Positions 1-54,197 of a stretch of 54,197 nt of DNA are shown here, piece by piece. Positions within the stretch are counted from its first letter, which is position 1, and every line of letters begins with the position of its first letter. The position numbers were made by a program, and so were the translations under genes. This stretch comes from Myxococcota bacterium (lineage in GTDB: Bacteria; Myxococcota_A; UBA9160; SMWR01). Below the pieces are notes generated by a model. It made no database searches, was not told the DNA's origin, and saw nothing but the letters and a program-made list of their open reading frames with translations. The DNA is taken from the NCBI GenBank assembly GCA_039030075.1, contig JBCCEW010000034.1, forward strand, positions 1-54,197, in the 5' to 3' direction.

Positions 1-294
1 CAGGCCGGCGCACTCGTCTTCCCTTCTCTCATCCAACCGGAGAAGTTGATCCCGGACGGCCTCGCGCTCTTCAACGATGCATGGCGCGTGCTGGAGAAAT
101 GGGAGAAGCCGTTCGTTACGGCCTACGGCAAAGCAGATCCGATTCTGGGCTGGTTCGACACCGTGTTTCAGGAGCACGTCCCCGGCGCGGCAGGCCAACC
201 GCACAGAATATTCCCGGAAGGTCCGCACTTCATTCAAGAAGTCGAAGCGGAGGCTCTCGCCGACTCGATCGTCGCGGCTGCGTCAGCGAGCTGA
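1..294 (+). CDS. haloalkane dehalogenase, C-terminal part (partial)
   Basis: The reading frame is open from the first base, so the gene begins outside the window; about 97 residues remain. The tail resembles DhmA/DhlA-type haloalkane dehalogenases, alpha/beta hydrolases that cleave carbon-halogen bonds: WEKPF, then GKADPILG, then PGAAGQPH, then PHFIQE, whose His is expected to be the catalytic base. The nucleophile Asp lies in the missing part. A TTG at 46 is not needed as a start because homologous sequence continues upstream of it. Family assignment rests on remembered motif similarity; substrate is unknown. Confidence 0.75.
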   Translation, partial: QAGALVFPSLIQPEKLIPDGLALFNDAWRVLEKWEKPFVTAYGKADPILGWFDTVFQEHVPGAAGQPHRIFPEGPHFIQEVEAEALADSIVAAASAS

Positions 295-347
295 ATCGGT
301 TCCCGCTGCCAACCCTGCGGAGTTGTTCGCCATCCGGAGAAGCCCGC

Positions 348-1226
348 TTGAACGAAGATCCGCTCGGCGGGTTCGTGTTGCCGCTGTCGATGTTCATCCT
401 CATGTTCGGGATGGGCCTCGCGCTGACGCCGGGCGATTTCCGCCGCATCGCGCGGGTACCGGGTCCGGTGATCACCGGGACGCTGATCCAGCTGATCGTC
501 ATGCCCGTCGCCGGCTTCGCGCTCGCGCTCGCGTTCGAGCTGCCTGCGATGCTCGCGGTCGGGCTCGTGATCGTCGCCGCGTGCCCCGGCGGCATGGCGT
601 CGAACGTGATGGTCCATTTCGGCCGCGCGAACACGGCGCTCTCGATCACGCTGACCGCGACCGCAACGACCGCGACGTTGCTCACGATGCCGCTGTGGAT
701 CCGGGCCATCCTGTCGGTGGTCGGCGGGGAGGCTTCGGAGGTCGAGGTGCCGCTGCTCTCCACGGCGGTGGAGCTCGGCGGGCTAACGGTGCTGCCCGTG
801 GCACTAGGGATGGCGCTGCGGCACACGCGCCCGAGCGCGGCCGCCTGGGAAGCGCGGCTCACGCGTATCGGTCTGCTCGGCGTGGTCGGCACGCTCGGCT
901 TCGCGGGCATGCAGCGTCCCGATCCGCCGATCGCCGAGTTCTGGCTCTCCTTCCCGCCCGCGATGCTGCTGATCGCCGTGTCGCTCGTGCTCGGCTTCGG
1001 CGTGCCGCGGTTGCTGCGTCAGTCGATCGAGGATGCGGTGACGCTCGGCGTCGAGATCTGTCTCAAGAACGGGCTGCTCGGTCTGGTCGTCGTCTCCGGC
1101 ACCTTCCACGCCCTCGAGCCGAACATCCCGGTTCTGATCTACACGACGTTCATGGCACCGCTGGCGATGGTGCTCGTCATCTACAACCGGATCCGGGTCC
1201 GCGGGGCGCGCGCCGCGCAGATCTAG
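348..1226 (+). CDS. bile acid:sodium symporter (BASS) family transporter
   Basis: A 292-residue, very hydrophobic protein with about nine to ten predicted membrane segments, the usual size of the BASS/SBF family of Na+-coupled organic anion carriers. It shows the family-like stretches VIVAACPGGMASNVM and LGVEICLKNGLLGLVV near the two discontinuous helices. I chose TTG at 348 because GGAG lies at 336-339 and the protein then begins just before the first membrane helix; the frame is open farther upstream but that translation is not membrane-like. Substrate cannot be told from sequence. It follows the dehalogenase by 53 bases and may be co-transcribed. Confidence 0.8.
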   Translation: MNEDPLGGFVLPLSMFILMFGMGLALTPGDFRRIARVPGPVITGTLIQLIVMPVAGFALALAFELPAMLAVGLVIVAACPGGMASNVMVHFGRANTALSITLTATATTATLLTMPLWIRAILSVVGGEASEVEVPLLSTAVELGGLTVLPVALGMALRHTRPSAAAWEARLTRIGLLGVVGTLGFAGMQRPDPPIAEFWLSFPPAMLLIAVSLVLGFGVPRLLRQSIEDAVTLGVEICLKNGLLGLVVVSGTFHALEPNIPVLIYTTFMAPLAMVLVIYNRIRVRGARAAQI

Positions 1227-1310
1227 GTCGCTCGAGACTGAACCTGCGAGCACCCGATCTGAACCTCGGCCCCTTGAATCAGGACCTTCGCAGCGATCGC
1301 GCTATGGGAG

Positions 1311-1380
1311 TGGCACGCCGGGAGGGATTCGAACCCCCGACCCTCAGGTTCGAAGACTGATGCCCTCGCCTGTCCCGCGC
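1311..1380 (-). tRNA. tRNA-Arg(TCG)-like sequence with reduced D arm, possibly degenerate
   Basis: On the minus strand the 3' half fits a tRNA exactly: anticodon loop CTTCGAA (anticodon TCG), 5-nt variable loop, T stem-loop GGGGG-TTCGAAT-CCCTC, a 7-nt acceptor strand, discriminator G and encoded CCA (1311-1313). The matching 5' acceptor GCGCGGG pairs at six of seven positions (one G-G mismatch, one G-U). Only 13 nt lie between acceptor and anticodon stem, so no normal D arm can form, and the anticodon stem has a T-C mismatch at its last pair. It could be a decayed tRNA, an attachment-site remnant or a very unusual functional tRNA. Confidence 0.45.
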
Positions 1381-1451
1381 TCGATCACCGCACGCGCAAC
1401 ACCGTGAATCCATTGGCGTTTCGAGGAGCGGATGCGGGTTTTCGAAAGGTC

Positions 1452-1481
1452 GCGATTTCAGGCGCAAGCATCTGAAATCGC
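1452..1481 (-). terminator. hairpin downstream of ssrA
   Basis: A perfect 10-bp inverted repeat (GCGATTTCAG / CTGAAATCGC) with a 10-nt loop lies 9 bases beyond the 3' end of tmRNA on the minus strand. It is probably a terminator or processing hairpin for the tmRNA precursor. The U-tract after it is weak (GACCTTTCG), so termination efficiency is uncertain. Confidence 0.5.
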
Positions 1482-1489
1482 TCAAGAAG

Positions 1490-1856
1490 TGGTGGAGGCG
1501 GCGGGAATCGAACCCGCGTCCGCATGGTGTCCGGCCAACGCGTCTACGTGCGTAGTCCCTGCCCAATTTCGGTGGAGCCAGTCACAGGGTCCGGGAGAAG
1601 CACCCACCTAGACAGACATGGTTCTCGCCCCCGGATGCGGCCTGTCAGCGGCCGGGGGCCAGTCTCCTAATGACGACCGTGACCCGCTAGGAGACGTCAC
1701 GGACGGTCGTCGCTGACGCTAGGGTTTAGCTAGGCAGCGATGGCGTAGTTGTCATCGGCAGTTATCACTACCAATTGCCACCTGGATTAACGAGGTGGGT
1801 GACGACCTCGGCACGCAGCGCTCGCTTTCGACCACCCGTCGAAACCGATCGCCCCC
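1490..1856 (-). ncRNA. ssrA: tmRNA (transfer-messenger RNA)
   Basis: A 367-nt tmRNA on the minus strand. The 5' end GGGGGCG pairs over 7 bp with the 3' acceptor strand; the T arm GCGGG-TTCGATT-CCCGC and an encoded CCA (1490-1492) complete the tRNA-like domain. The tag reading frame runs from about 1765 down to a TAG stop at 1732-1730 and encodes ITADDNYAIAA if the resume codon (ATA) follows a TAGTG determinant as TAGTC does in E. coli; a GTG one codon earlier is also possible. The YAxAA ending matches the degradation tags recognised by ClpXP-type proteases. Its protein partner smpB is at 17665-18156 in this window. Confidence 0.95.
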
Positions 1857-1865
1857 GTACCCGAG

Positions 1866-1893
1866 AAGGTAGGCACCCACCCGGGCCTGACAA
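1866..1893 (-). promoter_or_regulatory. candidate sigma-70 promoter of ssrA
   Basis: Read on the minus strand: -35 TTGTCA (1893-1888), 16-nt spacer, -10 TACCTT (1871-1866), followed 9 nt later by the mature tmRNA 5' end. Both hexamers are imperfect; the position is what supports it. Confidence 0.5.
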
Positions 1894-1907
1894 GGCCGGT
1901 ATGGCAA

Positions 1908-1940
1908 CGGGCGCCCTGCCCTCTCGGACAGGGACGCCCG
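1908..1940 (-). terminator. hairpin after the VOC gene
   Basis: CGGGCG-CCCTG ... CAGGG-A-CGCCCG forms an 11-bp stem with one bulged base, starting 5 nt beyond the stop codon of the VOC gene on the minus strand. It lacks a good U-tract, so it may be a weak or Rho-assisted terminator separating the VOC gene from ssrA. Confidence 0.4.
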
Positions 1941-1945
1941 CGTCG

Positions 1946-2314
1946 CTACGCCGGGCGGGCCAACGCGCAGATCTTGTTGCCGTCGGGGTCACGCAGGTAC
2001 GCCAGGTACATGCCGTGCTCGCGGCGGCCCGGCGGCTCCTCGCAGGTGGTGCCGCCGTTCTCGAGGCCCGCCTTGTGGAACGCGTTGCCCTGCTCGTCGC
2101 CCTCGACGAGGAAGCCGATCGTGCTGCCGTTGCCGTGGGAACAGGGCTCGCCGTTGATCGGGATCGTAATGGCGAAGACACCCTGAGGGCTGATGTAGAA
2201 GTAGCGGCCGTTGTTGTCGACACCGGGCGCGATGCCCAGCGTGCCCAGGACCGCGTCGTAGAACACCTTCGACTTCTCGATGTCGCTCACACCGAGCATG
2301 ACGTGACTGAACAT
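1946..2314 (-). CDS. VOC (glyoxalase/bleomycin-resistance fold) family protein
   Basis: A 122-residue single VOC domain: begins MFSHVMLGVSDIEKSKVFYD (the typical first beta-alpha unit with a metal-ligand-like His4) and ends with YLRDPDGNKICAL, the standard closing motif of the fold. Start ATG at 2314 is preceded by AGGAG. Such proteins act as metal-dependent isomerases or dioxygenases, or bind small molecules; the substrate cannot be inferred. It stands upstream of ssrA on the same strand. Confidence 0.85.
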   Translation of the reverse strand: MFSHVMLGVSDIEKSKVFYDAVLGTLGIAPGVDNNGRYFYISPQGVFAITIPINGEPCSHGNGSTIGFLVEGDEQGNAFHKAGLENGGTTCEEPPGRREHGMYLAYLRDPDGNKICALARPA

Positions 2315-2446
2315 GAGATCTCCTCGGACTTGCAGTGGGCGAGCAGCGTAGCGGTTCACCCGACGTGAGACCCCCGACAGGGGCCCGTCCGCTCCTCGCC
2401 CTCGCCTCGACTGCGGTAGCCTCCGGACTCGCGCCCCGGAGGTCCC

Positions 2447-2935
2447 ATGTCCGAAGCCGCCCCCACCCCTGCACCTGGGAAGGCCCACCTGGCCATCCAC
2501 AAGGGCCCCGACGCCGAGTTCACCGCCGGCGGCTTGCGCTTCGTCGCCTGCCGACGCGAGATCGCCGACATCGACGGCGGTATCAGCCTCTACGTGTGGA
2601 CGGCCCCCGCGGCCGGCGAGAGCCAGGAGCTCCTGCGCTTCGACCTCTTTCGCAATCGGCCCCACTACCACGCTCCCGCCGAGAACCAGCAAGAGACGAA
2701 GATCGACCCGGCCAGCCACGCGGACGTGGCGGAGTGGGGCGTCGACGCGCTCACCCAGCACCCGGCGACCTACGTGCGCCAGGCGGGCTACGACGACGTC
2801 GCTGCCTCCCTCGACGCAGCGGCGCTCTCGAACGCGACGGCGGGCCTCCGCCAACTCTTCGACGACCTCACCGAGCCGGACGAGGTCTCCTACTTCGAGA
2901 TCGACGCGAAGATCTTGGAGTCGCTGCGCGGCTGA
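2447..2935 (+). CDS. conserved hypothetical protein
   Basis: A 162-residue soluble acidic protein, no signal peptide or membrane segment. Start ATG at 2447 has GGAGG a few bases before it. The sequence has a beta-rich first half (e.g. GGLRFVACRREIADIDGG, YVWTAP, LLRFDLFRNRPHYHAP) and a helical C-terminal half ending in FEIDAKILESLRG. I do not recognise the family with certainty. The next gene starts 3 bases after its stop and encodes a VOC protein, so the two are very likely one transcription unit. Confidence 0.6.
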   Translation: MSEAAPTPAPGKAHLAIHKGPDAEFTAGGLRFVACRREIADIDGGISLYVWTAPAAGESQELLRFDLFRNRPHYHAPAENQQETKIDPASHADVAEWGVDALTQHPATYVRQAGYDDVAASLDAAALSNATAGLRQLFDDLTEPDEVSYFEIDAKILESLRG

Positions 2936-2938
2936 GCT

Positions 2939-3319
2939 GTGTCGCTGCTCGAGAGCATCAGCGCGGTCACCCTCTTCGTCGCCGACATGGCGCGGTCGGT
3001 GCGCTTCTACGACGCCCTCGGCTTCGAGATGCGCTACGGCGGCGCCGACTCGGAGTTCACGAGCTACCACGTCGGCCCGGGGTACATGAACCTCGCGCTG
3101 CGCAGCACCCACGGTACGGCCCCCGAGATCGAAACCGCCTGGGGGCGCGCGATCCTCTACGTGCGCGACGTCGACGCGATGCACACGCGCATCCTCGAAG
3201 CCGGCTTCACCCCCGAGTTCACGCCGCGCGATGCCTTCTGGGGGGAGCGCTACTTCCACGTACGCGACCCGGACGGTCACGAGCTGAGCTTCGCGAAGCT
3301 GCTCGACCCGGCGAACTGA
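2939..3319 (+). CDS. VOC family (glyoxalase-like) protein
   Basis: A 126-residue single VOC domain: AVTLFVADMARSVRFYDALG at the start, an internal VRDVDAMHTRILEAGF unit, and VRDPDGHELSFAKLL at the end with a conserved Glu. GTG start at 2939 lies 3 bases after the upstream stop, so translation is probably coupled. It is only distantly similar to the VOC protein at 1946-2314. Substrate unknown. Confidence 0.85.
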   Translation: MSLLESISAVTLFVADMARSVRFYDALGFEMRYGGADSEFTSYHVGPGYMNLALRSTHGTAPEIETAWGRAILYVRDVDAMHTRILEAGFTPEFTPRDAFWGERYFHVRDPDGHELSFAKLLDPAN

Positions 3320-3329
3320 GGCGCGGCCG

Positions 3330-4835
3330 CTAGCGCTTCGCCTGCTCGCGCATCGCCGCCCCGAAGCGGTCGTAGAGCGGACTCTCGCGCTGGACGTAGT
3401 AGCGGAAGAACGCGGGACGCGGCCCCGTCAGCTCGACGAAGTCGCGGGCCTCGAACCAGCCATAGCTGGCCTTGTTGTTGAAGAAGGACATCTCGCGGCC
3501 TCGGGTGAGCACGAGCAGCGCCGGGTCCCGGGCCTCGAGGTCGCTCGCGAGGCGCTGATCGAGGGGCGCGCGCAACGGCCCTTCCAGGAGCGGGTAGATG
3601 AACGCCAGCCCCGAGGCGGGACGTCGCCTGGCGTAGAAGTAGAGGCCGCTCTCGTTTCCCCAGTTCTGGAAGCGCTCGTTCGGACCGAGGACGCCGGCGA
3701 GGAACTCCCCGGCATCGCGACTCGCCACGAAGAGGTCGCCGTACTTCGCGCGCGACCAATCGTCGGGGGGCGTTTGCAGACCATCGACGTAGCGCACCGC
3801 GGGCCAGGCCAGGAGGGCCGTCACGACCAGGGGGGCGGCGAGGTGGCCCACCCCCTCGAAGCGCGCGAAGCACCAGGCAGCGCTCCAGGCGACGCCCAGG
3901 GCCAGGACGGGCAGCCAGAGTTGGTAGTAGTGAGGAAACCACTGGCCGGGCAGCGCCACCATGAGCTGGGCACTCAACGCATAGAGTGCGAGGAGCAGCG
4001 CCTTCGCCGCCGCCTCCCCGCCCGCCGTCCACAGTGCACCGATCGCGAAGAAGAGCGCCACGAACAGGGGCACCAGGGCTCCCGCGCCGTAGGGCCAGAC
4101 GTGGGTCGGGGTCAGCGAAGCCCAGAAGTTCGTCCCGAGCCCTCCCGAGTACGAGCGGTTGTAGACGACCACCGCGTCCCAGAAGTCGGTACCGGCGCCG
4201 GCCAGCACGAACCCGAGCGCCACGAAGCCCCACGCCCCCGCGGCAGCGGCGGCCCCCTGCACGAGGAAACGGAAGCGCGCGCTGCGCTCCTCGCCCACGG
4301 CGAGCAGCCACCACCCGAGCCCCACGATCACCGCGAACGCGACCGTGACCATCTTGAACAGGCTGGTGAACGCGACGAGCATGCCGAGCCGCACCGCGGC
4401 CTTCCCGTCGAGCGCCGGTGGCCGCAGAAACAGCGCAAAGGTCCAGACGAGGCCGGCGTTCATGAAGAGCTCGGCGTTGGGCTGGTTCGCCTGGAGGGCG
4501 ATCTCGCCCGAGACGACACCCCAGACGACCGCCGCGACCGCCGCTGCGCGGACGCCGCCCCACTCCTGGGCGCAACGCACGAGCCCGGCCAGCACCAGAG
4601 CGTTCCCGAGCAGGTTGAGCAGCAACACGCTCGAGGGACCGAAGCCCACCAGCGCCTCGGCCCAGGCATAGACGGCGTAGATCGCCGGCGGCTTGTGGTC
4701 CCACACGCCGGCGTAGAGCACCTCGCCGAGCAGGAGCTCGTGCCCCATCACCGCGTAGAGGGTGAGATCGCGTTCGAGGGGCTCGTCGGCCGTATGGAAA
4801 CGCAGACCCGCCAGGGCGAGCAGGGCCGCGCCCAC
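3330..4835 (-). CDS. GT39/ArnT-like integral membrane glycosyltransferase
   Basis: A protein of about 501 residues with ten or more hydrophobic segments. Near the N-terminus it has an acidic loop (DEPLERDLTLYAVMGHELL) followed by YAGVWDHKPP, the arrangement found in PMT/ArnT-type (GT39/GT83) enzymes that use polyprenyl-phosphate sugars at the membrane. A periplasmic C-terminal region follows. The first canonical start is GTG 4835, but this clips the first membrane helix; the same frame extends to the UAG of the upstream gene at 4872-4874 with only a CTG (4868) between. It follows the Ca2+/Na+ antiporter gene directly. Sugar and acceptor are unknown. Confidence 0.7.
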   Translation of the reverse strand: MGAALLALAGLRFHTADEPLERDLTLYAVMGHELLLGEVLYAGVWDHKPPAIYAVYAWAEALVGFGPSSVLLLNLLGNALVLAGLVRCAQEWGGVRAAAVAAVVWGVVSGEIALQANQPNAELFMNAGLVWTFALFLRPPALDGKAAVRLGMLVAFTSLFKMVTVAFAVIVGLGWWLLAVGEERSARFRFLVQGAAAAAGAWGFVALGFVLAGAGTDFWDAVVVYNRSYSGGLGTNFWASLTPTHVWPYGAGALVPLFVALFFAIGALWTAGGEAAAKALLLALYALSAQLMVALPGQWFPHYYQLWLPVLALGVAWSAAWCFARFEGVGHLAAPLVVTALLAWPAVRYVDGLQTPPDDWSRAKYGDLFVASRDAGEFLAGVLGPNERFQNWGNESGLYFYARRRPASGLAFIYPLLEGPLRAPLDQRLASDLEARDPALLVLTRGREMSFFNNKASYGWFEARDFVELTGPRPAFFRYYVQRESPLYDRFGAAMREQAKR

Positions 4836-4871
4836 TGCGATCCACGCGCCGACGGTCTTCGCCGCCAGTGG

Positions 4872-5876
4872 CTAGGGTCCGCCCGTCGTGAGCGCGGCAG
4901 CCGCCGCCCGCACCGGGGCTTCGCTGAACAGCACGAACATGTAGGCCGAGTAGCCGGCGACCAGGAGACCGGCGGCCGGACGGCTGACGGCGCCGCCGCG
5001 CCAGGCGAGCAAGGCCATCGCGAGCGCTGCGGCCAGCATCACGAAGAGGTCGAAGCGCAGGAACGCGGCGGGCACCGGGATCGGTTCGGGCGCGGCCAGG
5101 GACACGGTGCCCATGATCGCGAGGATGTTGAAGAGGTTGCTGCCGAGCACGTTTCCGATCGCAACGTCCGCGTGGCGCCGGAGGGCCGCGGCGATGGTGG
5201 TCGCCAGCTCGGGCAACGACGTCCCGAAGGCCACCACCGAGAGTCCGATCACACCGTCGGTCACGCCCAACACGGCGGCCAGCTGCACGGCGCCGTCCAC
5301 CATCAGGTAGGCACCGAGCGGCAGGCCGGCGGCACCGAGCAGTAGGAAGAGACCAATGCTCCGCCGCGTGGTCGGCAAACCGAGCATCCGTTCGAGCTCT
5401 TCCTCGCGCGTCTCCGTCGACCCGCTTCCACCATTCGCACGGCGCAGCGACTGCACCAGCATCACCGCCAGCAGCGCGAGCAGCAGCAGGCCCTGCGGCG
5501 GCCCGAGCGCCCCGAAGAAACAGAGACCGACGAAGAGCAAGCTGACCAGGACCATCCAGATCGTGTCGGTCGCGACCGACTCGCGGGTCGGGCCGGTGGG
5601 GATGATCAGCGCGGGCAGACCCAGCACGAGCAGCGCATTGGCGATGTTGCTGCCGACGACGTTGCCGATGCTCATCTCGGCGTGGCCCTGGTAGGCGGCC
5701 TGGAGCGACACCACCAACTCGGGTGCCGAGGTACCGAAGGCCACGATCGTCAGCCCCACGACCGTCGGCGGAATCTGGGTGCGGCGGGCGAGCGCGATCG
5801 AGCCGCGCACCAGAAGGTCGCCCGCGAGGAGCAGGTAGATCAGGCCCCCGACGATCTCGAGCCCCATCAAGATCAC
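4872..5876 (-). CDS. calcium/sodium antiporter, CaCA (YrbG) family
   Basis: A 334-residue membrane protein with the two inverted alpha repeats of the CaCA family: VAFGTSAPELVVSLQAA followed by GNVVGSNIANALLVLG in the first half, and VAFGTSLPELATTIAAA followed by GNVLGSNLFNILAIMG in the second half. The Glu of each GTSxPEL motif and the Asn of each GSN motif are cation ligands in the family. It exchanges Na+ (or H+) for Ca2+ at the inner membrane. GTG start at 5876 overlaps the TGA of the upstream Cache-HAMP gene (GTGA), so the two are translationally coupled. Confidence 0.92.
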   Translation of the reverse strand: MILMGLEIVGGLIYLLLAGDLLVRGSIALARRTQIPPTVVGLTIVAFGTSAPELVVSLQAAYQGHAEMSIGNVVGSNIANALLVLGLPALIIPTGPTRESVATDTIWMVLVSLLFVGLCFFGALGPPQGLLLLALLAVMLVQSLRRANGGSGSTETREEELERMLGLPTTRRSIGLFLLLGAAGLPLGAYLMVDGAVQLAAVLGVTDGVIGLSVVAFGTSLPELATTIAAALRRHADVAIGNVLGSNLFNILAIMGTVSLAAPEPIPVPAAFLRFDLFVMLAAALAMALLAWRGGAVSRPAAGLLVAGYSAYMFVLFSEAPVRAAAAALTTGGP

Positions 5877-7009
5877 GACGGGTCCTCCGACTTGCGCAGC
5901 CGGCTCTCGAGCTCGCGGTTGGCGGCCACCAGTTCGCGCGCCATCACATTGAAGCTCATGCCGAGTTGGCCGATCTCGTCATCGGGTCGTTCGTTTGCGC
6001 GCAGGTCCCATTCGCCGTCGCCGACCCGCCGCGCCACGTCGGCGAGGTCGAGCAGGCGTCGCGAGAACAAGAGCCCGAGCACGGTGCCGGCCACGATTCC
6101 GAAGGCGGAAAGGGCCAGGCCGAGCTTGAACAGGGTGTCCCGCAGCTCGACGACGGCGAAGCGCTCCTCGGCGACGTCGATCTTCGCGACGAGGCCCCAG
6201 CCGAGCGAGTCGATCCAGCGCGACGCGGCATAGACCCGCTCACCGCGGTAGTCGATCGCCTGACGGAACGTGCCCTCGATCCCGCTCGCCGCTTCCCAGG
6301 CCGGGACGACGACTTCACTGGCACGCACCCTGCGGCGCAGCGCCGCGTTCGGATCGTGGCGCAATGGCGTCAACATGACCGCGCCGCTGTTCCCCTCGGC
6401 GCGGACGAGCAACGTCTCGCCAGTTTCGCCGAGCCCGGTGTAGTCGGCCGTGACGTCCTGGAGTTCGCGCGCCGAGAGCAGCACCCACGCCGTACCCACC
6501 CAGCGCCCGTCACGCCAGACCGGAGAGAGCAGCGATACCAGGAGCTCGCCTTCGGGCCCGAGCAACACTTCGCGAACGCCCTCGTTCTCGCGGGCGGCCG
6601 CCAATGCCTGGGAGCCGGGAGCGGCTTCTTCGAGGAACAGGCCCGTGCGCGCGACCGCGTTTCCTTCGGGCGAGAACAGCTGAATCCCGTGGAGCGACGT
6701 CACCGATTGGCGGGCGTCCCCCAGGATCTGCTGCAAGATGGCCTCGTGCTCACCGGGCTCGCCGCGACTCGCGGCATCGAGCGCCTCGCGAAGCTGGGGT
6801 TGGCTCGTCACCAGACGCACCCGATCGATCCAAGCGACGCGCACCCGTTCGAGATCCTGGGTCTTGCTGGTCGCGACCGCGTCGAGCTTGCGGAGCTGGT
6901 TGGTCAGCAACAGATCCTGCAGCGCCTCGTACCCGAAGGCACCGAGCGCGGCCATGCTCACCAGGGAGATCGCGACCAGCGCGAAGATCAGACGGGTCCG
7001 AATGTCCAA
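5873..7009 (-). CDS. membrane sensor protein with Cache-like and HAMP domains, no output domain
   Basis: 378 residues. An N-terminal membrane helix (about 8-30) is followed by a roughly 260-residue extracytoplasmic region of the double-Cache type (TSLHGIQLFSPEG; WVGTAWVLLSARELQDV; SLGWGLVAKIDVAEE), a second membrane helix (about 295-314) and a HAMP domain (about 315-365; ends DDEIGQLGMSFNVMARELV) with a short coiled coil. It then stops: no kinase, cyclase or chemoreceptor domain is present. It might act through a partner or be a truncated sensor. TTG 7009 is the only start, since a stop lies one codon upstream. Coupled by overlap to the antiporter gene. Confidence 0.8.
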   Translation of the reverse strand: MDIRTRLIFALVAISLVSMAALGAFGYEALQDLLLTNQLRKLDAVATSKTQDLERVRVAWIDRVRLVTSQPQLREALDAASRGEPGEHEAILQQILGDARQSVTSLHGIQLFSPEGNAVARTGLFLEEAAPGSQALAAARENEGVREVLLGPEGELLVSLLSPVWRDGRWVGTAWVLLSARELQDVTADYTGLGETGETLLVRAEGNSGAVMLTPLRHDPNAALRRRVRASEVVVPAWEAASGIEGTFRQAIDYRGERVYAASRWIDSLGWGLVAKIDVAEERFAVVELRDTLFKLGLALSAFGIVAGTVLGLLFSRRLLDLADVARRVGDGEWDLRANERPDDEIGQLGMSFNVMARELVAANRELESRLRKSEDPS

Positions 7010-7095
7010 GCGTCACCCATACAGTTGCTCCCCCACCCCGCAGCGCTTTCCCAACCCGCGATCTTGGAGCGTCCGGCTTCACGCTGGGTCGAGGC

Positions 7096-7719
7096 TCAAC
7101 CCACCCAGGGGACGAGGCGCCGGCGCAGGCGCCGGATCATACCCGGTGTCAGGTCTTCTTCGAAATCATCCACGCCGAAATGCAGGGTCAGCTCCCCCGC
7201 TCCGTGCTCGATCTCGGTGAGGCGGACCCCTGCGGCGAGGGGCGGCAGGGGGAGATAGGTCCGGAAGAACCGGGCCAGGGCGTTCGGCACCCCGAGAACC
7301 GCGGCGCGCTGGGGCCGGAGCACGAACCAGCCCTGGGCCACCTCGAGCCGGGTCTCGAAGTCGCTCACGGGCAGCCCGGCCACTTCAGTGTGGACGCGCA
7401 GGCCCTTCTCGGTGAGCTCCAGCCCGAAGGGGAGCCCCAGACCGGCCACCCACGGATCGACGTCCCGCTGCCCGACGGTCACCGCGACCTCGGGCGATTC
7501 GACCGCGAGGCGGGCTGGCAGCCCCGGGTGGAGGTGGGCGTGAGCGGCCCGCAGGGTCAGCCGTTCGATCGAGAGCCAGGCGGTCGCGACCCCGGCTAGC
7601 TCCAACGAAACGCCGTCGAACCGACCGACCAGGGAGTCGGCGAAGCTGCCGGCCCACTCGAAGCGGACCGGGCGCTCCAGCGCGCGGGAGAGCAGCTGGT
7701 CGATCGCTTCCGAGTGCAC
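7096..7719 (-). CDS. DUF2993 family protein
   Basis: A 207-residue protein without a clear signal peptide, resembling the DUF2993 (LmeA-like) family: an N-terminal LLSRALERPVRFEW, then SLVGRFDGVSLELAGV and repeated beta strands (IERLTLRAAHAHLHP; VAVTVGQRDVDPWV; GLRVHTEVAGLP), typical of lipid-binding BPI/SMP-like folds. Family members bind lipids or act in envelope maturation; the role here is unknown. It lies directly downstream of the histone/phasin-like gene and WS/DGAT gene on the same strand. Confidence 0.6.
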   Translation of the reverse strand: MHSEAIDQLLSRALERPVRFEWAGSFADSLVGRFDGVSLELAGVATAWLSIERLTLRAAHAHLHPGLPARLAVESPEVAVTVGQRDVDPWVAGLGLPFGLELTEKGLRVHTEVAGLPVSDFETRLEVAQGWFVLRPQRAAVLGVPNALARFFRTYLPLPPLAAGVRLTEIEHGAGELTLHFGVDDFEEDLTPGMIRRLRRRLVPWVG

Positions 7720-7744
7720 GGGTGGGACGAGTCGGGGGCGCGCC

Positions 7745-8122
7745 TCAGGCCCGGCGCGCGCGCGTCTTTCGAGTCGTCTTCTTGCGGGTGGTCTTCTTGG
7801 CGCTCGTCTTTCGCGTGGCCGTCTTCTTCTTCGTCGCCTTCTTGCGGCTCGTCTTCTTCCTCGGAGCCGGCGCGACGGCCTTCTCGAGGCGCCGCAACAG
7901 GCGCGCGGTGTCCCGGCGTACGCTGGTCTCGAGCTTGCGCCAGCGCTCCTCGCGATCCTCGCGCACCTTGTCCATCTGGCGCTGCAGCGAGCGCAGGTTC
8001 GCGCGCAGGTCCTTCACGGTGTTGCGCAGATTCTTCGGCAGGCGCTTCTCGAGATCCTTGAGCCCCTCGTCGAGCGAGAGGGTCGAGCGGGTGCTGCGTC
8101 GGGTCTTCTTGCGGGCGGCCAT
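7745..8122 (-). CDS. helical protein with Lys/Arg/Ala-rich histone-H1-like tail (phasin-like)
   Basis: 125 residues in two parts. Residues about 14-88 are a charged amphipathic helical region (LDEGLKDLEKRLPKNLRNTV; heptad-like EDREERWRKLETSVRRD). Residues about 89-125 are a KKTxRKK-type tail like that of histone H1-like proteins and of the C-terminus of the PHA-granule phasin PhaF. The start ATG at 8122 lies 2 bases after the WS/DGAT stop, so the two are surely co-transcribed. By analogy with PhaF or the Rhodococcus lipid-droplet protein MLDS it may coat lipid inclusions and tether them to DNA; this is inference from context and architecture. Confidence 0.65.
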   Translation of the reverse strand: MAARKKTRRSTRSTLSLDEGLKDLEKRLPKNLRNTVKDLRANLRSLQRQMDKVREDREERWRKLETSVRRDTARLLRRLEKAVAPAPRKKTSRKKATKKKTATRKTSAKKTTRKKTTRKTRARRA

Positions 8123-8124
8123 GA

Positions 8125-9543
8125 TCAGGCGGTCTCCTCGGGGACGTCGTTGCGGAGCGGCACGGCACGGTCGATGCCCGACGCTTCCTTGAGTTCTTCC
8201 ATGGCGAGGGGAATACCATCGGCCAGATACCAGGGATCGGGCACGAGGTCCGGATCGACGGTGAAACCGAAATCGATGCGATCCATGTAGCTCAACACCG
8301 TGATGTTGAGCCCCATGCCCGGCATGATCAACGAGACGGGGTACGTGGCCTCGATGCGAGCGCCAGCCAGGTAGAGCGGTACCGGCGCCCCGGGCACGTT
8401 CGAGACCACCGCGTTCGCCGGTGCGGTCATGGACGCGGCCGTCGACGCGATGGTGCGGTAGGCGAGGTTCAAGACCGCGGGCGCCACCGTGTCGCCCATT
8501 GCCTGGATCTCTCGCGCGCGCAGCGCCGCCGTCATCTCCTTCGCATGGGCCGTGTTCTCGGAGATCTTCAAGAGGCGCTCGACCGGGTCTGCGACGTCGG
8601 TCGCCCAGCCGACCATCATGCTCGCCAGCTGGTTTCCGGGCGCCTTGTCGTCGGTGTCGCGTGTGGACACCGGCACCGACACCACCAGCTCTTCGTCGGG
8701 GAGCTCGCCCTGGGCCTCGAGATAGCGACGCACGGCCGACGAACACAGCTCGAGCACGACGTCGTTCACCTTTACGTCGTGGTGCTTCTTCATCGCGCGG
8801 ACGTCGGACAGCGAGATGGTCGTCCAGGCCACCGAACGACGCGGTCCGATGTCCGCGTTGAACGACACCTTCGGAACGCTCGCGCCGATGGACGAGTTCT
8901 TCGCGTAGGGGATCATCGCCAGCCCGCGCATCGCCGCCTGGGTGACGTAGCGCGCCACGCGCAACGGCGTGCCGAAGCTGTTCCACAGGCCCCCGAGGTA
9001 GAGCTCGAGATCGGTGGGCTCGCGTTCGCGGCGCTTCGGCTTCGCGGGCCGTCGAGCGCGCGGCGGCGGGTCGGGCTGAATGTCGCAGATGAGTTCGGCG
9101 AGTCCGATGCCCGAGACGCCATCGATCAGGCAGTGGTGCGTCTTCGTCAGGACCGCGACGCGACCCCCTTCGAGCCCCTCGATCCACCACATCTCCCACA
9201 GCGGGAGCCGACGATCGAGCTTGTGCGCGTAGAGGTCGGCGACCAGGGTGGCGAGGTCGCGCAGGCTGCCCGGCGACGGGACCGCGATCCGGTGGAGGTG
9301 GTTGCTGACGTCGAAATCCGGATCCTCGATGACGTAGGGGCGATCGATCCCGAGCGGGACCTCGCGCAGCTTCGAGGTGAACTGAGGCGTCAGGCTCAGG
9401 CGCTCGGCGCAGTGTCGCTTGAACTTCTCGAAGCCGAAATCGTCGGTGACCGGCTCCAGCACGAAGACGCCCCCGATGTGGGCGTGTGTGGTGGAGGTCT
9501 CGAGCGACAGGAAGATCGCGTCGCTGCCCGGAAGTTGTCGCAT
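8125..9543 (-). CDS. wax ester synthase/acyl-CoA:diacylglycerol acyltransferase (WS/DGAT)
   Basis: 472 residues, the usual size of the bifunctional WS/DGAT family that esterifies acyl-CoA to fatty alcohols or diacylglycerol to form storage lipids. The catalytic motif HHCLIDG is at 136-142 (HHxxxDG), with the PLWE segment 20 residues before it (114-117) and the C-terminal NAVVSNVPGAPVPLYLAGA motif present. ATG start at 9543. Divergently oriented to a second WS/DGAT gene with 170 bases between, and followed 2 bases later by the Lys-tailed phasin/histone-like gene. Confidence 0.93.
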   Translation of the reverse strand: MRQLPGSDAIFLSLETSTTHAHIGGVFVLEPVTDDFGFEKFKRHCAERLSLTPQFTSKLREVPLGIDRPYVIEDPDFDVSNHLHRIAVPSPGSLRDLATLVADLYAHKLDRRLPLWEMWWIEGLEGGRVAVLTKTHHCLIDGVSGIGLAELICDIQPDPPPRARRPAKPKRREREPTDLELYLGGLWNSFGTPLRVARYVTQAAMRGLAMIPYAKNSSIGASVPKVSFNADIGPRRSVAWTTISLSDVRAMKKHHDVKVNDVVLELCSSAVRRYLEAQGELPDEELVVSVPVSTRDTDDKAPGNQLASMMVGWATDVADPVERLLKISENTAHAKEMTAALRAREIQAMGDTVAPAVLNLAYRTIASTAASMTAPANAVVSNVPGAPVPLYLAGARIEATYPVSLIMPGMGLNITVLSYMDRIDFGFTVDPDLVPDPWYLADGIPLAMEELKEASGIDRAVPLRNDVPEETA

Positions 9544-9713
9544 GACGCGCCTCGCGGGAGGGGGGTGGGGGCCGGCTGCACAGTGTCCGGCGCCTGAGAG
9601 CCCGACACAAGGGGTGTGGCCCCGAGCCGAGCAGCCCCCCTAGAATGGCCGGGATCGCGCAATCCGCCCGCCCCGCGGCCGGCCACGCCCCTGCGCCGGG
9701 AGACACCCACGCC

Positions 9714-11192
9714 ATGCATCAGCTCTCGGGCCTCGACAACGCCTTTCTCGTGATGGAGACCGGCGGCCAGCTGGGTCATATCGCCTCGGTCTCCTTCTTC
9801 GACACGTCGGGCGCCAAGCAGGGCGACTTCTACCAGGCGATTCGGAGCACGATCGAAGAGCGCCTCCACCTGTTGCCGCCCTACCGACGCCGCCTGGTGG
9901 AGGTTCCCCTCGACCTCGACCGCCCGTACTGGATCGAAGACCCCAACTTCGACCTCGACTTCCACCTGCGACACATCGCGGTTCCGCCTCCCGGCGACGA
10001 CGGTCAGCTGGCCGAGCTGATTTCCCGCCTCCACAGCCGGGCCCTCGACCGCTCGCGTCCGCTGTGGGAGGTCTACGTGATCGAGGGGCTCGAGGGCGGG
10101 CGCGCAGCCCTGTATTCGAAGATCCACCACTGCACGGTCGACGGCGTGTCGGGTGCCGAGATGACCCAGGCGCTGCTCGACCACGTTCCGGAAGGGGACC
10201 CGGTGCCTGCGCCGAACGAAACCTGGCGGCCGGAGCCGATCCCCCCGTCGACGGAGATGCTGACACGCGGCGTGCTGGGCCTGGCCACTTCGCCAGGGCG
10301 CTTCGCGCGCACGCTCTATCGCACCGCCCGCACGCTGTGGGAGAACAACGAAGCGCTGGGCGCGGTCGCCCAGAGTACCGGCCTGGACCAGCTCCCCTTC
10401 GCCGGCGGTTGGCTGCGCACGACCGGGCCCGAGGTCGACGCCGACCGGGTCCCGCAGAATCCGGCGCCGCGGACACCCTTCAATCGCGCGATCACGCCGC
10501 ACCGGCGCTTCGCCTTCTTCTCGCTGCCGCTCGCCGACTTCAAGCGGGTGAAGAACGCCTTCGGCACCTCGCTCAACGACGCCGTGATGGCCGTGACGGG
10601 CTCGGCGCTGCGTCGGTACCTCGAGGCGCGTCACGCGTTGCCCGAGCACCCCCTCGTCGCGATGGTGCCCGTCTCCGTACGCTCGGAGAACCAGGTGCGC
10701 GACTACACCAACCGCGTCACCCAGGTGTTGGCCGAGCTGGCCACCGACGCGGAAGACCCGGTCGAGCGCCTGCGCCGCATCCACGCGGCGATGGGCGAAG
10801 CGAAGCGCATGCAACGCGCGACGCCGGCCACGCTGCTGACCGACTGGACCGAGGTCGCCACGCCGGCCCTGTTCGCGCAGGCTGCACGCATCGCCGCGCG
10901 TACGAAGATCATGGATCGGCTCAATCCGCCGTTCAACGTGATCATCTCCAACGTCCCGGGGCCGCGCGAGTCGCTCTACTGCGGCGGCTTCGAGATGGAG
11001 ACCTACTTCCCGGTGTCGGCGATCGCCGATGGACAGGGTCTCAACGTGACCGTGACCAGCTACCGCGATCACCTCGACTTCGGCCTGATCGTCTGTCGCG
11101 AGCTGGTCCCCGACGTCTGGCGCTTCAAGGAGTACTTCGCCGAGAGCCTCGAAGAGCTCGTGAAGGCGGCCGACTCCGCCGGCGGAGCCTGA
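9714..11192 (+). CDS. wax ester synthase/acyl-CoA:diacylglycerol acyltransferase (WS/DGAT), second paralogue
   Basis: 492 residues from ATG 9714, chosen because the family begins at this point (MHQLSGLDNAFLVMET) and GGGAG lies at 9698-9702; the upstream in-frame Ala/Pro extension is not family-like. The active-site motif HHCTVDG is at 138-144, with PLWE at 116-119 and FNVIISNVPGPRESLYCGG near the C-terminus. It is clearly diverged from the neighbouring paralogue, which suggests different substrate preferences. A serine hydrolase gene follows 10 bases after the stop. Confidence 0.93.
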   Translation: MHQLSGLDNAFLVMETGGQLGHIASVSFFDTSGAKQGDFYQAIRSTIEERLHLLPPYRRRLVEVPLDLDRPYWIEDPNFDLDFHLRHIAVPPPGDDGQLAELISRLHSRALDRSRPLWEVYVIEGLEGGRAALYSKIHHCTVDGVSGAEMTQALLDHVPEGDPVPAPNETWRPEPIPPSTEMLTRGVLGLATSPGRFARTLYRTARTLWENNEALGAVAQSTGLDQLPFAGGWLRTTGPEVDADRVPQNPAPRTPFNRAITPHRRFAFFSLPLADFKRVKNAFGTSLNDAVMAVTGSALRRYLEARHALPEHPLVAMVPVSVRSENQVRDYTNRVTQVLAELATDAEDPVERLRRIHAAMGEAKRMQRATPATLLTDWTEVATPALFAQAARIAARTKIMDRLNPPFNVIISNVPGPRESLYCGGFEMETYFPVSAIADGQGLNVTVTSYRDHLDFGLIVCRELVPDVWRFKEYFAESLEELVKAADSAGGA

Positions 11193-11202
11193 CCGAAGCC
11201 CG

Positions 11203-12429
11203 ATGCTCGAAGGTCATCTCCACCCCGATTTCGCGGGCGTTGCCCGGGCGCTGGTGCGCATCCTGCCGCGCAAGGGCCCTGGTGGTGCCGCGGTCTGCGT
11301 CTATCACCGCGGCGAGAAGGTCGTCGACGTCTGGGGCGGCACGCGCAACGCGGCCGGCGACCCCTGGGAGTCCGACACGCTGAGCGTCTCGTTCTCCACG
11401 ACCAAGGGCGTGGCCTCGACGCTGCTGCACCTCTATGCCGATCGCGGTGAGATCGACTACGACGCCAGGGTCACCCACTACTGGCCCGAGTTCGGCCAGA
11501 ACGGGAAGGGCGAGGTCACCGTCCGCCAGCTGCTCTGCCACGAGGCGGGCCTGTATGCGATCGACGACTACGTCGACGACGCGGCCGAGATGCTCGACTG
11601 GGAGCGGATGATCGAGCGGATCTCCGCGGCTCAGCCGCGCCACGCGCCCGGCGAGGCCCACGGCTATCACGCCCTGTCGTATGGCTGGCTTGCTGGCGAG
11701 GTCGTGCGTCGGGTGGCGGGCATGAAGCCCTTTGCCGAGCTGCTCGCCAACGAGCTCGCTGGACCGCTCGAGCTCGACGGTCTCTACTGCGGGGTGCCGG
11801 CCGATCAGCAGCACCGCTGCGCCGACCTGCTCGCGCCGACGTTCGAAGGCACGCCCGAGCGACGCAAGCGACGCGCCGAGAAGATCCGCGAGAACGCCGA
11901 GCGTTGGCAGCGCCGCCTCGAGAAGCTGCGCGTCGCCTACGACCCGCGCGATTCGGTCGCCGCTTTGGCGCCGTCGGGCATGGAACGCTTCGAGTTCAAC
12001 GGGGAGGCGCTGCGCTCCGCGTCGATCCCGGCGGCGAACGGCATGTTCACGGCGCGGTCTCTGGCGCGGCTCTACGCCTGCCTCGCTGGGGGCGGCCAGC
12101 TCGATGACGTCGCCCTGCTCTCTCCCGACACGATCGCCGCTGCGTCGCGCGTGCAGAACACGGGCGTGGGCCGCGTGATCCCGGTCTCGATGCGCTGGCG
12201 CCTCGGCTACCACCGGGTGTTCGCGGTCGGGGCGTCGGCCCCGCGCGGCTTCGGCCACTTCGGCTTCGGCGGCTCGGGCGGCTGGGCCGATCCGGCGCGC
12301 GAACTGGCCGTCGCCCTCACGGTCAACAGCGGCGTCGGCACACCCTTCGGCGACGCGCGCATCGCCTGGATCGGCGGCGCCGCCATCCGCAGCGCCGACC
12401 GACGACGCACCGCCCTGCCCTCGGGCTAG
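11203..12429 (+). CDS. serine hydrolase of the beta-lactamase/EstB family
   Basis: 408 residues, cytoplasmic by lack of a signal peptide. The nucleophile motif SxxK is S65-T-T-K68, and the family Tyr motif occurs at GYHALSYGWL (about 154-163). A C-terminal FGHFGFGGSGGW stretch corresponds to the third active-site motif region. EstB-type members hydrolyse short-chain esters rather than beta-lactams. Placement 10 bases downstream of a WS/DGAT gene suggests a role in ester or lipid turnover, which is inference. Confidence 0.87.
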   Translation: MLEGHLHPDFAGVARALVRILPRKGPGGAAVCVYHRGEKVVDVWGGTRNAAGDPWESDTLSVSFSTTKGVASTLLHLYADRGEIDYDARVTHYWPEFGQNGKGEVTVRQLLCHEAGLYAIDDYVDDAAEMLDWERMIERISAAQPRHAPGEAHGYHALSYGWLAGEVVRRVAGMKPFAELLANELAGPLELDGLYCGVPADQQHRCADLLAPTFEGTPERRKRRAEKIRENAERWQRRLEKLRVAYDPRDSVAALAPSGMERFEFNGEALRSASIPAANGMFTARSLARLYACLAGGGQLDDVALLSPDTIAAASRVQNTGVGRVIPVSMRWRLGYHRVFAVGASAPRGFGHFGFGGSGGWADPARELAVALTVNSGVGTPFGDARIAWIGGAAIRSADRRRTALPSG

Positions 12430-12446
12430 CTCGAAGGAGACCCCCC

Positions 12447-13364
12447 ATGGAAGGAAACAAGGTTCTCGTCACCGGCCTGACCGGACAGGTGGCAGGTCCG
12501 CTCGCTCTCTGGCTCGCCGAATCGAACGAAGTCTGGGGCCTCGCGCGGTTCTCGGACCCGGCGAAGCGCGAGGCACTCGAGTCCGGCGGCGTTCGCTGCG
12601 AGACCCTCGACCTCGAGGCGGGCGACTTCTCGGACCTCCCCGACGACTTCGACTACGTGCTCCACTTCGCGGTCAGCCGGGCACCGGAGCCGGACTTCGA
12701 CCGCGATCTGCGCTCCAACGCCGAAGGCGCGGGCCTCCTGCTCGCCGCGACCCGCCCGAAGCACGCCTTCTTCCACTGCTCGACGACCGGCGTCTACGAA
12801 GCCGCGGGGCACACGGTGTTCACCGAGTCCAGCCCGCTGGGCGACAACCACCGCGTCATGATGCCGACCTACTCGATCGCGAAGATCGCGGCCGAGGCGG
12901 TCGTGCGCACCGCCGCGCGCCAATTCCAGGTGCCGACGGTGATCGCCCGCTTGAACACGCCCTATGGCAACTCGGGCGGCTGGCCTTACTTCCACCTGAT
13001 GATGATGAAGGGCGGCGTGCCGATTCCGGTACACACGGATGCCCCGAGCCGGTACACGCTCTTCCACCAGAAGGACATCCATCGCACGCTGCCCGCGCTG
13101 CTCGAGATCGCCGACGTGCCGGCCCGCATCATCAACTGGTGCGGTAGCGAACACGTGGCGATCGAAGACTGGTGCGCCTACCTCGGGGAGCTGACCGGCC
13201 TCGAACCCAAGTTCGCGCCGACAGACCAGACCCTCGAGAGCGTCATGACCGACGACAGTGAGCTGCGCAAACTGGCCGGCCCCTCCCAGGTGCCGTGGAA
13301 GCAGGGCCTGCGGGAGATGGTCGAGGCGATCGCCCCGGACCTCCTGGTCGACGCCGGCTCCTAG
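12447..13364 (+). CDS. NAD(P)-dependent epimerase/dehydratase (extended SDR)
   Basis: 305 residues. The N-terminal Rossmann motif is GLTGQVAG (about 10-17), and the catalytic pair is YSIAK with CSTTGVYEA supplying the Ser/Thr. The middle contains ARLNTPYGNSGGW, as in nucleotide-sugar epimerases/reductases. ATG 12447 is preceded by AAGGAG. It lies between a serine hydrolase and a glycosyltransferase-methyltransferase gene. Substrate is not assignable; a nucleotide-sugar or sterol/hydroxyl acyl compound are both possible. Confidence 0.85.
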   Translation: MEGNKVLVTGLTGQVAGPLALWLAESNEVWGLARFSDPAKREALESGGVRCETLDLEAGDFSDLPDDFDYVLHFAVSRAPEPDFDRDLRSNAEGAGLLLAATRPKHAFFHCSTTGVYEAAGHTVFTESSPLGDNHRVMMPTYSIAKIAAEAVVRTAARQFQVPTVIARLNTPYGNSGGWPYFHLMMMKGGVPIPVHTDAPSRYTLFHQKDIHRTLPALLEIADVPARIINWCGSEHVAIEDWCAYLGELTGLEPKFAPTDQTLESVMTDDSELRKLAGPSQVPWKQGLREMVEAIAPDLLVDAGS

Positions 13365-13417
13365 AAACGGGTCGCACGCCCCTGGCCGAGCCGCCCCGGG
13401 ACCTCCACCCTACCCGC

Positions 13418-15007
13418 GTGTCGTTCTTCACCAGGGAGCTTGCCGCGCGCTGGACCGAAGGCCCGCGCGTGGGCATCGTCTCGCCGTACGCACCCCGCAA
13501 GGGCCTGGCCACGCTCACGCGCAACATCGAGTGGGCCCTCGACGGCGCGGTCGAGGTCTTTCCGATCCGGCGCTTGAAGCGCCTCGATCAGGAGTTCGTT
13601 TCGCTGCGCGCCGAGCCCGCGCACCCGAGTCTGCGTCATCCGGGGTGCGTGCCGCGCGGAACTTCCTTGACGGACTGGCTGGCCGGGATCGATCTCCTGA
13701 TCTCCGTCGAGCGACCGGTGCCTTCGCTCTGCGCCTACGCCCGCGAACGCGGCGTGCGTACCGCCGTCGTCGCCCTGCCCGATTGGATTCCCAGCGAGCC
13801 CGAGATCCGGGTAGAGCAGCTCGCCGCAGCGGACGCCTGCGTGATCTACGGACGCACACCCGCAGAAGCACTGCAGGCCGACGGGCTCGAGAACATTCGT
13901 TGCTTTCCGCTCGCGTTGCGCGACCCGATCGAACCTCCGCGGCCCACCGGCGACACGATCACCTTCTACTTCAACATCGGTGTCGGCGGGCCCGTGGACC
14001 GTCGCCACGTGCCACTCGTACTGGACACGTTCCGGCAGGTCCTTCCCGCGCATCCTCACGCCCGGCTGCTGGTCAAGGTCCACCCCTCGGCGCACAAGCG
14101 CGTCGGCAAGATCGCTTCCTTCCATCCACAGATGCGGGTCGTCGACCGGGAGCTCCCGCGCGACGAGATGGACGCGTTGCAGCGCGAGGTCGACGTCACG
14201 CTGTTTCCGACGCGCTTCGAGGGGGTCGGCTATCCGATCCTAGAGAGCCTGCACGGGGGCGTGCCGGTGATCACCACCGATGCGGCGCCGATGAACGAGA
14301 TGGTGCGGCACGAGGAGAACGGGCTGCTCGTGTCGGGTACGCTCTCGGGCGCCTTCGGTGCGCTGATGCGCTGGGAACTCGACCCGGACCACCTGCGCCA
14401 GAGCGTCGAGCGTTGCCTGGCGGAGCCGGGCCTCGTCGACCGCCTGAAGTCGGGCACCGGGAAGGGGCGCAGCGAAGCGGCCCAACAGTTCCGCGATGCG
14501 TGGCGGCAGCTCGTGACCGAGTTCGGCCCCCGCCGACTCAACCTCGGAGCCGGCGACGACACCCACGCGGCCCGCTGGAACCTGGACATCCGCCGCTGCG
14601 CGGGCACCGACGTCGTCGCCGACGCCCACCGTCTCCCCTTCGCCGATGCCAGCCTCGACGAGGTGCTCGCCCAGGACCTCCTCGAGCACTTCCCGGGCGC
14701 CGAGACCGACGCGCTGCTCGACGAGTGGATCCGCGTGCTGCGACCGGGCGGCACCCTGCGCGTCCAGACCCCCGACATCCGGGCCCTGGCGAAGAGCCTG
14801 TTGCGGGGCCGGCTCTCGTCCGAACGCACGATCGAGTGGCTCTACGGCGGCCAGGACCACCCCTACAACTTCCACCAGACCGGCTTCGACGAAGCGCGGC
14901 TGAAGGCGCTGCTGGCCGAGCGCGGCATCGAGGACCTCCAGCGGGTCCGCAAGCGGGTGTCTTCGAAGAACGTCTGCTTCGAGGGGCGGCGCGCCCGAGG
15001 CGCCTGA
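13418..15007 (+). CDS. glycosyltransferase (GT-B) fused to a SAM-dependent methyltransferase
   Basis: 529 residues from GTG 13418; an earlier in-frame start gives a Gly/Pro/Arg-rich extension that looks non-coding. Residues about 1-360 form a GT4-like glycosyltransferase: SPYAPRKGLATLTRNIEWAL at the start and EGVGYPILESLHGGVPVITT around 267, with the Glu used for donor binding. Residues about 374-529 form a class I methyltransferase: LNLGAGDD (SAM loop), GTDVVADAHRLPF, DLLEHFPG and LRPGGTLRVQTPD. The fusion suggests that a transferred sugar or its acceptor is also methylated. Probably involved in cell-surface glycan synthesis with the SDR gene 53 bases upstream. Confidence 0.82.
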   Translation: MSFFTRELAARWTEGPRVGIVSPYAPRKGLATLTRNIEWALDGAVEVFPIRRLKRLDQEFVSLRAEPAHPSLRHPGCVPRGTSLTDWLAGIDLLISVERPVPSLCAYARERGVRTAVVALPDWIPSEPEIRVEQLAAADACVIYGRTPAEALQADGLENIRCFPLALRDPIEPPRPTGDTITFYFNIGVGGPVDRRHVPLVLDTFRQVLPAHPHARLLVKVHPSAHKRVGKIASFHPQMRVVDRELPRDEMDALQREVDVTLFPTRFEGVGYPILESLHGGVPVITTDAAPMNEMVRHEENGLLVSGTLSGAFGALMRWELDPDHLRQSVERCLAEPGLVDRLKSGTGKGRSEAAQQFRDAWRQLVTEFGPRRLNLGAGDDTHAARWNLDIRRCAGTDVVADAHRLPFADASLDEVLAQDLLEHFPGAETDALLDEWIRVLRPGGTLRVQTPDIRALAKSLLRGRLSSERTIEWLYGGQDHPYNFHQTGFDEARLKALLAERGIEDLQRVRKRVSSKNVCFEGRRARGA

Positions 15008-15110
15008 GGCCCGCGGCTCCTGCCGACCGACCTCCTCCCGGCATCCCCCCACGGGGACACCCGAGATCGCCCATTCAGTTCTACCGGGAACCGGACGATT
15101 TCCTGTGTGG

Positions 15111-15815
15111 ATGAGGGAGCGCAAGACACGTTGGCAGGCAGTGGGGCTCGTCCTGCTCGGAAGCCTGGGGACTGGCTGCGCGAATCTGCCGCCGCTCCCC
15201 CAGTTTCCTTGGCAGCGGGCGAAGACCGAGAGCGCGCAGGTCGATCCGAACGACTCGATCGATCCCGCGGTCTACGCCCGTGCCCAGGCCGAGCGCAGCG
15301 AGTTCTTCGAGCGCGAAGTCGAGCGCCTGCGCGCCGACCTTCGACAGGCCGAAGAGTCCATCGTCGCCCTCGAGTCGGGCCTGCGCGACCCGCGATCACG
15401 GGCCGATGCCGTTTCCGCGGTGGCCGAAGCGCGCATCGCGCTTGACCGCGTGCGCGAGAACGTGCCGTGGCGCGCCGAGCGCGTAAACGAAGCCGAGACC
15501 AAGCTCGCCGAAGCCAACCGCCACCTCGACGCCGGCAACGTCGGTGCCGCCGTGTTCTTCGCGTCGCGCACCCAGCGCATCACCGAGACGTTGCGCGCGG
15601 AAGCGAAGCAGGTCGCGCTCTGGGGCGATCGCCGGGTGATCGGCGGCGAGCGGGTCAACCTCCGCTCGGGCCCTTCGGCGAAGCACCGGGTGATCGAGGT
15701 GCTGCCGAAGAAGACGCCGGTCTTTCCCGAGCGGCGTTTCCAGAAGTGGACGCTGGTGCGAACGCCGGACGGGCGGATCGGTTGGGTCCACGCCTCGCTG
15801 CTCCGCAAGAGCTAG
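15111..15815 (+). CDS. lipoprotein with coiled coil and C-terminal SH3b domain
   Basis: 234 residues. A basic N-terminus and hydrophobic stretch end in a lipobox LGTGC (Cys about 23), so an outer- or inner-membrane lipoprotein. Residues about 55-165 are helical, Ala/Glu/Arg-rich and likely coiled coil. Residues about 175-232 form an SH3b domain: GERVNLRSGPSAKHRVIEVL through GRIGWVHASLL, a peptidoglycan-binding or ligand module. ATG 15111 is chosen; GTG 15105 is an in-frame alternative. It probably links the envelope to the cell wall; exact role unknown. Confidence 0.75.
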   Translation: MRERKTRWQAVGLVLLGSLGTGCANLPPLPQFPWQRAKTESAQVDPNDSIDPAVYARAQAERSEFFEREVERLRADLRQAEESIVALESGLRDPRSRADAVSAVAEARIALDRVRENVPWRAERVNEAETKLAEANRHLDAGNVGAAVFFASRTQRITETLRAEAKQVALWGDRRVIGGERVNLRSGPSAKHRVIEVLPKKTPVFPERRFQKWTLVRTPDGRIGWVHASLLRKS

Positions 15816-15833
15816 CGACGCCAGCGCCCCGGC

Positions 15834-17573
15834 TCAGTTCGAAGCGCTCTCCTCGAAGAGCACGACGCAGTCCTTCCCCGCGTCCTTCGCCTGATAGAGC
15901 GCTCGGTCGGCTTCGTTGAAGAAGCGCTTCGGGTCGCCGTCGTAGAGCGCGACGCCGATCGAGACGGTCACGCCCAGGCCCTTCGGCTCGGGGATCCCCG
16001 GGTCGCGCACGCGCTCGGCGGCCATTTCGGATCGCAGCTTCTCGCCGAGCGCGACCGCGCCTGCTGCGTCGGTACGCGGAGCCAGGACAGCGAACTCCTC
16101 TCCGCCGTAGCGGGCGGGAAGGTCGGTCTCGCGCACGGTCTCGTTCAGCACCGCGGCGACGCTGCGTAGCACCTCGTCGCCGGCAGCATGGCCGTAGCGA
16201 TCGTTCAGCTTCTTGAAGTCGTCGATGTCGAGGAGCAGCAGCGCGAGCGGCTCCTCGTTGCGGTCCGCGCGCTTGATCTCGACGCGCAGGCGTTCCTGGA
16301 AGAACCGGTGGTTGTGCAGACGGGTCAGGCCGTCCGTGAACGAGAGCTGTTCCAGCATCTCGTTGTTGCGGTGGAGGTCTTCGTTCGCCCGGGTGAGGTC
16401 GGCGTTGGCCCGCTCGATCTGTTCCTGGTTGCGGCGGAGCTCTTCCTGGTTGCTTTGCAACCGGTCGACCATCGCATGGAGCGCGCGCGAGAGAACCCCG
16501 ATCTCGTCCTGGCCCTGCTCGCGAGGAATCTCGACATCGGTCTCCCCCTTCGCGATGCGACGGGCGACCTCGGAGAGCGCATGGATCGGCTGCACGATGG
16601 AGCGCGCGATCGCGCCCGCGATGATGCCGAACACCACGACGATGCCGAAGTTGATCGCGAGCACCTGGCGGATCACGTTGACGACCGGCGCGAACGCGAC
16701 TTCGTAGTCCTGCTCGATCGCGAGGGTCCAGTCGGGACGCTCGAGCCGCATGGCGGTGCCCACGACGTGATCGCCCTCGGGTGTCGTGTAGTCCTCGACG
16801 ACGGCCACCGAACCCAAGCTCGGCAGCGTGCGCTCGAAGGTGCCCCGCACCGGCGCGTCGGGGCTGCTCGCCAGCACGCGCGCATCGGGGCCCACCGCGT
16901 AGATCCGGAGGCTCGGGTCGAGATCGTCCGAGGCGAGCAGCGCCTCCACCGAGGCGATCGAAATCAGCGCGTGGATCGTGCCGAGGCGCTCGGTTTCCTT
17001 GCCGACGGGGGCGGTCACCACCTGAACCCGACCGGCTTCGCCACCGATGACTCCGCTGACCGTCGCGGCCGGTGCACGCGAGAGCCGCTCGAGAACGTCC
17101 TTGGGAATCCCAGCCACGTCCCCGACCCCGCCCCGACGACGACCCGATCCATCGAGAACGAAGAGTGCCTCGTACTGGGGGAAGCCCTCTTTCACGTAGG
17201 CGAGGTAGCGCTGCAGCTCACGCTGGGAGCGCTTGGTGCGCGATTCGATGCCCTGCACGACAGTTTCGCTGGCTGCGAAGGTGGCGACGTCGACCTGGCG
17301 CTGTCCGTACCAGTGATCGAGATTGCGCGCGGCCGTCTCGAGCAGCTCGGGGAAGCGCTCGTCGATCTTCGCGCGCAGGAAGGCTTCGGTGGAGCTCGTC
17401 GCGATCAAGGTGACCGCGGTGCCCGCGACGAGGGCCGCAGCGAAGACCGAGACGATGATGCGCGTCGAGAGGTTCGCGAACCCCAGACGCAGCGCCACGC
17501 GCCCGTCGCCTCCGGCTTTCGTCTGCTGATGCACGTCCCCGGCCAAGCGCAGGGCCCTCCCAACGCACCCCAT
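15834..17573 (-). CDS. membrane-bound diguanylate cyclase with Cache-like sensor, HAMP and GGDEF
   Basis: About 579 residues from ATG 17573; the frame stays open to 17690 but the extra residues are not family-like and the true start could also be slightly later. Order: membrane helix near 45-65, an extracytoplasmic region of about 260 residues of Cache type, a second membrane helix (FGIVVVFGIIAGAIARSIV), HAMP, a coiled coil, then GGDEF. The active-site loop is GGEEF (about 490-494) and an intact inhibitory site RETD sits five residues upstream, so it should make cyclic di-GMP and be product-inhibited. Its 3' end faces the SH3b lipoprotein gene. Confidence 0.9.
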   Translation of the reverse strand: MGCVGRALRLAGDVHQQTKAGGDGRVALRLGFANLSTRIIVSVFAAALVAGTAVTLIATSSTEAFLRAKIDERFPELLETAARNLDHWYGQRQVDVATFAASETVVQGIESRTKRSQRELQRYLAYVKEGFPQYEALFVLDGSGRRRGGVGDVAGIPKDVLERLSRAPAATVSGVIGGEAGRVQVVTAPVGKETERLGTIHALISIASVEALLASDDLDPSLRIYAVGPDARVLASSPDAPVRGTFERTLPSLGSVAVVEDYTTPEGDHVVGTAMRLERPDWTLAIEQDYEVAFAPVVNVIRQVLAINFGIVVVFGIIAGAIARSIVQPIHALSEVARRIAKGETDVEIPREQGQDEIGVLSRALHAMVDRLQSNQEELRRNQEQIERANADLTRANEDLHRNNEMLEQLSFTDGLTRLHNHRFFQERLRVEIKRADRNEEPLALLLLDIDDFKKLNDRYGHAAGDEVLRSVAAVLNETVRETDLPARYGGEEFAVLAPRTDAAGAVALGEKLRSEMAAERVRDPGIPEPKGLGVTVSIGVALYDGDPKRFFNEADRALYQAKDAGKDCVVLFEESASN

Positions 17574-17664
17574 CGGTCCGACGGCGAATCCACTTGAGGC
17601 GATTTCCGCAAGGAAAACCGGCACTTGGAACGCCGCCCCGCGCGCGTCAGGGACGCTCCTGGCG

Positions 17665-18156
17665 CTAGCGCCGACGCTGCCGGGTGACACGCGCGAGCTC
17701 GCGGTCGGTCTCCCGGCGCCGGACCGTCTGGCGCTTGTCGTAGAGGCGCTTGCCGCGGGCCAGGCCCAGCTCGACTTTCGCGCGCCCCTCCTTCCAGTAC
17801 AGCCGGAGCGGAATCAGCGTGAGGCCCTTCTCCGCCACCTTCCCCGCCAGGCGCCGAATCTCGCGTCGGTGCAGGAGCAGGCGGCGCTCGCGCTGGGGCT
17901 CCGGGTTGGCGCGGCCGGCCTGCTCGTAGGGGGAGATGTGCAGGCTCAGCAGGAACGCCTCGCCGCCTCGGATGATCGCGTAGGCGTCCCCGAGGTTCGC
18001 ACGGCCCTCACGGAGCGACTTCACCTCCGGACCGAGCAACTGCATGCCCGCCTCGACGGTCTCGAGGATCTCGTACTCGAAGCGGGCACGGCGGTTGGTC
18101 GCGATGACGTCGCCACCGCCCGCCTTGTCCTTCTTCGACTTCCCCGACTTCGCCAT
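17665..18156 (-). CDS. smpB: SsrA-binding protein SmpB
   Basis: 163 residues, the usual SmpB length. It binds the tRNA-like domain of tmRNA and delivers it to stalled ribosomes. Visible family signatures: NRRARFEYEILETVEAGMQL, GPEVKSLREGRANLGDAYA, HISPYEQAG, and the basic C-terminal tail starting GLARGKRLYDKRQTVRRR. The cognate tmRNA gene is in this window at 1490-1856. Upstream of it on the same strand is panD, and the diguanylate cyclase lies downstream. Confidence 0.97.
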   Translation of the reverse strand: MAKSGKSKKDKAGGGDVIATNRRARFEYEILETVEAGMQLLGPEVKSLREGRANLGDAYAIIRGGEAFLLSLHISPYEQAGRANPEPQRERRLLLHRREIRRLAGKVAEKGLTLIPLRLYWKEGRAKVELGLARGKRLYDKRQTVRRRETDRELARVTRQRRR

Positions 18157-18214
18157 GGCGGCGAAGAGTAGCGTCGCCCCCCAGGCGCGGGGGCGGACGC
18201 TGCGACCTCGGGGG

Positions 18215-18598
18215 TCAGCTCGGGAGCTTCACCGGCGACGGACCCGCGATCTCGCGCGCGACGTTCCGGTGGTCGACGAAGACGCGGATGCCCTCGAAGT
18301 CCCGGCACTTCTCGTCCTCGACCTGGACGTAGCTGCAGATGATCACGAGATCGTGGGGCTTCACGAGGTGCGCCGCGGCGCCGTTGATGCAGATCTCGCC
18401 GGACCCCCGCTCGCCCTCGATGACGTAGGTCTGAAGACGAGCGCCGTTGGTCACGTCGAGCACGTCGACCTGCTCGTAGGGCAGGATGTCGGCCGCCTCG
18501 ATCAGGTTCGGATCGATCGTGATGCTGCCTTCGTACTCGACGTTGGCCTCGGTCACGGTGGCACGGTGGATCTTGGACTTGAGCATGGTGCGGATCAT
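18215..18598 (-). CDS. panD: aspartate 1-decarboxylase PanD
   Basis: 127 residues from ATG 18598, which matches the family N-terminus ([16 protein letters not shown]) and has AGGAG upstream. It makes beta-alanine from aspartate for pantothenate. The self-cleavage site is the canonical Gly24-Ser25 in EYEGSITID; Ser25 becomes the pyruvoyl cofactor. Lys9 and Arg-containing IHRATVT are conserved. Third gene of a panB-panC-panD operon; it starts 14 bases after the panC stop codon. Confidence 0.96.
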
Positions 18599-18612
18599 GA
18601 GGGGTCTCCTCG

Positions 18613-19497
18613 TCACGCCTGCGCGAGCAGGACGCGGTTGTCGATGAGTCGAACGGTGTGCCGCTGTTCCGCGGGCGGAACGGCGGGATGCATGAAGACG
18701 GCCAGGGCCAGGAGCGTCGGTCCGTCGAGTGTGGTGGGTGCAGGTGACAGGTCGTCGGGGTGGCGGAGCTCGGCGTAGTCGAGTTCGCCGCGAGGCGCCT
18801 TCGCCACCTCGGCACGCACGGTGGCGAGCAGGCGAGCGCCGTCGCGCTCCCCCGCCGCCACGGCGGCCTCGGCCGCGTCCAGTGCCCGGGAGAGCACGAG
18901 CGCCTGGCTGCGCGCCTCGGCGTCGAGGTTCAGGTTGCGGCTCGAGAGCGCCAGCCCATCGGCCTCGCGCACCGTCGGTGCGCCCACCACCTCGACGTCG
19001 AAGCAGAGGTCGCGGGCCATCCGGCGGATCAGGGCGAGTTGCTGGAAGTCCTTCTGACCGAACACCGCGACGTGCGGCTTCGCGACCAGGAAGAGCTTGG
19101 CCACGATCGTCGTGACCCCACGGAAGTGGCCGGGCCGAGAGGCCCCGCAGAGCGGCCGGGACAACGCCTCCACCTCGACGAAGGTGTCGGCGCCTTCCGG
19201 ATACATCTCAGCGGCGTCGGGCAGGAAAACGAGATCCACGCCGGCCTCCCGACACGCCGCGAGATCACTCTCGAGGGTGCGCGGGTAGCCGTCGAGGTCC
19301 TTCGGATCGTTGAACTGGGTGGGGTTCACGAAGATCGACACCCAGACCTGGTCGGACCGCTCCCGGGCGGACCGCACGAGGGAGAGGTGTCCCTCGTGCA
19401 GTGCACCCATCGTCGGCACCAGGCCGATCCGCTGCCCAGCGGCGCGCACGGCATCGGCGCGCGCCTGCAGCGCTCGAACGCTCTCGATGCGTTCCAC
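18613..19497 (-). CDS. panC: pantothenate synthetase PanC
   Basis: 294 residues. It ligates pantoate and beta-alanine using ATP. Signature motifs: [10 protein letters not shown] (28-37, the nucleotidyltransferase HIGH-type motif), [15 protein letters not shown], and LALSSRN (KMSKS-like loop region). Start ATG at 19497 lies 9 bases after the panB stop, so panB, panC and panD form one transcript on the minus strand. Confidence 0.97.
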
Positions 19498-19506
19498 CCT
19501 TCGGAC

Positions 19507-20334
19507 CTAGCGGTACGAGTGCTCGGCGTCGGGGAACTTGCGCTCCCGGACTTCCTCGGCGAAGCGTCGCGCGGCCTGGGCCACGGTGACCCCGACCCCG
19601 GCGTACTGCTTCACGAAGCTGGGCGTCCAGTCCGAGAGGCCGAGCATGTCGTGCATCACGAGCACCTGGCCGTCGCACTCGACACCCGCGCCGATTCCGA
19701 TCGTCGGGATCTCGAGCGCCTGGGTCACGGCGCGCGCCAGCTCGGCGGGCATGCCCTCGAGCACGACCGCGAACGCTCCGGCTTCCTGCACCGCGTGGGC
19801 GTCGGCGATGACGCGCTCGGCGCTGTCCTCGGTGCGACCCTGCACGCGATGGCCCCCCATGCGATGGATCGCCTGGGGCGTGAGGCCGACGTGCCCCATC
19901 ACCGGAATCTCGGCCGCGACGATGCGCTCGATGGTCGTGGCGACGTTGGTGCCGCCCTCGAGCTTCACGGCCTGGGCCGCGCCCTCCTTCACGCAGCGAA
20001 CCGCGCTGCGCAGCGCGTCTTCGGACGAGATCTGGTAGCTGCCGAACGGAAGGTCGGCGACGACCAGGGCGCGCGAGGCACCGCGGGCGACGAGCCGGGT
20101 GTGATAGATCATCTCGTCGAGGCTGACCGGGAGCGTGGTGTCCTGGCCTTGCACGACATTGCCGAGGGAATCACCGACGAGCAGGACGTCGATGCCAGCG
20201 GCATCGAAGATACGGGCGAAGGTGAAATCGTAGGCGGTGAGCATCGTGATCGGCTCGCCGCGCTCCTTCGCGCGCTGGAGGGACGGAGCGGTCACGCGGC
20301 GTTCGCGTGCCGATTTCAGGGTGACGGTGGACAT
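19507..20334 (-). CDS. panB: 3-methyl-2-oxobutanoate hydroxymethyltransferase PanB
   Basis: 275 residues, first committed enzyme of pantothenate synthesis (ketopantoate from ketoisovalerate and methylene-THF). Signatures: MLTAYDFTFARIFDAAGIDV with the metal-ligand Asp residues, VGDSLGNVVQG, DLPFGSYQ, KLEGG, GHVGLTPQ and GIGAGVECDGQVLVMHD. ATG 20334 is preceded by GGGAGG. The gene begins only 39 bases after a strong intrinsic terminator in its leader (20374-20417), so expression probably depends on read-through. Confidence 0.97.
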   Translation of the reverse strand: MSTVTLKSARERRVTAPSLQRAKERGEPITMLTAYDFTFARIFDAAGIDVLLVGDSLGNVVQGQDTTLPVSLDEMIYHTRLVARGASRALVVADLPFGSYQISSEDALRSAVRCVKEGAAQAVKLEGGTNVATTIERIVAAEIPVMGHVGLTPQAIHRMGGHRVQGRTEDSAERVIADAHAVQEAGAFAVVLEGMPAELARAVTQALEIPTIGIGAGVECDGQVLVMHDMLGLSDWTPSFVKQYAGVGVTVAQAARRFAEEVRERKFPDAEHSYR

Positions 20335-20373
20335 GGGGTCCTCCCATCTCGACCTGATTTGTCACCGGCTCCA

Positions 20374-20417
20374 AGAAAACAAAAACGCGCCATCCCGGAT
20401 GGAATTCCGGAGGCGCG
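20374..20417 (-). terminator. intrinsic terminator in the panB leader (candidate attenuator)
   Basis: On the minus strand: stem CGCGCC/GGCGCG closing an inner CCGG/CCGG helix, immediately followed by TTTTTGTTTT. This is the clearest intrinsic terminator on this strand in the window. It lies 39 bases before the panB ATG, with too little room after it for another promoter. It may end a leader RNA or control read-through into panBCD. Confidence 0.8.
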
Positions 20418-20624
20418 GCTGACTCGTGCCGTGAGTGTCCGTTCGTGTGCGCCCGGACACCGGTAGCGCGAGTTCGCCTGCTGCTGCCCCCGTCTCGGTC
20501 CCGGGAGGATCCGAGCGTGCACTGGGCTGGGCGAGGCGTGTCTTCGGTTTCCTGGCGCACAGCGCTCAGGACGGGGGTTTTGGCCCTTCGATGAAGATCG
20601 CAACTTGCGATTCCTCTCTGAGCC
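20418..20624 (-). ncRNA. long leader RNA of the pan operon (possible cis-regulator or small RNA)
   Basis: If transcription starts about 7 nt after the promoter at 20631-20660, some 205 nt precede the terminator hairpin. No credible ORF is present. The leader has two clear hairpins: GTGTCCG/CGGACAC at 20435-20460 and ATCGC/GCGAT at 20597-20611. A pan RNA motif is known upstream of pantothenate genes in some bacteria including Deltaproteobacteria, but I could not confirm that this sequence matches it. It could also be a free-standing small RNA. Confidence 0.45.
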
Positions 20625-20630
20625 GCAGAA

Positions 20631-20660
20631 AGGATAGACCCCGTTTTTCCTCAGGGTCAA
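20631..20660 (-). promoter_or_regulatory. candidate sigma-70 promoter for the panBCD leader
   Basis: Read on the minus strand: -35 TTGACC (20660-20655), 18-nt spacer, -10 TATCCT (20636-20631). It sits in the 454-base gap between the ksgA-linked small ORF and panB, about 300 nt upstream of panB. Apart from this promoter, the leader and the terminator I see nothing else in that gap. Confidence 0.6.
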
Positions 20661-20788
20661 GAAAAGGAATCCCCCCGTGGGGGAGAACCTGTTTCAGCGT
20701 TTCGACGGGGAACGAGCGCTGGAAATTCGCTCTGTTCGGGCGGCTCCTGCGAATCGGCCCGCTGCCCCAGAACCGCCACGGGCGCCGC

Positions 20789-21049
20789 TCAGGGCTCCAG
20801 GAGCGCGCGAATCGCAGGCGGGAGATAGCGCTCCTCCAGGGCCGGCCCGGCGTGGGCGCGCAGGCCCTCGACGAGCGCGTCCACCTGCCGCGCGGCGGGC
20901 TCGCCGGCGACCAGGACCACCCAGATCTCACCGCGTACGCGGCAGACGCCGCTCGTCGGCGGCGCGTCGGGAGGGCCGGCCGCCCGTACTTCCAGCCCGA
21001 ACTCCCCGGCGAGCTCCCGCAACGCGACGAGACACTCCTCGGGGCTCAC
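20789..21049 (-). CDS. small conserved hypothetical protein downstream of ksgA
   Basis: 86 residues, soluble, about pI-neutral. It begins VSPEECLVALRELAGEFGLEVR and has a central strand pair (GVCRVRGEIWVVLVAGE) followed by helices (QVDALVEGLRAHAG; LEERYLPPAIRALLEP). GTG 21049 overlaps the ksgA stop as GTGA, and codon use is like its neighbours, so I regard it as real. I do not recognise a function. It is the last gene of the dksA-like/tsaD/ksgA string. Confidence 0.6.
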   Translation of the reverse strand: MSPEECLVALRELAGEFGLEVRAAGPPDAPPTSGVCRVRGEIWVVLVAGEPAARQVDALVEGLRAHAGPALEERYLPPAIRALLEP

Positions 21050-21888
21050 GCGGACCACTCCGCCAGGCTCCGGGTCAACGCGACGAACGCCTCCGGAGCC
21101 AACGTCTCCGCACGCGCACCCGCGTCGACGCCCGCGCGAGCGCACACCTCGGCGAGCACCGCCGCCGACCCGAGACCGCCCCCCCGAAGCGCGTTCGCGA
21201 GCGTCTTGCGACGCTGGCCGAAGGCGGCGCGAACGACGCGCTCCACCTGACGCAGGGAAGTGTCTCCCAGCACAGCGCTCGGTCGCGGGACGATCCGCAC
21301 GAAACGCGATGCGACCTGGGGAGCGGGAAAGAAGGCCCCACCGCCGAGATCGCGCACGCGCTCCACGTCGACACAGAGGGCGTGCAGCACCGCCAAGGAC
21401 CCGTAGTCGCGCCCCCCCGGCGGCGCCGCGATGCGCTCGGCCACATCCCGCTGCAACATCACCGACCAGTCGCGGAGTCGGTCGCGGAGATCGAGCAACA
21501 CGCGCAGGATCGGGCCCGATACCGAGTAGGGAAGGTTCGCGACGACCCGCACGGCGGCTTCGCGACGGACGAGCCCGGTCCAATCGACGCGCAGGGCATC
21601 CTGGTGCAGCAGCTCCACGTTGTCGGGGAGCAGCGCTTCGGCCGCGAGGGCGCGCACCAGTCCCCCGTCGATCTCGATCGTCACGACGCGTCGTGCGCGT
21701 GCGGCGAGGGCCCGCGTGAGCACGCCCAACCCGGTGCCCACTTCGATCACGACGTCGTCGGGTTCCACGCCGGCGGCGTCGACCAGCGCGTCCGCCAGCG
21801 CGGCGTCGCAGAGAAAGTTCTGCCCGCGGTCCTTGTGGAGCACCAGCTCATGGCGCTTCAGGATCTCGCGGATCTCGTCGGCCTTCAC
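21046..21888 (-). CDS. ksgA: 16S rRNA (adenine-N6,N6)-dimethyltransferase KsgA/RsmA
   Basis: 280 residues. It dimethylates two adjacent adenosines in helix 45 of 16S rRNA. Signatures: HKDRGQNFLCD at the N-terminus, SAM-binding VIEVGTGLGVLTRAL, and the catalytic motif IV NLPY (VVANLPYSVSGPIL), followed by FFPAPQVASRFVRI. GTG 21888 overlaps the tsaD stop (GTGA); there is no upstream ATG that fits the family. Translationally coupled to tsaD and to the small ORF after it. Confidence 0.95.
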   Translation of the reverse strand: MKADEIREILKRHELVLHKDRGQNFLCDAALADALVDAAGVEPDDVVIEVGTGLGVLTRALAARARRVVTIEIDGGLVRALAAEALLPDNVELLHQDALRVDWTGLVRREAAVRVVANLPYSVSGPILRVLLDLRDRLRDWSVMLQRDVAERIAAPPGGRDYGSLAVLHALCVDVERVRDLGGGAFFPAPQVASRFVRIVPRPSAVLGDTSLRQVERVVRAAFGQRRKTLANALRGGGLGSAAVLAEVCARAGVDAGARAETLAPEAFVALTRSLAEWSA

Positions 21889-22943
21889 CCGGAACTCGCG
21901 CCCTGCCAGGGTGCGGTGCCGAGCGGGACCCGCGAGAAGGAGTTCAGGGCGAAGCCGTGGTGCTCTCCGCGTGCCAGGAGGCGCGCCCCGGCGGCGGCGA
22001 TCATGGCGGCGTTGTCGGTGCAGAGCGAGAGCGGCGGGAACACGGCGCGAAAGCCGGCGTCGTCCCCCGCGGCAGCCAACGCCTCGCGCAAGCGGCGATT
22101 CGCCGCGACGCCCCCCACCACCGCGACCTGGTCGAGCTCGGTCTGGGATGCCGCGCGACGCGTGCGGGCGACCAGCACGTCCACCGCAGCGGCTTCGAAG
22201 GAGGCCGCCAGGTCGGCGCGCACGTCGTCGGTGAGCGGACGCTGACGTTCGACCTCGAGCGCGACCGCGGTCTTGAGACCGCTGTAGGAGAAGTCGAGGC
22301 CGGGACGATCGAGCAGCGGCCGCGGGAACGAGAACGCGTCGGTGCTTCCTTGCTCCGCCAGCCGCGAGACGGCCGGCCCGCCGGGATAGGGGAGATCGAG
22401 GAGCGCGGCGACCTTGTCGAAGGCCTCGCCGACCGCGTCGTCCCGGGTCTCGCCGAGGAGCTCGGGCTCGGCGTCGTCGATGCGGTAGAGCGCCGTGTGC
22501 CCGCCCGAGACGACCAGTCCCAGATAGGGCAGCGCGAGGTCCGGGTCCGCGAGCTCCGCCGACGCGAGATGCCCCGACAGATGGTGCACGCCGACGAGCG
22601 GAACGCCGAGCCGATACGCGAGCGCCTTGCCGAAGGACAGGCCGACGAGCAGCGAGCCCACGAGCCCCGGGCCCGCGGTCACCGCGACGCCGTTCAGCAT
22701 GTCGCTTTCGATCTCGGCCTCGCGGAGGGCACGCTCGACGACGCCGGAGACGGCGGCGAGGTGGTCCCGCGACGCGAGCTCGGGCACGACCCCGCCGTAG
22801 GGGCGATGGACGTCTTCCTGACCGTGGATGCAACTCGACGCGATCGTGCGACCGTCGCGCACGACGGCCGCGGCCATCTCGTCGCAGGAACTCTCGATCC
22901 CGAGCACCCAACGCATCGGATGCCGACCCGAAGCGTCGGGCAT
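21885..22943 (-). CDS. tsaD: tRNA N6-threonylcarbamoyladenosine transferase TsaD
   Basis: 352 residues. With TsaB and TsaE it transfers threonylcarbamoyl to A37 of ANN-decoding tRNAs. The ASKHA motifs are present: LGIESSCDE (about 14-22), GPGLVGSLLVG, the metal-binding H121-LSG-H125, VVSGGHTALY, VVGGVAANRRLRE and CTDNAAMIAAAG. ATG 22943 is 3 bases after the dksA-like stop; a second in-frame ATG at 22916 matches the usual N-terminus better and may be the true start. Confidence 0.95.
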   Translation of the reverse strand: MPDASGRHPMRWVLGIESSCDEMAAAVVRDGRTIASSCIHGQEDVHRPYGGVVPELASRDHLAAVSGVVERALREAEIESDMLNGVAVTAGPGLVGSLLVGLSFGKALAYRLGVPLVGVHHLSGHLASAELADPDLALPYLGLVVSGGHTALYRIDDAEPELLGETRDDAVGEAFDKVAALLDLPYPGGPAVSRLAEQGSTDAFSFPRPLLDRPGLDFSYSGLKTAVALEVERQRPLTDDVRADLAASFEAAAVDVLVARTRRAASQTELDQVAVVGGVAANRRLREALAAAGDDAGFRAVFPPLSLCTDNAAMIAAAGARLLARGEHHGFALNSFSRVPLGTAPWQGASSG

Positions 22944-22946
22944 GAC

Positions 22947-23312
22947 TCAGCCGGTTCGACGCTCGAGCTTTTCCTGCTCCGACTTGCACTCGATGCAGAG
23001 CTCGGCGACGGGGCGAGCCTTGAGACGAGCGACGCCGATGGCCTCGCCACAGGACATGCACTCTCCGTACTCGCCGTCCTCGATCTTCTTCAGCGCCTCG
23101 TCGATCTTCGAGAGCAGGCCCTGCTCGCGTTCGCGGAGGCGTCCAGCGAACTGGAGGCTCACCTCGGACGAGGCGATGTCCATTTCATCGGGAAAGTCAT
23201 CGGGATCGACGTGGATGTCCCCGGACAACGTCTTCTTGGTGTTGCCGACGATCTGTTCACGCTGCTCGGTCAACAGCTTCTTGAACTTCTGCAAGTCCCG
23301 CTTGTTCAACAC
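22947..23312 (-). CDS. dksA: DksA/TraR family zinc-finger transcription factor
   Basis: 121 residues. Coiled-coil N-terminal half with the DksA tip motif DEMDIA (Asp42, Asp45, Ala47), which reaches into the RNA polymerase secondary channel and works with ppGpp. The C-terminal zinc site has four cysteines: Cys85, Cys88, Cys106 and Cys109. ATG 23312 begins 66 bases after cpoB. Full DksA function (rather than a TraR-like homologue) is likely because tip residues and all four Cys are intact. Confidence 0.9.
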   Translation of the reverse strand: MLNKRDLQKFKKLLTEQREQIVGNTKKTLSGDIHVDPDDFPDEMDIASSEVSLQFAGRLREREQGLLSKIDEALKKIEDGEYGECMSCGEAIGVARLKARPVAELCIECKSEQEKLERRTG

Positions 23313-23378
23313 GACCCCCCATGAGCCACGTGTGCGGCTCCACTCTGGTTGTCCGCGTCCCGCCCGCGGAGATTGCGA

Positions 23379-24149
23379 TCAGCCGGCCCCGAGAAGCTCG
23401 AGCTGGCGCTTCGCTTCGGGCACGCGAGCCGAATCCGGGTAGTCGCGCATGACCTTCTCGAACGCATTGCCCGCAGCCGTGCCGTGCCCCATCCGCAGCA
23501 GCGCTTCGCCTTGTCGGTAGAGCGCGTCGGCGGCTTTATTGCCCGTCGGGTACTGACGAGCCACGTCATCGAACCGCAGAACGGCTGCGGAATAGTTGCC
23601 CTGCTTGAAGTAGCAGTCGGCCAGCCAGTAGGTTGCATCGTCGGCATAATCCGAAGCCGGATAAGTTTGCAAGAACTTCCCGAAGCGGTCAACACAGCCC
23701 GCCGCGTCTCCGGACCGCCACTTTGCGTAGGCATCCCGGTAGCTCTGGACCTCTTCGGACACGGGCTCCGACGGGGAATCGCCCCCCTGGCCCGGTGACT
23801 CGGGCCCCGGCTGCGCCTGGGAAGCGCCCAGGTTCGCCTCGCGGCGCGCCGCCCGCGCCTCCTCGAGCGCCTGCTTCGCCTGGCGCTCCATCACCTCGAG
23901 CCGACCGTTCAACGCATCGAGGTCGCGCTGTAGCGACGTCACCTGGGAGCCCAGATCGGCCAGGCGATCCCGATCGCCGGGTCCACCCCCGCCACCCGAC
24001 TTCTCGAGGTCGGTCACGCGATTCTGGAGCTTGCGCAGCTCGGCTGGCGTCGCGCAGGCCACCGACAAGAGCGCGACCGCTCCGAGAGCGATCGCCAGCA
24101 CGCGCGCGTGCCGCTTTGCCGTGGACTTTCCTGCCGTGTGTTCGTGCAT
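23379..24149 (-). CDS. cpoB: Tol-Pal system protein CpoB/YbgF
   Basis: 256 residues. N-terminal hydrophobic segment ends in LLSVAC (Cys32), a plausible lipobox, unlike the soluble E. coli protein. A trimer-forming coiled coil follows (LRKLQNRVTDLEK; LGSQVTSLQRDLDALNGRLEVM), then a Pro/Gln/Ser linker and three TPR-like repeats (DYADDATYWLADCYFKQGNY; NKAADALYRQGEALLRMGHG). It couples outer-membrane constriction to peptidoglycan synthesis. It directly follows tolB; the pal gene expected between them is absent. Confidence 0.9.
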   Translation of the reverse strand: MHEHTAGKSTAKRHARVLAIALGAVALLSVACATPAELRKLQNRVTDLEKSGGGGGPGDRDRLADLGSQVTSLQRDLDALNGRLEVMERQAKQALEEARAARREANLGASQAQPGPESPGQGGDSPSEPVSEEVQSYRDAYAKWRSGDAAGCVDRFGKFLQTYPASDYADDATYWLADCYFKQGNYSAAVLRFDDVARQYPTGNKAADALYRQGEALLRMGHGTAAGNAFEKVMRDYPDSARVPEAKRQLELLGAG

Positions 24150-24160
24150 GCCTTCCCCCC

Positions 24161-25468
24161 TCAGCGCGGAAAGGGGCCCCAGTCGGGGCTCGTGTTGTTT
24201 CCCGCGGAACTGGTCAGACGGCGCAGGCTGGAACCGTCGCGATCGATCACGTAGAGATCCGCCCGCCCGCGCCGCGTCGAGCTGAAGATCAGCTTTCGCG
24301 AATTCGGCGACCAGCTCGGTGCCTCGTCACTGCGCGGGTTCGTGACGAGCGGAACGTTCACGGTTCCATCCGGGTCGATCAGCCAGATGTCGAACTGCCC
24401 CCCGACCCGGGTCTCGTACGCGATCCACAGCCCGTCGGGCGACCACTTCGGGTTGGTGTTGTAGGAGCCGTCGAAGGTGAGTCGGCGGATGTTCGTCCCG
24501 TCCGCATTCATGAGATAGATCTGGGGCGACCCCGTGCGATCGGAGACGAACGAGAGACGCTCGCCATCGGGCGAAAAGGACGGCGAGATGTCGATCGCCC
24601 GGCTGCGCGTGAGACGCTTCAGCCGACCCCCGTCCGGAGCCACGGTGAAGAGGTCCGCCGCTTCGCCCGTGCTCATCACGAGCGCCATCCGGTTCGGATC
24701 CGGGCTGAAGACCGCCCGGTAGAGCGAGCGCTCTACCCCGAGCCGAGACAGGAGCCGACCGGGACGCGCCTTCCCGCGACTCGACAAGAAGATCAGCGGC
24801 CGATTCTGCTGTCGGTAGGAGGTGTAGATGATCCCTTCGCCATCTGGTGACCAGGACGGGAAGTTGTTGATCGAGCGGTTCGCCGTCGCAGCGCGTGCGT
24901 TGCTGCCATCGGCGTTCATCACGTAGATCTCTTTGTTGCCGCCGCGATCCGACACGAAGGCGATCTCGGTACTCGACACGCCGCGGAGACCGATGAATGC
25001 CTCGACGACGTCGTCGGCCAGGCGACGCGCGGCCCGCTCGAGGTCGCGACCGGACTGCTGGTAGCGGCGGCGCAAGAGGCGCCGACAACGCGACGCATCC
25101 CAGACACGGAACGCGATGCTGAAGCCCGCCGGGTCTCGCTCGATCTCGCCCTCGACCAGCGCGTCGGCGCCGATCTGGGACCAGTTCGGGCAGTCGAGAG
25201 GCGCGTCGGCGCGCCCTTCGGCCGTCGTCACCGGCCCGAGAAAGGCGTCGTCCGGGATCTGACGGAAGACGTTCGAGTACTCGAGGGCCGCCGTGAGCGC
25301 GGCGCGGAACTCGGCGGCCAGCTTGGGGTTGGCGTCGCGGAACTGCTGAACCGCGATCCGATAGGTCTGCTCGCCGCCCGGGGTCACGACCACCGCGGCG
25401 CGCTCGGCGCTCGCGGCAGAGAGACCGAACACAGCGGCGAACGCCAGGAGCGTGTAGAGCCCCCGCAT
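24161..25468 (-). CDS. tolB: Tol-Pal system periplasmic protein TolB
   Basis: 435 residues from ATG 25468, whose A is shared with the tolA stop (TGATG). A signal peptide (MRGLYTLLAF...LSAASA) is followed by the N-terminal TolB domain (IAVQQFRD; VWDASRCRRLLRRRYQQSG) and a six-bladed beta propeller with repeated SWSPDG/FSPDGERLSFVSDRTG-type units. It binds Pal and TolA in the periplasm in other bacteria. An earlier in-frame start at 25504 would sit inside tolA and is less likely. Confidence 0.95.
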   Translation of the reverse strand: MRGLYTLLAFAAVFGLSAASAERAAVVVTPGGEQTYRIAVQQFRDANPKLAAEFRAALTAALEYSNVFRQIPDDAFLGPVTTAEGRADAPLDCPNWSQIGADALVEGEIERDPAGFSIAFRVWDASRCRRLLRRRYQQSGRDLERAARRLADDVVEAFIGLRGVSSTEIAFVSDRGGNKEIYVMNADGSNARAATANRSINNFPSWSPDGEGIIYTSYRQQNRPLIFLSSRGKARPGRLLSRLGVERSLYRAVFSPDPNRMALVMSTGEAADLFTVAPDGGRLKRLTRSRAIDISPSFSPDGERLSFVSDRTGSPQIYLMNADGTNIRRLTFDGSYNTNPKWSPDGLWIAYETRVGGQFDIWLIDPDGTVNVPLVTNPRSDEAPSWSPNSRKLIFSSTRRGRADLYVIDRDGSSLRRLTSSAGNNTSPDWGPFPR

Positions 25469-26184
25469 CAGAACGCGTCCCGCGGACGGAAGACGATCGT
25501 CCACTCTCCCGCCTCCGGCGGCGCCGGAAGCGGGCTCGCCTTGCTGAGCCCTCTCACCACCCCTTCATCGTACCAGGGGTTCCCGGAACGTTGGACGATC
25601 TGGGGCGTGCCGAGAATGGCACCCGCGGCATCGAGCCGGACGGTCACGCGCGTCTCGAGATCCTGGGTCCGGAAGCCGGGGGGCACGACCCAGACCCGCT
25701 TCATCTGGCGAATCACCTTCGCGTGCCACGCGCGCTCGGCGGCCGACAGCTGGCCCGTCCCGCGGGAAGATCCCGCCGAAGGAACCGTGGCCGTTTGGGA
25801 CGGGGCCTCCGGGGCGGTCTCGCCCGCCTCACCGCGCATCTGTGCGAGTAGATCTTCCAGGTTCTGCTCCTGCTTCTTCTCCGGCTCGCGGAAGACTTCC
25901 TTCTGCTCGCGCGGCTTCGGAGGGGGCTTCGGCTTGGGTTTCGGTTTGGGCTGTGTGGGTTTCTCGGGAAGGACGACCTGCTCGGGCTTCGGGGGCGGCT
26001 TCGGTGCGGGCGGAACGGGCTCGGGCTTCGGGGCGGCCCGGGGCTTCGGCGCCGGCGCCGAGGGCGGAGGCTCGATCAGCTCGATGGCGATGACCTGCGG
26101 GGGCAGCGCCGCGGAGGAGTCTCCGGGCGCCAGCCAAAAGACCACCATCGCCCCGACGTGCACCAGGGCCGACAGCACCACCAA
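25468..26184 (-). CDS. tolA: TolA/TonB-like energy transducer of the Tol operon
   Basis: 238 residues from TTG 26184. One N-terminal membrane helix, a long Pro/Lys-rich periplasmic spacer (PKP repeats, about residues 35-100), an acidic stretch and a C-terminal TonB/TolA-like domain (AWHAKVIRQMKRVWVVPPGF ... GTPQIVQRSGNPWYDEGVVR). It carries proton-motive energy from TolQR to TolB/Pal. The true start may lie farther upstream: the same frame extends to the tolR UAG (26271-26269), and the intervening sequence looks like a normal cytoplasmic TolA N-terminus, with a CTG at 26235. Confidence 0.85.
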   Translation of the reverse strand: MVVLSALVHVGAMVVFWLAPGDSSAALPPQVIAIELIEPPPSAPAPKPRAAPKPEPVPPAPKPPPKPEQVVLPEKPTQPKPKPKPKPPPKPREQKEVFREPEKKQEQNLEDLLAQMRGEAGETAPEAPSQTATVPSAGSSRGTGQLSAAERAWHAKVIRQMKRVWVVPPGFRTQDLETRVTVRLDAAGAILGTPQIVQRSGNPWYDEGVVRGLSKASPLPAPPEAGEWTIVFRPRDAF

Positions 26185-26268
26185 GCGACGAAACTCGCGC
26201 CGGGCCGCTGCATCCTCGCCGCGTCCGTCCGACAGAAACCGACTCCAGTCACGCGGAGCCGTCGCGCG

Positions 26269-26676
<408 letters not shown>

Positions 26677-26679
26677 GGG

Positions 26680-27366
26680 TCAGCTCGCCTGCCGGTCGGG
26701 AAGGCCCGCCATGCGACGCAGGTCGGCCTCGTATTCCGCCGCGAACAGATCGATCGAGGCCGACAGGCCGCGCAGCTTGCCCATGAAGTGGTTGTAGAAG
26801 ATCGTCGCGGGGATCGCGGCGAACAGCCCGACCGCCGTCGCGATCAGTGCCTCGGCGATGCCAGGCGCCACCACGGCCAGGCTCGCCGAGCCCGCGCGGC
26901 CAATGCCCTCGAAAGCGTTGATGATGCCGACTACGGTGCCGAACAACCCGATGAAGGGAGCCGCCGAACCGGTCGTCGCCAAGAACGAGAACCCGCGCTC
27001 GAGCCGGATCCCCTCGCGCGTGCTCGCCCAGTTCACGTTGCGCTCGAGCACCAGGAGATGGGGCTCGGTGAGCGTGACGGGACCCCCGGTCGTTCGGGCG
27101 AGGCGTCGCAGTTCGTTGTACGCGGACAGGAAGATCGCGGCGAGCGGGCTGCGATCGAGGTCCTTCGCGGCCGCATACGACTCGTCGAACGAGCTCGTGT
27201 GATAGACCTCGAGGAATGCCTCGCTATCCTGCTCCGCACGGCGAAGCTCGCGAAGCTTGAAGAAGATCACCGCCCACGAGAAAACGGACAGTGCCACCAG
27301 GATGGCAAGCACCGCCTGGACGATGATGCTCGCCTGTGCGACCAGGTCGAGAACACCGAGGCTCAC
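26680..27366 (-). CDS. tolQ: TolQ/ExbB-type proton channel protein
   Basis: 228 residues from GTG 27366, preceded by a G-rich SD (GGGGGG); an earlier start at 27396 is possible. Three membrane helices with the family signature GSAAPFIGLFGTVVGIINAFEGIG and LIATAVGLFAAIPATIFYN. It is the stator of the Tol motor. First gene of tolQ-tolR-tolA-tolB-cpoB, which probably continues into dksA-like, tsaD, ksgA and a small ORF on the same strand. Confidence 0.95.
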   Translation of the reverse strand: MSLGVLDLVAQASIIVQAVLAILVALSVFSWAVIFFKLRELRRAEQDSEAFLEVYHTSSFDESYAAAKDLDRSPLAAIFLSAYNELRRLARTTGGPVTLTEPHLLVLERNVNWASTREGIRLERGFSFLATTGSAAPFIGLFGTVVGIINAFEGIGRAGSASLAVVAPGIAEALIATAVGLFAAIPATIFYNHFMGKLRGLSASIDLFAAEYEADLRRMAGLPDRQAS

Positions 27367-27435
27367 GGAACGCCCCCCATTGCCGTTCCGAACCACAAGG
27401 TCATGGAATCACTCGCTGTGTGAATTCGGGGCGCG

Positions 27436-27464
27436 AGTCTAGGAGAGGCCCAGAGTCGCTTCAA
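27436..27464 (-). promoter_or_regulatory. candidate sigma-70 promoter of the tol operon
   Basis: Read on the minus strand: -35 TTGAAG (27464-27459), 17-nt spacer, -10 TAGACT (27441-27436), about 70 bases upstream of the tolQ start. Spacing is ideal and the hexamers are moderately good. It lies in the 207-base divergent gap shared with the aminopeptidase gene. Confidence 0.5.
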
Positions 27465-27573
27465 GGAACCAGGACGGTTCGACGAAGCCACCTCCCTGGC
27501 GCAGCCGCCGATTCGCTGAACCCATCCCATACAAGCCACGGGGTCGAACCCCGGTCGAAGGTCGGAGGTTGTG

Positions 27574-29100
27574 ATGAAGGTCACCGTAGATTCGCGCGCA
27601 CCGGGAGAGGCGTCGGTCGACCTGCTCGCCGTCCCGATCGCCACCGAAGAGGCCCGCCGCGCGCGACTCGCACCGCGCGTGAACAGCATCGACCGGGCCC
27701 TGGGTGGCGCCATCAAGGGCTTGGTGGGGCTCGGCGACTTCACGGGCAAGGCCGGTCAGGTGGCCCTCGTCTACCCGAACCGCCAGCGCAAGGCGAAGCG
27801 ACTGCTCCTGATCGGCCTCGGCGACGGCAAGAAGGTCGACGCCGAAGCCCTGCGCCGCGCCGCAGGCCACGCGGTCTCTCGCGCGAGGTCCTCGCGGGCC
27901 ACACGCGTCGCGATCGCCGTTCCGCCGGCCGGCGCCTGCAGCGAGGCCGAGGGGATCCAGGCCCTCGCCGAGGGTGCCGTGCTCGCGGGCTACCGCTTCG
28001 ACGAGTACCGCGACACCAAGGACGCCGGTGCCGAGGTGTCCGCCGTGTCGCTGCTCGTGCCCCGGGGCCAGAACCTGCGCGAAAGCCGCGAGGCGGCGCG
28101 TATGGGGCTCGCGATCGGCGAATCGCAGAACGTCGCGCGCGATCTCTCGAACGAGCCGCCGAACGTCCAGTCGCCCGACCACCTCGCGAAGGCTGCCCGC
28201 GCCGTCGCCAAGGAAGTCGGCCTGCGCGCCAAGGTGCTCGGCGTTCCCGAGCTCGAGAAGCGCAAGATGAACGCGATCCTGGCCGTCGGCGGGGGGAGTT
28301 CGCGTCCGCCCCGCTTGATCGTGCTCGAGCACAAGCCGAAGTCCGCCCCCAAGGACGCGCCGATCTTCTGTGTGGTCGGTAAGGGCATCACCTTCGACTC
28401 GGGCGGAATCTCGATCAAACCCTCGGCGGGCATGGACGAGATGAAACACGACATGTCGGGCGCGGCGACGGTCGTGGGTGTGATGCGCGCCTGCGCCGCC
28501 CTCGACCTGCCGCTCCCGGTGGTCGGGATCATCGGTGCGGCCGAGAACCTGCCCAGTGGAACGGCGTATCGCCCTGGCGACGTCGTGACCGCGGCCTCGG
28601 GAAAGACGATCGAGGTGCTGAATACCGACGCCGAGGGCCGCGTCGTACTCGCCGATGCCCTCCACTACGCCCTCACCGAGTACGAGCCGGAGGCGATCGT
28701 CGATCTCGCGACCCTCACCGGCGCCTGCGTGGTGGCCCTGGGACGCTGGGCAACGGGCATTTTCGGTAGCCATGACGGACTCTTGGAGGCCATCCGCAGC
28801 AGCGGGGAGCGGGTCGGCGAATGCGCCTGGCCGCTGCCTCTGCTCGACGGCCACAAGCAGGAGATCCGCAGCCAGGTTGCCGACATCAAGAACACCGGTG
28901 GCCGGCAGGCCGGCGCATCGACCGCCGCGGCCTTCCTCTCCCACTTCGTGGGGGACACGCCGTGGGTCCACATGGACATCGCCGGCACGGCCTGGACGAC
29001 GGGACAACCCGGCCCCTACCAGCCGCGTGGCGCGACCGGCGTCGGCGTGCGCCTGCTGGTGGACCTGCTCCAGCGCTGGGACGGGTCCGCTGTGGACTGA
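27574..29100 (+). CDS. pepA: leucyl aminopeptidase (M17 family)
   Basis: About 508 residues, the normal size of the M17 enzymes. The N-terminal macro-like domain leads to the catalytic domain with VVGKGITFDSGGISIKP, MKHDMSGAA and the signature NTDAEGRVVLAD, which holds the two-zinc site (Lys, Asp, Asp, Glu) and the catalytic Arg. ATG 27574 has GGAGG five bases upstream; GTG 27571 is adjacent. A cytosolic hexameric exopeptidase of general protein turnover. Confidence 0.95.
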   Translation: MKVTVDSRAPGEASVDLLAVPIATEEARRARLAPRVNSIDRALGGAIKGLVGLGDFTGKAGQVALVYPNRQRKAKRLLLIGLGDGKKVDAEALRRAAGHAVSRARSSRATRVAIAVPPAGACSEAEGIQALAEGAVLAGYRFDEYRDTKDAGAEVSAVSLLVPRGQNLRESREAARMGLAIGESQNVARDLSNEPPNVQSPDHLAKAARAVAKEVGLRAKVLGVPELEKRKMNAILAVGGGSSRPPRLIVLEHKPKSAPKDAPIFCVVGKGITFDSGGISIKPSAGMDEMKHDMSGAATVVGVMRACAALDLPLPVVGIIGAAENLPSGTAYRPGDVVTAASGKTIEVLNTDAEGRVVLADALHYALTEYEPEAIVDLATLTGACVVALGRWATGIFGSHDGLLEAIRSSGERVGECAWPLPLLDGHKQEIRSQVADIKNTGGRQAGASTAAAFLSHFVGDTPWVHMDIAGTAWTTGQPGPYQPRGATGVGVRLLVDLLQRWDGSAVD

Positions 29101-29143
29101 TTCCGCCACGCCCCTCCGGCGAAATGCGGTCTCTCTCGCCGGC

Positions 29144-29172
29144 TTGCCCCGGTCAGAGCGCGCTTCTAAGCT
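29144..29172 (+). promoter_or_regulatory. weak candidate promoter upstream of the cytochrome c gene
   Basis: TTGCCC (29144-29149), 17-nt spacer, TAAGCT (29167-29172), about 185 bases before the cytochrome c start. Hexamers are poor and this is offered only because the 257-base gap otherwise shows nothing clear. Confidence 0.25.
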
Positions 29173-29357
29173 CGCGCGGCCTCAAGGCCGGGACGCGGTC
29201 CCACGAGTTGTCCGAGCGACGGCAGAGCAACAGGTCCCAAACCGCTCCGCCCCTCGGCTCGCTTCTCGCGTGTCCCCACGATGGATCGTTTCGTGCACAC
29301 AACCCGCGCACCGAATTCGCTCTGCGAGCCGGTGACGCACCCCAATGGAGGAATCCC

Positions 29358-29741
29358 ATGCACCTCAATCGAACGCTATTGCCCGCTGTACTACTGGCCG
29401 CCGCCGCCTGGCTCTTCCCGCTCGGCGCTCTGGCTGGCGACGCGGCCGCGGGCAAGGAGAAGTACACGATCTTTTGCGTCACCTGTCATGGCGAGACCGG
29501 CAAGGGCGATGGCCCTGGCGGTGCCGGCCTGCAGCCGCCCCCGCGGGATTTCTCGACGGGTGACTTCAAGTTCGACGCCGACGGCAATGGCACTCCCGGT
29601 GAGGATGCCGATCTCCGCATGGTGATCGCGCAGGGAGCGGCCGCCTTCGGTGGCTCGCCGCTGATGACGCCCTGGGGCGGCACGCTCACCGACGAGGACA
29701 TCGACAACCTCGTCGCCGTGATCCACTCGCTGAAGGAGTAG
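29358..29741 (+). CDS. secreted class I cytochrome c
   Basis: 127 residues. Signal peptide ends at GALA (about residue 26); heme-binding motif CVTCH is Cys40-Cys43-His44; the distal ligand is probably the Met in SPLMTPWGG. The C-terminal helix DEDIDNLVAVIHSLKE is typical. ATG 29358 has GGAGG upstream. It is a small periplasmic electron carrier of the cytochrome c6/cbb3-type family; partner unknown. A strong hairpin follows the gene. Confidence 0.92.
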   Translation: MHLNRTLLPAVLLAAAAWLFPLGALAGDAAAGKEKYTIFCVTCHGETGKGDGPGGAGLQPPPRDFSTGDFKFDADGNGTPGEDADLRMVIAQGAAAFGGSPLMTPWGGTLTDEDIDNLVAVIHSLKE

Positions 29742-29773
29742 CGGGACCACCCGACTCCTCTCGAAACCCGACG

Positions 29774-29804
29774 AAGCCGGGTCCTGTGTTTCAGGACCCG
29801 GCTT
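29774..29804 (+). terminator. 13-bp hairpin between the cytochrome c and sigma-factor genes
   Basis: A perfect inverted repeat AAGCCGGGTCCTG / CAGGACCCGGCTT with a 5-nt loop, starting 33 bases after the cytochrome c stop. The trailing sequence is CCCGTTGGG, not a U-run, so it may be a Rho-assisted or 3'-stabilising terminator. The sigma-factor start follows 32 bases later. Confidence 0.65.
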
Positions 29805-29835
29805 CCCGTTGGGTGCTACCTTCGCCGCGTCCGCC

Positions 29836-30786
29836 ATGGCCGACGCTCCGCGAGAAACTCGGGTCGTTCCGGCCCTCCCCGACGTCCCCACCCCCGCGAC
29901 GACCGCGAAGAGCGATCGCGCAGTCGGACCCGTCGATGCGCTCTCGGCCTACATGTCCGAGTTGGGGAAGCACGCGCCGATCTCCCGCGAGGAAGAGCAC
30001 GAGCTCGCCGTGCGCTGGGTCGAGGAAGGCGACGTCGAGGCAGCCCGGCAGCTGGTCCTCGCGAATCTTCGCCTCGTGGTGAAGATCGCGATGGAGTACC
30101 GGCGCGCCTGGACGAACGTCCTCGACCTGATTCAGGATGGCAACGTCGGCCTGATGGAAGCGGTGCAGCGCTACGACCCGTACCAGGGCGTGAAGCTCTC
30201 GTCCTACGCCGTCTATTGGATCCGCGCCTACATCCTCCAGTACATCCTCGACAACTTCCGGATCGTTCGGCTCGGCACGACGCGCGCACAACGCAAACTC
30301 TTCTGGCGGCTCAACAAGGAGAAGCGCGAGCTCGAGCGGCAGGGCTTCGAGGTCGAGCCGCGGCTGATCGCGGAGCGGCTCGAGGTCAGTGAAGCCGACG
30401 TCGAAGACATGGAGATGCGACTGCGCGAACCCGACCAATCGATGAACGCGCCGGCGCGCCGCGACGAAGCTACCGCCGAGTTCGGTGACTTCATGCGCGC
30501 GGGGGGCACGAGCGCCGAAGACGCGGTCGCAGACCGAGAGCTGCGCGCGGTCTTCCTCGAGCAGGTCGAGGCCTTCGCCGAAACGCTGGGCGAGCGCGAT
30601 CGGCGGCTGATCGAGGAGCGAATCCTCGCGGACGAACCGAAGACGCTGGCCGAGCTGGGTGAGGTCTTCGGTGTCTCGCGCGAACGCGTGCGACAACTCG
30701 AGGCGAAGCTCGTGGAGCGCTTGCGCACCCACTTCCAGGAGAACCTGGTCGACTTCGAGTACTACGCCGCCCCGAACGATGACTGA
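29836..30786 (+). CDS. RpoH-like (sigma-32) RNA polymerase sigma factor
   Basis: 316 residues from ATG 29836. Region 2 is clear (ANLRLVVKIAMEYR; LIQDGNVGLMEAVQRYDP; FSTYA-like LSSYAVYWIRAYI). Next comes an RpoH-box-like segment, AQRKLFWRLN, close to the QRKLFFNLR that marks heat-shock sigma factors. Region 4 is LAELGEVFGVSRERVRQLEA. An acidic Pro/Ala-rich N-terminal extension is present. It may drive heat-shock or stress genes; deltaproteobacteria often carry several RpoH-type paralogues, so I leave the symbol empty. Confidence 0.87.
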   Translation: MADAPRETRVVPALPDVPTPATTAKSDRAVGPVDALSAYMSELGKHAPISREEEHELAVRWVEEGDVEAARQLVLANLRLVVKIAMEYRRAWTNVLDLIQDGNVGLMEAVQRYDPYQGVKLSSYAVYWIRAYILQYILDNFRIVRLGTTRAQRKLFWRLNKEKRELERQGFEVEPRLIAERLEVSEADVEDMEMRLREPDQSMNAPARRDEATAEFGDFMRAGGTSAEDAVADRELRAVFLEQVEAFAETLGERDRRLIEERILADEPKTLAELGEVFGVSRERVRQLEAKLVERLRTHFQENLVDFEYYAAPNDD

Positions 30787-31066
30787 CGCGGCGGCCCCGC
30801 GCCGGGTCCGCGTACGCGTCGAGGGGCGGGTCCAGGGGGTTGCGTTCCGCGCCCACACCGCCGACGCCGCGCGCGCGGCGGCTGTGGCCGGTTGGGTGCG
30901 GAACCGCACCGACGGGAGCGTGGAGGCCTGCCTGGAGGGCGCTCCCGACGCCGTCGAGCGGGTCGTTGCCGCGATGCGGGCGGGTCCCCGCTTCGCCCGG
31001 GTCCGCACGCTCGAGATCTGGGACGAGGCGAGCGAGGGCGACCGCTTCTTCGAGATTCGCCGCTGA
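30779..31066 (+). CDS. acylphosphatase
   Basis: 95 residues, the usual length. Motifs: VRVEGRVQGVAFRAHT (substrate-binding Arg), GWVRNRTDGSVEACLEG (catalytic Asn in WVRN) and the closing strand. ATG 30779 overlaps the sigma-factor stop by 8 bases, so the genes are coupled. It hydrolyses acyl phosphates such as carbamoyl phosphate or acetyl phosphate; no known link to the sigma factor. Confidence 0.9.
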   Translation: MTDAAAPRRVRVRVEGRVQGVAFRAHTADAARAAAVAGWVRNRTDGSVEACLEGAPDAVERVVAAMRAGPRFARVRTLEIWDEASEGDRFFEIRR

Positions 31067-31174
31067 AGCGCGCCCGGCGAGGTAAAAAACCCCCGCCTCG
31101 AGAGCGTCCACGCCTCTGCGAGCGCGCGTCGTTGCCGGTTAAAGAAGCGCCTCGATCTGGCCGAGTGGGAACCC

Positions 31175-31849
31175 ATGGCTGACCGCTCGACGCCGATGCT
31201 GTTCGCGCCTCCCCAGCCCCCCTACCAGCTGCCGGCGGGGGAGACCGTGATCCTGGGACGCAGCCGCGAATGCGCACTGCGACTTCCGGACGCGGACACG
31301 TCCCGCAAGCACGCGAAGATCGTGTGCGATGGCGACGCGTTCGTGATCCACGACCTCGGCAGCACGAACGGCACGTTCGTGAACGGCGAGCGGGTCTCGA
31401 CCCAGACCCTGCGCCCCGGCGACCGGATCGAGATTGGCGCCAACCAGGTCACGTTCTGCGAGGTCGCAGCCGGCCTCGACGCGGGCGACGACGACGAAGC
31501 GCAGACCCAGCTATTCGCACGTCCGGTACGGGACGAAGTCTTCCGCGGCGATCTGGCCGAGATCCCGCCCTTCGCGGTCCTCCAGATCCTGGAACTCGGC
31601 CGCAAGACCGGCGTGGTTCACGTCGACTCGGACACCGCGCCGGGGAAGCTCTGGCTCCGCCGAGGAGACCCGGTGCACGCCGAGACCAAGGAGCAGATCG
31701 GCTTCGACGCGGCCGTCTCGCTGGTGAACGCCAACACGGGCCGCTTCGTCTTCGAGCCCCTGATCGAGCTGCCCGACGCCACCATCGAAGCATCGGTGAC
31801 CCAGCTGCTGCTGGAAGCCTCCCGTCTGCTCGACGAAGGGCTCTGCTAG
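31175..31849 (+). CDS. FHA domain protein with C-terminal DUF4388 (PATAN-like) domain
   Basis: 224 residues. The FHA domain (about 15-95) shows GRSRECALRLPDADTSRKHAKI and GSTNGTFVNGERV, including the Arg, Ser, and Asn residues that bind phosphothreonine. The C-terminal DUF4388 (about 125-220; FRGDLAEIPPFAVLQILELG, GKLWLRRGDPVHA, GRFVFEP) is common in myxobacterial signalling proteins. It should read phosphorylation by Ser/Thr kinases such as the one at 48228-51500. Upstream, 31067-31174 shows no gene. Confidence 0.85.
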   Translation: MADRSTPMLFAPPQPPYQLPAGETVILGRSRECALRLPDADTSRKHAKIVCDGDAFVIHDLGSTNGTFVNGERVSTQTLRPGDRIEIGANQVTFCEVAAGLDAGDDDEAQTQLFARPVRDEVFRGDLAEIPPFAVLQILELGRKTGVVHVDSDTAPGKLWLRRGDPVHAETKEQIGFDAAVSLVNANTGRFVFEPLIELPDATIEASVTQLLLEASRLLDEGLC

Positions 31850-31882
31850 CCAGCCGGGTTTCGCACCGGCGGCCGCGGCGCG

Positions 31883-33184
31883 TCAGGGCGCGTCGTTCGC
31901 CGGGCGCGGCAGACGTCCCGCGAACTCGGACTGGATCCAGCGCTGCACGGCGGCGTCGAGCCCGGCGGTGTCGAGCCCGACCAGCGCCTCGAGCGCCTCG
32001 TCGAAAGGACGCCCCGCGCCGATCTCGTTCAGGAGTCGAGCGCGACCCGCCACGTCGGTGTGCTGCTCCAACCAGACCGCCGCCGCCGTCGACTCCAGGT
32101 ACGCCGCGCGCGCATCGTCGTCGGCGAGCCCGGAGAAGCTGGGAGCGAGCCGACGGAACGAGATCCACTCCTGGGCATCGATCCGGCGCTTCAGCAGTGT
32201 GCGCTCACTGCGCGTCAGGCCCGGCTGTTGGCGCGACTCGCGCTCGGCGAGCTCGGCGAAGCCCTCGTTCAGCCAGTAGGGCCGATCGCCTCCCGTGCGC
32301 TCGCGAAACACGGCGTGGGTGTACTCATGGAAGAGCAGCGCGCGAAGCTCACCCGCCGGGTGCGCCGCCGAGACCACGTGGATCCGGCCGTCGAAGAACC
32401 CGACGGTTCGAAACGAGAAACGATGGCGATGCTCGGCGTCGTAGGCCGCACGCCCATAGAAGACGACGCCCAGCGGCTCGAGGGGGTCGAAGCCAAGCCG
32501 GCTCGCGCCGCTCTGGCGCGCCTCCTCCAGGTAGCGCAGTACGGTCGACGGGTAGTTCGGTGCGGCACGCCCGAGATCGGGGTCGAGCTGCACCCGGAAA
32601 TACGGGCTGGCGAGTTCGGGCCACGGGCCCGCGGCACGCGCGCGGGTTTCGTCGGCCAGTCGCCGCTCGTCTTCGAGGGCGGCCATGCGCCGTCGCGCCG
32701 ATTCGCGCCAGTCTTCGAGATCATCACCGGCCGTCGCCAGGAAGGCTTCGAGGTGGGAGCGCGCCGAGTCGTAGCGGCCGCGGTGGCGATCCAGCAGCGC
32801 CAGGTACCAGTGCGGCTCGGGTCGGGCCGGGTGCTCGCGCAGGATGCCGCGCAGCTCGGCCGCCGCCCGCGCGTTCTCGCCGCGCTGCAAGTCGCCCACG
32901 GCCGCACGCAGTGCTCGCTGCACGCGGGCCTCTTCCCGGTTCGCCGAGGGATCCCGCGTCGCGGCCTGGCCGACCGGTCCGTCCCAGAGAGCGCGGCGCG
33001 CTTCGGGGCCGTGGGATCGCTCGCGCACCTCCTCGGGGACGTTCGCGGGCTGATTGCTGATGTGGGTGACGCCGCGTTCGTCGATCCAGACGAAGGTCTC
33101 GGCCGTGGCGATGCCGAGCACACCCGCGACCAACACACACCCCAATCCCATCCCGATCCAGCCGCGGCGCATGTCGGTGTGCAT
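31883..33184 (-). CDS. secreted DUF4124 protein with gluzincin (peptidase MA-like) domain
   Basis: 433 residues. Signal-type N-terminus (about 1-28), a DUF4124 unit (FVWIDERGVTHISNQPANVP), a helical TPR-like middle (about 85-150), then a metalloprotease-like domain with H286-E-Y-T-H290 and NEGFAE (Glu307) about 17 residues later, as in peptidase MA-type gluzincins. The active-site set looks intact. It probably acts in the periplasm or envelope; substrate unknown. It is the last gene of a minus-strand run after moaB. Confidence 0.8.
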   Translation of the reverse strand: MHTDMRRGWIGMGLGCVLVAGVLGIATAETFVWIDERGVTHISNQPANVPEEVRERSHGPEARRALWDGPVGQAATRDPSANREEARVQRALRAAVGDLQRGENARAAAELRGILREHPARPEPHWYLALLDRHRGRYDSARSHLEAFLATAGDDLEDWRESARRRMAALEDERRLADETRARAAGPWPELASPYFRVQLDPDLGRAAPNYPSTVLRYLEEARQSGASRLGFDPLEPLGVVFYGRAAYDAEHRHRFSFRTVGFFDGRIHVVSAAHPAGELRALLFHEYTHAVFRERTGGDRPYWLNEGFAELAERESRQQPGLTRSERTLLKRRIDAQEWISFRRLAPSFSGLADDDARAAYLESTAAAVWLEQHTDVAGRARLLNEIGAGRPFDEALEALVGLDTAGLDAAVQRWIQSEFAGRLPRPANDAP

Positions 33185-33212
33185 CGGAGCCCTTGCGGGC
33201 GCGCTTGACGGT

Positions 33213-33743
33213 TCAGCGCGTCTTCGTGGCCTCGCTCGCGAGATGCCCGATTTCCGGGAGGATCAACTTTTCGAGTGCCAGGCGAATCGCGCCGCGCGAC
33301 CCGGGGAGCACGAACACGACCTTGCCGCGCGCGATTCCGGCCGTGGCGCGGGAAAGCAGAGCGGCCGAGCCGATGTCCCCGTAGCTGAGCGAGCGGAACA
33401 ACTCGCCGAAGCCGGGAATCTCGCGCTCGAGCAGGGGCGCGACGGTCTCCGGGGTCACGTCGCGCGGCGCGACGCCCGTCCCCCCCGTGAGGAGCACCGC
33501 CCGCACCGGATCGCGCTGCAACGCCTCGTCGGTCGCCGCGACGATGGCGGCCGCCTCGTCGCGCACGATCTCGCGGCCCGCAACCGGGTGACCCGCCCCC
33601 TCCAACAGCTCCGCGAGGAGTTTCCCGCCCGTGTCGGTCTCTTCAGTCCGCGTATCGCTCACCGTGATGACCCAACAGGGAACGTTCTCGATGGCAGCGC
33701 GACGGTGATGATGACCGGCGGCGGCCGGGTTCGGATCACTCAC
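33213..33743 (-). CDS. moaB: molybdenum cofactor biosynthesis protein MoaB (MogA/MoaB family)
   Basis: 176 residues from GTG 33743, which overlaps the stop of the fused moaD-moaE gene (GTGA). Motifs: [33 protein letters not shown] (molybdopterin-binding) and [15 protein letters not shown]. It adenylylates molybdopterin before metal insertion, or binds MPT. Together with the neighbouring gene this is a compact molybdenum cofactor unit. Confidence 0.93.
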
Positions 33744-34399
33744 GGGCGATCGTCCACCCAATACTCGCCGTCGGTGGCCACTTCCTTCTTCCAGATCGGG
33801 ACCGTCTGCTTCAGCGTATCGATCGCGAACCGGCAGGCGTCGAAGGCCTCCGCGCGATGGGGTGCCGCCGCTGCGATGACGACCGCGATGTCCCCCACCT
33901 CGAGGTGCCCCGCTCGGTGTCCGATCGACACCCGGGTTCCGGGCCAGCGCTCGGCGGCCGCATCCGAGATCTTCTGCATCTCTCGGACCGCCATCTCGGG
34001 GTAGGCCTCGTACTCGAGGTGGCGAATCGAACGGCCCCGCGCGTGATCGCGGACGGCACCGACGAACGTCACGATCCCGCCCATGCCCGGGCCCTTCACG
34101 CGCGCGACCGCCTCTTCTTCGCGGATGGGGCGCTCGGAAAGCCAGCAGAGGTCGCTGCCTCCGGCCACCGGCGGCAGGAAAGCGACCTCGTCGCCGTCCT
34201 GCAACACCGTTTCAGAAGGCGCCACCTCGAGGTTCACGGAAACGGCCAGGCGCTCACCGAACTCCTCGAAGAGCGGGTGGGACTCGGCCATGCGGGCGCG
34301 CAGCGTCGCGGCCGTCGCGGCCTCGGGGAGCTCGACCGACAGCTCTTTCTCCCCCACGGCCTCGCGCAGGGCCCCGAACAGCTTCAGACGGATCTGCAT
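33740..34399 (-). CDS. fused MoaD-MoaE molybdopterin synthase
   Basis: 219 residues from ATG 34399. Residues 1-81 are a complete MoaD (MQIRLKLFGALREAVG ... DEVAFLPPVAGG), ending in the Gly80-Gly81 that must be a free C-terminus for thiocarboxylation. Residues 82-219 are MoaE (GGIVTFVGAVRDHARG; GHLEVGDIAVVIAAAAPHR; DTLKQTVPIWKKE with the catalytic lysines). There is no linker at all between the two. As in mycobacterial MoaX, the fusion would have to be cleaved after Gly81 to work. Coupled to moaB by a start-stop overlap. Confidence 0.92.
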   Translation of the reverse strand: MQIRLKLFGALREAVGEKELSVELPEAATAATLRARMAESHPLFEEFGERLAVSVNLEVAPSETVLQDGDEVAFLPPVAGGSDLCWLSERPIREEEAVARVKGPGMGGIVTFVGAVRDHARGRSIRHLEYEAYPEMAVREMQKISDAAAERWPGTRVSIGHRAGHLEVGDIAVVIAAAAPHRAEAFDACRFAIDTLKQTVPIWKKEVATDGEYWVDDRP

Positions 34400-34515
34400 C
34401 GGGGCGAGGCTACTCCGGCCGCGGGGCTTCCTCAACGCGCGTTGACCCGGCTTTCGGCGCGCGCCTAGAATCCACGAAGCGCGCCGCGTTTGGCGCGGCG
34501 ATGGAGGGGAACGCC

Positions 34516-35220
34516 ATGGCAGCTCGCAAGAAGAGCTCTCGGAAACGAACGGCGGCGCGCAAGCCGGCGTCCCGTCGGAAGACCGGCGGAAAGAAGAAGA
34601 CCACCCGGAAGAAGGCCACGCGGAAGAAGACGGCTCGCAAGGCCGCGAAGAAGAAGACCGCGAAGCGCAAGACGTCGAAGAAGAAGACCTCGCGCAAGAA
34701 GGCCGGAAAGAAGAAGACCGCGCGCAAGAAGAGTACTCGGAAGACGGCGCGCAAGAAGGCTCCGAAGAAGAAGAAAGCGACCAGGAAGAAGGCCAGTCGC
34801 AAGAAGACGGCCCGGAAGAAGGCGACCAAGAAGAAGGCGCGGCGGAAGAAGGCCGCGAGCAAGAAGAAGGCGACGCGGAAGAAGACGGCGCGCCGCACCG
34901 CCAAGAAGACCGCGCGCCGCAAGAAGAAGGCCACTGCGAAGAAGACGACGCGGAAGAAGGCGCCGAAGAAGTCGACGCGGAAGTCCCCGGCGAAGAAGAA
35001 GGCGCCCGCGAAGCGCGCTTCGAAGCCCGCAGCGACCCCCGCGATCGAACCCAGCCTGAGTGCGGCAGCCCGGGAGGCGAACCGCCCTTTTCTCCGGAGC
35101 GCCAACCGGCGTCGACCGAGTCGGCGGGCCAACCCGTCGCTGGCACGGCCGACCTGGGCGGCGCGCAATCGGCGCAGCCTGCACCCGCGGCGTCCGAATC
35201 CGTGGGGACGCCGCCGCTAG
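34516..35220 (+). CDS. lysine-rich histone H1-like protein
   Basis: 234 residues from ATG 34516, which has GGAGGGG upstream (34503-34509); ATG 34501 is less likely. Residues 1 to about 165 consist almost wholly of KKxTxRKKA-type repeats, like the histone-H1-like proteins of Chlamydia and many deltaproteobacteria, and should bind DNA or RNA non-specifically. After about 35085 the composition changes abruptly to Arg/Pro-rich sequence that looks like out-of-frame translation, while the -1 frame carries a sensible linker into the EF-Tu-like module at 35202-35495. The real product may therefore be longer and end in that module. Confidence 0.75.
   Translation: MAARKKSSRKRTAARKPASRRKTGGKKKTTRKKATRKKTARKAAKKKTAKRKTSKKKTSRKKAGKKKTARKKSTRKTARKKAPKKKKATRKKASRKKTARKKATKKKARRKKAASKKKATRKKTARRTAKKTARRKKKATAKKTTRKKAPKKSTRKSPAKKKAPAKRASKPAATPAIEPSLSAAAREANRPFLRSANRRRPSRRANPSLARPTWAARNRRSLHPRRPNPWGRRR
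35085..35091 (+). promoter_or_regulatory. candidate -1 ribosomal frameshift heptamer
   Basis: CCCTTTT lies in the correct phase (C CCT TTT) of the histone-like gene. A -1 slip here moves ribosomes into exactly the frame of the downstream EF-Tu-like ORF. Possible stimulators downstream are the short palindrome CTCCGGAG (35092-35099) and a 7-bp stem CGTCGAC/GTCGGCG (35110-35126). A sequencing or assembly indel is the main alternative. Confidence 0.4.
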
Positions 35221-35495
35221 CGGCGGGGCAGGTCAGCGCTAGCGAGCCCGATCGGATCGGGATCGTGACCCACTACTACGAACACGTGGGTGCGGCGACG
35301 GTCCGCATCGAACAGGGCGCCCTCGCGGTCGGCGACATCATCCACATCCGGGGGCACACGACCGACTACTACCAGCCGGTCGAGCGGCTCGAACGCGACC
35401 ACAACCCGGTCGAGCAGGCGTCCGCGGGCGAGGAGATCGCCCTCCAGGTGAGCCAACGCGTTCGCGAGAACGACGCGGTGCACCGCCTCCGCTGA
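35202..35495 (+). CDS. translation elongation factor-like (EF-Tu domain 2-like) module
   Basis: 97 residues from the first start codon in this frame (GTG 35202), overlapping the histone-like gene by 19 bases. The recognisable part is GIVTHYYEHVGAATVRIEQG, LAVGDIIHIRGHTTDYYQPV, DHNPVEQASAGEEIALQVSQRVRENDAV, the beta-barrel family annotated as elongation-factor-like proteins. No Shine-Dalgarno precedes the GTG, and the frame is open upstream with a Pro/Ala/Ser-rich linker-like stretch from about 35091, so it is probably the C-terminal domain of the preceding gene joined by a frameshift. A strong terminator follows. Confidence 0.7.
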   Translation: MGTPPLAAGQVSASEPDRIGIVTHYYEHVGAATVRIEQGALAVGDIIHIRGHTTDYYQPVERLERDHNPVEQASAGEEIALQVSQRVRENDAVHRLR

Positions 35496-35519
35496 TCGGA
35501 CGCTCGGGCCCAACGAAAA

Positions 35520-35551
35520 CGAGGGGTGCTGCCGGCTGGCAGCACCCCTCG
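35520..35551. terminator. bidirectional intrinsic terminator
   Basis: A perfect 14-bp stem (CGAGGGGTGCTGCC with its complement) and a GGCT loop between convergent genes. On the minus strand it is followed by TTTTCGTT, giving a good intrinsic terminator for bactofilin; on the plus strand it is followed by TCGTCTCCTT and can also end the EF-like gene. Confidence 0.85.
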
Positions 35552-35587
35552 TCGTCTCCTTCCGCACCGGCCCCGGGCCGGGCGGGA

Positions 35588-36043
35588 TCAGCTCTTCTTG
35601 GCGTTGTCGCCGCCATCGTTGTTGGCGCTCGGCTTCGACTTGCCACCCTGGCCCATCTTGACGGAGCCGTTGAGCTCGGCGCCGTCCTCGATGATCAGGG
35701 AACCGGTCTCGATGTTGCCATCGACCCGGGCCGTCTTGTGCAGGACGACCTTGGTGCCCGCGACGATGTCGCCCATCACGGTGCCACTCACGGCCACGGT
35801 CTTCGAGCGGATGGTCGCTTCGATCTCACCGCTCTCGCCCACGATCAGGGTGTTCTCGCTCGAGATCTCACCGCGGAAGCGGCCATCGATCCGAACGGTG
35901 TCCTTGAAGGACAGCTTCCCTTCGAACTCGGACCCCTGGTCGATGAACGCCGTGAGCCCGCCCGGGCTGGGTGCCGCCGACGCCGCCGGCGTTCCACCGA
36001 AGTCCGAATCCGAGCCCTTGGTTCCAAACGGGGTACGCGCCAT
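35588..36043 (-). CDS. bactofilin family cytoskeletal protein
   Basis: 151 residues from ATG 36043, with AGGAGG upstream. A short unstructured N-terminus is followed by the bactofilin (DUF583) beta-helix of about 100 residues: FEGKLSFKDTVRIDGRFRGEI, NTLIVGESGEIEATI, GTVMGDIVAGTKVVLHKTARVDGNIETGSLIIEDGAELNG. A Gly/Lys/Asn-rich tail ends it. Bactofilins polymerise without nucleotide and organise cell shape, stalks or chromosome positioning. Monocistronic by the flanking signals. Confidence 0.94.
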   Translation of the reverse strand: MARTPFGTKGSDSDFGGTPAASAAPSPGGLTAFIDQGSEFEGKLSFKDTVRIDGRFRGEISSENTLIVGESGEIEATIRSKTVAVSGTVMGDIVAGTKVVLHKTARVDGNIETGSLIIEDGAELNGSVKMGQGGKSKPSANNDGGDNAKKS

Positions 36044-36175
36044 CCAGGATCCTCCTCGTGTGCAGATAGGCCGGGGCGCCCCAGCGCCTCCGAGCCCTGC
36101 ATCGGCGGGGTCCTGGGGCAACTTGAGAAGGCCTCCCCAGCGGGTGGGGCTGAGAGGAATTGGGAGGTTCGGGGC

Positions 36176-36841
36176 TCAGATGCGCAGCCGAGCCCGGGCG
36201 GGTCGGCGCAGGCCCATCGAGCGGACCAGAGCCGCTCCCGCCACGAAACCGCCTACGTGGGCCCACCAGGCCGTTCCCGCAGCCGTGTCACCCCAGCGGG
36301 AGACGCCCGAGATGACCTGGAAGGCGATCCACACGAACAGGAAGCCGATGGCCGGCACCCGCACCGGGGGCCACCAGAGGCGCAGGCGACCGGTGGGATA
36401 GGAGACGGCGTAGGCACCGAGCGTCCCGGAAACCGCGCCGCTCGCGCCGATCGTGGGCAGAAAGGCACTCGGGGCCGAGGCCACGTGCACCAGCGCCGCG
36501 GCGAGCCCACAGGCGATGTAGAACACCAGGAAGCGCTGGTGCCCCAAGAGGTCCTCGATCTTCCGCCCGAAGACCCAGAGGTAGAGCAGGTTGCCGGCCA
36601 GATGGAGCAGACCGCCGTGGAGAAACATGGCCGTCAGCGGCGTCCACCAGGTCGCCGGCGGGCCTTCGGTCAGCGCGCGAAGGAACAAGCGCGGCACGAG
36701 TCCCCAGCGCTCGATCCAGGCCGTCGCCTCCTCGGGTGCGAGGCCGAGGCACCAGCCGAAGACGATGGCGTTTGCCGCCAGCAGTGCGCCCACGACCAGG
36801 GGAGCCGAACGCAGCGGTACGTCATCACGCAGGGGGAGCAT
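36176..36841 (-). CDS. rhomboid family intramembrane serine protease
   Basis: 221 residues from ATG 36841, six to seven membrane helices. The catalytic dyad is the Ser of GASGAVSG in the fourth helix and the His of WWAHVGGFVAG in the sixth; the HGGLLHLAGNLLYLWVFG segment with its supporting His and Asn is present. It should cleave membrane proteins within the bilayer. Divergent from holB with an 89-base gap. Confidence 0.93.
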   Translation of the reverse strand: MLPLRDDVPLRSAPLVVGALLAANAIVFGWCLGLAPEEATAWIERWGLVPRLFLRALTEGPPATWWTPLTAMFLHGGLLHLAGNLLYLWVFGRKIEDLLGHQRFLVFYIACGLAAALVHVASAPSAFLPTIGASGAVSGTLGAYAVSYPTGRLRLWWPPVRVPAIGFLFVWIAFQVISGVSRWGDTAAGTAWWAHVGGFVAGAALVRSMGLRRPARARLRI

Positions 36842-36930
36842 GCGACGCCAGTATACCCGCGTGCGCTCCTCCGGCGGGCCACGCGACGCGCCTACTCGTC
36901 TCCGCGCGCGCGCACTACACTCGGCGCCGC

Positions 36931-37803
36931 ATGAGCGCCGCCGCCCTCCCCGTCCTGCTCGAACGCGCCCTCGACGCGGAGCGTCTGCATTCCGCCTACC
37001 TGATCTCGGGTCCCACCGACTCGACCCGCGACGTCGCCGAGCGCTTTGCGCGCGCCAGCGTTTGCGAGGAGCGCACCCTGTGCGGTCGCTGCCCGGCATG
37101 CACGCGTTCGAGCCCGCGCGACGAGATCCAGATCGACGGCACGGGAAAGGCGGGGCCGCTGTTCCGACAGATCGGGGATCATCCGGATCTCTTCTGGGTG
37201 GCGCGCGGTCCCGACGACACGCGGGTACGCATCGGCCAGGTTCGCGCGCTCCAGCACGCGCTGCGTCTGCAAGCCGGCGATGGAGGACCTCGCATCGCGG
37301 TGGTCGCCGACGCCGAGTGGCTCAACCAGGAGTCCCAGAACGCGCTGCTGCGCCTGCTGGAAGAACCGCCGCCGCGCACCACCCTCGTCCTCGTGACGGC
37401 GAGCGCCGCCGGCCTGCTCGCGACCGTGCGCTCGCGCTGTCAGCGCGTCCCGCTGCCGCCCGAACGCGAGGACCCGTTGGCCGCCGAGACCGCCGCGCCC
37501 TGGCTCGCGCGCCTCGACGCGGTGGGCCGCACGCCCGTCCCCGAGTTGCTCGATTGGGCCGAAGAGTTTCGCGGCGCGCGAGCCGTGGCCGCGACGAACC
37601 TGGAGCAGTGGCTCGGGCTCGCAAGTGCATGGTTGCGCCGGCGCGTCGGGGAACGGGTCGAGGAGGGTCGAGCGGTCGACGGCGAGCTGGCGGCCGCGCG
37701 CGCCCTCTCCCAATGTCGACAGTCCCTCGTCCAGCGGAACGCCAACCCGCAGATGACGGCCGAGCGCGCGCTGCTCGCCCTGCAGGCGGGTACGCGCGCC
37801 TGA
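36931..37803 (+). CDS. holB: DNA polymerase III delta' subunit-like clamp-loader protein
   Basis: 290 residues from ATG 36931. The clamp-loader features are a zinc-binding cysteine cluster (CGRCPAC), VRIGQVRALQHAL, the sensor region ADAEWLNQESQNALLRLLEEPP, and the SRC motif VRSRCQRV that provides the arginine finger. A degenerate P-loop region (LISGPTDSTRDVAE) fits delta', which does not bind ATP. The tatD gene starts inside its stop (TGATG). Delta' assembles with delta and DnaX to load the sliding clamp. Confidence 0.88.
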   Translation: MSAAALPVLLERALDAERLHSAYLISGPTDSTRDVAERFARASVCEERTLCGRCPACTRSSPRDEIQIDGTGKAGPLFRQIGDHPDLFWVARGPDDTRVRIGQVRALQHALRLQAGDGGPRIAVVADAEWLNQESQNALLRLLEEPPPRTTLVLVTASAAGLLATVRSRCQRVPLPPEREDPLAAETAAPWLARLDAVGRTPVPELLDWAEEFRGARAVAATNLEQWLGLASAWLRRRVGERVEEGRAVDGELAAARALSQCRQSLVQRNANPQMTAERALLALQAGTRA

Positions 37804-38597
37804 TGTGGTTCGACAGCCACTGCCACGTGAGCGCGGACGAGTTCGCCGAAGACCGCGAAGAAGTCCTCCAGCGCGCGTTCGACGGCGGCGTGACGGGCAT
37901 GATCGCGATCGGCTCGGGCTACGGCGTCGTCCACAATGCCCGGGCGGTGTCGCTCGCCGAGGCCGACCCGCGCATCTGGGCCGCGGTCGGCGTCCATCCC
38001 CACGAGGCCGAAGACCTCGACGACCAGAAGCGCCCGAGCCTCGACGCGTTGCTCGACCATCCGCGGGTGGTCGCCGTCGGTGAGGCGGGCCTGGACTACC
38101 ACTACATGAACAGCCCCCGCGAGGTACAGCGCCGCGTGTTCGCGGAGCAGGTCGTGTGGGCACGCGAGCGTGACCTGCCGGTCTCCATCCACGTGCGGGG
38201 CGATGAACCGAACGCCTACGAAGAGCTCCTGGACATCTGGAAGAGCGAGGGTCGGGGCGACGTCTCCGGTGTGCTGCACTGCTACACCGGCGCCCTCGAC
38301 TTCGCGCGTCGCGCCCTCGACCACCGGCTCGACGTGTCGTTCTCGGGGATCCTGACCTTCAAGCGCGATCGAGGGCTGCGCGACACGGCGCGGGCCCTCC
38401 CCCTCGACCGACTTCTCGTCGAAACCGATGCTCCACTGCTCTCGCCCGAAGGCCATCGCGGGCGCCGCAATGAACCCGTTCGCGTCGCCCTCGTCGGGGA
38501 AGTGCTCGCCGAAGTCCACGGGCGCCCGGTCGAAGACGTCGCGCGGCAGACGTCGGAGAACACGCGACGCTGCTTCCGGCTACCGGAGGCCTCGTGA
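37803..38597 (+). CDS. tatD: TatD family metal-dependent DNase
   Basis: 264 residues. Metal-binding motifs of the TatD family are intact: FDSHCHVS (HxH), GEAGLDYHY (Glu), PVSIHVRG (His), VLHCYTG (His) and LLVETDAPLLSP (Asp). It acts as a 3'-5' exonuclease in DNA or RNA quality control. ATG 37803 overlaps the holB stop by one base, and the next start overlaps its own stop, so holB-tatD-IMPase are a coupled trio, a known tatD-holB neighbourhood. Confidence 0.93.
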   Translation: MWFDSHCHVSADEFAEDREEVLQRAFDGGVTGMIAIGSGYGVVHNARAVSLAEADPRIWAAVGVHPHEAEDLDDQKRPSLDALLDHPRVVAVGEAGLDYHYMNSPREVQRRVFAEQVVWARERDLPVSIHVRGDEPNAYEELLDIWKSEGRGDVSGVLHCYTGALDFARRALDHRLDVSFSGILTFKRDRGLRDTARALPLDRLLVETDAPLLSPEGHRGRRNEPVRVALVGEVLAEVHGRPVEDVARQTSENTRRCFRLPEAS

Positions 38598-39382
38598 GCG
38601 AGCGCGGCGAGATCCGGGTGCTCGCGGAACGACTGGCCCGGGCCGCGGGTGCGATCCAGCGCGAGCGATACGAGACCGGCTTCGAGATCCGCACGAAGAG
38701 CGCGAAGATCGACCTCGTCACCGAGGTGGATACGGCCTGCGAACGCTGCATCGTCGACGGGATCGGTGCGGCGCGTCCCGACGATGCGATCCTCGCCGAG
38801 GAAGGCAGCGGCGCGGACCGCCCCGACGCGGCCTGGCGCTGGATCATCGACCCCCTCGACGGCACGATGAACTTCGCCCACGGGTATCCCCGCTTCTGCG
38901 TCTCGATTGGAGTCGAGCAGCGGGGCGAGCGCGCGGTCGGTGTCGTCTTCGATCCGCTCCTCGACGAGTGTTTCGTGGCGGAGCGCGGCACGGGCGCGAC
39001 CCTCAACGGCCGCTCCATTCATGTTTCCGAGGAAGCCCAGATCGACCGTGCGCTGCTGGCGACGGGCTTTGCGTACGACGTCCACGACAGCGAAGACGAC
39101 AACGTCGAGCGCTTCGGCCGTTTCGTGAAGCGGGCACGCGGCTTGCGGCGCGATGGCAGCGCCGCCCTCGACCTCTGCTACGTCGCGGCCGGGCGCTTCG
39201 AGGGCTACTGGGAGGGAAAGCTCCACCCTTGGGACGTCGCGGCCGGCAACCTGATCGTCGAGGAAGCGGGCGGACGCATCAGCGACTTCGCGGGGGATCC
39301 TCCGTCGGGAGACGGACGCGAGACGGTCGCATCCAACGGGGCGATCCACGAAGCCCTGCTCGCGGGCATCGCGGGCGACTGA
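38594..39382 (+). CDS. inositol monophosphatase family protein
   Basis: 262 residues from GTG 38594, overlapping the tatD stop as GTGA. Motifs: DLVTEVD, AEEGSG, WIIDPLDGTMNF (metal-binding Asp residues) and KLHPWDVAAGNLIVEEAGG. Mg2+-dependent phosphatases of this family act on inositol monophosphate, fructose-1,6-bisphosphate or PAP; the intact motifs support activity, but the substrate is not determined by sequence alone. Confidence 0.92.
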   Translation: MSERGEIRVLAERLARAAGAIQRERYETGFEIRTKSAKIDLVTEVDTACERCIVDGIGAARPDDAILAEEGSGADRPDAAWRWIIDPLDGTMNFAHGYPRFCVSIGVEQRGERAVGVVFDPLLDECFVAERGTGATLNGRSIHVSEEAQIDRALLATGFAYDVHDSEDDNVERFGRFVKRARGLRRDGSAALDLCYVAAGRFEGYWEGKLHPWDVAAGNLIVEEAGGRISDFAGDPPSGDGRETVASNGAIHEALLAGIAGD

Positions 39383-39397
39383 GCCGGAAGCGGCCGC

Positions 39398-39880
39398 CTA
39401 TTCCCCGGGCGCCGGATCTTCCGGGGTCGCCGTCCAGAGGGTGTGCGACCAGCGAACGCCGCGTTCCTCGAGCATGGCCTCGAGGTCCTCGCCGGGCGGA
39501 ACCGGACTCACGAAGACCACGTGGGCCCCGGGCACCCGTGCGCGGCGCGTGAACCGGAGCGCGTCGAGCAGGACCTGATCGTTGAGCGGGGCGTGGGGCC
39601 CGCCCACCCAGGCTTCGACCGCCGCACCGTCGGCTTCGTCGAAGAGCGCCGTCAGGGCACGCGACTCGTCGAGGGGCTCCTCGGTCTGCGCGCGCACCAC
39701 GCGCCCCCAGGCCGCTTCCTCTGACGCCGCCCAGACCGGCACGACCGCCGGGCGCCCTCCCCCTTCCGAAGCCGAGGTTGCCGCCGCACGTAGGTGGGCA
39801 GCGGCCCAGGCTGCGTCGAGCTTCGGCCCACAGCCGAAGGCCAGAAGCGCGATACAGGCCGCCGCGACGCGAACGCTCAC
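39398..39880 (-). CDS. small lipoprotein of the Gld-like ABC operon
   Basis: 160 residues from GTG 39880, overlapping the preceding stop (GTGA). The signal ends in a lipobox (LLAFGC, Cys about 17). The rest alternates helices and strands (AVVPVWAAS; LLDALRFTRRARVPGAHVVF) and carries no family I recognise. Last gene of the five-gene ABC cassette, so it is probably the extracytoplasmic accessory of that system. Confidence 0.65.
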   Translation of the reverse strand: MSVRVAAACIALLAFGCGPKLDAAWAAAHLRAAATSASEGGGRPAVVPVWAASEEAAWGRVVRAQTEEPLDESRALTALFDEADGAAVEAWVGGPHAPLNDQVLLDALRFTRRARVPGAHVVFVSPVPPGEDLEAMLEERGVRWSHTLWTATPEDPAPGE

Positions 39881-41388
39881 GGAGACTCGTCGACCGGGAT
39901 GGTGGGGTCGAGCGCGTCGTCGCTGCCGAGCGGCGGCTCGCTGGGCTCCCCGGCCTCTTCCGCTCGGAACCGGGTCCGGAAGGCGTCGAGGCTGACCGGG
40001 AGATGCTCGGACATCGCGAGCGGCAAGCGGTACACGGCGGGATCCCCCGCCGCCCGCGCGACGATGCCCTCGGGCGTCACGTCGCCGAGATGGATCTCGG
40101 CCACGCGCTTCGCGCCCGTCTCCTCGGCGTCCGGGTCTTCGGGTTCTCCGAACACGCTGATGATCGTGTGGGGCGGAGACAGTCCGAGCGCTTGCAGCTC
40201 TTCGTCGCCGAGCGATTCGGCGAGGATCGCGTCGGCCTCGAGCCCCGAGAGCTCGGAGACCGCGCGCGAGAGCTTTCCCGGTGCGAAGGGCTCGGGCGAG
40301 GCCTCCCAGCCGACGTCGGTGCGGTCGGCCTGGACGACCACGGGATCCCCCTCCGGCGACTGGAAGAAGAAATCGATCTTCGTGGCTTCGGTGAGCGGGA
40401 AGCGCGAGAGCTCTCGGAAGCGATACGCAATCGTCTCGCGCGGAATGTCGCTGATGCGCTCGGCGGGGATCTGGAAGAGCGTGGCGCGCCCGGCCCGCAC
40501 CCAGCGCTTCTCGTTCTCGTCGATGCGTCCAATCTCGATCGCCAGCGACGGCTCGCTGGTGTCGGTCATGCGTAGCGCGACGGTGACGGCGGGCTCGGCC
40601 AACGAGGCTTCCTCGGCGGCAGTCGGCGTGTCCGAGAAGTCGGTGGCCCGCAGCAGATTCAGGCTCGAGAGCAGGTCCTCGACGGCGGTGTCGTCCGCGC
40701 GCGCGTCCAGGGGGGCTTGCATGCGCCACTGGGGGCCCGCGCTCGCGTCGCCGTCGCCTTCGTCGACCTCCCCCGGATCGGTGAGGCGCGCCAGCTGCAC
40801 GCGTCCGGCGGGCCAGCGCACTTCCACCTGGTTCACGCTGGTGGGGTCGAACTCGAGGATCCGCTTCTCGCGAAGCTCCAGGAAGCTCTTGTCGAAGGCG
40901 GTGTTCTGGTAGGCCGCGACGGTGTGCACGCCCTCGGCCGAGGCCCTGCGCGCGTAGACGCCCGCCCCCAGCGGCGTGTCCTTGCCGAGCCGGAGCTCGT
41001 AGCTCGCGTCGTCGGCGCCGAAGCGCACGGTCGTCGCCGTCTCGGGATCGAGCCCGTACTCGGCGTCGGGGCCCGGATTCTCGAAGGTCGACTGGGTGGC
41101 CAACGAGGTGACCGTATCGGCCATGCGCTCCGCCACCGCGTCTGCCGGAAAACGCACGGGCGCGGTGAGTTGCCAGCGCCCCTCGCGCTGCTCGAGCCGA
41201 GCGTCCACGCCATCGCGGGTTTCCAGCTCGATCCAGTCGACGTCCTCGACAGCGAGTCCGCTGAAGAGGTATTTCTCGCGCTCCGCCGCCTCCTGGCGTC
41301 CCGCCTCGCCTTCGAGCTCATAGAAGTAGATGAAGGCGCCGAGGGCGAACGCCACCAACAGCAGGATCCCCGTCGACCTCGGGCTCAT
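39877..41388 (-). CDS. DUF4340 domain membrane-anchored protein
   Basis: 503 residues. One N-terminal membrane helix (about 7-25), then a large extracytoplasmic region with repeated DUF4340-type beta units (VDWIELETRDGVDARLEQRE-like; EYGLDPETATTVRFG; RILEFDPTSVNQVEVRWPAG; LRLGKDTPLGAGVYAR). DUF4340 genes usually lie next to GldG-type auxiliary proteins and ABC-2 permeases, as here. Role unknown; likely part of an envelope complex. Starts 6 bases after the GldG-like stop. Confidence 0.85.
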   Translation of the reverse strand: MSPRSTGILLLVAFALGAFIYFYELEGEAGRQEAAEREKYLFSGLAVEDVDWIELETRDGVDARLEQREGRWQLTAPVRFPADAVAERMADTVTSLATQSTFENPGPDAEYGLDPETATTVRFGADDASYELRLGKDTPLGAGVYARRASAEGVHTVAAYQNTAFDKSFLELREKRILEFDPTSVNQVEVRWPAGRVQLARLTDPGEVDEGDGDASAGPQWRMQAPLDARADDTAVEDLLSSLNLLRATDFSDTPTAAEEASLAEPAVTVALRMTDTSEPSLAIEIGRIDENEKRWVRAGRATLFQIPAERISDIPRETIAYRFRELSRFPLTEATKIDFFFQSPEGDPVVVQADRTDVGWEASPEPFAPGKLSRAVSELSGLEADAILAESLGDEELQALGLSPPHTIISVFGEPEDPDAEETGAKRVAEIHLGDVTPEGIVARAAGDPAVYRLPLAMSEHLPVSLDAFRTRFRAEEAGEPSEPPLGSDDALDPTIPVDESP

Positions 41389-41394
41389 GCGGCT

Positions 41395-42990
41395 CTACCC
41401 CTTCGGGTGGCGGCGCGACCACCAGGTGAACACGCCCAGAACGGCGATCAGCTCGGGCAGCACGAAGAGCGACGCCGAGCGGATGTTGCGGAACTCGTCC
41501 TCGGTCAGCTCCATGCGCGAGGCGCGCGACGTGTTCGGGCGGATCGAGATCGCCTCGACGTCGCCGATCAACCAGTTGGTCGCGTTGAGAAAGAGGTCCC
41601 GATTGCGGGCGGCGTCGAGGAATTCGTTCGACGCGAAGTTTGCGTCCCCGACCACGACGAGGCGGGGATCCGTGCCGTCGGCAGCCGAGACGTTGGGCGT
41701 GCCGGCGACCATGACCGGCACCGGACCCACGAGATCCTCGGGATCGATGCCCGCCGCGCCTTCCGCGTCGAGTCGCGCGAGATCGCGTTCGGCCCACGAC
41801 GATTCGCCCGTGAAGACGAGCTCGGTGAAGTTGCCGCTCGGGCCAGGCTGGGCGCTTCGCACCTCGTGGAACACGACCGGATCGTTGCGCGCGTCGCGGA
41901 AGTCGGCGGTGATCGGGTGTTCGAGGTCGAAGTCGCCGGCCAGGGGCGTCATTGCGCGCCCGAAGAGCGCGAGCGCGCGATCGACGACGATGTCGTCGCC
42001 CAGCGTCACGCCCCAGCCCGCGAGCTTCTCGGCGGCATCGCCCGGCGCGCGCGCATCGGAGAGCACCAGGAGCGCGCCGCCGCCGGCCAGGTAGCCCTCG
42101 AGCGCGGTCCACTCGTCGTCGAAGAGCGGCCGGGTCGGACCCGCCAGGATCACCACATCGGCGTCCGCGGGGACGCCGCCACCGCCCGCCAGGAGCAGAG
42201 ACTCGACCCGATAGTTCTCGTTGCGCAGGGCCTCGGCCGCGCGCACGTAACCGGACCGCTGGGCGCCCGCTTCGCCGTCGATCGCGCCCTCGCCGTGCCC
42301 CTGGATGAAGTAGACCGTCTTCTCGCCGGTACGGGTCAGCTTGACGAGCGCGTTGGTGACCGCGGTCTCGTCGAGCTCGGTGAGCTCCAATGCATCGCCA
42401 CCGACGGCGACCCGCACGAGTCCGCCCTGGCGCAGAGAATCCGCGGAGATCCCGTAGGTCTCGAGCAGCCCGGGGCGTTCGTTCGGATCGGCGTATTCGA
42501 CCTGGAAGCGATCGCTGAGGAAGGCATAGCGATCCAGCAGGGCGCGGGCCGGCGCCTGCTCGAAGGACGGAGCCAATACCAGGACCTGCGCGTCCTCTTC
42601 GAGCGCCTCGACGACCTTCTTCGTCTGGTCGGAGAGCGTGTGGATCTTCCCCTCGCTCCAGTCGAAGCGATGATGATACCGGGTGCCGATGAACCCCAGC
42701 ATGCCGAGGATGGCAATCCCCAGCAGAGTCGAGACCGCGGCATTGGTGCCGTACTTCCCGGCACGACGCGCCTCGCCGGAGGCCAACCGCTCGCGAACCG
42801 CGTCGAAGTTGAGCACCGCGGCCGCTACGAGGAGCGCGACGCCGAGCCCGAAGTTCCCGAAGATCCACCCGAGATCACCGCGAGAACCCACCGCGCTCGC
42901 ATCGCTGACGATCGCGACGACGAAACTCAACAGAGCGAAGACGACGCCAACGAGGCCAAGTCCACCCAAGAGCAGAGGCAATCTGTCCAT
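41395..42990 (-). CDS. GldG-like ABC-type transport auxiliary protein
   Basis: 531 residues. Two to three N-terminal membrane helices, then a large extracytoplasmic GldG/ABC-auxiliary domain beginning RFDWSEGKIHTLSDQTKKV, with QVEYADPNERPGLLETYGI and VYFIQGHGEGAID, and a final membrane helix (ASLFVLPELIAVLGVFTWW). In Bacteroidetes GldA-GldF-GldG form an ABC complex needed for gliding; similar cassettes occur in deltaproteobacteria with unproven roles. Confidence 0.88.
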   Translation of the reverse strand: MDRLPLLLGGLGLVGVVFALLSFVVAIVSDASAVGSRGDLGWIFGNFGLGVALLVAAAVLNFDAVRERLASGEARRAGKYGTNAAVSTLLGIAILGMLGFIGTRYHHRFDWSEGKIHTLSDQTKKVVEALEEDAQVLVLAPSFEQAPARALLDRYAFLSDRFQVEYADPNERPGLLETYGISADSLRQGGLVRVAVGGDALELTELDETAVTNALVKLTRTGEKTVYFIQGHGEGAIDGEAGAQRSGYVRAAEALRNENYRVESLLLAGGGGVPADADVVILAGPTRPLFDDEWTALEGYLAGGGALLVLSDARAPGDAAEKLAGWGVTLGDDIVVDRALALFGRAMTPLAGDFDLEHPITADFRDARNDPVVFHEVRSAQPGPSGNFTELVFTGESSWAERDLARLDAEGAAGIDPEDLVGPVPVMVAGTPNVSAADGTDPRLVVVGDANFASNEFLDAARNRDLFLNATNWLIGDVEAISIRPNTSRASRMELTEDEFRNIRSASLFVLPELIAVLGVFTWWSRRHPKG

Positions 42991-43005
42991 CGTTTTCTCC
43001 TAGGC

Positions 43006-43791
43006 CTATCGCCAACGCACAGATTCGACACTCGCCTTCGTCAGGAGCAGAAAGATGCCGATCATGACTCCGAAGTAGACCAGGTCAGCCGTATCGACGA
43101 GTCCACCGAGCATCGGCTGCATGTGCGCGGTGGTCGAGAACCACGCCAGCACGCTCGCGATGGCGGAATCGCTGCCCAAGACTCCGAGCTGAGTGATCGC
43201 GGGCAGGATCAAGAGCATCAGCAACAGCACGAAGGCCAGGAAGAAGGCGATGATCTGACTGCGCGTGATCGACGAGGCGAAGACCCCGATCGACACGTAC
43301 GTCCAGCCCATCAGAAGAACGCCAAGTAGACCCGTCAGGATCTTGCCGACCTCGGGATCTCCGAAGAAGAAGAGCAACGCCGGAAACAGCCCGAGCATCG
43401 CGACCAGGAGTCCGACGAAGCCCGCTCCGGCGGCGAACTTCCCGAGGACGATGTCCCAGATCGTCAATGGACTCGTCATCAAGAGCTCTTCGGTCCCGTT
43501 CGCTTTCTCGGACGCGAACAGGCCCATCGTGATGCCGGGGACCAGGAAAAGGAAGACCACGAGCATGGAGTCGAAGAATGGCGCCAGCAAGACATCGGCC
43601 AGGTTGATCAGCTCGAGCGAAGCGAAGTCCTGACGCTGCTGGTAGTAGATCAACGCCTTCCCGAAGTTCGAAACTCCGATGATGAAGAAAAGCCCTGCCG
43701 TGACCGCGAACAAGCTCATCACGACGTAGGCGACCGGCGAAACGAAGAGCGAACGGAGATCGCGCCAGGCGACGGTGGTGGCGTGCTTCAC
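43006..43791 (-). CDS. ABC-2 type permease (GldF-like)
   Basis: 261 residues from GTG 43791, overlapping the ATPase stop (GTGA). Six predicted membrane helices; the cytoplasmic loop FASEKANGTEELLMTSPLTIWDIVLGKF is typical of ABC-2/GldF permeases. It pairs with the ATPase upstream and the GldG-like protein downstream. Exported substrate, if any, is unknown. Confidence 0.9.
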   Translation of the reverse strand: MKHATTVAWRDLRSLFVSPVAYVVMSLFAVTAGLFFIIGVSNFGKALIYYQQRQDFASLELINLADVLLAPFFDSMLVVFLFLVPGITMGLFASEKANGTEELLMTSPLTIWDIVLGKFAAGAGFVGLLVAMLGLFPALLFFFGDPEVGKILTGLLGVLLMGWTYVSIGVFASSITRSQIIAFFLAFVLLLMLLILPAITQLGVLGSDSAIASVLAWFSTTAHMQPMLGGLVDTADLVYFGVMIGIFLLLTKASVESVRWR

Positions 43792-44546
43792 GGGCTGGCC
43801 TCCGGCGCGGCCGGTGCCGCGACGTCCATGGCCGTCTCGCGCGCGAAGAGCTGCTCGAGCCCCTGCCCGTCCCGCGTGAGCTCGGCGAGCGGCGCGTCGA
43901 CCGTCTTCTGACCGCGGTTGATCATCACGATGCGCCGACAGATCGCCTCGACCTCGGGAAGGATGTGGGTCGACAGGATCACGGTCTGCTGTTCGTCGCC
44001 TTCCCCGCTGGCGAGACTCGCGATCAGGGCGCGAATCTCGCCGATCTGGATCGGATCGAGGCCCACCGTCGGCTCGTCCAGGATCAGCACCTTCGGATCG
44101 TGGACGATCGCCTGGGCCAGACCGACGCGCTGGCGGTAGCCCTTCGACAGCGAGCCGATCACCCGCAGGCCGACGTCGGCCAGGCCGCAGCGCTCGAGTG
44201 CGCGCTCGACCGCCCCCTTGCGCTCCGCGCGGGGCACGTCCTTGATGCGCGCCACGTAGTCGACGTAGGAAGCGACCGTCATTTCGGGGTAGACCGGCGG
44301 CGTCTCGGGCAGGTAGCCGATGGCGCGACGCGCTTCGAGCGGCGCCTCGAAGATGTCGTGACCCGCGATCCGCACCGAGCCTTCGGTCGGCGGCAGGAAG
44401 CCTGTCAACATGCGCATCGTGGTGGTTTTCCCAGCACCGTTCGGGCCCAGAAAGCCCACCACTTCTCCGCGTCCGATCTCGAAGGAGACATCGCCCACGG
44501 CGACGATGTCTCCGTATCGCTTCGAGAGGTTCTTCGCCTCGATCAT
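43788..44546 (-). CDS. ABC transporter ATP-binding protein (GldA-like)
   Basis: 252 residues. Walker A GPNGAGKTT (34-42), a signature region LSKGYRQRVGLAQAI (a variant LSGGQ), Walker B VLILDEPTVGLDP, and STHILPEVEAICRR containing the switch His. First gene of the minus-strand operon ATPase-permease-GldG-DUF4340-lipoprotein; a near-consensus promoter lies about 220 bases upstream. Confidence 0.93.
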   Translation of the reverse strand: MIEAKNLSKRYGDIVAVGDVSFEIGRGEVVGFLGPNGAGKTTTMRMLTGFLPPTEGSVRIAGHDIFEAPLEARRAIGYLPETPPVYPEMTVASYVDYVARIKDVPRAERKGAVERALERCGLADVGLRVIGSLSKGYRQRVGLAQAIVHDPKVLILDEPTVGLDPIQIGEIRALIASLASGEGDEQQTVILSTHILPEVEAICRRIVMINRGQKTVDAPLAELTRDGQGLEQLFARETAMDVAAPAAPEASP

Positions 44547-44775
44547 CCTGGGTTGGCTTCCTCATGGACGCGCAGCGGTGTCACCGCGCGTCGGTCTGCC
44601 GCCTCTCGGCGTTCGGCCGAACCGGCCTTCAGCGCGGGCGCGCGGCGTGCCCCATCCACGTCTCGCAGCCGGTCCCGGTGAAGGTGTGTCTCCAAGCGTC
44701 TCATGGCCGAAGGAATGGATCGGGGGAGGCGAATGGGAGGGAGTGCCACGCAGCGCTCCGGTGCAGCGGACGCGT

Positions 44776-44804
44776 ACTATACGAGTCGCCCGTGTGTTTG
44801 CCAA
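44776..44804 (-). promoter_or_regulatory. sigma-70-type promoter of the Gld-like ABC operon
   Basis: Read on the minus strand: -35 TTGGCA (44804-44799), 17-nt spacer, -10 TATAGT (44781-44776). This is the best consensus match seen in the window. The predicted start is near 44769, giving a leader of about 220 nt before the ATPase ATG. The 324-base divergent gap holds only this and the hairpin at 44832-44868. Confidence 0.65.
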
Positions 44805-44831
44805 CGCGCCGGGGGCTGGCTCCGCGCGCTT

Positions 44832-44868
44832 CTGGCAGGCCGGAGGCGCAAGGGTATCCTCCTGCCAG
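44832..44868 (+). promoter_or_regulatory. hairpin overlapping the ribosome-binding region of the small secreted ORF
   Basis: CTGGCAGG (44832-44839) is complementary to CCTGCCAG (44861-44868), with an inner AGG/CCT extension. The 3' arm ends 2 bases before the ATG at 44871, in the place where a Shine-Dalgarno would be expected and is not seen. It might control translation. Confidence 0.4.
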
Positions 44869-44870
44869 AT

Positions 44871-45203
44871 ATGGGTTTTTCGACGTTTCGGCGATCGCGC
44901 CCGGCCACGCTCCCGCGGCCCCGCGCAGCGCGCTCCTGGCGCCGCGCCCGCCGTGCCGCGAGCGCCCCGCTCGCGCTGGTGTTGACGCTGCTAGCGCTCG
45001 GGGCGACCGGGATGGCCGAACCGGCGTCTTCGCCCGAAGCGGCCAAAGCCGAGGCGCGCCGCCAGGCCGCGAAGAGCTGGGCCGGACGCTTCTGCACGAC
45101 GGACTGCCGACCCCGAGCGGTGTCGGCGTGGAGCTCGGCGGCCTTCGCGGTCGTGATGCTGGCGGTCGTCGTCGGAGCCCGGCGCCCCAGCGACGAGTCC
45201 TGA
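44871..45203 (+). CDS. small hypothetical protein with signal-like and C-terminal membrane segments
   Basis: 110 residues from ATG 44871. An Arg/Pro-rich N-terminus is followed by a hydrophobic stretch (PLALVLTLLALGATGMA) resembling a signal peptide or first helix, a short charged region with two cysteines (FCTTDC), and a C-terminal membrane helix (AAFAVVMLAVVVGA). No family recognised. It lies 27 bases upstream of the WaaP-like kinase gene and may be co-expressed. No clear Shine-Dalgarno; a hairpin ends 2 bases upstream. Confidence 0.45.
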   Translation: MGFSTFRRSRPATLPRPRAARSWRRARRAASAPLALVLTLLALGATGMAEPASSPEAAKAEARRQAAKSWAGRFCTTDCRPRAVSAWSSAAFAVVMLAVVVGARRPSDES

Positions 45204-45230
45204 CCCGCACGAAGAGGGGGGAGAACGGGC

Positions 45231-46631
45231 GTGGAATGGCTGGCCGGTGACCCGCAGCGGCGCGAGGCCCTGGAGCCGGTCCTGGAACGGCTGGGCCGCG
45301 GCGAGGCCGTCACCTGGATCCGCCAGCGCCTGGGTCGTCGCTCACTCGCGCAGGGCACGCTTCCCGACGGCACGCCCTGTTTCCTGAAGCTCTACCTGTC
45401 CAACCCGAAACACCCCTGGCGCGACGCGTGGAAGCGCCGCCTCCACCTCTCCACCCCGGAGCGAGAGTGGCGCACCGCGATGCGACTCCGTGCCGCCGGC
45501 GTCCGGGTCCCCGAACCCTGGGCCCACGTCCGGCTCGATACGGGACAGGACGTGCTGGTCACCGAGTGGATCGAAGGACACCCCCTCGACGCGGCGCTCC
45601 GCACCACGCCGACCGAGCGCCATGCGCTGCTCCACCAGGTCGGCGAACTCGTGCGCGAGCTCCACGCAGCCGGCTTCGCCCACCGCGACCTCCACCGTGA
45701 GAACGTGCTCATCGCGGAAGGCGTCCCCTGGTTGATCGACCTCCAGGCCGTGACGCGGCTGGCGACGCCGCGACTCCAGCTCCGCGACCTCGGCCACCTC
45801 GATCACTCGCTGCGTCGCACCCTCTCGTTCCCCGACCGCGTTCGGCTGCGTGCCGCCGCTCTGGCCCTCGAGCGTCCCTTCGACGAACGCGCCCGCCAGC
45901 AGCTCCGGGCGGTGGGCCGAGCGTCGCTGTCACGGGCCCGTCGCCACGCCCGGAGCCGAGCGGCGCGCAGCCTGCGACCGGGTCGGCGCGCGCGACGCTT
46001 CGAGGTGGCGGGCGGAACCGGGCTGATCGATCGTGAGCTCGACGCCGCCGCGGTCGAAAGCGCCTTGTCTGCCGAACCCGCTCGGGACGACGGACTCGAA
46101 CTCGCGGTGTTTCCCGGAGGGCCCGGCGATCTGTGGCGGGGCAGCGCGGCGCGCCGCGCCTGGGAGGCGGCACATGCCCTCGAGGCGTCGGACATTCCGC
46201 ACATCCGACCGCGTGCGTTCGTCGAGTGGCGGCGGCTGGGCTGGCCTGTGCGCTCGGCCCTGGTGATGGATCGCGAGGCACGGGCGGCGCTCCCCGCCGA
46301 GGACGCCCTCGATGCCGAGACCACCCTGTGGATTCAGCTCCACGAATCCGGGTTCCGCACACCGGGGCTCGAAGGCGCGCCGCCTCAGGTCTTCGCCCTC
46401 GCGGACGGTGCCGCGGCGGCGGTGGCGGATCTCACCCGCGTCCAGTTCGCGGGGCGACTGACCAACACCGAGCGACGCGAGAGCTTCCATGCGCTGCAAC
46501 ACCGCTGGCAAGCCAGCGGGATCGGGGAGCAGGCGCTCCACCGCGCTCAGCAGCGCTACTCGCGACGACTGCCGCTCTCGATCGAAGCACTTCGGCGCGA
46601 CGCGCTGCGGGAGCGCGTCCGCAAGCGCTGA
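45231..46631 (+). CDS. WaaP/Kdo-kinase family protein: kinase plus pseudokinase
   Basis: 466 residues, about twice the usual lipopolysaccharide kinase length. Residues 1 to about 240 form an active-looking kinase: FLKLY (Lys53), GFAHRDLHRENVL with Asp153 and Asn158, and WLIDLQ (Asp170 in place of DFG). The second half (about 250-460) repeats the pattern (ALVMDRE; LHESGFRTPGL; AAVADLTRVQFAGRL) but has lost the HRD Asp and catalytic Asn. The first half likely phosphorylates a lipid A-core sugar; the second could be regulatory. Confidence 0.75.
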   Translation: MEWLAGDPQRREALEPVLERLGRGEAVTWIRQRLGRRSLAQGTLPDGTPCFLKLYLSNPKHPWRDAWKRRLHLSTPEREWRTAMRLRAAGVRVPEPWAHVRLDTGQDVLVTEWIEGHPLDAALRTTPTERHALLHQVGELVRELHAAGFAHRDLHRENVLIAEGVPWLIDLQAVTRLATPRLQLRDLGHLDHSLRRTLSFPDRVRLRAAALALERPFDERARQQLRAVGRASLSRARRHARSRAARSLRPGRRARRFEVAGGTGLIDRELDAAAVESALSAEPARDDGLELAVFPGGPGDLWRGSAARRAWEAAHALEASDIPHIRPRAFVEWRRLGWPVRSALVMDREARAALPAEDALDAETTLWIQLHESGFRTPGLEGAPPQVFALADGAAAAVADLTRVQFAGRLTNTERRESFHALQHRWQASGIGEQALHRAQQRYSRRLPLSIEALRRDALRERVRKR

Positions 46632-46662
46632 GCCCGGGGGCGCGCTGGGCCGCCGGGCACGC

Positions 46663-46971
46663 TCAGGAAGCGGCGATCGTCACCCAGCGGTAGTAGCTCG
46701 ACGATCCCGTGACGTGGCCGCCCTCGCCCATCTCGTACTGGAGCTCGCGGGCGAAGCGACTTCCGCGCACGATCTCCTTGAAAGCGTCGAGTTTCGTCTC
46801 GGGATCCTCGGGGTTGAGGCCATGGAAGACGATCTCGATGCGCTCCTTCGCGGCCAAAACGTTCAGCACCAGCGTCGCGAGGGTGAAGAGCTTTCCGATG
46901 CCCTCGATGGCTTCGACGGAGAAGCACGGCACGTCGACCTGGGAAAGCTCGAATCCGTACTCGAGGCGCAT
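46663..46971 (-). CDS. hypothetical protein
   Basis: 102 residues from ATG 46971, with GGAG upstream; a longer frame to 47097 has a non-typical Pro/Arg-rich extension. A soluble alpha/beta protein (MRLEYGFELSQVDVPCFSVEA; LFTLATLVLNVLAAKERIEIVF; GHVTGSSSYYRWVTIAAS). No motif I recognise. It sits between convergent/divergent neighbours and appears monocistronic. Confidence 0.55.
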   Translation of the reverse strand: MRLEYGFELSQVDVPCFSVEAIEGIGKLFTLATLVLNVLAAKERIEIVFHGLNPEDPETKLDAFKEIVRGSRFARELQYEMGEGGHVTGSSSYYRWVTIAAS

Positions 46972-47149
46972 GCTCGACTCCGTGGGGTGGGCCGTCCTCG
47001 TCGGAACGGGGCGTGGCAGAGGTGCGAAGAAGAGGGCCAAGCGCGCCGGGTGGGTGGCGGCCTGGAGGGCGTCGCAGAGTGACGGCGGCGTGAACACGTG
47101 TCAAGTCATCCGCTTCGCAGGAAGCGGCCCGGTCGAGTAGCTTCGGCGC

Positions 47150-48211
47150 ATGACGACGCCCCCCGGCATTCACCTCGAGAACGTCACCCGCTTCTTCCGC
47201 GAGAGCGTGCCCGGCGGCGACGCCCCGCTCTCCTTCTCCATGATCAGCGGCGGTCGCTCCAACCTCACCTATCGCGTCGACATGGGCGACCAGGCCGTCG
47301 CGCTGCGCCGCCCTCCCCTCGGTCATGTGCTGCCCACGGCCCACGACATGCGGCGCGAGTTCCGCGTGCTCTCCGCGCTCGCCGAGACCGCGCTCCCGGT
47401 GCCGCGCCCGCTCGCCCTCTGCGAGGACCCGGAGGTCAACGAGCACCCCTTCTACGTGATGGAGTTCCGGTCGGGCATCGTGCTGCAGGATCGCATTCCT
47501 GAGGGCTACCTCGAAGATCCCGCCGATCGCGGCCGAACCAGCCAGGCCGTGGTGGACACCCTCGCTGCGCTGCACGCGGTCGACGTCGACGCAGTCGGTC
47601 TCGGCGACTTCGGCAAGCCCGACGGGTACCTGGCGCGGCAGGTGTCTCGCTGGGGGAAGCAATGGGCGTCGAACCAGACGGCGCCCCTGCCCGAGATCGA
47701 CACGCTCCTCGAGCGACTCGGCGCAGCCCTCCCCGAGCACTCGGACAAAGCGCTCGTTCACGGCGACTACCGCCTCGGCAACCTGGCCCTCGACGCCGAA
47801 GACCCCGGCCGCGTCGCTGCGATCTTCGACTGGGAGATGGCCACCCTGGGCGACCCGCTCGCGGATCTCGGCTACACGCTGATCTACTGGACCGAGCCGA
47901 ACGATCCCCAGCCGCGCGGCTCGATCGCGGCGGTCGGCGCGGTCACCGCGAAGCCCGGCTTCTTCACGCGCGACCAGCTCATCGAAGCGTACGCCCGCGC
48001 CAGCGGACGCGACGTGACCGCCATCGACTTCTACCAGGTGCTCGCGCTCACGAAGCTCGCGGTGATCTCCGAGGGCATCCTCAAGCGCTTTCAACAGGGC
48101 AAGACGGCCGGCGAGGGCTTCGAGAACATGAACCGCGCCGCCGAGCCGCTGGCCCAGCACGCCCTGACGATCGCCGAGGCGTCCTCGAACCCGAAGCTGC
48201 GCGGCGCCTAG
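47150..48211 (+). CDS. aminoglycoside phosphotransferase (APH)-fold family protein
   Basis: 353 residues. Kinase-like motifs: GGRSNLTYRV near the N-terminus, ALVHGDYRLGNL (catalytic Asp and Asn) and AIFDWEMATLGDPLADLGY (metal Asp). This pattern is that of the ACAD10/11-type phosphotransferases usually found with acyl-CoA dehydrogenases in fatty acid or steroid breakdown, rather than true antibiotic-resistance enzymes. No acyl-CoA dehydrogenase is adjacent here. Confidence 0.87.
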   Translation: MTTPPGIHLENVTRFFRESVPGGDAPLSFSMISGGRSNLTYRVDMGDQAVALRRPPLGHVLPTAHDMRREFRVLSALAETALPVPRPLALCEDPEVNEHPFYVMEFRSGIVLQDRIPEGYLEDPADRGRTSQAVVDTLAALHAVDVDAVGLGDFGKPDGYLARQVSRWGKQWASNQTAPLPEIDTLLERLGAALPEHSDKALVHGDYRLGNLALDAEDPGRVAAIFDWEMATLGDPLADLGYTLIYWTEPNDPQPRGSIAAVGAVTAKPGFFTRDQLIEAYARASGRDVTAIDFYQVLALTKLAVISEGILKRFQQGKTAGEGFENMNRAAEPLAQHALTIAEASSNPKLRGA

Positions 48212-48227
48212 GCGCGGCCCCCGCCCA

Positions 48228-51200
48228 TCAGCGGCGTGGCAGGATCGAGCTGATCTTCCACTGACCACCGCCGGTATGAATGACGGTCGCCGTCATCGGT
48301 ACGGGCTCGCTCTTCGTCGTCATGCGCGACCCGACGGCGTCGACTTCCTGGTCGAAATCGATCGACACGACGTCACGGGTGACGTCGATGCCGTGGCGCG
48401 CGATCTGGACATCGATGCGATCGGCGTGCTCGAAGAGCTGCTGCATCGCCTCTCGCTGCTTCGGATTCATGATCCACACCGCGGACAACGCCTCGAGATC
48501 CTGCGCCTCGTAGGCACTCCGGTAGCGATCGAGGGCCGCGATCGCGCCCTTCTCGGGGTCGAGGCGCGAGGGCTTCGGCGTCGTGGTCGGCTTCGGCGTT
48601 GGGCGAGGTGTCGGCTTCGGGACAGGTGCCACCGCGACCCGCTTCTCGAACACCTCGACGCGACGCTCGACGCGGGTCCGCGCGCCACTCGCATCGACCG
48701 CCCGCGCACTCACGACGTAGTTGCCCGCGCGCGACGGGCGGAAGGTGTAGCGGCTGCCCTGAGCCACCGTGCGTCCGTCCACAGCGAACTCCGTTCGCAC
48801 AGGCTCGCCATCCGGGTCGCTGGCGTCGACCCGGAACTCGCGGCTGTCGCCGAGCTCGAGCCGCGTGCGCGCCTCGTCGGGGTACACGCGGAGCGTGGGG
48901 GCGCGGTTGCGGAACGCGACGGCCCACGCCGCTTCGACCCGACCGCCCTGGCCGTCGCGCACTTCGACCTCGATCCTGGTGTCGGCGTCGGGGCTCAGCA
49001 CCAGCTCGGATCCGGACGCGTCGAGGCGCCGACCATCGCGTCGCCAGCGGTACTCGAGAGTGTCCCCATTGGGGTCACTCGCCTCGACCGAGAACGCGAT
49101 CGTCTCGTTGCGGTGCACGCGCACCTGATCGGCCGCGGGCTCGCGCGCGACGATCCGCGGGGGTCGCGGGAGGTTCTGCAGGTAGGCGCGTTCGCTCTCG
49201 GCGGCGCTCGCGAAGCGCTCCTTGGCGATCCGGAAGTGGGCGAGCGCCGTCGGCGCGTCCCGTGCGACCAATGCCTCGTCGCCGGTGACCTGGGCCGCTC
49301 CGCCGGCCGCACAGTCCTGGGCCGCACTCTCGCTCAGCCCGGCACACGCCTCGGGGAGGCGTTCGGCCGCCATGCGTGCCTCGACCTGGAGCGCGCGGGC
49401 CTCGGCGAGGGCTCCGACCGACGCTTCGCGCGCCACCCGGAACTGTTCGCTCGCCGCCCGGAAGTCGCGTTCGGCAGCCGCGTACTGCTTCGCTTCCAGA
49501 GCCTCGGTCGCGCGCGTCTGGAGGGCCTCGGCAGCACCGATCTCCGCAGAAGCCGATGCCCCCGCACCGGCGGACAACGCGGCGTCGCGTTCGCGGGTGG
49601 CCGCGCCCGACGCGGCCAGGGCCGCCCGGCTGGCACCCAGGTCCGAGAGCAGACTCTCGAGCAAACCGATCGAATTCTCGTAGGCCGTGCTGGCCGTCGC
49701 CCACTCGCCCCGCTCCCAGGCGGCCTGGGCCTCGTCGAGACTCGCCTGCACGACCCCGAGGTCGTCGAGCTCCGAGCGCGCACGCGCCTCGAGCGACTCG
49801 GTCTTCTGGCGCAGGCGACCGGCCGGCGCGATCTCCCGCGCGGTCGCGAAGAACGCCTCGGCGGTGCGGTAGCGCTCGACGGCGCCCAGGAAATCGTCGT
49901 TCGCGCGCTGGGTCTCGGCCTGACCGAAGGCGACCAGACCGGCGTTCAGCACGTCGCGAAACGCCGCCACCTCGGCGGTGTCGGCCTCGGCGGCCTGGCG
50001 CGCGGCCGACGCACTGGTGCGCGCGATCTCCGCGAGTCGCGGCAGCTCGGTGGCGAGCTCGGCTTCCACCGCCGACAGCGCTTCTCGCGCACCGGGCAGT
50101 GCGCCGATCCGGGCGAGTTCCGCCTCGGCCACCGCGCACGCCCCGAGTTCCGGGTCGGGCGGCGCGATGCGCTCGAGCGCGAGTTCGAACCCCGGCCAGC
50201 TCGTCTTCGCGAGTTCCGGCCCGCCGGCCGTCCGATAGAGGCTCGCCCGATCACGCACGGCCGTCGCGATCGGATCGACGCGCGCGTGCAGGTGTTCGCC
50301 GGTCAAGCGGGCGCAGGCGGCGCGGTAGGTCTGGGCCGCCTGCTCCAGCGCCTCCATCGCATCCACGTGACGCTCCTCGTCGATCGCCTCGCGTCCCTGG
50401 GAACGAAACACCTGCGCGGCCGCGACCCCTTCGCGCAAGCCACTCAGGAGCTCGGCGGACGGGGCGGGTTCGAGGGTCGCGCTCTCGAAGAGCAGCGAGG
50501 CGGCCCGGCGTTCGAGTTCGTCGATCTCCTGCAGTCGATCGCGCGCGAGATCGAGAGCCGCCGGCGGCCAGAGCATCACTGCCGCGACGATCGCCGCGAC
50601 CACCCCCGCTCCGGCCCCCGCGCCGAGCGCCAGGCGTCGCCAATCGTCGCTCTTCCCAGCGTCGTACACGGCCTCGTAGAGGGCCTCGTGCATCTCGCGG
50701 GCGTCCGCATAGCGGGCGTCGGGGTCCAGGCGACACGCCTTCGTGATCACCCTGCGCAGCGCGGGCGGCACGTCGTTCGGGTAGTCGAAGGACAGTTCCT
50801 TCCCCGAGTGCAGGAGACCCCCCAGATACAGGAGGACGTCGGACCCGCTCGAGGTGTCGATGTCGTCGACCCCGTCCCAGACCGTCGTTCCCGTGAGCAC
50901 CTGGTAGAGCGACAGCCCGACGGAGTAGACGTCGACCCGCGGCGTGAGGTTGCGCCCCCGGGCCTGCTCGGGCGCCATGTAGAGCGCCGTCCCCACGGCC
51001 ATACCGGTGCGCGTGACGCCGGCACGGTCGGTCTGGCGCGCGATCCCCAGATCGGCCACCAGGGCGCGTCCATCCGTGGTCTGCAGGACGTTCGCCGGTT
51101 TGATGTCCCGGTGCACGACGCCGCGGTCGTGCAAGACCGCCAACCCAGCGAGCACGTCGAGGAAGAGCGGCCCCGCCTCGGCGGTCGTCATCACCCCACG

Positions 51201-51500
51201 CTGTGACAGCGGTGGGCTGTCGACGTAGGTCATCGTGTAGTAGAAGCAGCCCGTCCCTTCGTCCTGACCGAAGTCGTAGATCGTGATCAGGTTGGGGTGG
51301 TCGATCCCCGCGAGCAGACTGGCTTCCGCTTCGAAGCGCTGGAAATCGTCCCCGGACGACGCCTCGGGCTTCAGCATCTTCAACGCGCGCGCCGCGTCGA
51401 AGCGCGGATCGATCACCTCGAACACCCACGCCATGCCGCCTTCAGCGATGAAGCGACGAACCCGGTAGGGGCCGATCTCGGTGAGTTCGCGCGGGTTCAT
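48228..51500 (-). CDS. transmembrane Ser/Thr protein kinase with coiled-coil, Ig/PKD-like and NTF2-like extracytoplasmic regions
   Basis: 1090 residues. Residues about 10-280 are a Hanks-type kinase: AEGGMAWV P-loop, Lys41, HRDIKPAN (130-137), DLG (150-152) for DFG and APEQ. A membrane helix is at 291-312. Outside are a long Ala/Glu/Arg coiled coil (to about 800), two Ig/PKD-like beta domains (SVEASDPNGDTLEYRWRRDG; RVDASDPDGEPVRTEFAVDG), a PKPTP-rich linker and a C-terminal domain (ALDRYRSAYEAQDLEALSAV ... GGGQWKISSI) that resembles NTF2-like folds. ATG 51500 overlaps the PP2C stop (ATGA). It probably senses envelope state; the FHA proteins here are likely readers. Confidence 0.9.
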   Translation of the reverse strand: MNPRELTEIGPYRVRRFIAEGGMAWVFEVIDPRFDAARALKMLKPEASSGDDFQRFEAEASLLAGIDHPNLITIYDFGQDEGTGCFYYTMTYVDSPPLSQRGVMTTAEAGPLFLDVLAGLAVLHDRGVVHRDIKPANVLQTTDGRALVADLGIARQTDRAGVTRTGMAVGTALYMAPEQARGRNLTPRVDVYSVGLSLYQVLTGTTVWDGVDDIDTSSGSDVLLYLGGLLHSGKELSFDYPNDVPPALRRVITKACRLDPDARYADAREMHEALYEAVYDAGKSDDWRRLALGAGAGAGVVAAIVAAVMLWPPAALDLARDRLQEIDELERRAASLLFESATLEPAPSAELLSGLREGVAAAQVFRSQGREAIDEERHVDAMEALEQAAQTYRAACARLTGEHLHARVDPIATAVRDRASLYRTAGGPELAKTSWPGFELALERIAPPDPELGACAVAEAELARIGALPGAREALSAVEAELATELPRLAEIARTSASAARQAAEADTAEVAAFRDVLNAGLVAFGQAETQRANDDFLGAVERYRTAEAFFATAREIAPAGRLRQKTESLEARARSELDDLGVVQASLDEAQAAWERGEWATASTAYENSIGLLESLLSDLGASRAALAASGAATRERDAALSAGAGASASAEIGAAEALQTRATEALEAKQYAAAERDFRAASEQFRVAREASVGALAEARALQVEARMAAERLPEACAGLSESAAQDCAAGGAAQVTGDEALVARDAPTALAHFRIAKERFASAAESERAYLQNLPRPPRIVAREPAADQVRVHRNETIAFSVEASDPNGDTLEYRWRRDGRRLDASGSELVLSPDADTRIEVEVRDGQGGRVEAAWAVAFRNRAPTLRVYPDEARTRLELGDSREFRVDASDPDGEPVRTEFAVDGRTVAQGSRYTFRPSRAGNYVVSARAVDASGARTRVERRVEVFEKRVAVAPVPKPTPRPTPKPTTTPKPSRLDPEKGAIAALDRYRSAYEAQDLEALSAVWIMNPKQREAMQQLFEHADRIDVQIARHGIDVTRDVVSIDFDQEVDAVGSRMTTKSEPVPMTATVIHTGGGQWKISSILPRR

Positions 51501-52474
51501 TCGTCGCCGCTCGGCGGTTCGGGGGGCAGGAGGTCGTCGACCTCGTGCTCCTCCGAAACGTCCGGAGCGGGCTCGAGGTCCGATGCCACGGCGGGCGGCT
51601 CGACATCGCTGGCCCCACCGAGCTGCTGCCAGAGCGCCCAGACGAGGGCCAGGCTCAGCAGCAGGGCGACGGCGACCACCGCCAGCGAAAGAGCCCGGAT
51701 GCGCCTTTCGCGCTCATTGGCTCCGGCGCCACCCGACTCGCCCGGAATCCGCGCGATCTGCACGGTTACGTTGTCGGGCCCACCGCGTTCGTTCGCGAAA
51801 TCGACGAGACTGCGGACGGCTTCGGCCGGGGCTTCGCGGCGCAGCACGTCCGCGATCTCCTCGTCGCGCACGACACCCGACAGGCCATCCGAGCACAGCA
51901 GGAAGACGTCGCCGGCACGCAGCTCGAACGCGAAGAGGTCTACGGTCACCTCGGGTTCCACCCCGAGTGAGCGCAGGACTTCGTTGCGGCGGGGGTGCAC
52001 CAGCGCTTCCTCTTCACTGATGATCCCGCGGCGCTGGAGTTCGGCGACGAGCGAGTGATCGTCGGTCAGCTGCTCGATCACCCCGTCACGCAGCCGATAG
52101 GCCCGGCTGTCTCCGACGTTCGCGACGTACGCGGCGTCCCGCGAGAACAGCGCCGCGACTCCCGTCGTCCCCATCCCGAGCAGCTGGGTGTTGCGCTGGG
52201 ATTCGTCGTGTACCGCGCGGTTTGCGGTTTCGAGCGCCTCGCGCAGGGTGCCATCCGGCGCCCCCTCGGAACTGGCGACGACGCCCTGCACCGCCTCGAC
52301 CGCCAGGCGACTCGCGGTCTCGCCGCCCGCGTGTCCGCCCATCCCGTCGGCGACGATCGCGAGCCGCGCCCCGTCCGGCGCCACGCCCTCGCCGACGGAA
52401 TCCTGGTTCGCGGAGCGCTGGCGCCCGGTGTCGGTGAGCGAGACGATCTCGATGTCACCGGGCTCGAAGCTCAT
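51497..52474 (-). CDS. PP2C-type (PPM) Ser/Thr protein phosphatase
   Basis: 325 residues from ATG 52474. Metal-site motifs: TGRQRSANQDS, IVADGMGGHAGGE, VGDSRAYRL, LLCSDGLSGVV and GGPDNVTVQI. A membrane helix (about 262-282) near the C-terminus is followed by a short acidic Pro/Glu-rich tail. It should remove phosphate from Ser/Thr targets of the kinase encoded by the overlapping downstream gene. Start overlaps the upstream stop (ATGA). Confidence 0.94.
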   Translation of the reverse strand: MSFEPGDIEIVSLTDTGRQRSANQDSVGEGVAPDGARLAIVADGMGGHAGGETASRLAVEAVQGVVASSEGAPDGTLREALETANRAVHDESQRNTQLLGMGTTGVAALFSRDAAYVANVGDSRAYRLRDGVIEQLTDDHSLVAELQRRGIISEEEALVHPRRNEVLRSLGVEPEVTVDLFAFELRAGDVFLLCSDGLSGVVRDEEIADVLRREAPAEAVRSLVDFANERGGPDNVTVQIARIPGESGGAGANERERRIRALSLAVVAVALLLSLALVWALWQQLGGASDVEPPAVASDLEPAPDVSEEHEVDDLLPPEPPSGDE

Positions 52475-53778
52475 CGCTCGTACACCATTTCGACGTCCGC
52501 GATCTGGATGCGGTCGCCGGGGTGGAGGCGCAGCGGCGCGGCCTGCACGCGCTGTCCGTTGATGTGGGTGCCGTTCGAAGAGTGGAGATCCTTGATCTCG
52601 ACCTTCGTTCCAGAGACGAAGACCTCGGCGTGGTAGCGAGACACCGCCATCGAGGGAATCACGAGGTCGTTGGCGTCGACCGCCCCGATCCGCAGCCGCC
52701 CTCGCTGCAGATCGTGCACTTCGCCGCCGCGCGGTCCGTCGACGAACACCAGGCGTCCGGCGCTCCGGAAACGCAGGGCGACGATCAACACCAGCACGAC
52801 GAACGCCGCGATCGCGCCGCCGGTCAACCACGGCCACACCGGCGCGGCGATCTCGGGATAGGTCAGCTTGATCGAGTCGCTCTGCTCGTCGACCGAGACC
52901 TCGATCATGTGGGGCTCGCCGTCCATCGACGCCGGGAACCGCACGACGTAGCTGCGCAGCAGCCGGTCGCCGATCTCGTTGAAGAAGCGCACCAGGTCGG
53001 TGGCCTCGTCGACGGTCATCGACTCCGCGTCGGTCTCTTCGGCGACGAAAGCCAGATTTCCGAGGCCATCGCCTCCGAAGCGGTCGTAGCCGATCGTGTA
53101 GACGAGCACCTTGTCGGCCGAGGCGCGCTCGACCACCTCGCCCAGGGTGTGGTCGCTGCCGCTGTCCTTGCCGTCCGAGAACAGGATGATCGCAGCGCGA
53201 CGGGGACGGTTCGTCTCGCCGCGGATCAGCTCGAGGCTCTCGTGGAGGCCGTCGACGAGCAGGGTCTTCAGGCCCGCCTCATCGACCTCGAGCACCTCGA
53301 GGCGATTGCGAGCGTCGTTGGGGGTGTCCTCGAAGCGGGAGACCACGTCGACGGTCTGGGCGAAGGTCACGATCGCGAGCCGGTCGTGGTGGCCGATGCG
53401 GTCGAGCAGCTCGATGGCCGCGGCCTTCGCCTGCTCGAAGGCGTCGCCGAGCATCGTGCGGCTGGCGTCGATCGCGATCACCCAGGTGATGCCCTTCCGG
53501 GCTCGACCCAGGTGCTGGACGCTCACGTCCTCGGGGTCGACCCGCTCTCCGTTGTCGCGCACGTCGAGGTGGGCGGGGCGCAGGTCGTCGACGGGATCCG
53601 CGTGCTGAGACAGGGCACGCAGGTAGACCTCGACGATGCGCTCACCGTCGACTCCGGCCTCGGCGTCGTCGACGTGGAGCCGTTCGACTTCCTGGAGGGA
53701 GAATCCGGAATCCTGTGCGTTCGCCGATGCCGCGACCCACAGGATCGCGGCGCAGATGAGGTGCAGCCCGTCTCGCAT
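52471..53778 (-). CDS. VWA domain protein with C-terminal FHA domain
   Basis: 435 residues. Signal peptide (about 1-21, ending ANA), a VWA domain (about 93-280) with the MIDAS start D104-A-S106-R-T108 and IILFSDGKDSGSD, a membrane helix (about 315-337) and a cytoplasmic FHA domain (RLRIGAVDANDLVIPSMAVSRYHAE; LHSSNGTHINGQRV). An unusual layout that could link an external ligand-binding VWA to phosphothreonine reading inside. ATG 53778 starts 5 bases after the downstream-most FHA gene ends. Confidence 0.87.
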   Translation of the reverse strand: MRDGLHLICAAILWVAASANAQDSGFSLQEVERLHVDDAEAGVDGERIVEVYLRALSQHADPVDDLRPAHLDVRDNGERVDPEDVSVQHLGRARKGITWVIAIDASRTMLGDAFEQAKAAAIELLDRIGHHDRLAIVTFAQTVDVVSRFEDTPNDARNRLEVLEVDEAGLKTLLVDGLHESLELIRGETNRPRRAAIILFSDGKDSGSDHTLGEVVERASADKVLVYTIGYDRFGGDGLGNLAFVAEETDAESMTVDEATDLVRFFNEIGDRLLRSYVVRFPASMDGEPHMIEVSVDEQSDSIKLTYPEIAAPVWPWLTGGAIAAFVVLVLIVALRFRSAGRLVFVDGPRGGEVHDLQRGRLRIGAVDANDLVIPSMAVSRYHAEVFVSGTKVEIKDLHSSNGTHINGQRVQAAPLRLHPGDRIQIADVEMVYER

Positions 53779-53783
53779 GCGAA

Positions 53784-54197
53784 TCAGATCGTTCGGAACT
53801 TGAAGAGGCAGTCTCCCAACCGGATCAGGTCGCCATCGCTCAGCGCTTCGGCGTCGATCGGCTCGTCGTTGATCAGCGTCGGATTCATCTCGGCCACTTC
53901 CGAGTTCGCTTCGATGACGAAGGCGCCTTCGACGTGGACGATCTTCGCGTGGTAACGGGAGATGCGCTTGCTCGTCAGCGTGATCTCGCAGCCCTCGCGG
54001 CCCAGCCGGGTATCGCCATCGTTGACCGAGAAGAGCTGCCCTTTCAGGGGGCCTTCCAGGCAGGCGAGGACACCGACCAGACTCTGGGACCCCATCTGCG
54101 GGACCTGGAAGTACTGAGTCGCCCCGCTGAGGTCTCCTCCCGCCGGGGCGGGAGCGGCCGGCGCCGGCGCCTGGGCAGGCGGCGGCGCGGGGGCGGC
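53784..54197 (-). CDS. FHA domain protein, C-terminal part (partial)
   Basis: The frame is open to the window edge, so the gene begins outside; 137 residues are visible. The first 20 or so are Pro/Ala-rich linker, followed by an FHA domain with TRLGREGCEITLTSKRISRY (the Arg, Ser and neighbouring residues of the phosphothreonine pocket) and a less canonical second loop (EMNPTLINDEPI). An internal ATG at 54095 is unlikely to be the start because linker sequence precedes it. First visible member of the FHA/VWA-FHA/PP2C/kinase module. Confidence 0.8.
   Translation of the reverse strand, partial: AAPAPPPAQAPAPAAPAPAGGDLSGATQYFQVPQMGSQSLVGVLACLEGPLKGQLFSVNDGDTRLGREGCEITLTSKRISRYHAKIVHVEGAFVIEANSEVAEMNPTLINDEPIDAEALSDGDLIRLGDCLFKFRTI

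Follow-up and report, generated by a model that had tools for sequence, protein, structure and literature searches.

The window, that is, the whole 54,197-nt stretch of Myxococcota DNA analyzed here, carries panB (20334..19507; ATG at 20334), panC (19497..18613) and panD (18616..18215) in direct succession on the minus strand, on which all of the window features described below lie. panB is the first gene of the controlled operon. panC was taken from the list of open reading frames (ORFs), and we take its product, from the sequence, to be pantothenate synthetase; panD overlaps panC by 4 nt. The next ORF beyond panD is smpB (17665..18156), and a tmRNA gene was found at 1490..1856. A promoter, a structured leader and an intrinsic terminator are located 5' of panBCD, and the leader is present in a single copy in its own genome.

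Promoter, leader and terminator

The promoter that had been claimed from the sequence, TTGACC-18-TATCCT (20660..20631), was borne out by a consensus scan and by the same arrangement in 61 relatives. It was the only sigma-70-like site that the scan detected within positions 18000-25000 (shuffled sequences yield 0.2), and transcription is predicted to start around 20624, a few nt 5' of the first hairpin of the leader (HP1). In nearly all of the 61 homologous leaders the promoter took the form TTGAC(A/C), a spacer of 16-18 nt and usually TAnnnT, at a distance of 9-13 nt from HP1, and 59% of these leaders, as opposed to 0.3% of shuffles, reached a score of at least 9 of 12 matches. A second terminator-like hairpin (20689..20668), lying just 5' of the promoter, apparently ends the upstream gene set; its position would leave the pan operon isolated from upstream transcription.

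The predicted fold of the leader was better than those of all 200 dinucleotide shuffles (z = -4.2). HP1 (20618..20590), identified by RNAalifold without a prior, by covariation and by its match to hairpin 1 of the pan motif (Rfam RF01749), reads GA-GAGGA-[A]-UCG...CGA-UCUUC-[A]-UC. Two adenosines are bulged in the window sequence, and the more 5' of them is replaced by C in many relatives. A linker of 72 nt (20518..20589), which contains a small hairpin and a conserved stretch around ACGCC, separates HP1 from the second hairpin, HP2; a motif scan placed the corresponding distance at 45-123 nt across relatives. HP2 (20517..20491), recognized by a partial RF01749 match, RNAalifold and covariation, reads CG-CUCGG-[A]-UCC...GGA-CCGAG-[A]-CG, and both of its bulged adenosines are in register with RF01749 and nearly invariant in the 61 relatives. 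HP2 is enclosed by a helix, P0b, the 5' strand of which (GCCC, 20524..20527) pairs with 20489..20486 and covaries in relatives, where GCCC/GGGC alternates with ACCC/GGGU. An outer helix, P0a (ACGCC/GGCG), is tentative, as no more than 72% of its cells are paired. The 3' tail of HP2, CGGGGGC (20492..20486), closes HP2 and P0b. The original prediction had described two stable hairpins and no ORF in the leader. HP1 and HP2 are indeed the two that matter, but the leader has more than two hairpins; likewise, there is no ATG 5' of the terminator hairpin, but GTG and TTG frames are present in the mechanical ORF list.

The intrinsic terminator (20417..20376) consists of CGCGCCUCCGGA-loop-UCCGGGAUGGCGCG followed by UUUUUGUUUU. 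Its hairpin (20417..20386) has a predicted energy of -20 to -21 kcal/mol and precedes TTTTTGTTTT at 20385..20376. The strong terminator claimed earlier is thus confirmed, but it ends 41 nt, instead of 39 nt, before the panB ATG.

A diverged pan RNA outside the Rfam cut-off

The original prediction had left undecided whether the leader is part of the pan motif. Searched with Rfam at its own cut-offs, the locus gave no match, and no family other than RF01749 was found there at relaxed settings either. Under the latter settings, RF01749 matched HP2 partially (model positions 61-87 at 20517..20491) with 18.0 bits; the gathering cut-off of 36.2 bits, which is an annotation threshold and not a biological feature, was not reached. 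The window leader and RF01749 have in common tandem hairpins in the order of hairpin 1 and hairpin 2, a 5-bp stem interrupted in each of them by one bulged adenosine per side, UC...GA at the upper stem, a G-rich tail and a position 5' of panB, panC or panD. They differ in the linker (72 nt with its own hairpin in the window, about 31 model positions in RF01749), in the sequence of hairpin 1 (including the C at the 5' bulge in many relatives), in P0b, which was added around hairpin 2 in the clade of the window, and in the tail (GGGGGC and GAaGG, respectively). Sequence and predicted structure mark the leader as a diverged pan RNA, a variant below the Rfam cut-off and not a member as Rfam defines it.

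We detected seven sub-threshold RF01749 matches over 147 related whole genomes, of which five were located just 5' of panB on the same strand and one before panD; panB homologues were present in 138 of the 147 relatives. The one before panD (ORF 258..758) is at locus L032 (725..827, minus strand), apart from the panB loci in that genome (G090). With a descriptor comprising 2 bp, a bulged A, 4-6 bp, a bulged A and 3 bp, hits were found before panB in 70 of 130 relatives, the controls giving 1 (antisense), 0 (coding) and 3 (further upstream) hits; the descriptor also exposed HP1 at 20618..20590. Both pan hairpins were recovered without a prior when 35 leaders were aligned with MAFFT and folded with RNAalifold. 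A covariance model trained on these 35 leaders yielded one match (E ≤ 1e-5) in each of 69 of the 147 whole genomes, all belonging to the same order, and about half of the matched leaders were outside the training set. The match was immediately 5' of panB in 68 of the 69 genomes; in the exception the match lies on another contig, and the panB start is 263 nt from a contig end.

When 61 leaders were fitted to the model, standard pairs made up 93.7% of the pair cells, as compared with 36-51% for slid pairs. The covariation score was 0.292 against 0.164 for shuffled alignments (0/500; the genomes are related and not independent), and compensatory changes were found in both hairpins (e.g., AU 24, UA 14 and CG 11 at HP1 columns 10-26). 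This alignment was fitted to the structure that was counted on it, and the counts from the unfitted 35-leader RNAalifold alignment are the safer basis. The original prediction had named a lack of leader conservation in relatives as grounds for its refutation; the leader is conserved, and the prediction is not refuted on this point.

Above the cut-off, RF01749 was absent from all 377 genomes of the phylum of the window, but genome samples from the phylum of a Pelosinus (L166) and from the class of a Desulfuromonadales metagenome-assembled genome (MAG; L157) contained it in 92 of 249 and 45 of 117 cases, respectively. Intermediate scores of 38.0, 30.3 and 29.2 bits were obtained for L153, L139 and L059, respectively, and the match in L139 was also directly before panB. 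Those relatives that carry names are Myxococcota and Deltaproteobacteria MAGs. Hairpin-2-like elements were also seen before panB in a Terriglobia MAG (L161) and a Nitrospinae MAG (L169), which possibly extend the motif to further phyla.

Predicted pairing of the HP2 tail with the terminator and the proposed attenuator

A mutually exclusive antiterminator had been suggested as something to look for, and the tail of HP2 is now a candidate. Two earlier searches, covering the outer P0 strand (AGGCG) and other parts of the leader, detected no antiterminator beyond shuffles, and the outer P0 strand was rejected as being no better than shuffles; it was the leaders outside the order that pointed to the HP2 tail, which fits. 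In the window, the tail (20492..20486) can pair with the segment GCCUCCG (20414..20408) within the 5' arm of the terminator through 7 bp, plus 2 past a mismatch (-15.8 kcal/mol), and is the best of all segments of the leader for this arm. As the tail also closes HP2 and P0b, its two pairings are mutually exclusive. Constrained folds of the window RNA with the terminator (OFF) and with the antiterminator (ON) amounted to -113.0 and -113.8 kcal/mol, respectively, less than 1 kcal/mol apart, so opening a terminator of approximately -20 kcal/mol is predicted to cost almost nothing.

Of the 53 same-order leaders that have a terminator, 47 place the tail among the top 5% of leader segments as a partner for the arm, and in 39 no other segment ranks higher; the arm permutation p of 0.03 is weak since the arms hardly vary within the order. 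In a mixed wider set, it was the best or near-best (top 5%) in 59 of 70 leaders, and swapping the arms between genomes reduced the pairing from -13.1 to -11.4 kcal/mol (sd 0.25; 0/5000; the genomes are related and not independent). Two-sided changes that preserve the pairing were found in L021 (GGGAGAG/CUCUCC) and L083 (GAAGGCGC/GCGCCUUC), and outside the order GGAAGG tails stand opposite CCUUCC arms. The complementarity appears to be present, more weakly than in the order of the window, in the sequences of canonical pan RNAs as well: the tail ranked within the best 5% in 18 of 29 leaders of Bacillota (permutation p 0.005) and in 22 of 30 of the class of L157 (permutation p 0.02). Canonical pan RNAs were followed by a called terminator in 59 of 60 cases.

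We propose, with a probability of about 0.78, that panBCD is controlled by a diverged pan RNA acting as a transcription attenuator, in which a stabilized pan hairpin means OFF. Transcription would start a few nt before HP1, and HP1 and HP2, each with its two bulged adenosines, would constitute the sensing part. With HP2 and P0b kept shut, presumably by a bound regulator (an end product or an RNA-binding protein), the tail CGGGGGC would be hidden, the terminator would form and transcription would halt before panB. With HP2 and P0b open, the tail would pair with the arm GCCUCCG, no terminator would form and panBCD would be read. The two hairpins, P0b, the promoter, the terminator, the place before panB and the tail-arm complementarity are all shown by comparison of the leader sequences; we infer that the complementarity serves in the cell as an antiterminator, that a bound regulator switches panBCD off and that the signal is a metabolite or an RNA-binding protein. 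Attenuation of panBCD, as had been predicted, is supported by the joint conservation of the promoter, the leader and the terminator together with the antiterminator candidate. In biosynthetic operons, shut-off by the end product is the usual logic. PyrR-regulated pyr leaders and many transcriptional riboswitches likewise combine a sensor hairpin, an overlapping antiterminator strand and, ahead of the first gene, an intrinsic terminator; this likeness is in mechanism, and the window leader has no Rfam similarity to those families. We regard the chance as slightly better than even that the 3' tail is the switching strand of the entire family, either closing hairpin 2 or pairing with the 5' arm of the following terminator, in which case pan RNAs would generally be feedback attenuators and P0b would share the strand in the clade of the window.

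The pan motif RF01749 was reported by Weinberg 2010 (PMC2864571) and, in the papers found, has been named only as a candidate or an annotation before panB (PMC2864571, PMC4342826, PMC5670726). We found no ligand, protein or switching mechanism of pan RNA in the literature searched, which covers few subscription journals; a pan antiterminator may have been described earlier elsewhere. For an RNA reported in 2010, an expression platform with named strands is proposed here, its range is extended to a phylum that has no Rfam annotation of it, and the new alignment narrows the conserved core to the bulged adenosines, the UC...GA pairs and the tail. What pan RNA senses is now directly testable through in vitro termination.

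Alternative explanations and other outputs

The attenuator would be otherwise the same if the pan hairpins bound an RNA-binding protein, probably a dimer touching both, instead of a small molecule, and we give this a little under an even chance. Protein binding was suggested from the simple tandem hairpins by Weinberg 2010 (PMC2864571). HP1 and HP2 differ in sequence and share the bulge geometry, and the spacing of 45-123 nt suits two separate sites more than one compact pocket. On the other hand, neighbouring hairpins are also able to dimerise around a small ligand, as they do in guanidine-II riboswitches.

A riboswitch, the hairpins of which jointly bind pantothenate, pantoate, beta-alanine, CoA or a related compound, is a possibility that we hold somewhat more tentatively. 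The strict placement before pantothenate genes across the order, the very conserved bulged adenosines and the near-equal energies of the two states are in its favor, but the hairpin spacing is variable, C replaces A at the 5' bulge of HP1 in many relatives, and no ligand was reported in the literature found.

A reading that accepts the hairpins and the terminator but takes the tail-arm complementarity for a by-product of high G+C content, with read-through being set otherwise, is unlikely. The tail is G-rich and the arm is C-rich, a composition to be borne in mind in all of the pairing comparisons, and the tail is nearly symmetric, so that the reversed tail is no usable control; the within-order permutation and the two negative searches are also as a by-product would have them. 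Nevertheless, the two-sided changes in separate lineages and the permutations in the mixed set and in canonical pan RNAs argue against it. Attenuation mediated by a ribosome on a leader peptide would share the layout of promoter, leader and terminator, but is most improbable, as the leader has no ATG before the terminator and its conserved features are paired RNA columns.

Returning to the attenuator of panBCD proposed above, a terminator-like hairpin with a U-tract was found in 54 of the 61 leaders, eight being without a called terminator in a second count, and several relatives in the class and phylum have HP2 without a terminator. To judge from these sequences, the terminator is not a universal output device and other outputs exist. 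Seven relatives (L091, L093, L098, L107, L111, L113 and L118) possess a single hairpin, CCC(C)TGGA..CCGGGAG(G/A), approximately 40 nt 5' of panB, and no terminator was called in them. L066 and L072 possess both pan hairpins but lack a terminator, hairpin 2 being as close as about 35 nt to the panB that follows. We considered whether hairpin 2 masks the ribosome-binding site in distant relatives, and rejected this since panB mostly starts approximately 40 nt on and has its own GGAGG. Complementarity between the terminator 5' arm and the panB ribosome-binding site exceeds that of shuffles (mean z -1.2), which carries little weight, as any CCUCC is expected to match GGAGG. In L131 and L134, a pan-like hairpin lies 9 nt before the panB ATG and abuts a GAGG-type ribosome-binding site; these two cases may represent a translational version of the switch.

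Follow-up and report, generated by a model that had tools for sequence, protein, structure and literature searches.

A probable programmed -1 ribosomal frameshift linking a lysine-rich polycation to an EF-Tu-domain-2-like barrel in a chromosomal gene of the Myxococcota

The locus and its predicted products

The window analysed here, a stretch of 54,197 nucleotides from a Myxococcota bacterium (contig JBCCEW010000034.1), holds between moaDE and a bactofilin gene an open reading frame for a Lys-rich protein, together with an EF-Tu-domain-2-like domain which is encoded in the -1 frame relative to that Lys-rich ORF (frame 0; Table 1). This division of the two parts between the frames had been proposed in the initial annotation of the DNA and was confirmed both by the ORF coordinates and by base composition, as GC3 has a value of 0.91 for the 0 frame in the upstream part and the same value for the -1 frame past the 0-frame stop, and in the overlap of both frames the GC content by codon position is without a clear phase. 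GC by codon position thus confirms that the frame is switched within this gene. The -1 frame is open, in a Glu/Gln-rich reading, across the entire Lys-rich region, and for that reason the switch point is not locatable from openness alone; its predicted place is given by the slippery heptamer described below combined with comparative data. That the 0-frame tail is rich in Arg and Pro was not taken as a sign of function in itself, since the linkers of single-frame relatives are also Arg/Pro-rich in that frame.

Table 1. Features of the locus, in window coordinates
Feature	Position	Strand	Basis
moaDE, conserved upstream neighbour	33743..34399	-	
Shine-Dalgarno GGAGGGG of the Lys-rich gene	34503..34509	+	sequence
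0-frame ORF (ATG 34516, TAG 35218-35220), Lys-rich polycation with Arg/Pro tail	34516..35220	+	
Internal SD-like GGAGG	35073..35077	+	conserved in relatives
Slippery heptamer CCCTTTT, in phase for a -1 slip	35085..35091	+	sequence and relatives
-1 frame after the slip, Pro/Ala/Ser linker and barrel (TGA 35493-35495)	35091..35495	+	
Predicted hairpin, beginning 8 nt past the heptamer (weakly supported)	35099..35164	+	
Rare CTA codon of the -1 frame, creating the 0-frame stop	35217..35219	+	relatives compared
EF-Tu-domain-2 / U32-C-terminal-like beta-barrel	35253..35492	+	
Bactofilin, conserved downstream neighbour	35588..36121	-	

The unshifted product is a 234-aa Lys/Arg-rich polycation that ends in a short Arg/Pro tail, and the shifted product is predicted to be a fusion of about 326 aa that carries the Pro/Ala/Ser linker and the barrel in addition. 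The Lys-rich part had been labelled histone H1-like, a label which did not hold, as its match to the histone H1-like family HC2 (PF07382) reaches 16.2 bits against a cut-off of 40 and the likeness is one of Lys-rich composition only. The description of the barrel as an EF-Tu-domain-2-like module stood in that it matches the Pfam family GTP_EFTU_D2 (PF03144) with 31.5 bits at a gathering score of 30.3, albeit with a fold that is equally near the C-terminal domain of U32 peptidases. An AlphaFold2 model of the barrel (pLDDT 92.8) was matched by Foldseek to 4he5, a U32-peptidase C-terminal domain (TM 0.82/0.89, rmsd 1.1), the other closest folds being domain 2 of IF2 and of EF-Tu, and Pbp11 (7anu); with the barrel also closest to the U32-peptidase domain, the designation as a translation protein is a lead only. 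No GTPase domain was detected by Pfam, which returned just the D2-like barrel and the sub-threshold HC2 match. By analogy, the Lys-rich part would be expected to bind nucleic acid, and the barrel may bind RNA, tRNA or the ribosome.

DNA resembling the Lys-rich part at 72-77% identity is present at other places in the same genome (L002-L005, on contigs C14, C26, C3 and C8 of G000), and Lys-rich genes appear to have multiplied in this lineage. The window also contains a tmRNA gene (1490-1856, minus strand) with the tag peptide ADDNYAIAA. In the same genome, 15 tRNA genes are closely clustered (L153 1501-2863; G000:C4, from 55267); the anticodons of several of them recur elsewhere in the genome, and the cluster may be a tRNA array carried by a mobile element.

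Orthologues and the origin of the split arrangement

Domain searches covering the same family, order and class (91 genomes) detected the EF-Tu-domain-2-like domain in about 40 of the 91. Among the relatives with both parts assembled, 16 carry the Lys-rich domain, linker and barrel in a single continuous ORF, 14 of them from the same order (G002, G003, G007, G009, G014, G015, G016, G017, G026, G028, G045, G061, G064 and G067) and two from another family of the class (G083 and G087), from which it follows that the fusion is the usual product. The gene order moaDE, this gene, bactofilin was found wherever both flanks were readable, and this shared location identifies the genes as orthologues. The -1 arrangement of the window is present in G001, of the same genus (contig JAHEJV010000015.1, barrel 68% identical), and in G008, of another genus (contig CALDCK010000316.1, barrel 60% identical), both of which also exhibit the GC3 frame switch and both of which are independently assembled metagenome assemblies. 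The frame arrangement and the motif described below are conserved in all three members of one clade comprising two genera, these three being the only members that have the signal. In a tree of the neighbour genes the three split genes were monophyletic (support 98/93), and a tree built from the barrel only (about 90 aa) did not resolve the trio. These data are best read as a single origin of the split arrangement from an ancestor with the gene in one frame, a direction of change that we infer.

Substitutions between the barrels of the window and G001 number 19, 16 and 36 at codon positions 1, 2 and 3, respectively, and this position-3 bias indicates selection on the barrel protein. Substitutions in the overlap have no codon-position bias, which fits a double constraint and equally a free linker.

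The nearest further barrel, 66-67% identical to that of the window and grouping with the split genes, was found in G066 (L061 / L131, C170:1-223), a genome assigned to another family; the contig begins inside the barrel domain, and a search for the upstream part of the gene did not find it. A frame change within the barrel itself, without a slippery motif, was observed in a related gene at L104 (G041 C326) and probably stems from misassembly or from damage to that copy. No Lys-rich gene was present beside moaDE in G005, G006 and G010, family members without a barrel match, and no relative was found in the viral contigs searched.

The slippery heptamer, its surroundings and the 0-frame stop

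Divided into codons, the heptamer CCCTTTT of the window gives C CCT TTT for frame 0 and, for the -1 frame, CCC TTT T; the exact X_XXY_YYZ phase that had been assigned to it for a -1 slip was verified at its coordinates. An X_XXZ_ZZN heptamer in the correct phase therefore lies between two open frames. At the matching place and in the same phase G001 has CCCTTTC and G008 CCCTTTT, and an in-phase slippery heptamer is absent from the linker of the single-frame relatives. The initial annotation had looked to homologues for either one ORF or a conserved heptamer, and each was found, the former in the 16 relatives and the latter, as in-phase CCCTTTY, in the two split ones. An SD-like GGAG precedes the heptamer in all three species with 12 nt between its start and that of the heptamer, the GGAGG of the window ending 7 nt ahead of the motif. 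The resulting pattern GGAGN5CCGCCCTTTY has identical spacing in the window, G001 and G008, in a linker which is barely alignable around it, and it matches exactly once in each of the three split-gene genomes, always in this gene. Eight further matches among 80 genomes of the order lie in unrelated sequence, occur at about the rate of a reversed control pattern and look like chance. Within the window, in-phase CCCTTTY does not occur in the 12,010 codons of the 31 other genes, in which TTT makes up 5.7% of Phe codons and CCT 5.5% of Pro codons. When the sequences were shuffled with dinucleotides preserved, a heptamer efficient in bacteria, in phase and with GGAG 6-17 nt upstream, arose in 1.0%, 1.0% and 4.6% of shuffles for the three species taken singly, frequencies which are not simply multipliable because the species share ancestry. 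As invariant columns, even in runs, say little by themselves in sequence so GC-rich, weight was put instead on the rare T-containing codons, the phase, the spacing and the stop.

The genome of the window encodes tRNA-Pro(GGG) and tRNA-Phe(GAA), each of which can pair with the 0-frame codon and with the -1-frame codon alike. In a test of all heptamers in E. coli, H_HH.U_UU.Y was among the efficient motifs and C_CC.U_UU.U and C_CC.U_UU.C were both chosen as frameshift-prone, the stimulators of bacterial -1 frameshifting being SD-like sequences 6-17 nt upstream and structures 5-8 nt downstream (PMC4066793). The heptamer class, the SD-like element and its spacing at the present locus agree with these published bacterial -1 signals, which were obtained in E. 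coli, and the GGAG of all three species falls within the upstream range. Downstream, the window and G001 each have a predicted long hairpin that starts 8 nt past the heptamer, the outer stems of the two being similar, and the fold of G008 differs; relative to shuffles the predicted hairpins of the three species are only modestly more stable (z -1.39, -1.83 and -1.25). The short T run at the switch point could also suggest transcriptional slippage, by which a mixed mRNA population would restore the frame; however, it consists of TTT or TTTT only, far below the poly-A/T runs employed in transcriptional realignment (PMC3711429), and such a mechanism requires neither the CCC nor the phase nor the SD-like element, for which reasons we hold it to be extremely improbable.

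The 0-frame stop is located 115-133 nt past the heptamer start in all three split genes, in the -1-frame contexts CCG CTA GCG, CCG CTA GCG and GCG CTA ACG, the distance from stop to barrel being equal in the window and G001 and the stop of G008 lying 24 nt further upstream. CTA represents 0.9% of Leu codons in the genome of the window and is present in the linker of all three split genes as against none of 13 other relatives. A conserved stop in so rare a codon suggests that there is selection for ending the unshifted product here, and thus that two products are wanted. Within 35210-35245, the TAG of the window is contained in the palindrome CGCCGCTAGCGGCG, shortly past which there is a second GCGCTAGC, and the stop of G001 is likewise within GCTAGC.

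The GTG at 35202, 16 nt ahead of the 0-frame TAG, might serve as an internal start at which ribosomes reinitiate near that stop, making the barrel the separately translated product of the second of two coupled genes, and barrels of the same type do stand alone in other phyla, L064 and L084 being examples. This codon, however, is the sole canonical start ahead of the domain in the EF frame, is not conserved and has no Shine-Dalgarno, in keeping with the earlier observation that the EF-like domain lacks one of its own, and in G001 and G008 the nearest ATG, GTG or TTG either lies at a distance of 47-75 nt from the stop or falls within the first strand of the barrel, again without a Shine-Dalgarno. 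The absence of a conserved -1-frame start codon with a Shine-Dalgarno speaks against two independently initiated genes, the orthologues are fused, and coupling would leave the conserved in-phase heptamer and the internal SD unexplained, so that we judge this explanation unlikely. A further explanation is an assembly indel, which the initial annotation had set beside frameshifting, or a recently broken copy, the true gene being one ORF. It is in line with the single ORF of most relatives and with other apparent frame breaks among them, at L018 (which contains an N) and at L104 (inside the barrel), but the offset, the in-phase heptamer, the SD spacing and the 0-frame stop recur in three diverged species and the barrel retains position-3-biased substitutions, the mark of selection on the protein; this alternative was rejected as very unlikely.

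Proposed recoding and comparison with known systems

We consider it very probable that the gene uses programmed -1 ribosomal frameshifting, with a single origin from a gene in one frame, and the suggestion of such frameshifting in the initial annotation has gained strong support from the same signal in three diverged species alongside one ORF in others. Ribosomes would initiate at ATG 34516 and read the Lys-rich domain as far as C_CCT_TTT, where the P-site tRNA-Pro(GGG) and the A-site tRNA-Phe(GAA) would re-pair one base back on CCC_TTT, a slip that base pairing between the upstream GGAGG and 16S rRNA may promote, perhaps together with the downstream hairpin. Ribosomes that slip would continue into the Pro/Ala/Ser linker and the beta-barrel, while those that do not would stop at TAG 35218 and release the Lys-rich protein, one gene thereby giving, as dnaX does, two isoforms in a fixed proportion. 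Both the occurrence of slippage and its efficiency are matters that we infer from the sequence. The arrangement would have originated by a frame change in an ancestor making the fusion only, together with fixation of the slippery signal. It is also conceivable, albeit improbable, that the frameshift acts as a regulatory switch, the translation-factor-like barrel that slippage yields attaching to ribosomes or tRNA and exerting feedback on the very frameshifting from which it arises, in which event the ratio of the polycation to the barrel-bearing isoform would report the state of translation.

In the part of the literature covered no report on this gene was found, and the case is apparently a previously unreported one of a known kind of recoding. 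Proven -1 frameshifting is rare in ordinary bacterial chromosomal genes, and Recode lists 10 chromosomal-gene entries among 245 -1 cases (PMC4066793). The existence of single-frame orthologues and an apparently single origin kept in two genera would allow the evolution of a recoding signal to be traced stepwise. The locus further suggests that non-model bacteria of high GC content employ C_CCU_UUY in combination with an internal SD, sites that would escape searches designed around A-rich heptamers, and gene callers would give two genes or a pseudogene here.

The -1 frameshift of dnaX yields two isoforms of which the shifted one is the shorter. The present gene has in common with dnaX of E. coli and with IS911 an in-phase X_XXZ_ZZN heptamer, an SD-like GGAG upstream and a possible stem 5-8 nt downstream, and with dnaX two isoforms, predicted for the present gene, with a common N-terminus; it differs in its heptamer, C_CCU_UUY as opposed to the A_AAA_AAG of the dnaX/IS911 type, in that the predicted shifted product is the longer one, and in being a chromosomal gene whose protein has a putative function, suggested by its domain families. 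The single-frame orthologues of the same family and order occupy the same locus between moaDE and bactofilin and have the same architecture, whereas they consist of one ORF, lack an in-phase heptamer in the linker and would produce the fusion only. The barrel fold of the C-terminal domain is shared with the C-terminal domain of U32 peptidases, domain 2 of EF-Tu and IF2, and archaeal Pbp11, in contrast to which the present protein has neither a GTPase nor a peptidase domain, carries a Lys-rich polycation and is about 18-21% identical. Slippery sites of the Giardiavirus type use CCCUUUA for -1 frameshifting, and the CCCUUU site is thus held in common by a eukaryotic virus and, as proposed here, a bacterial gene.
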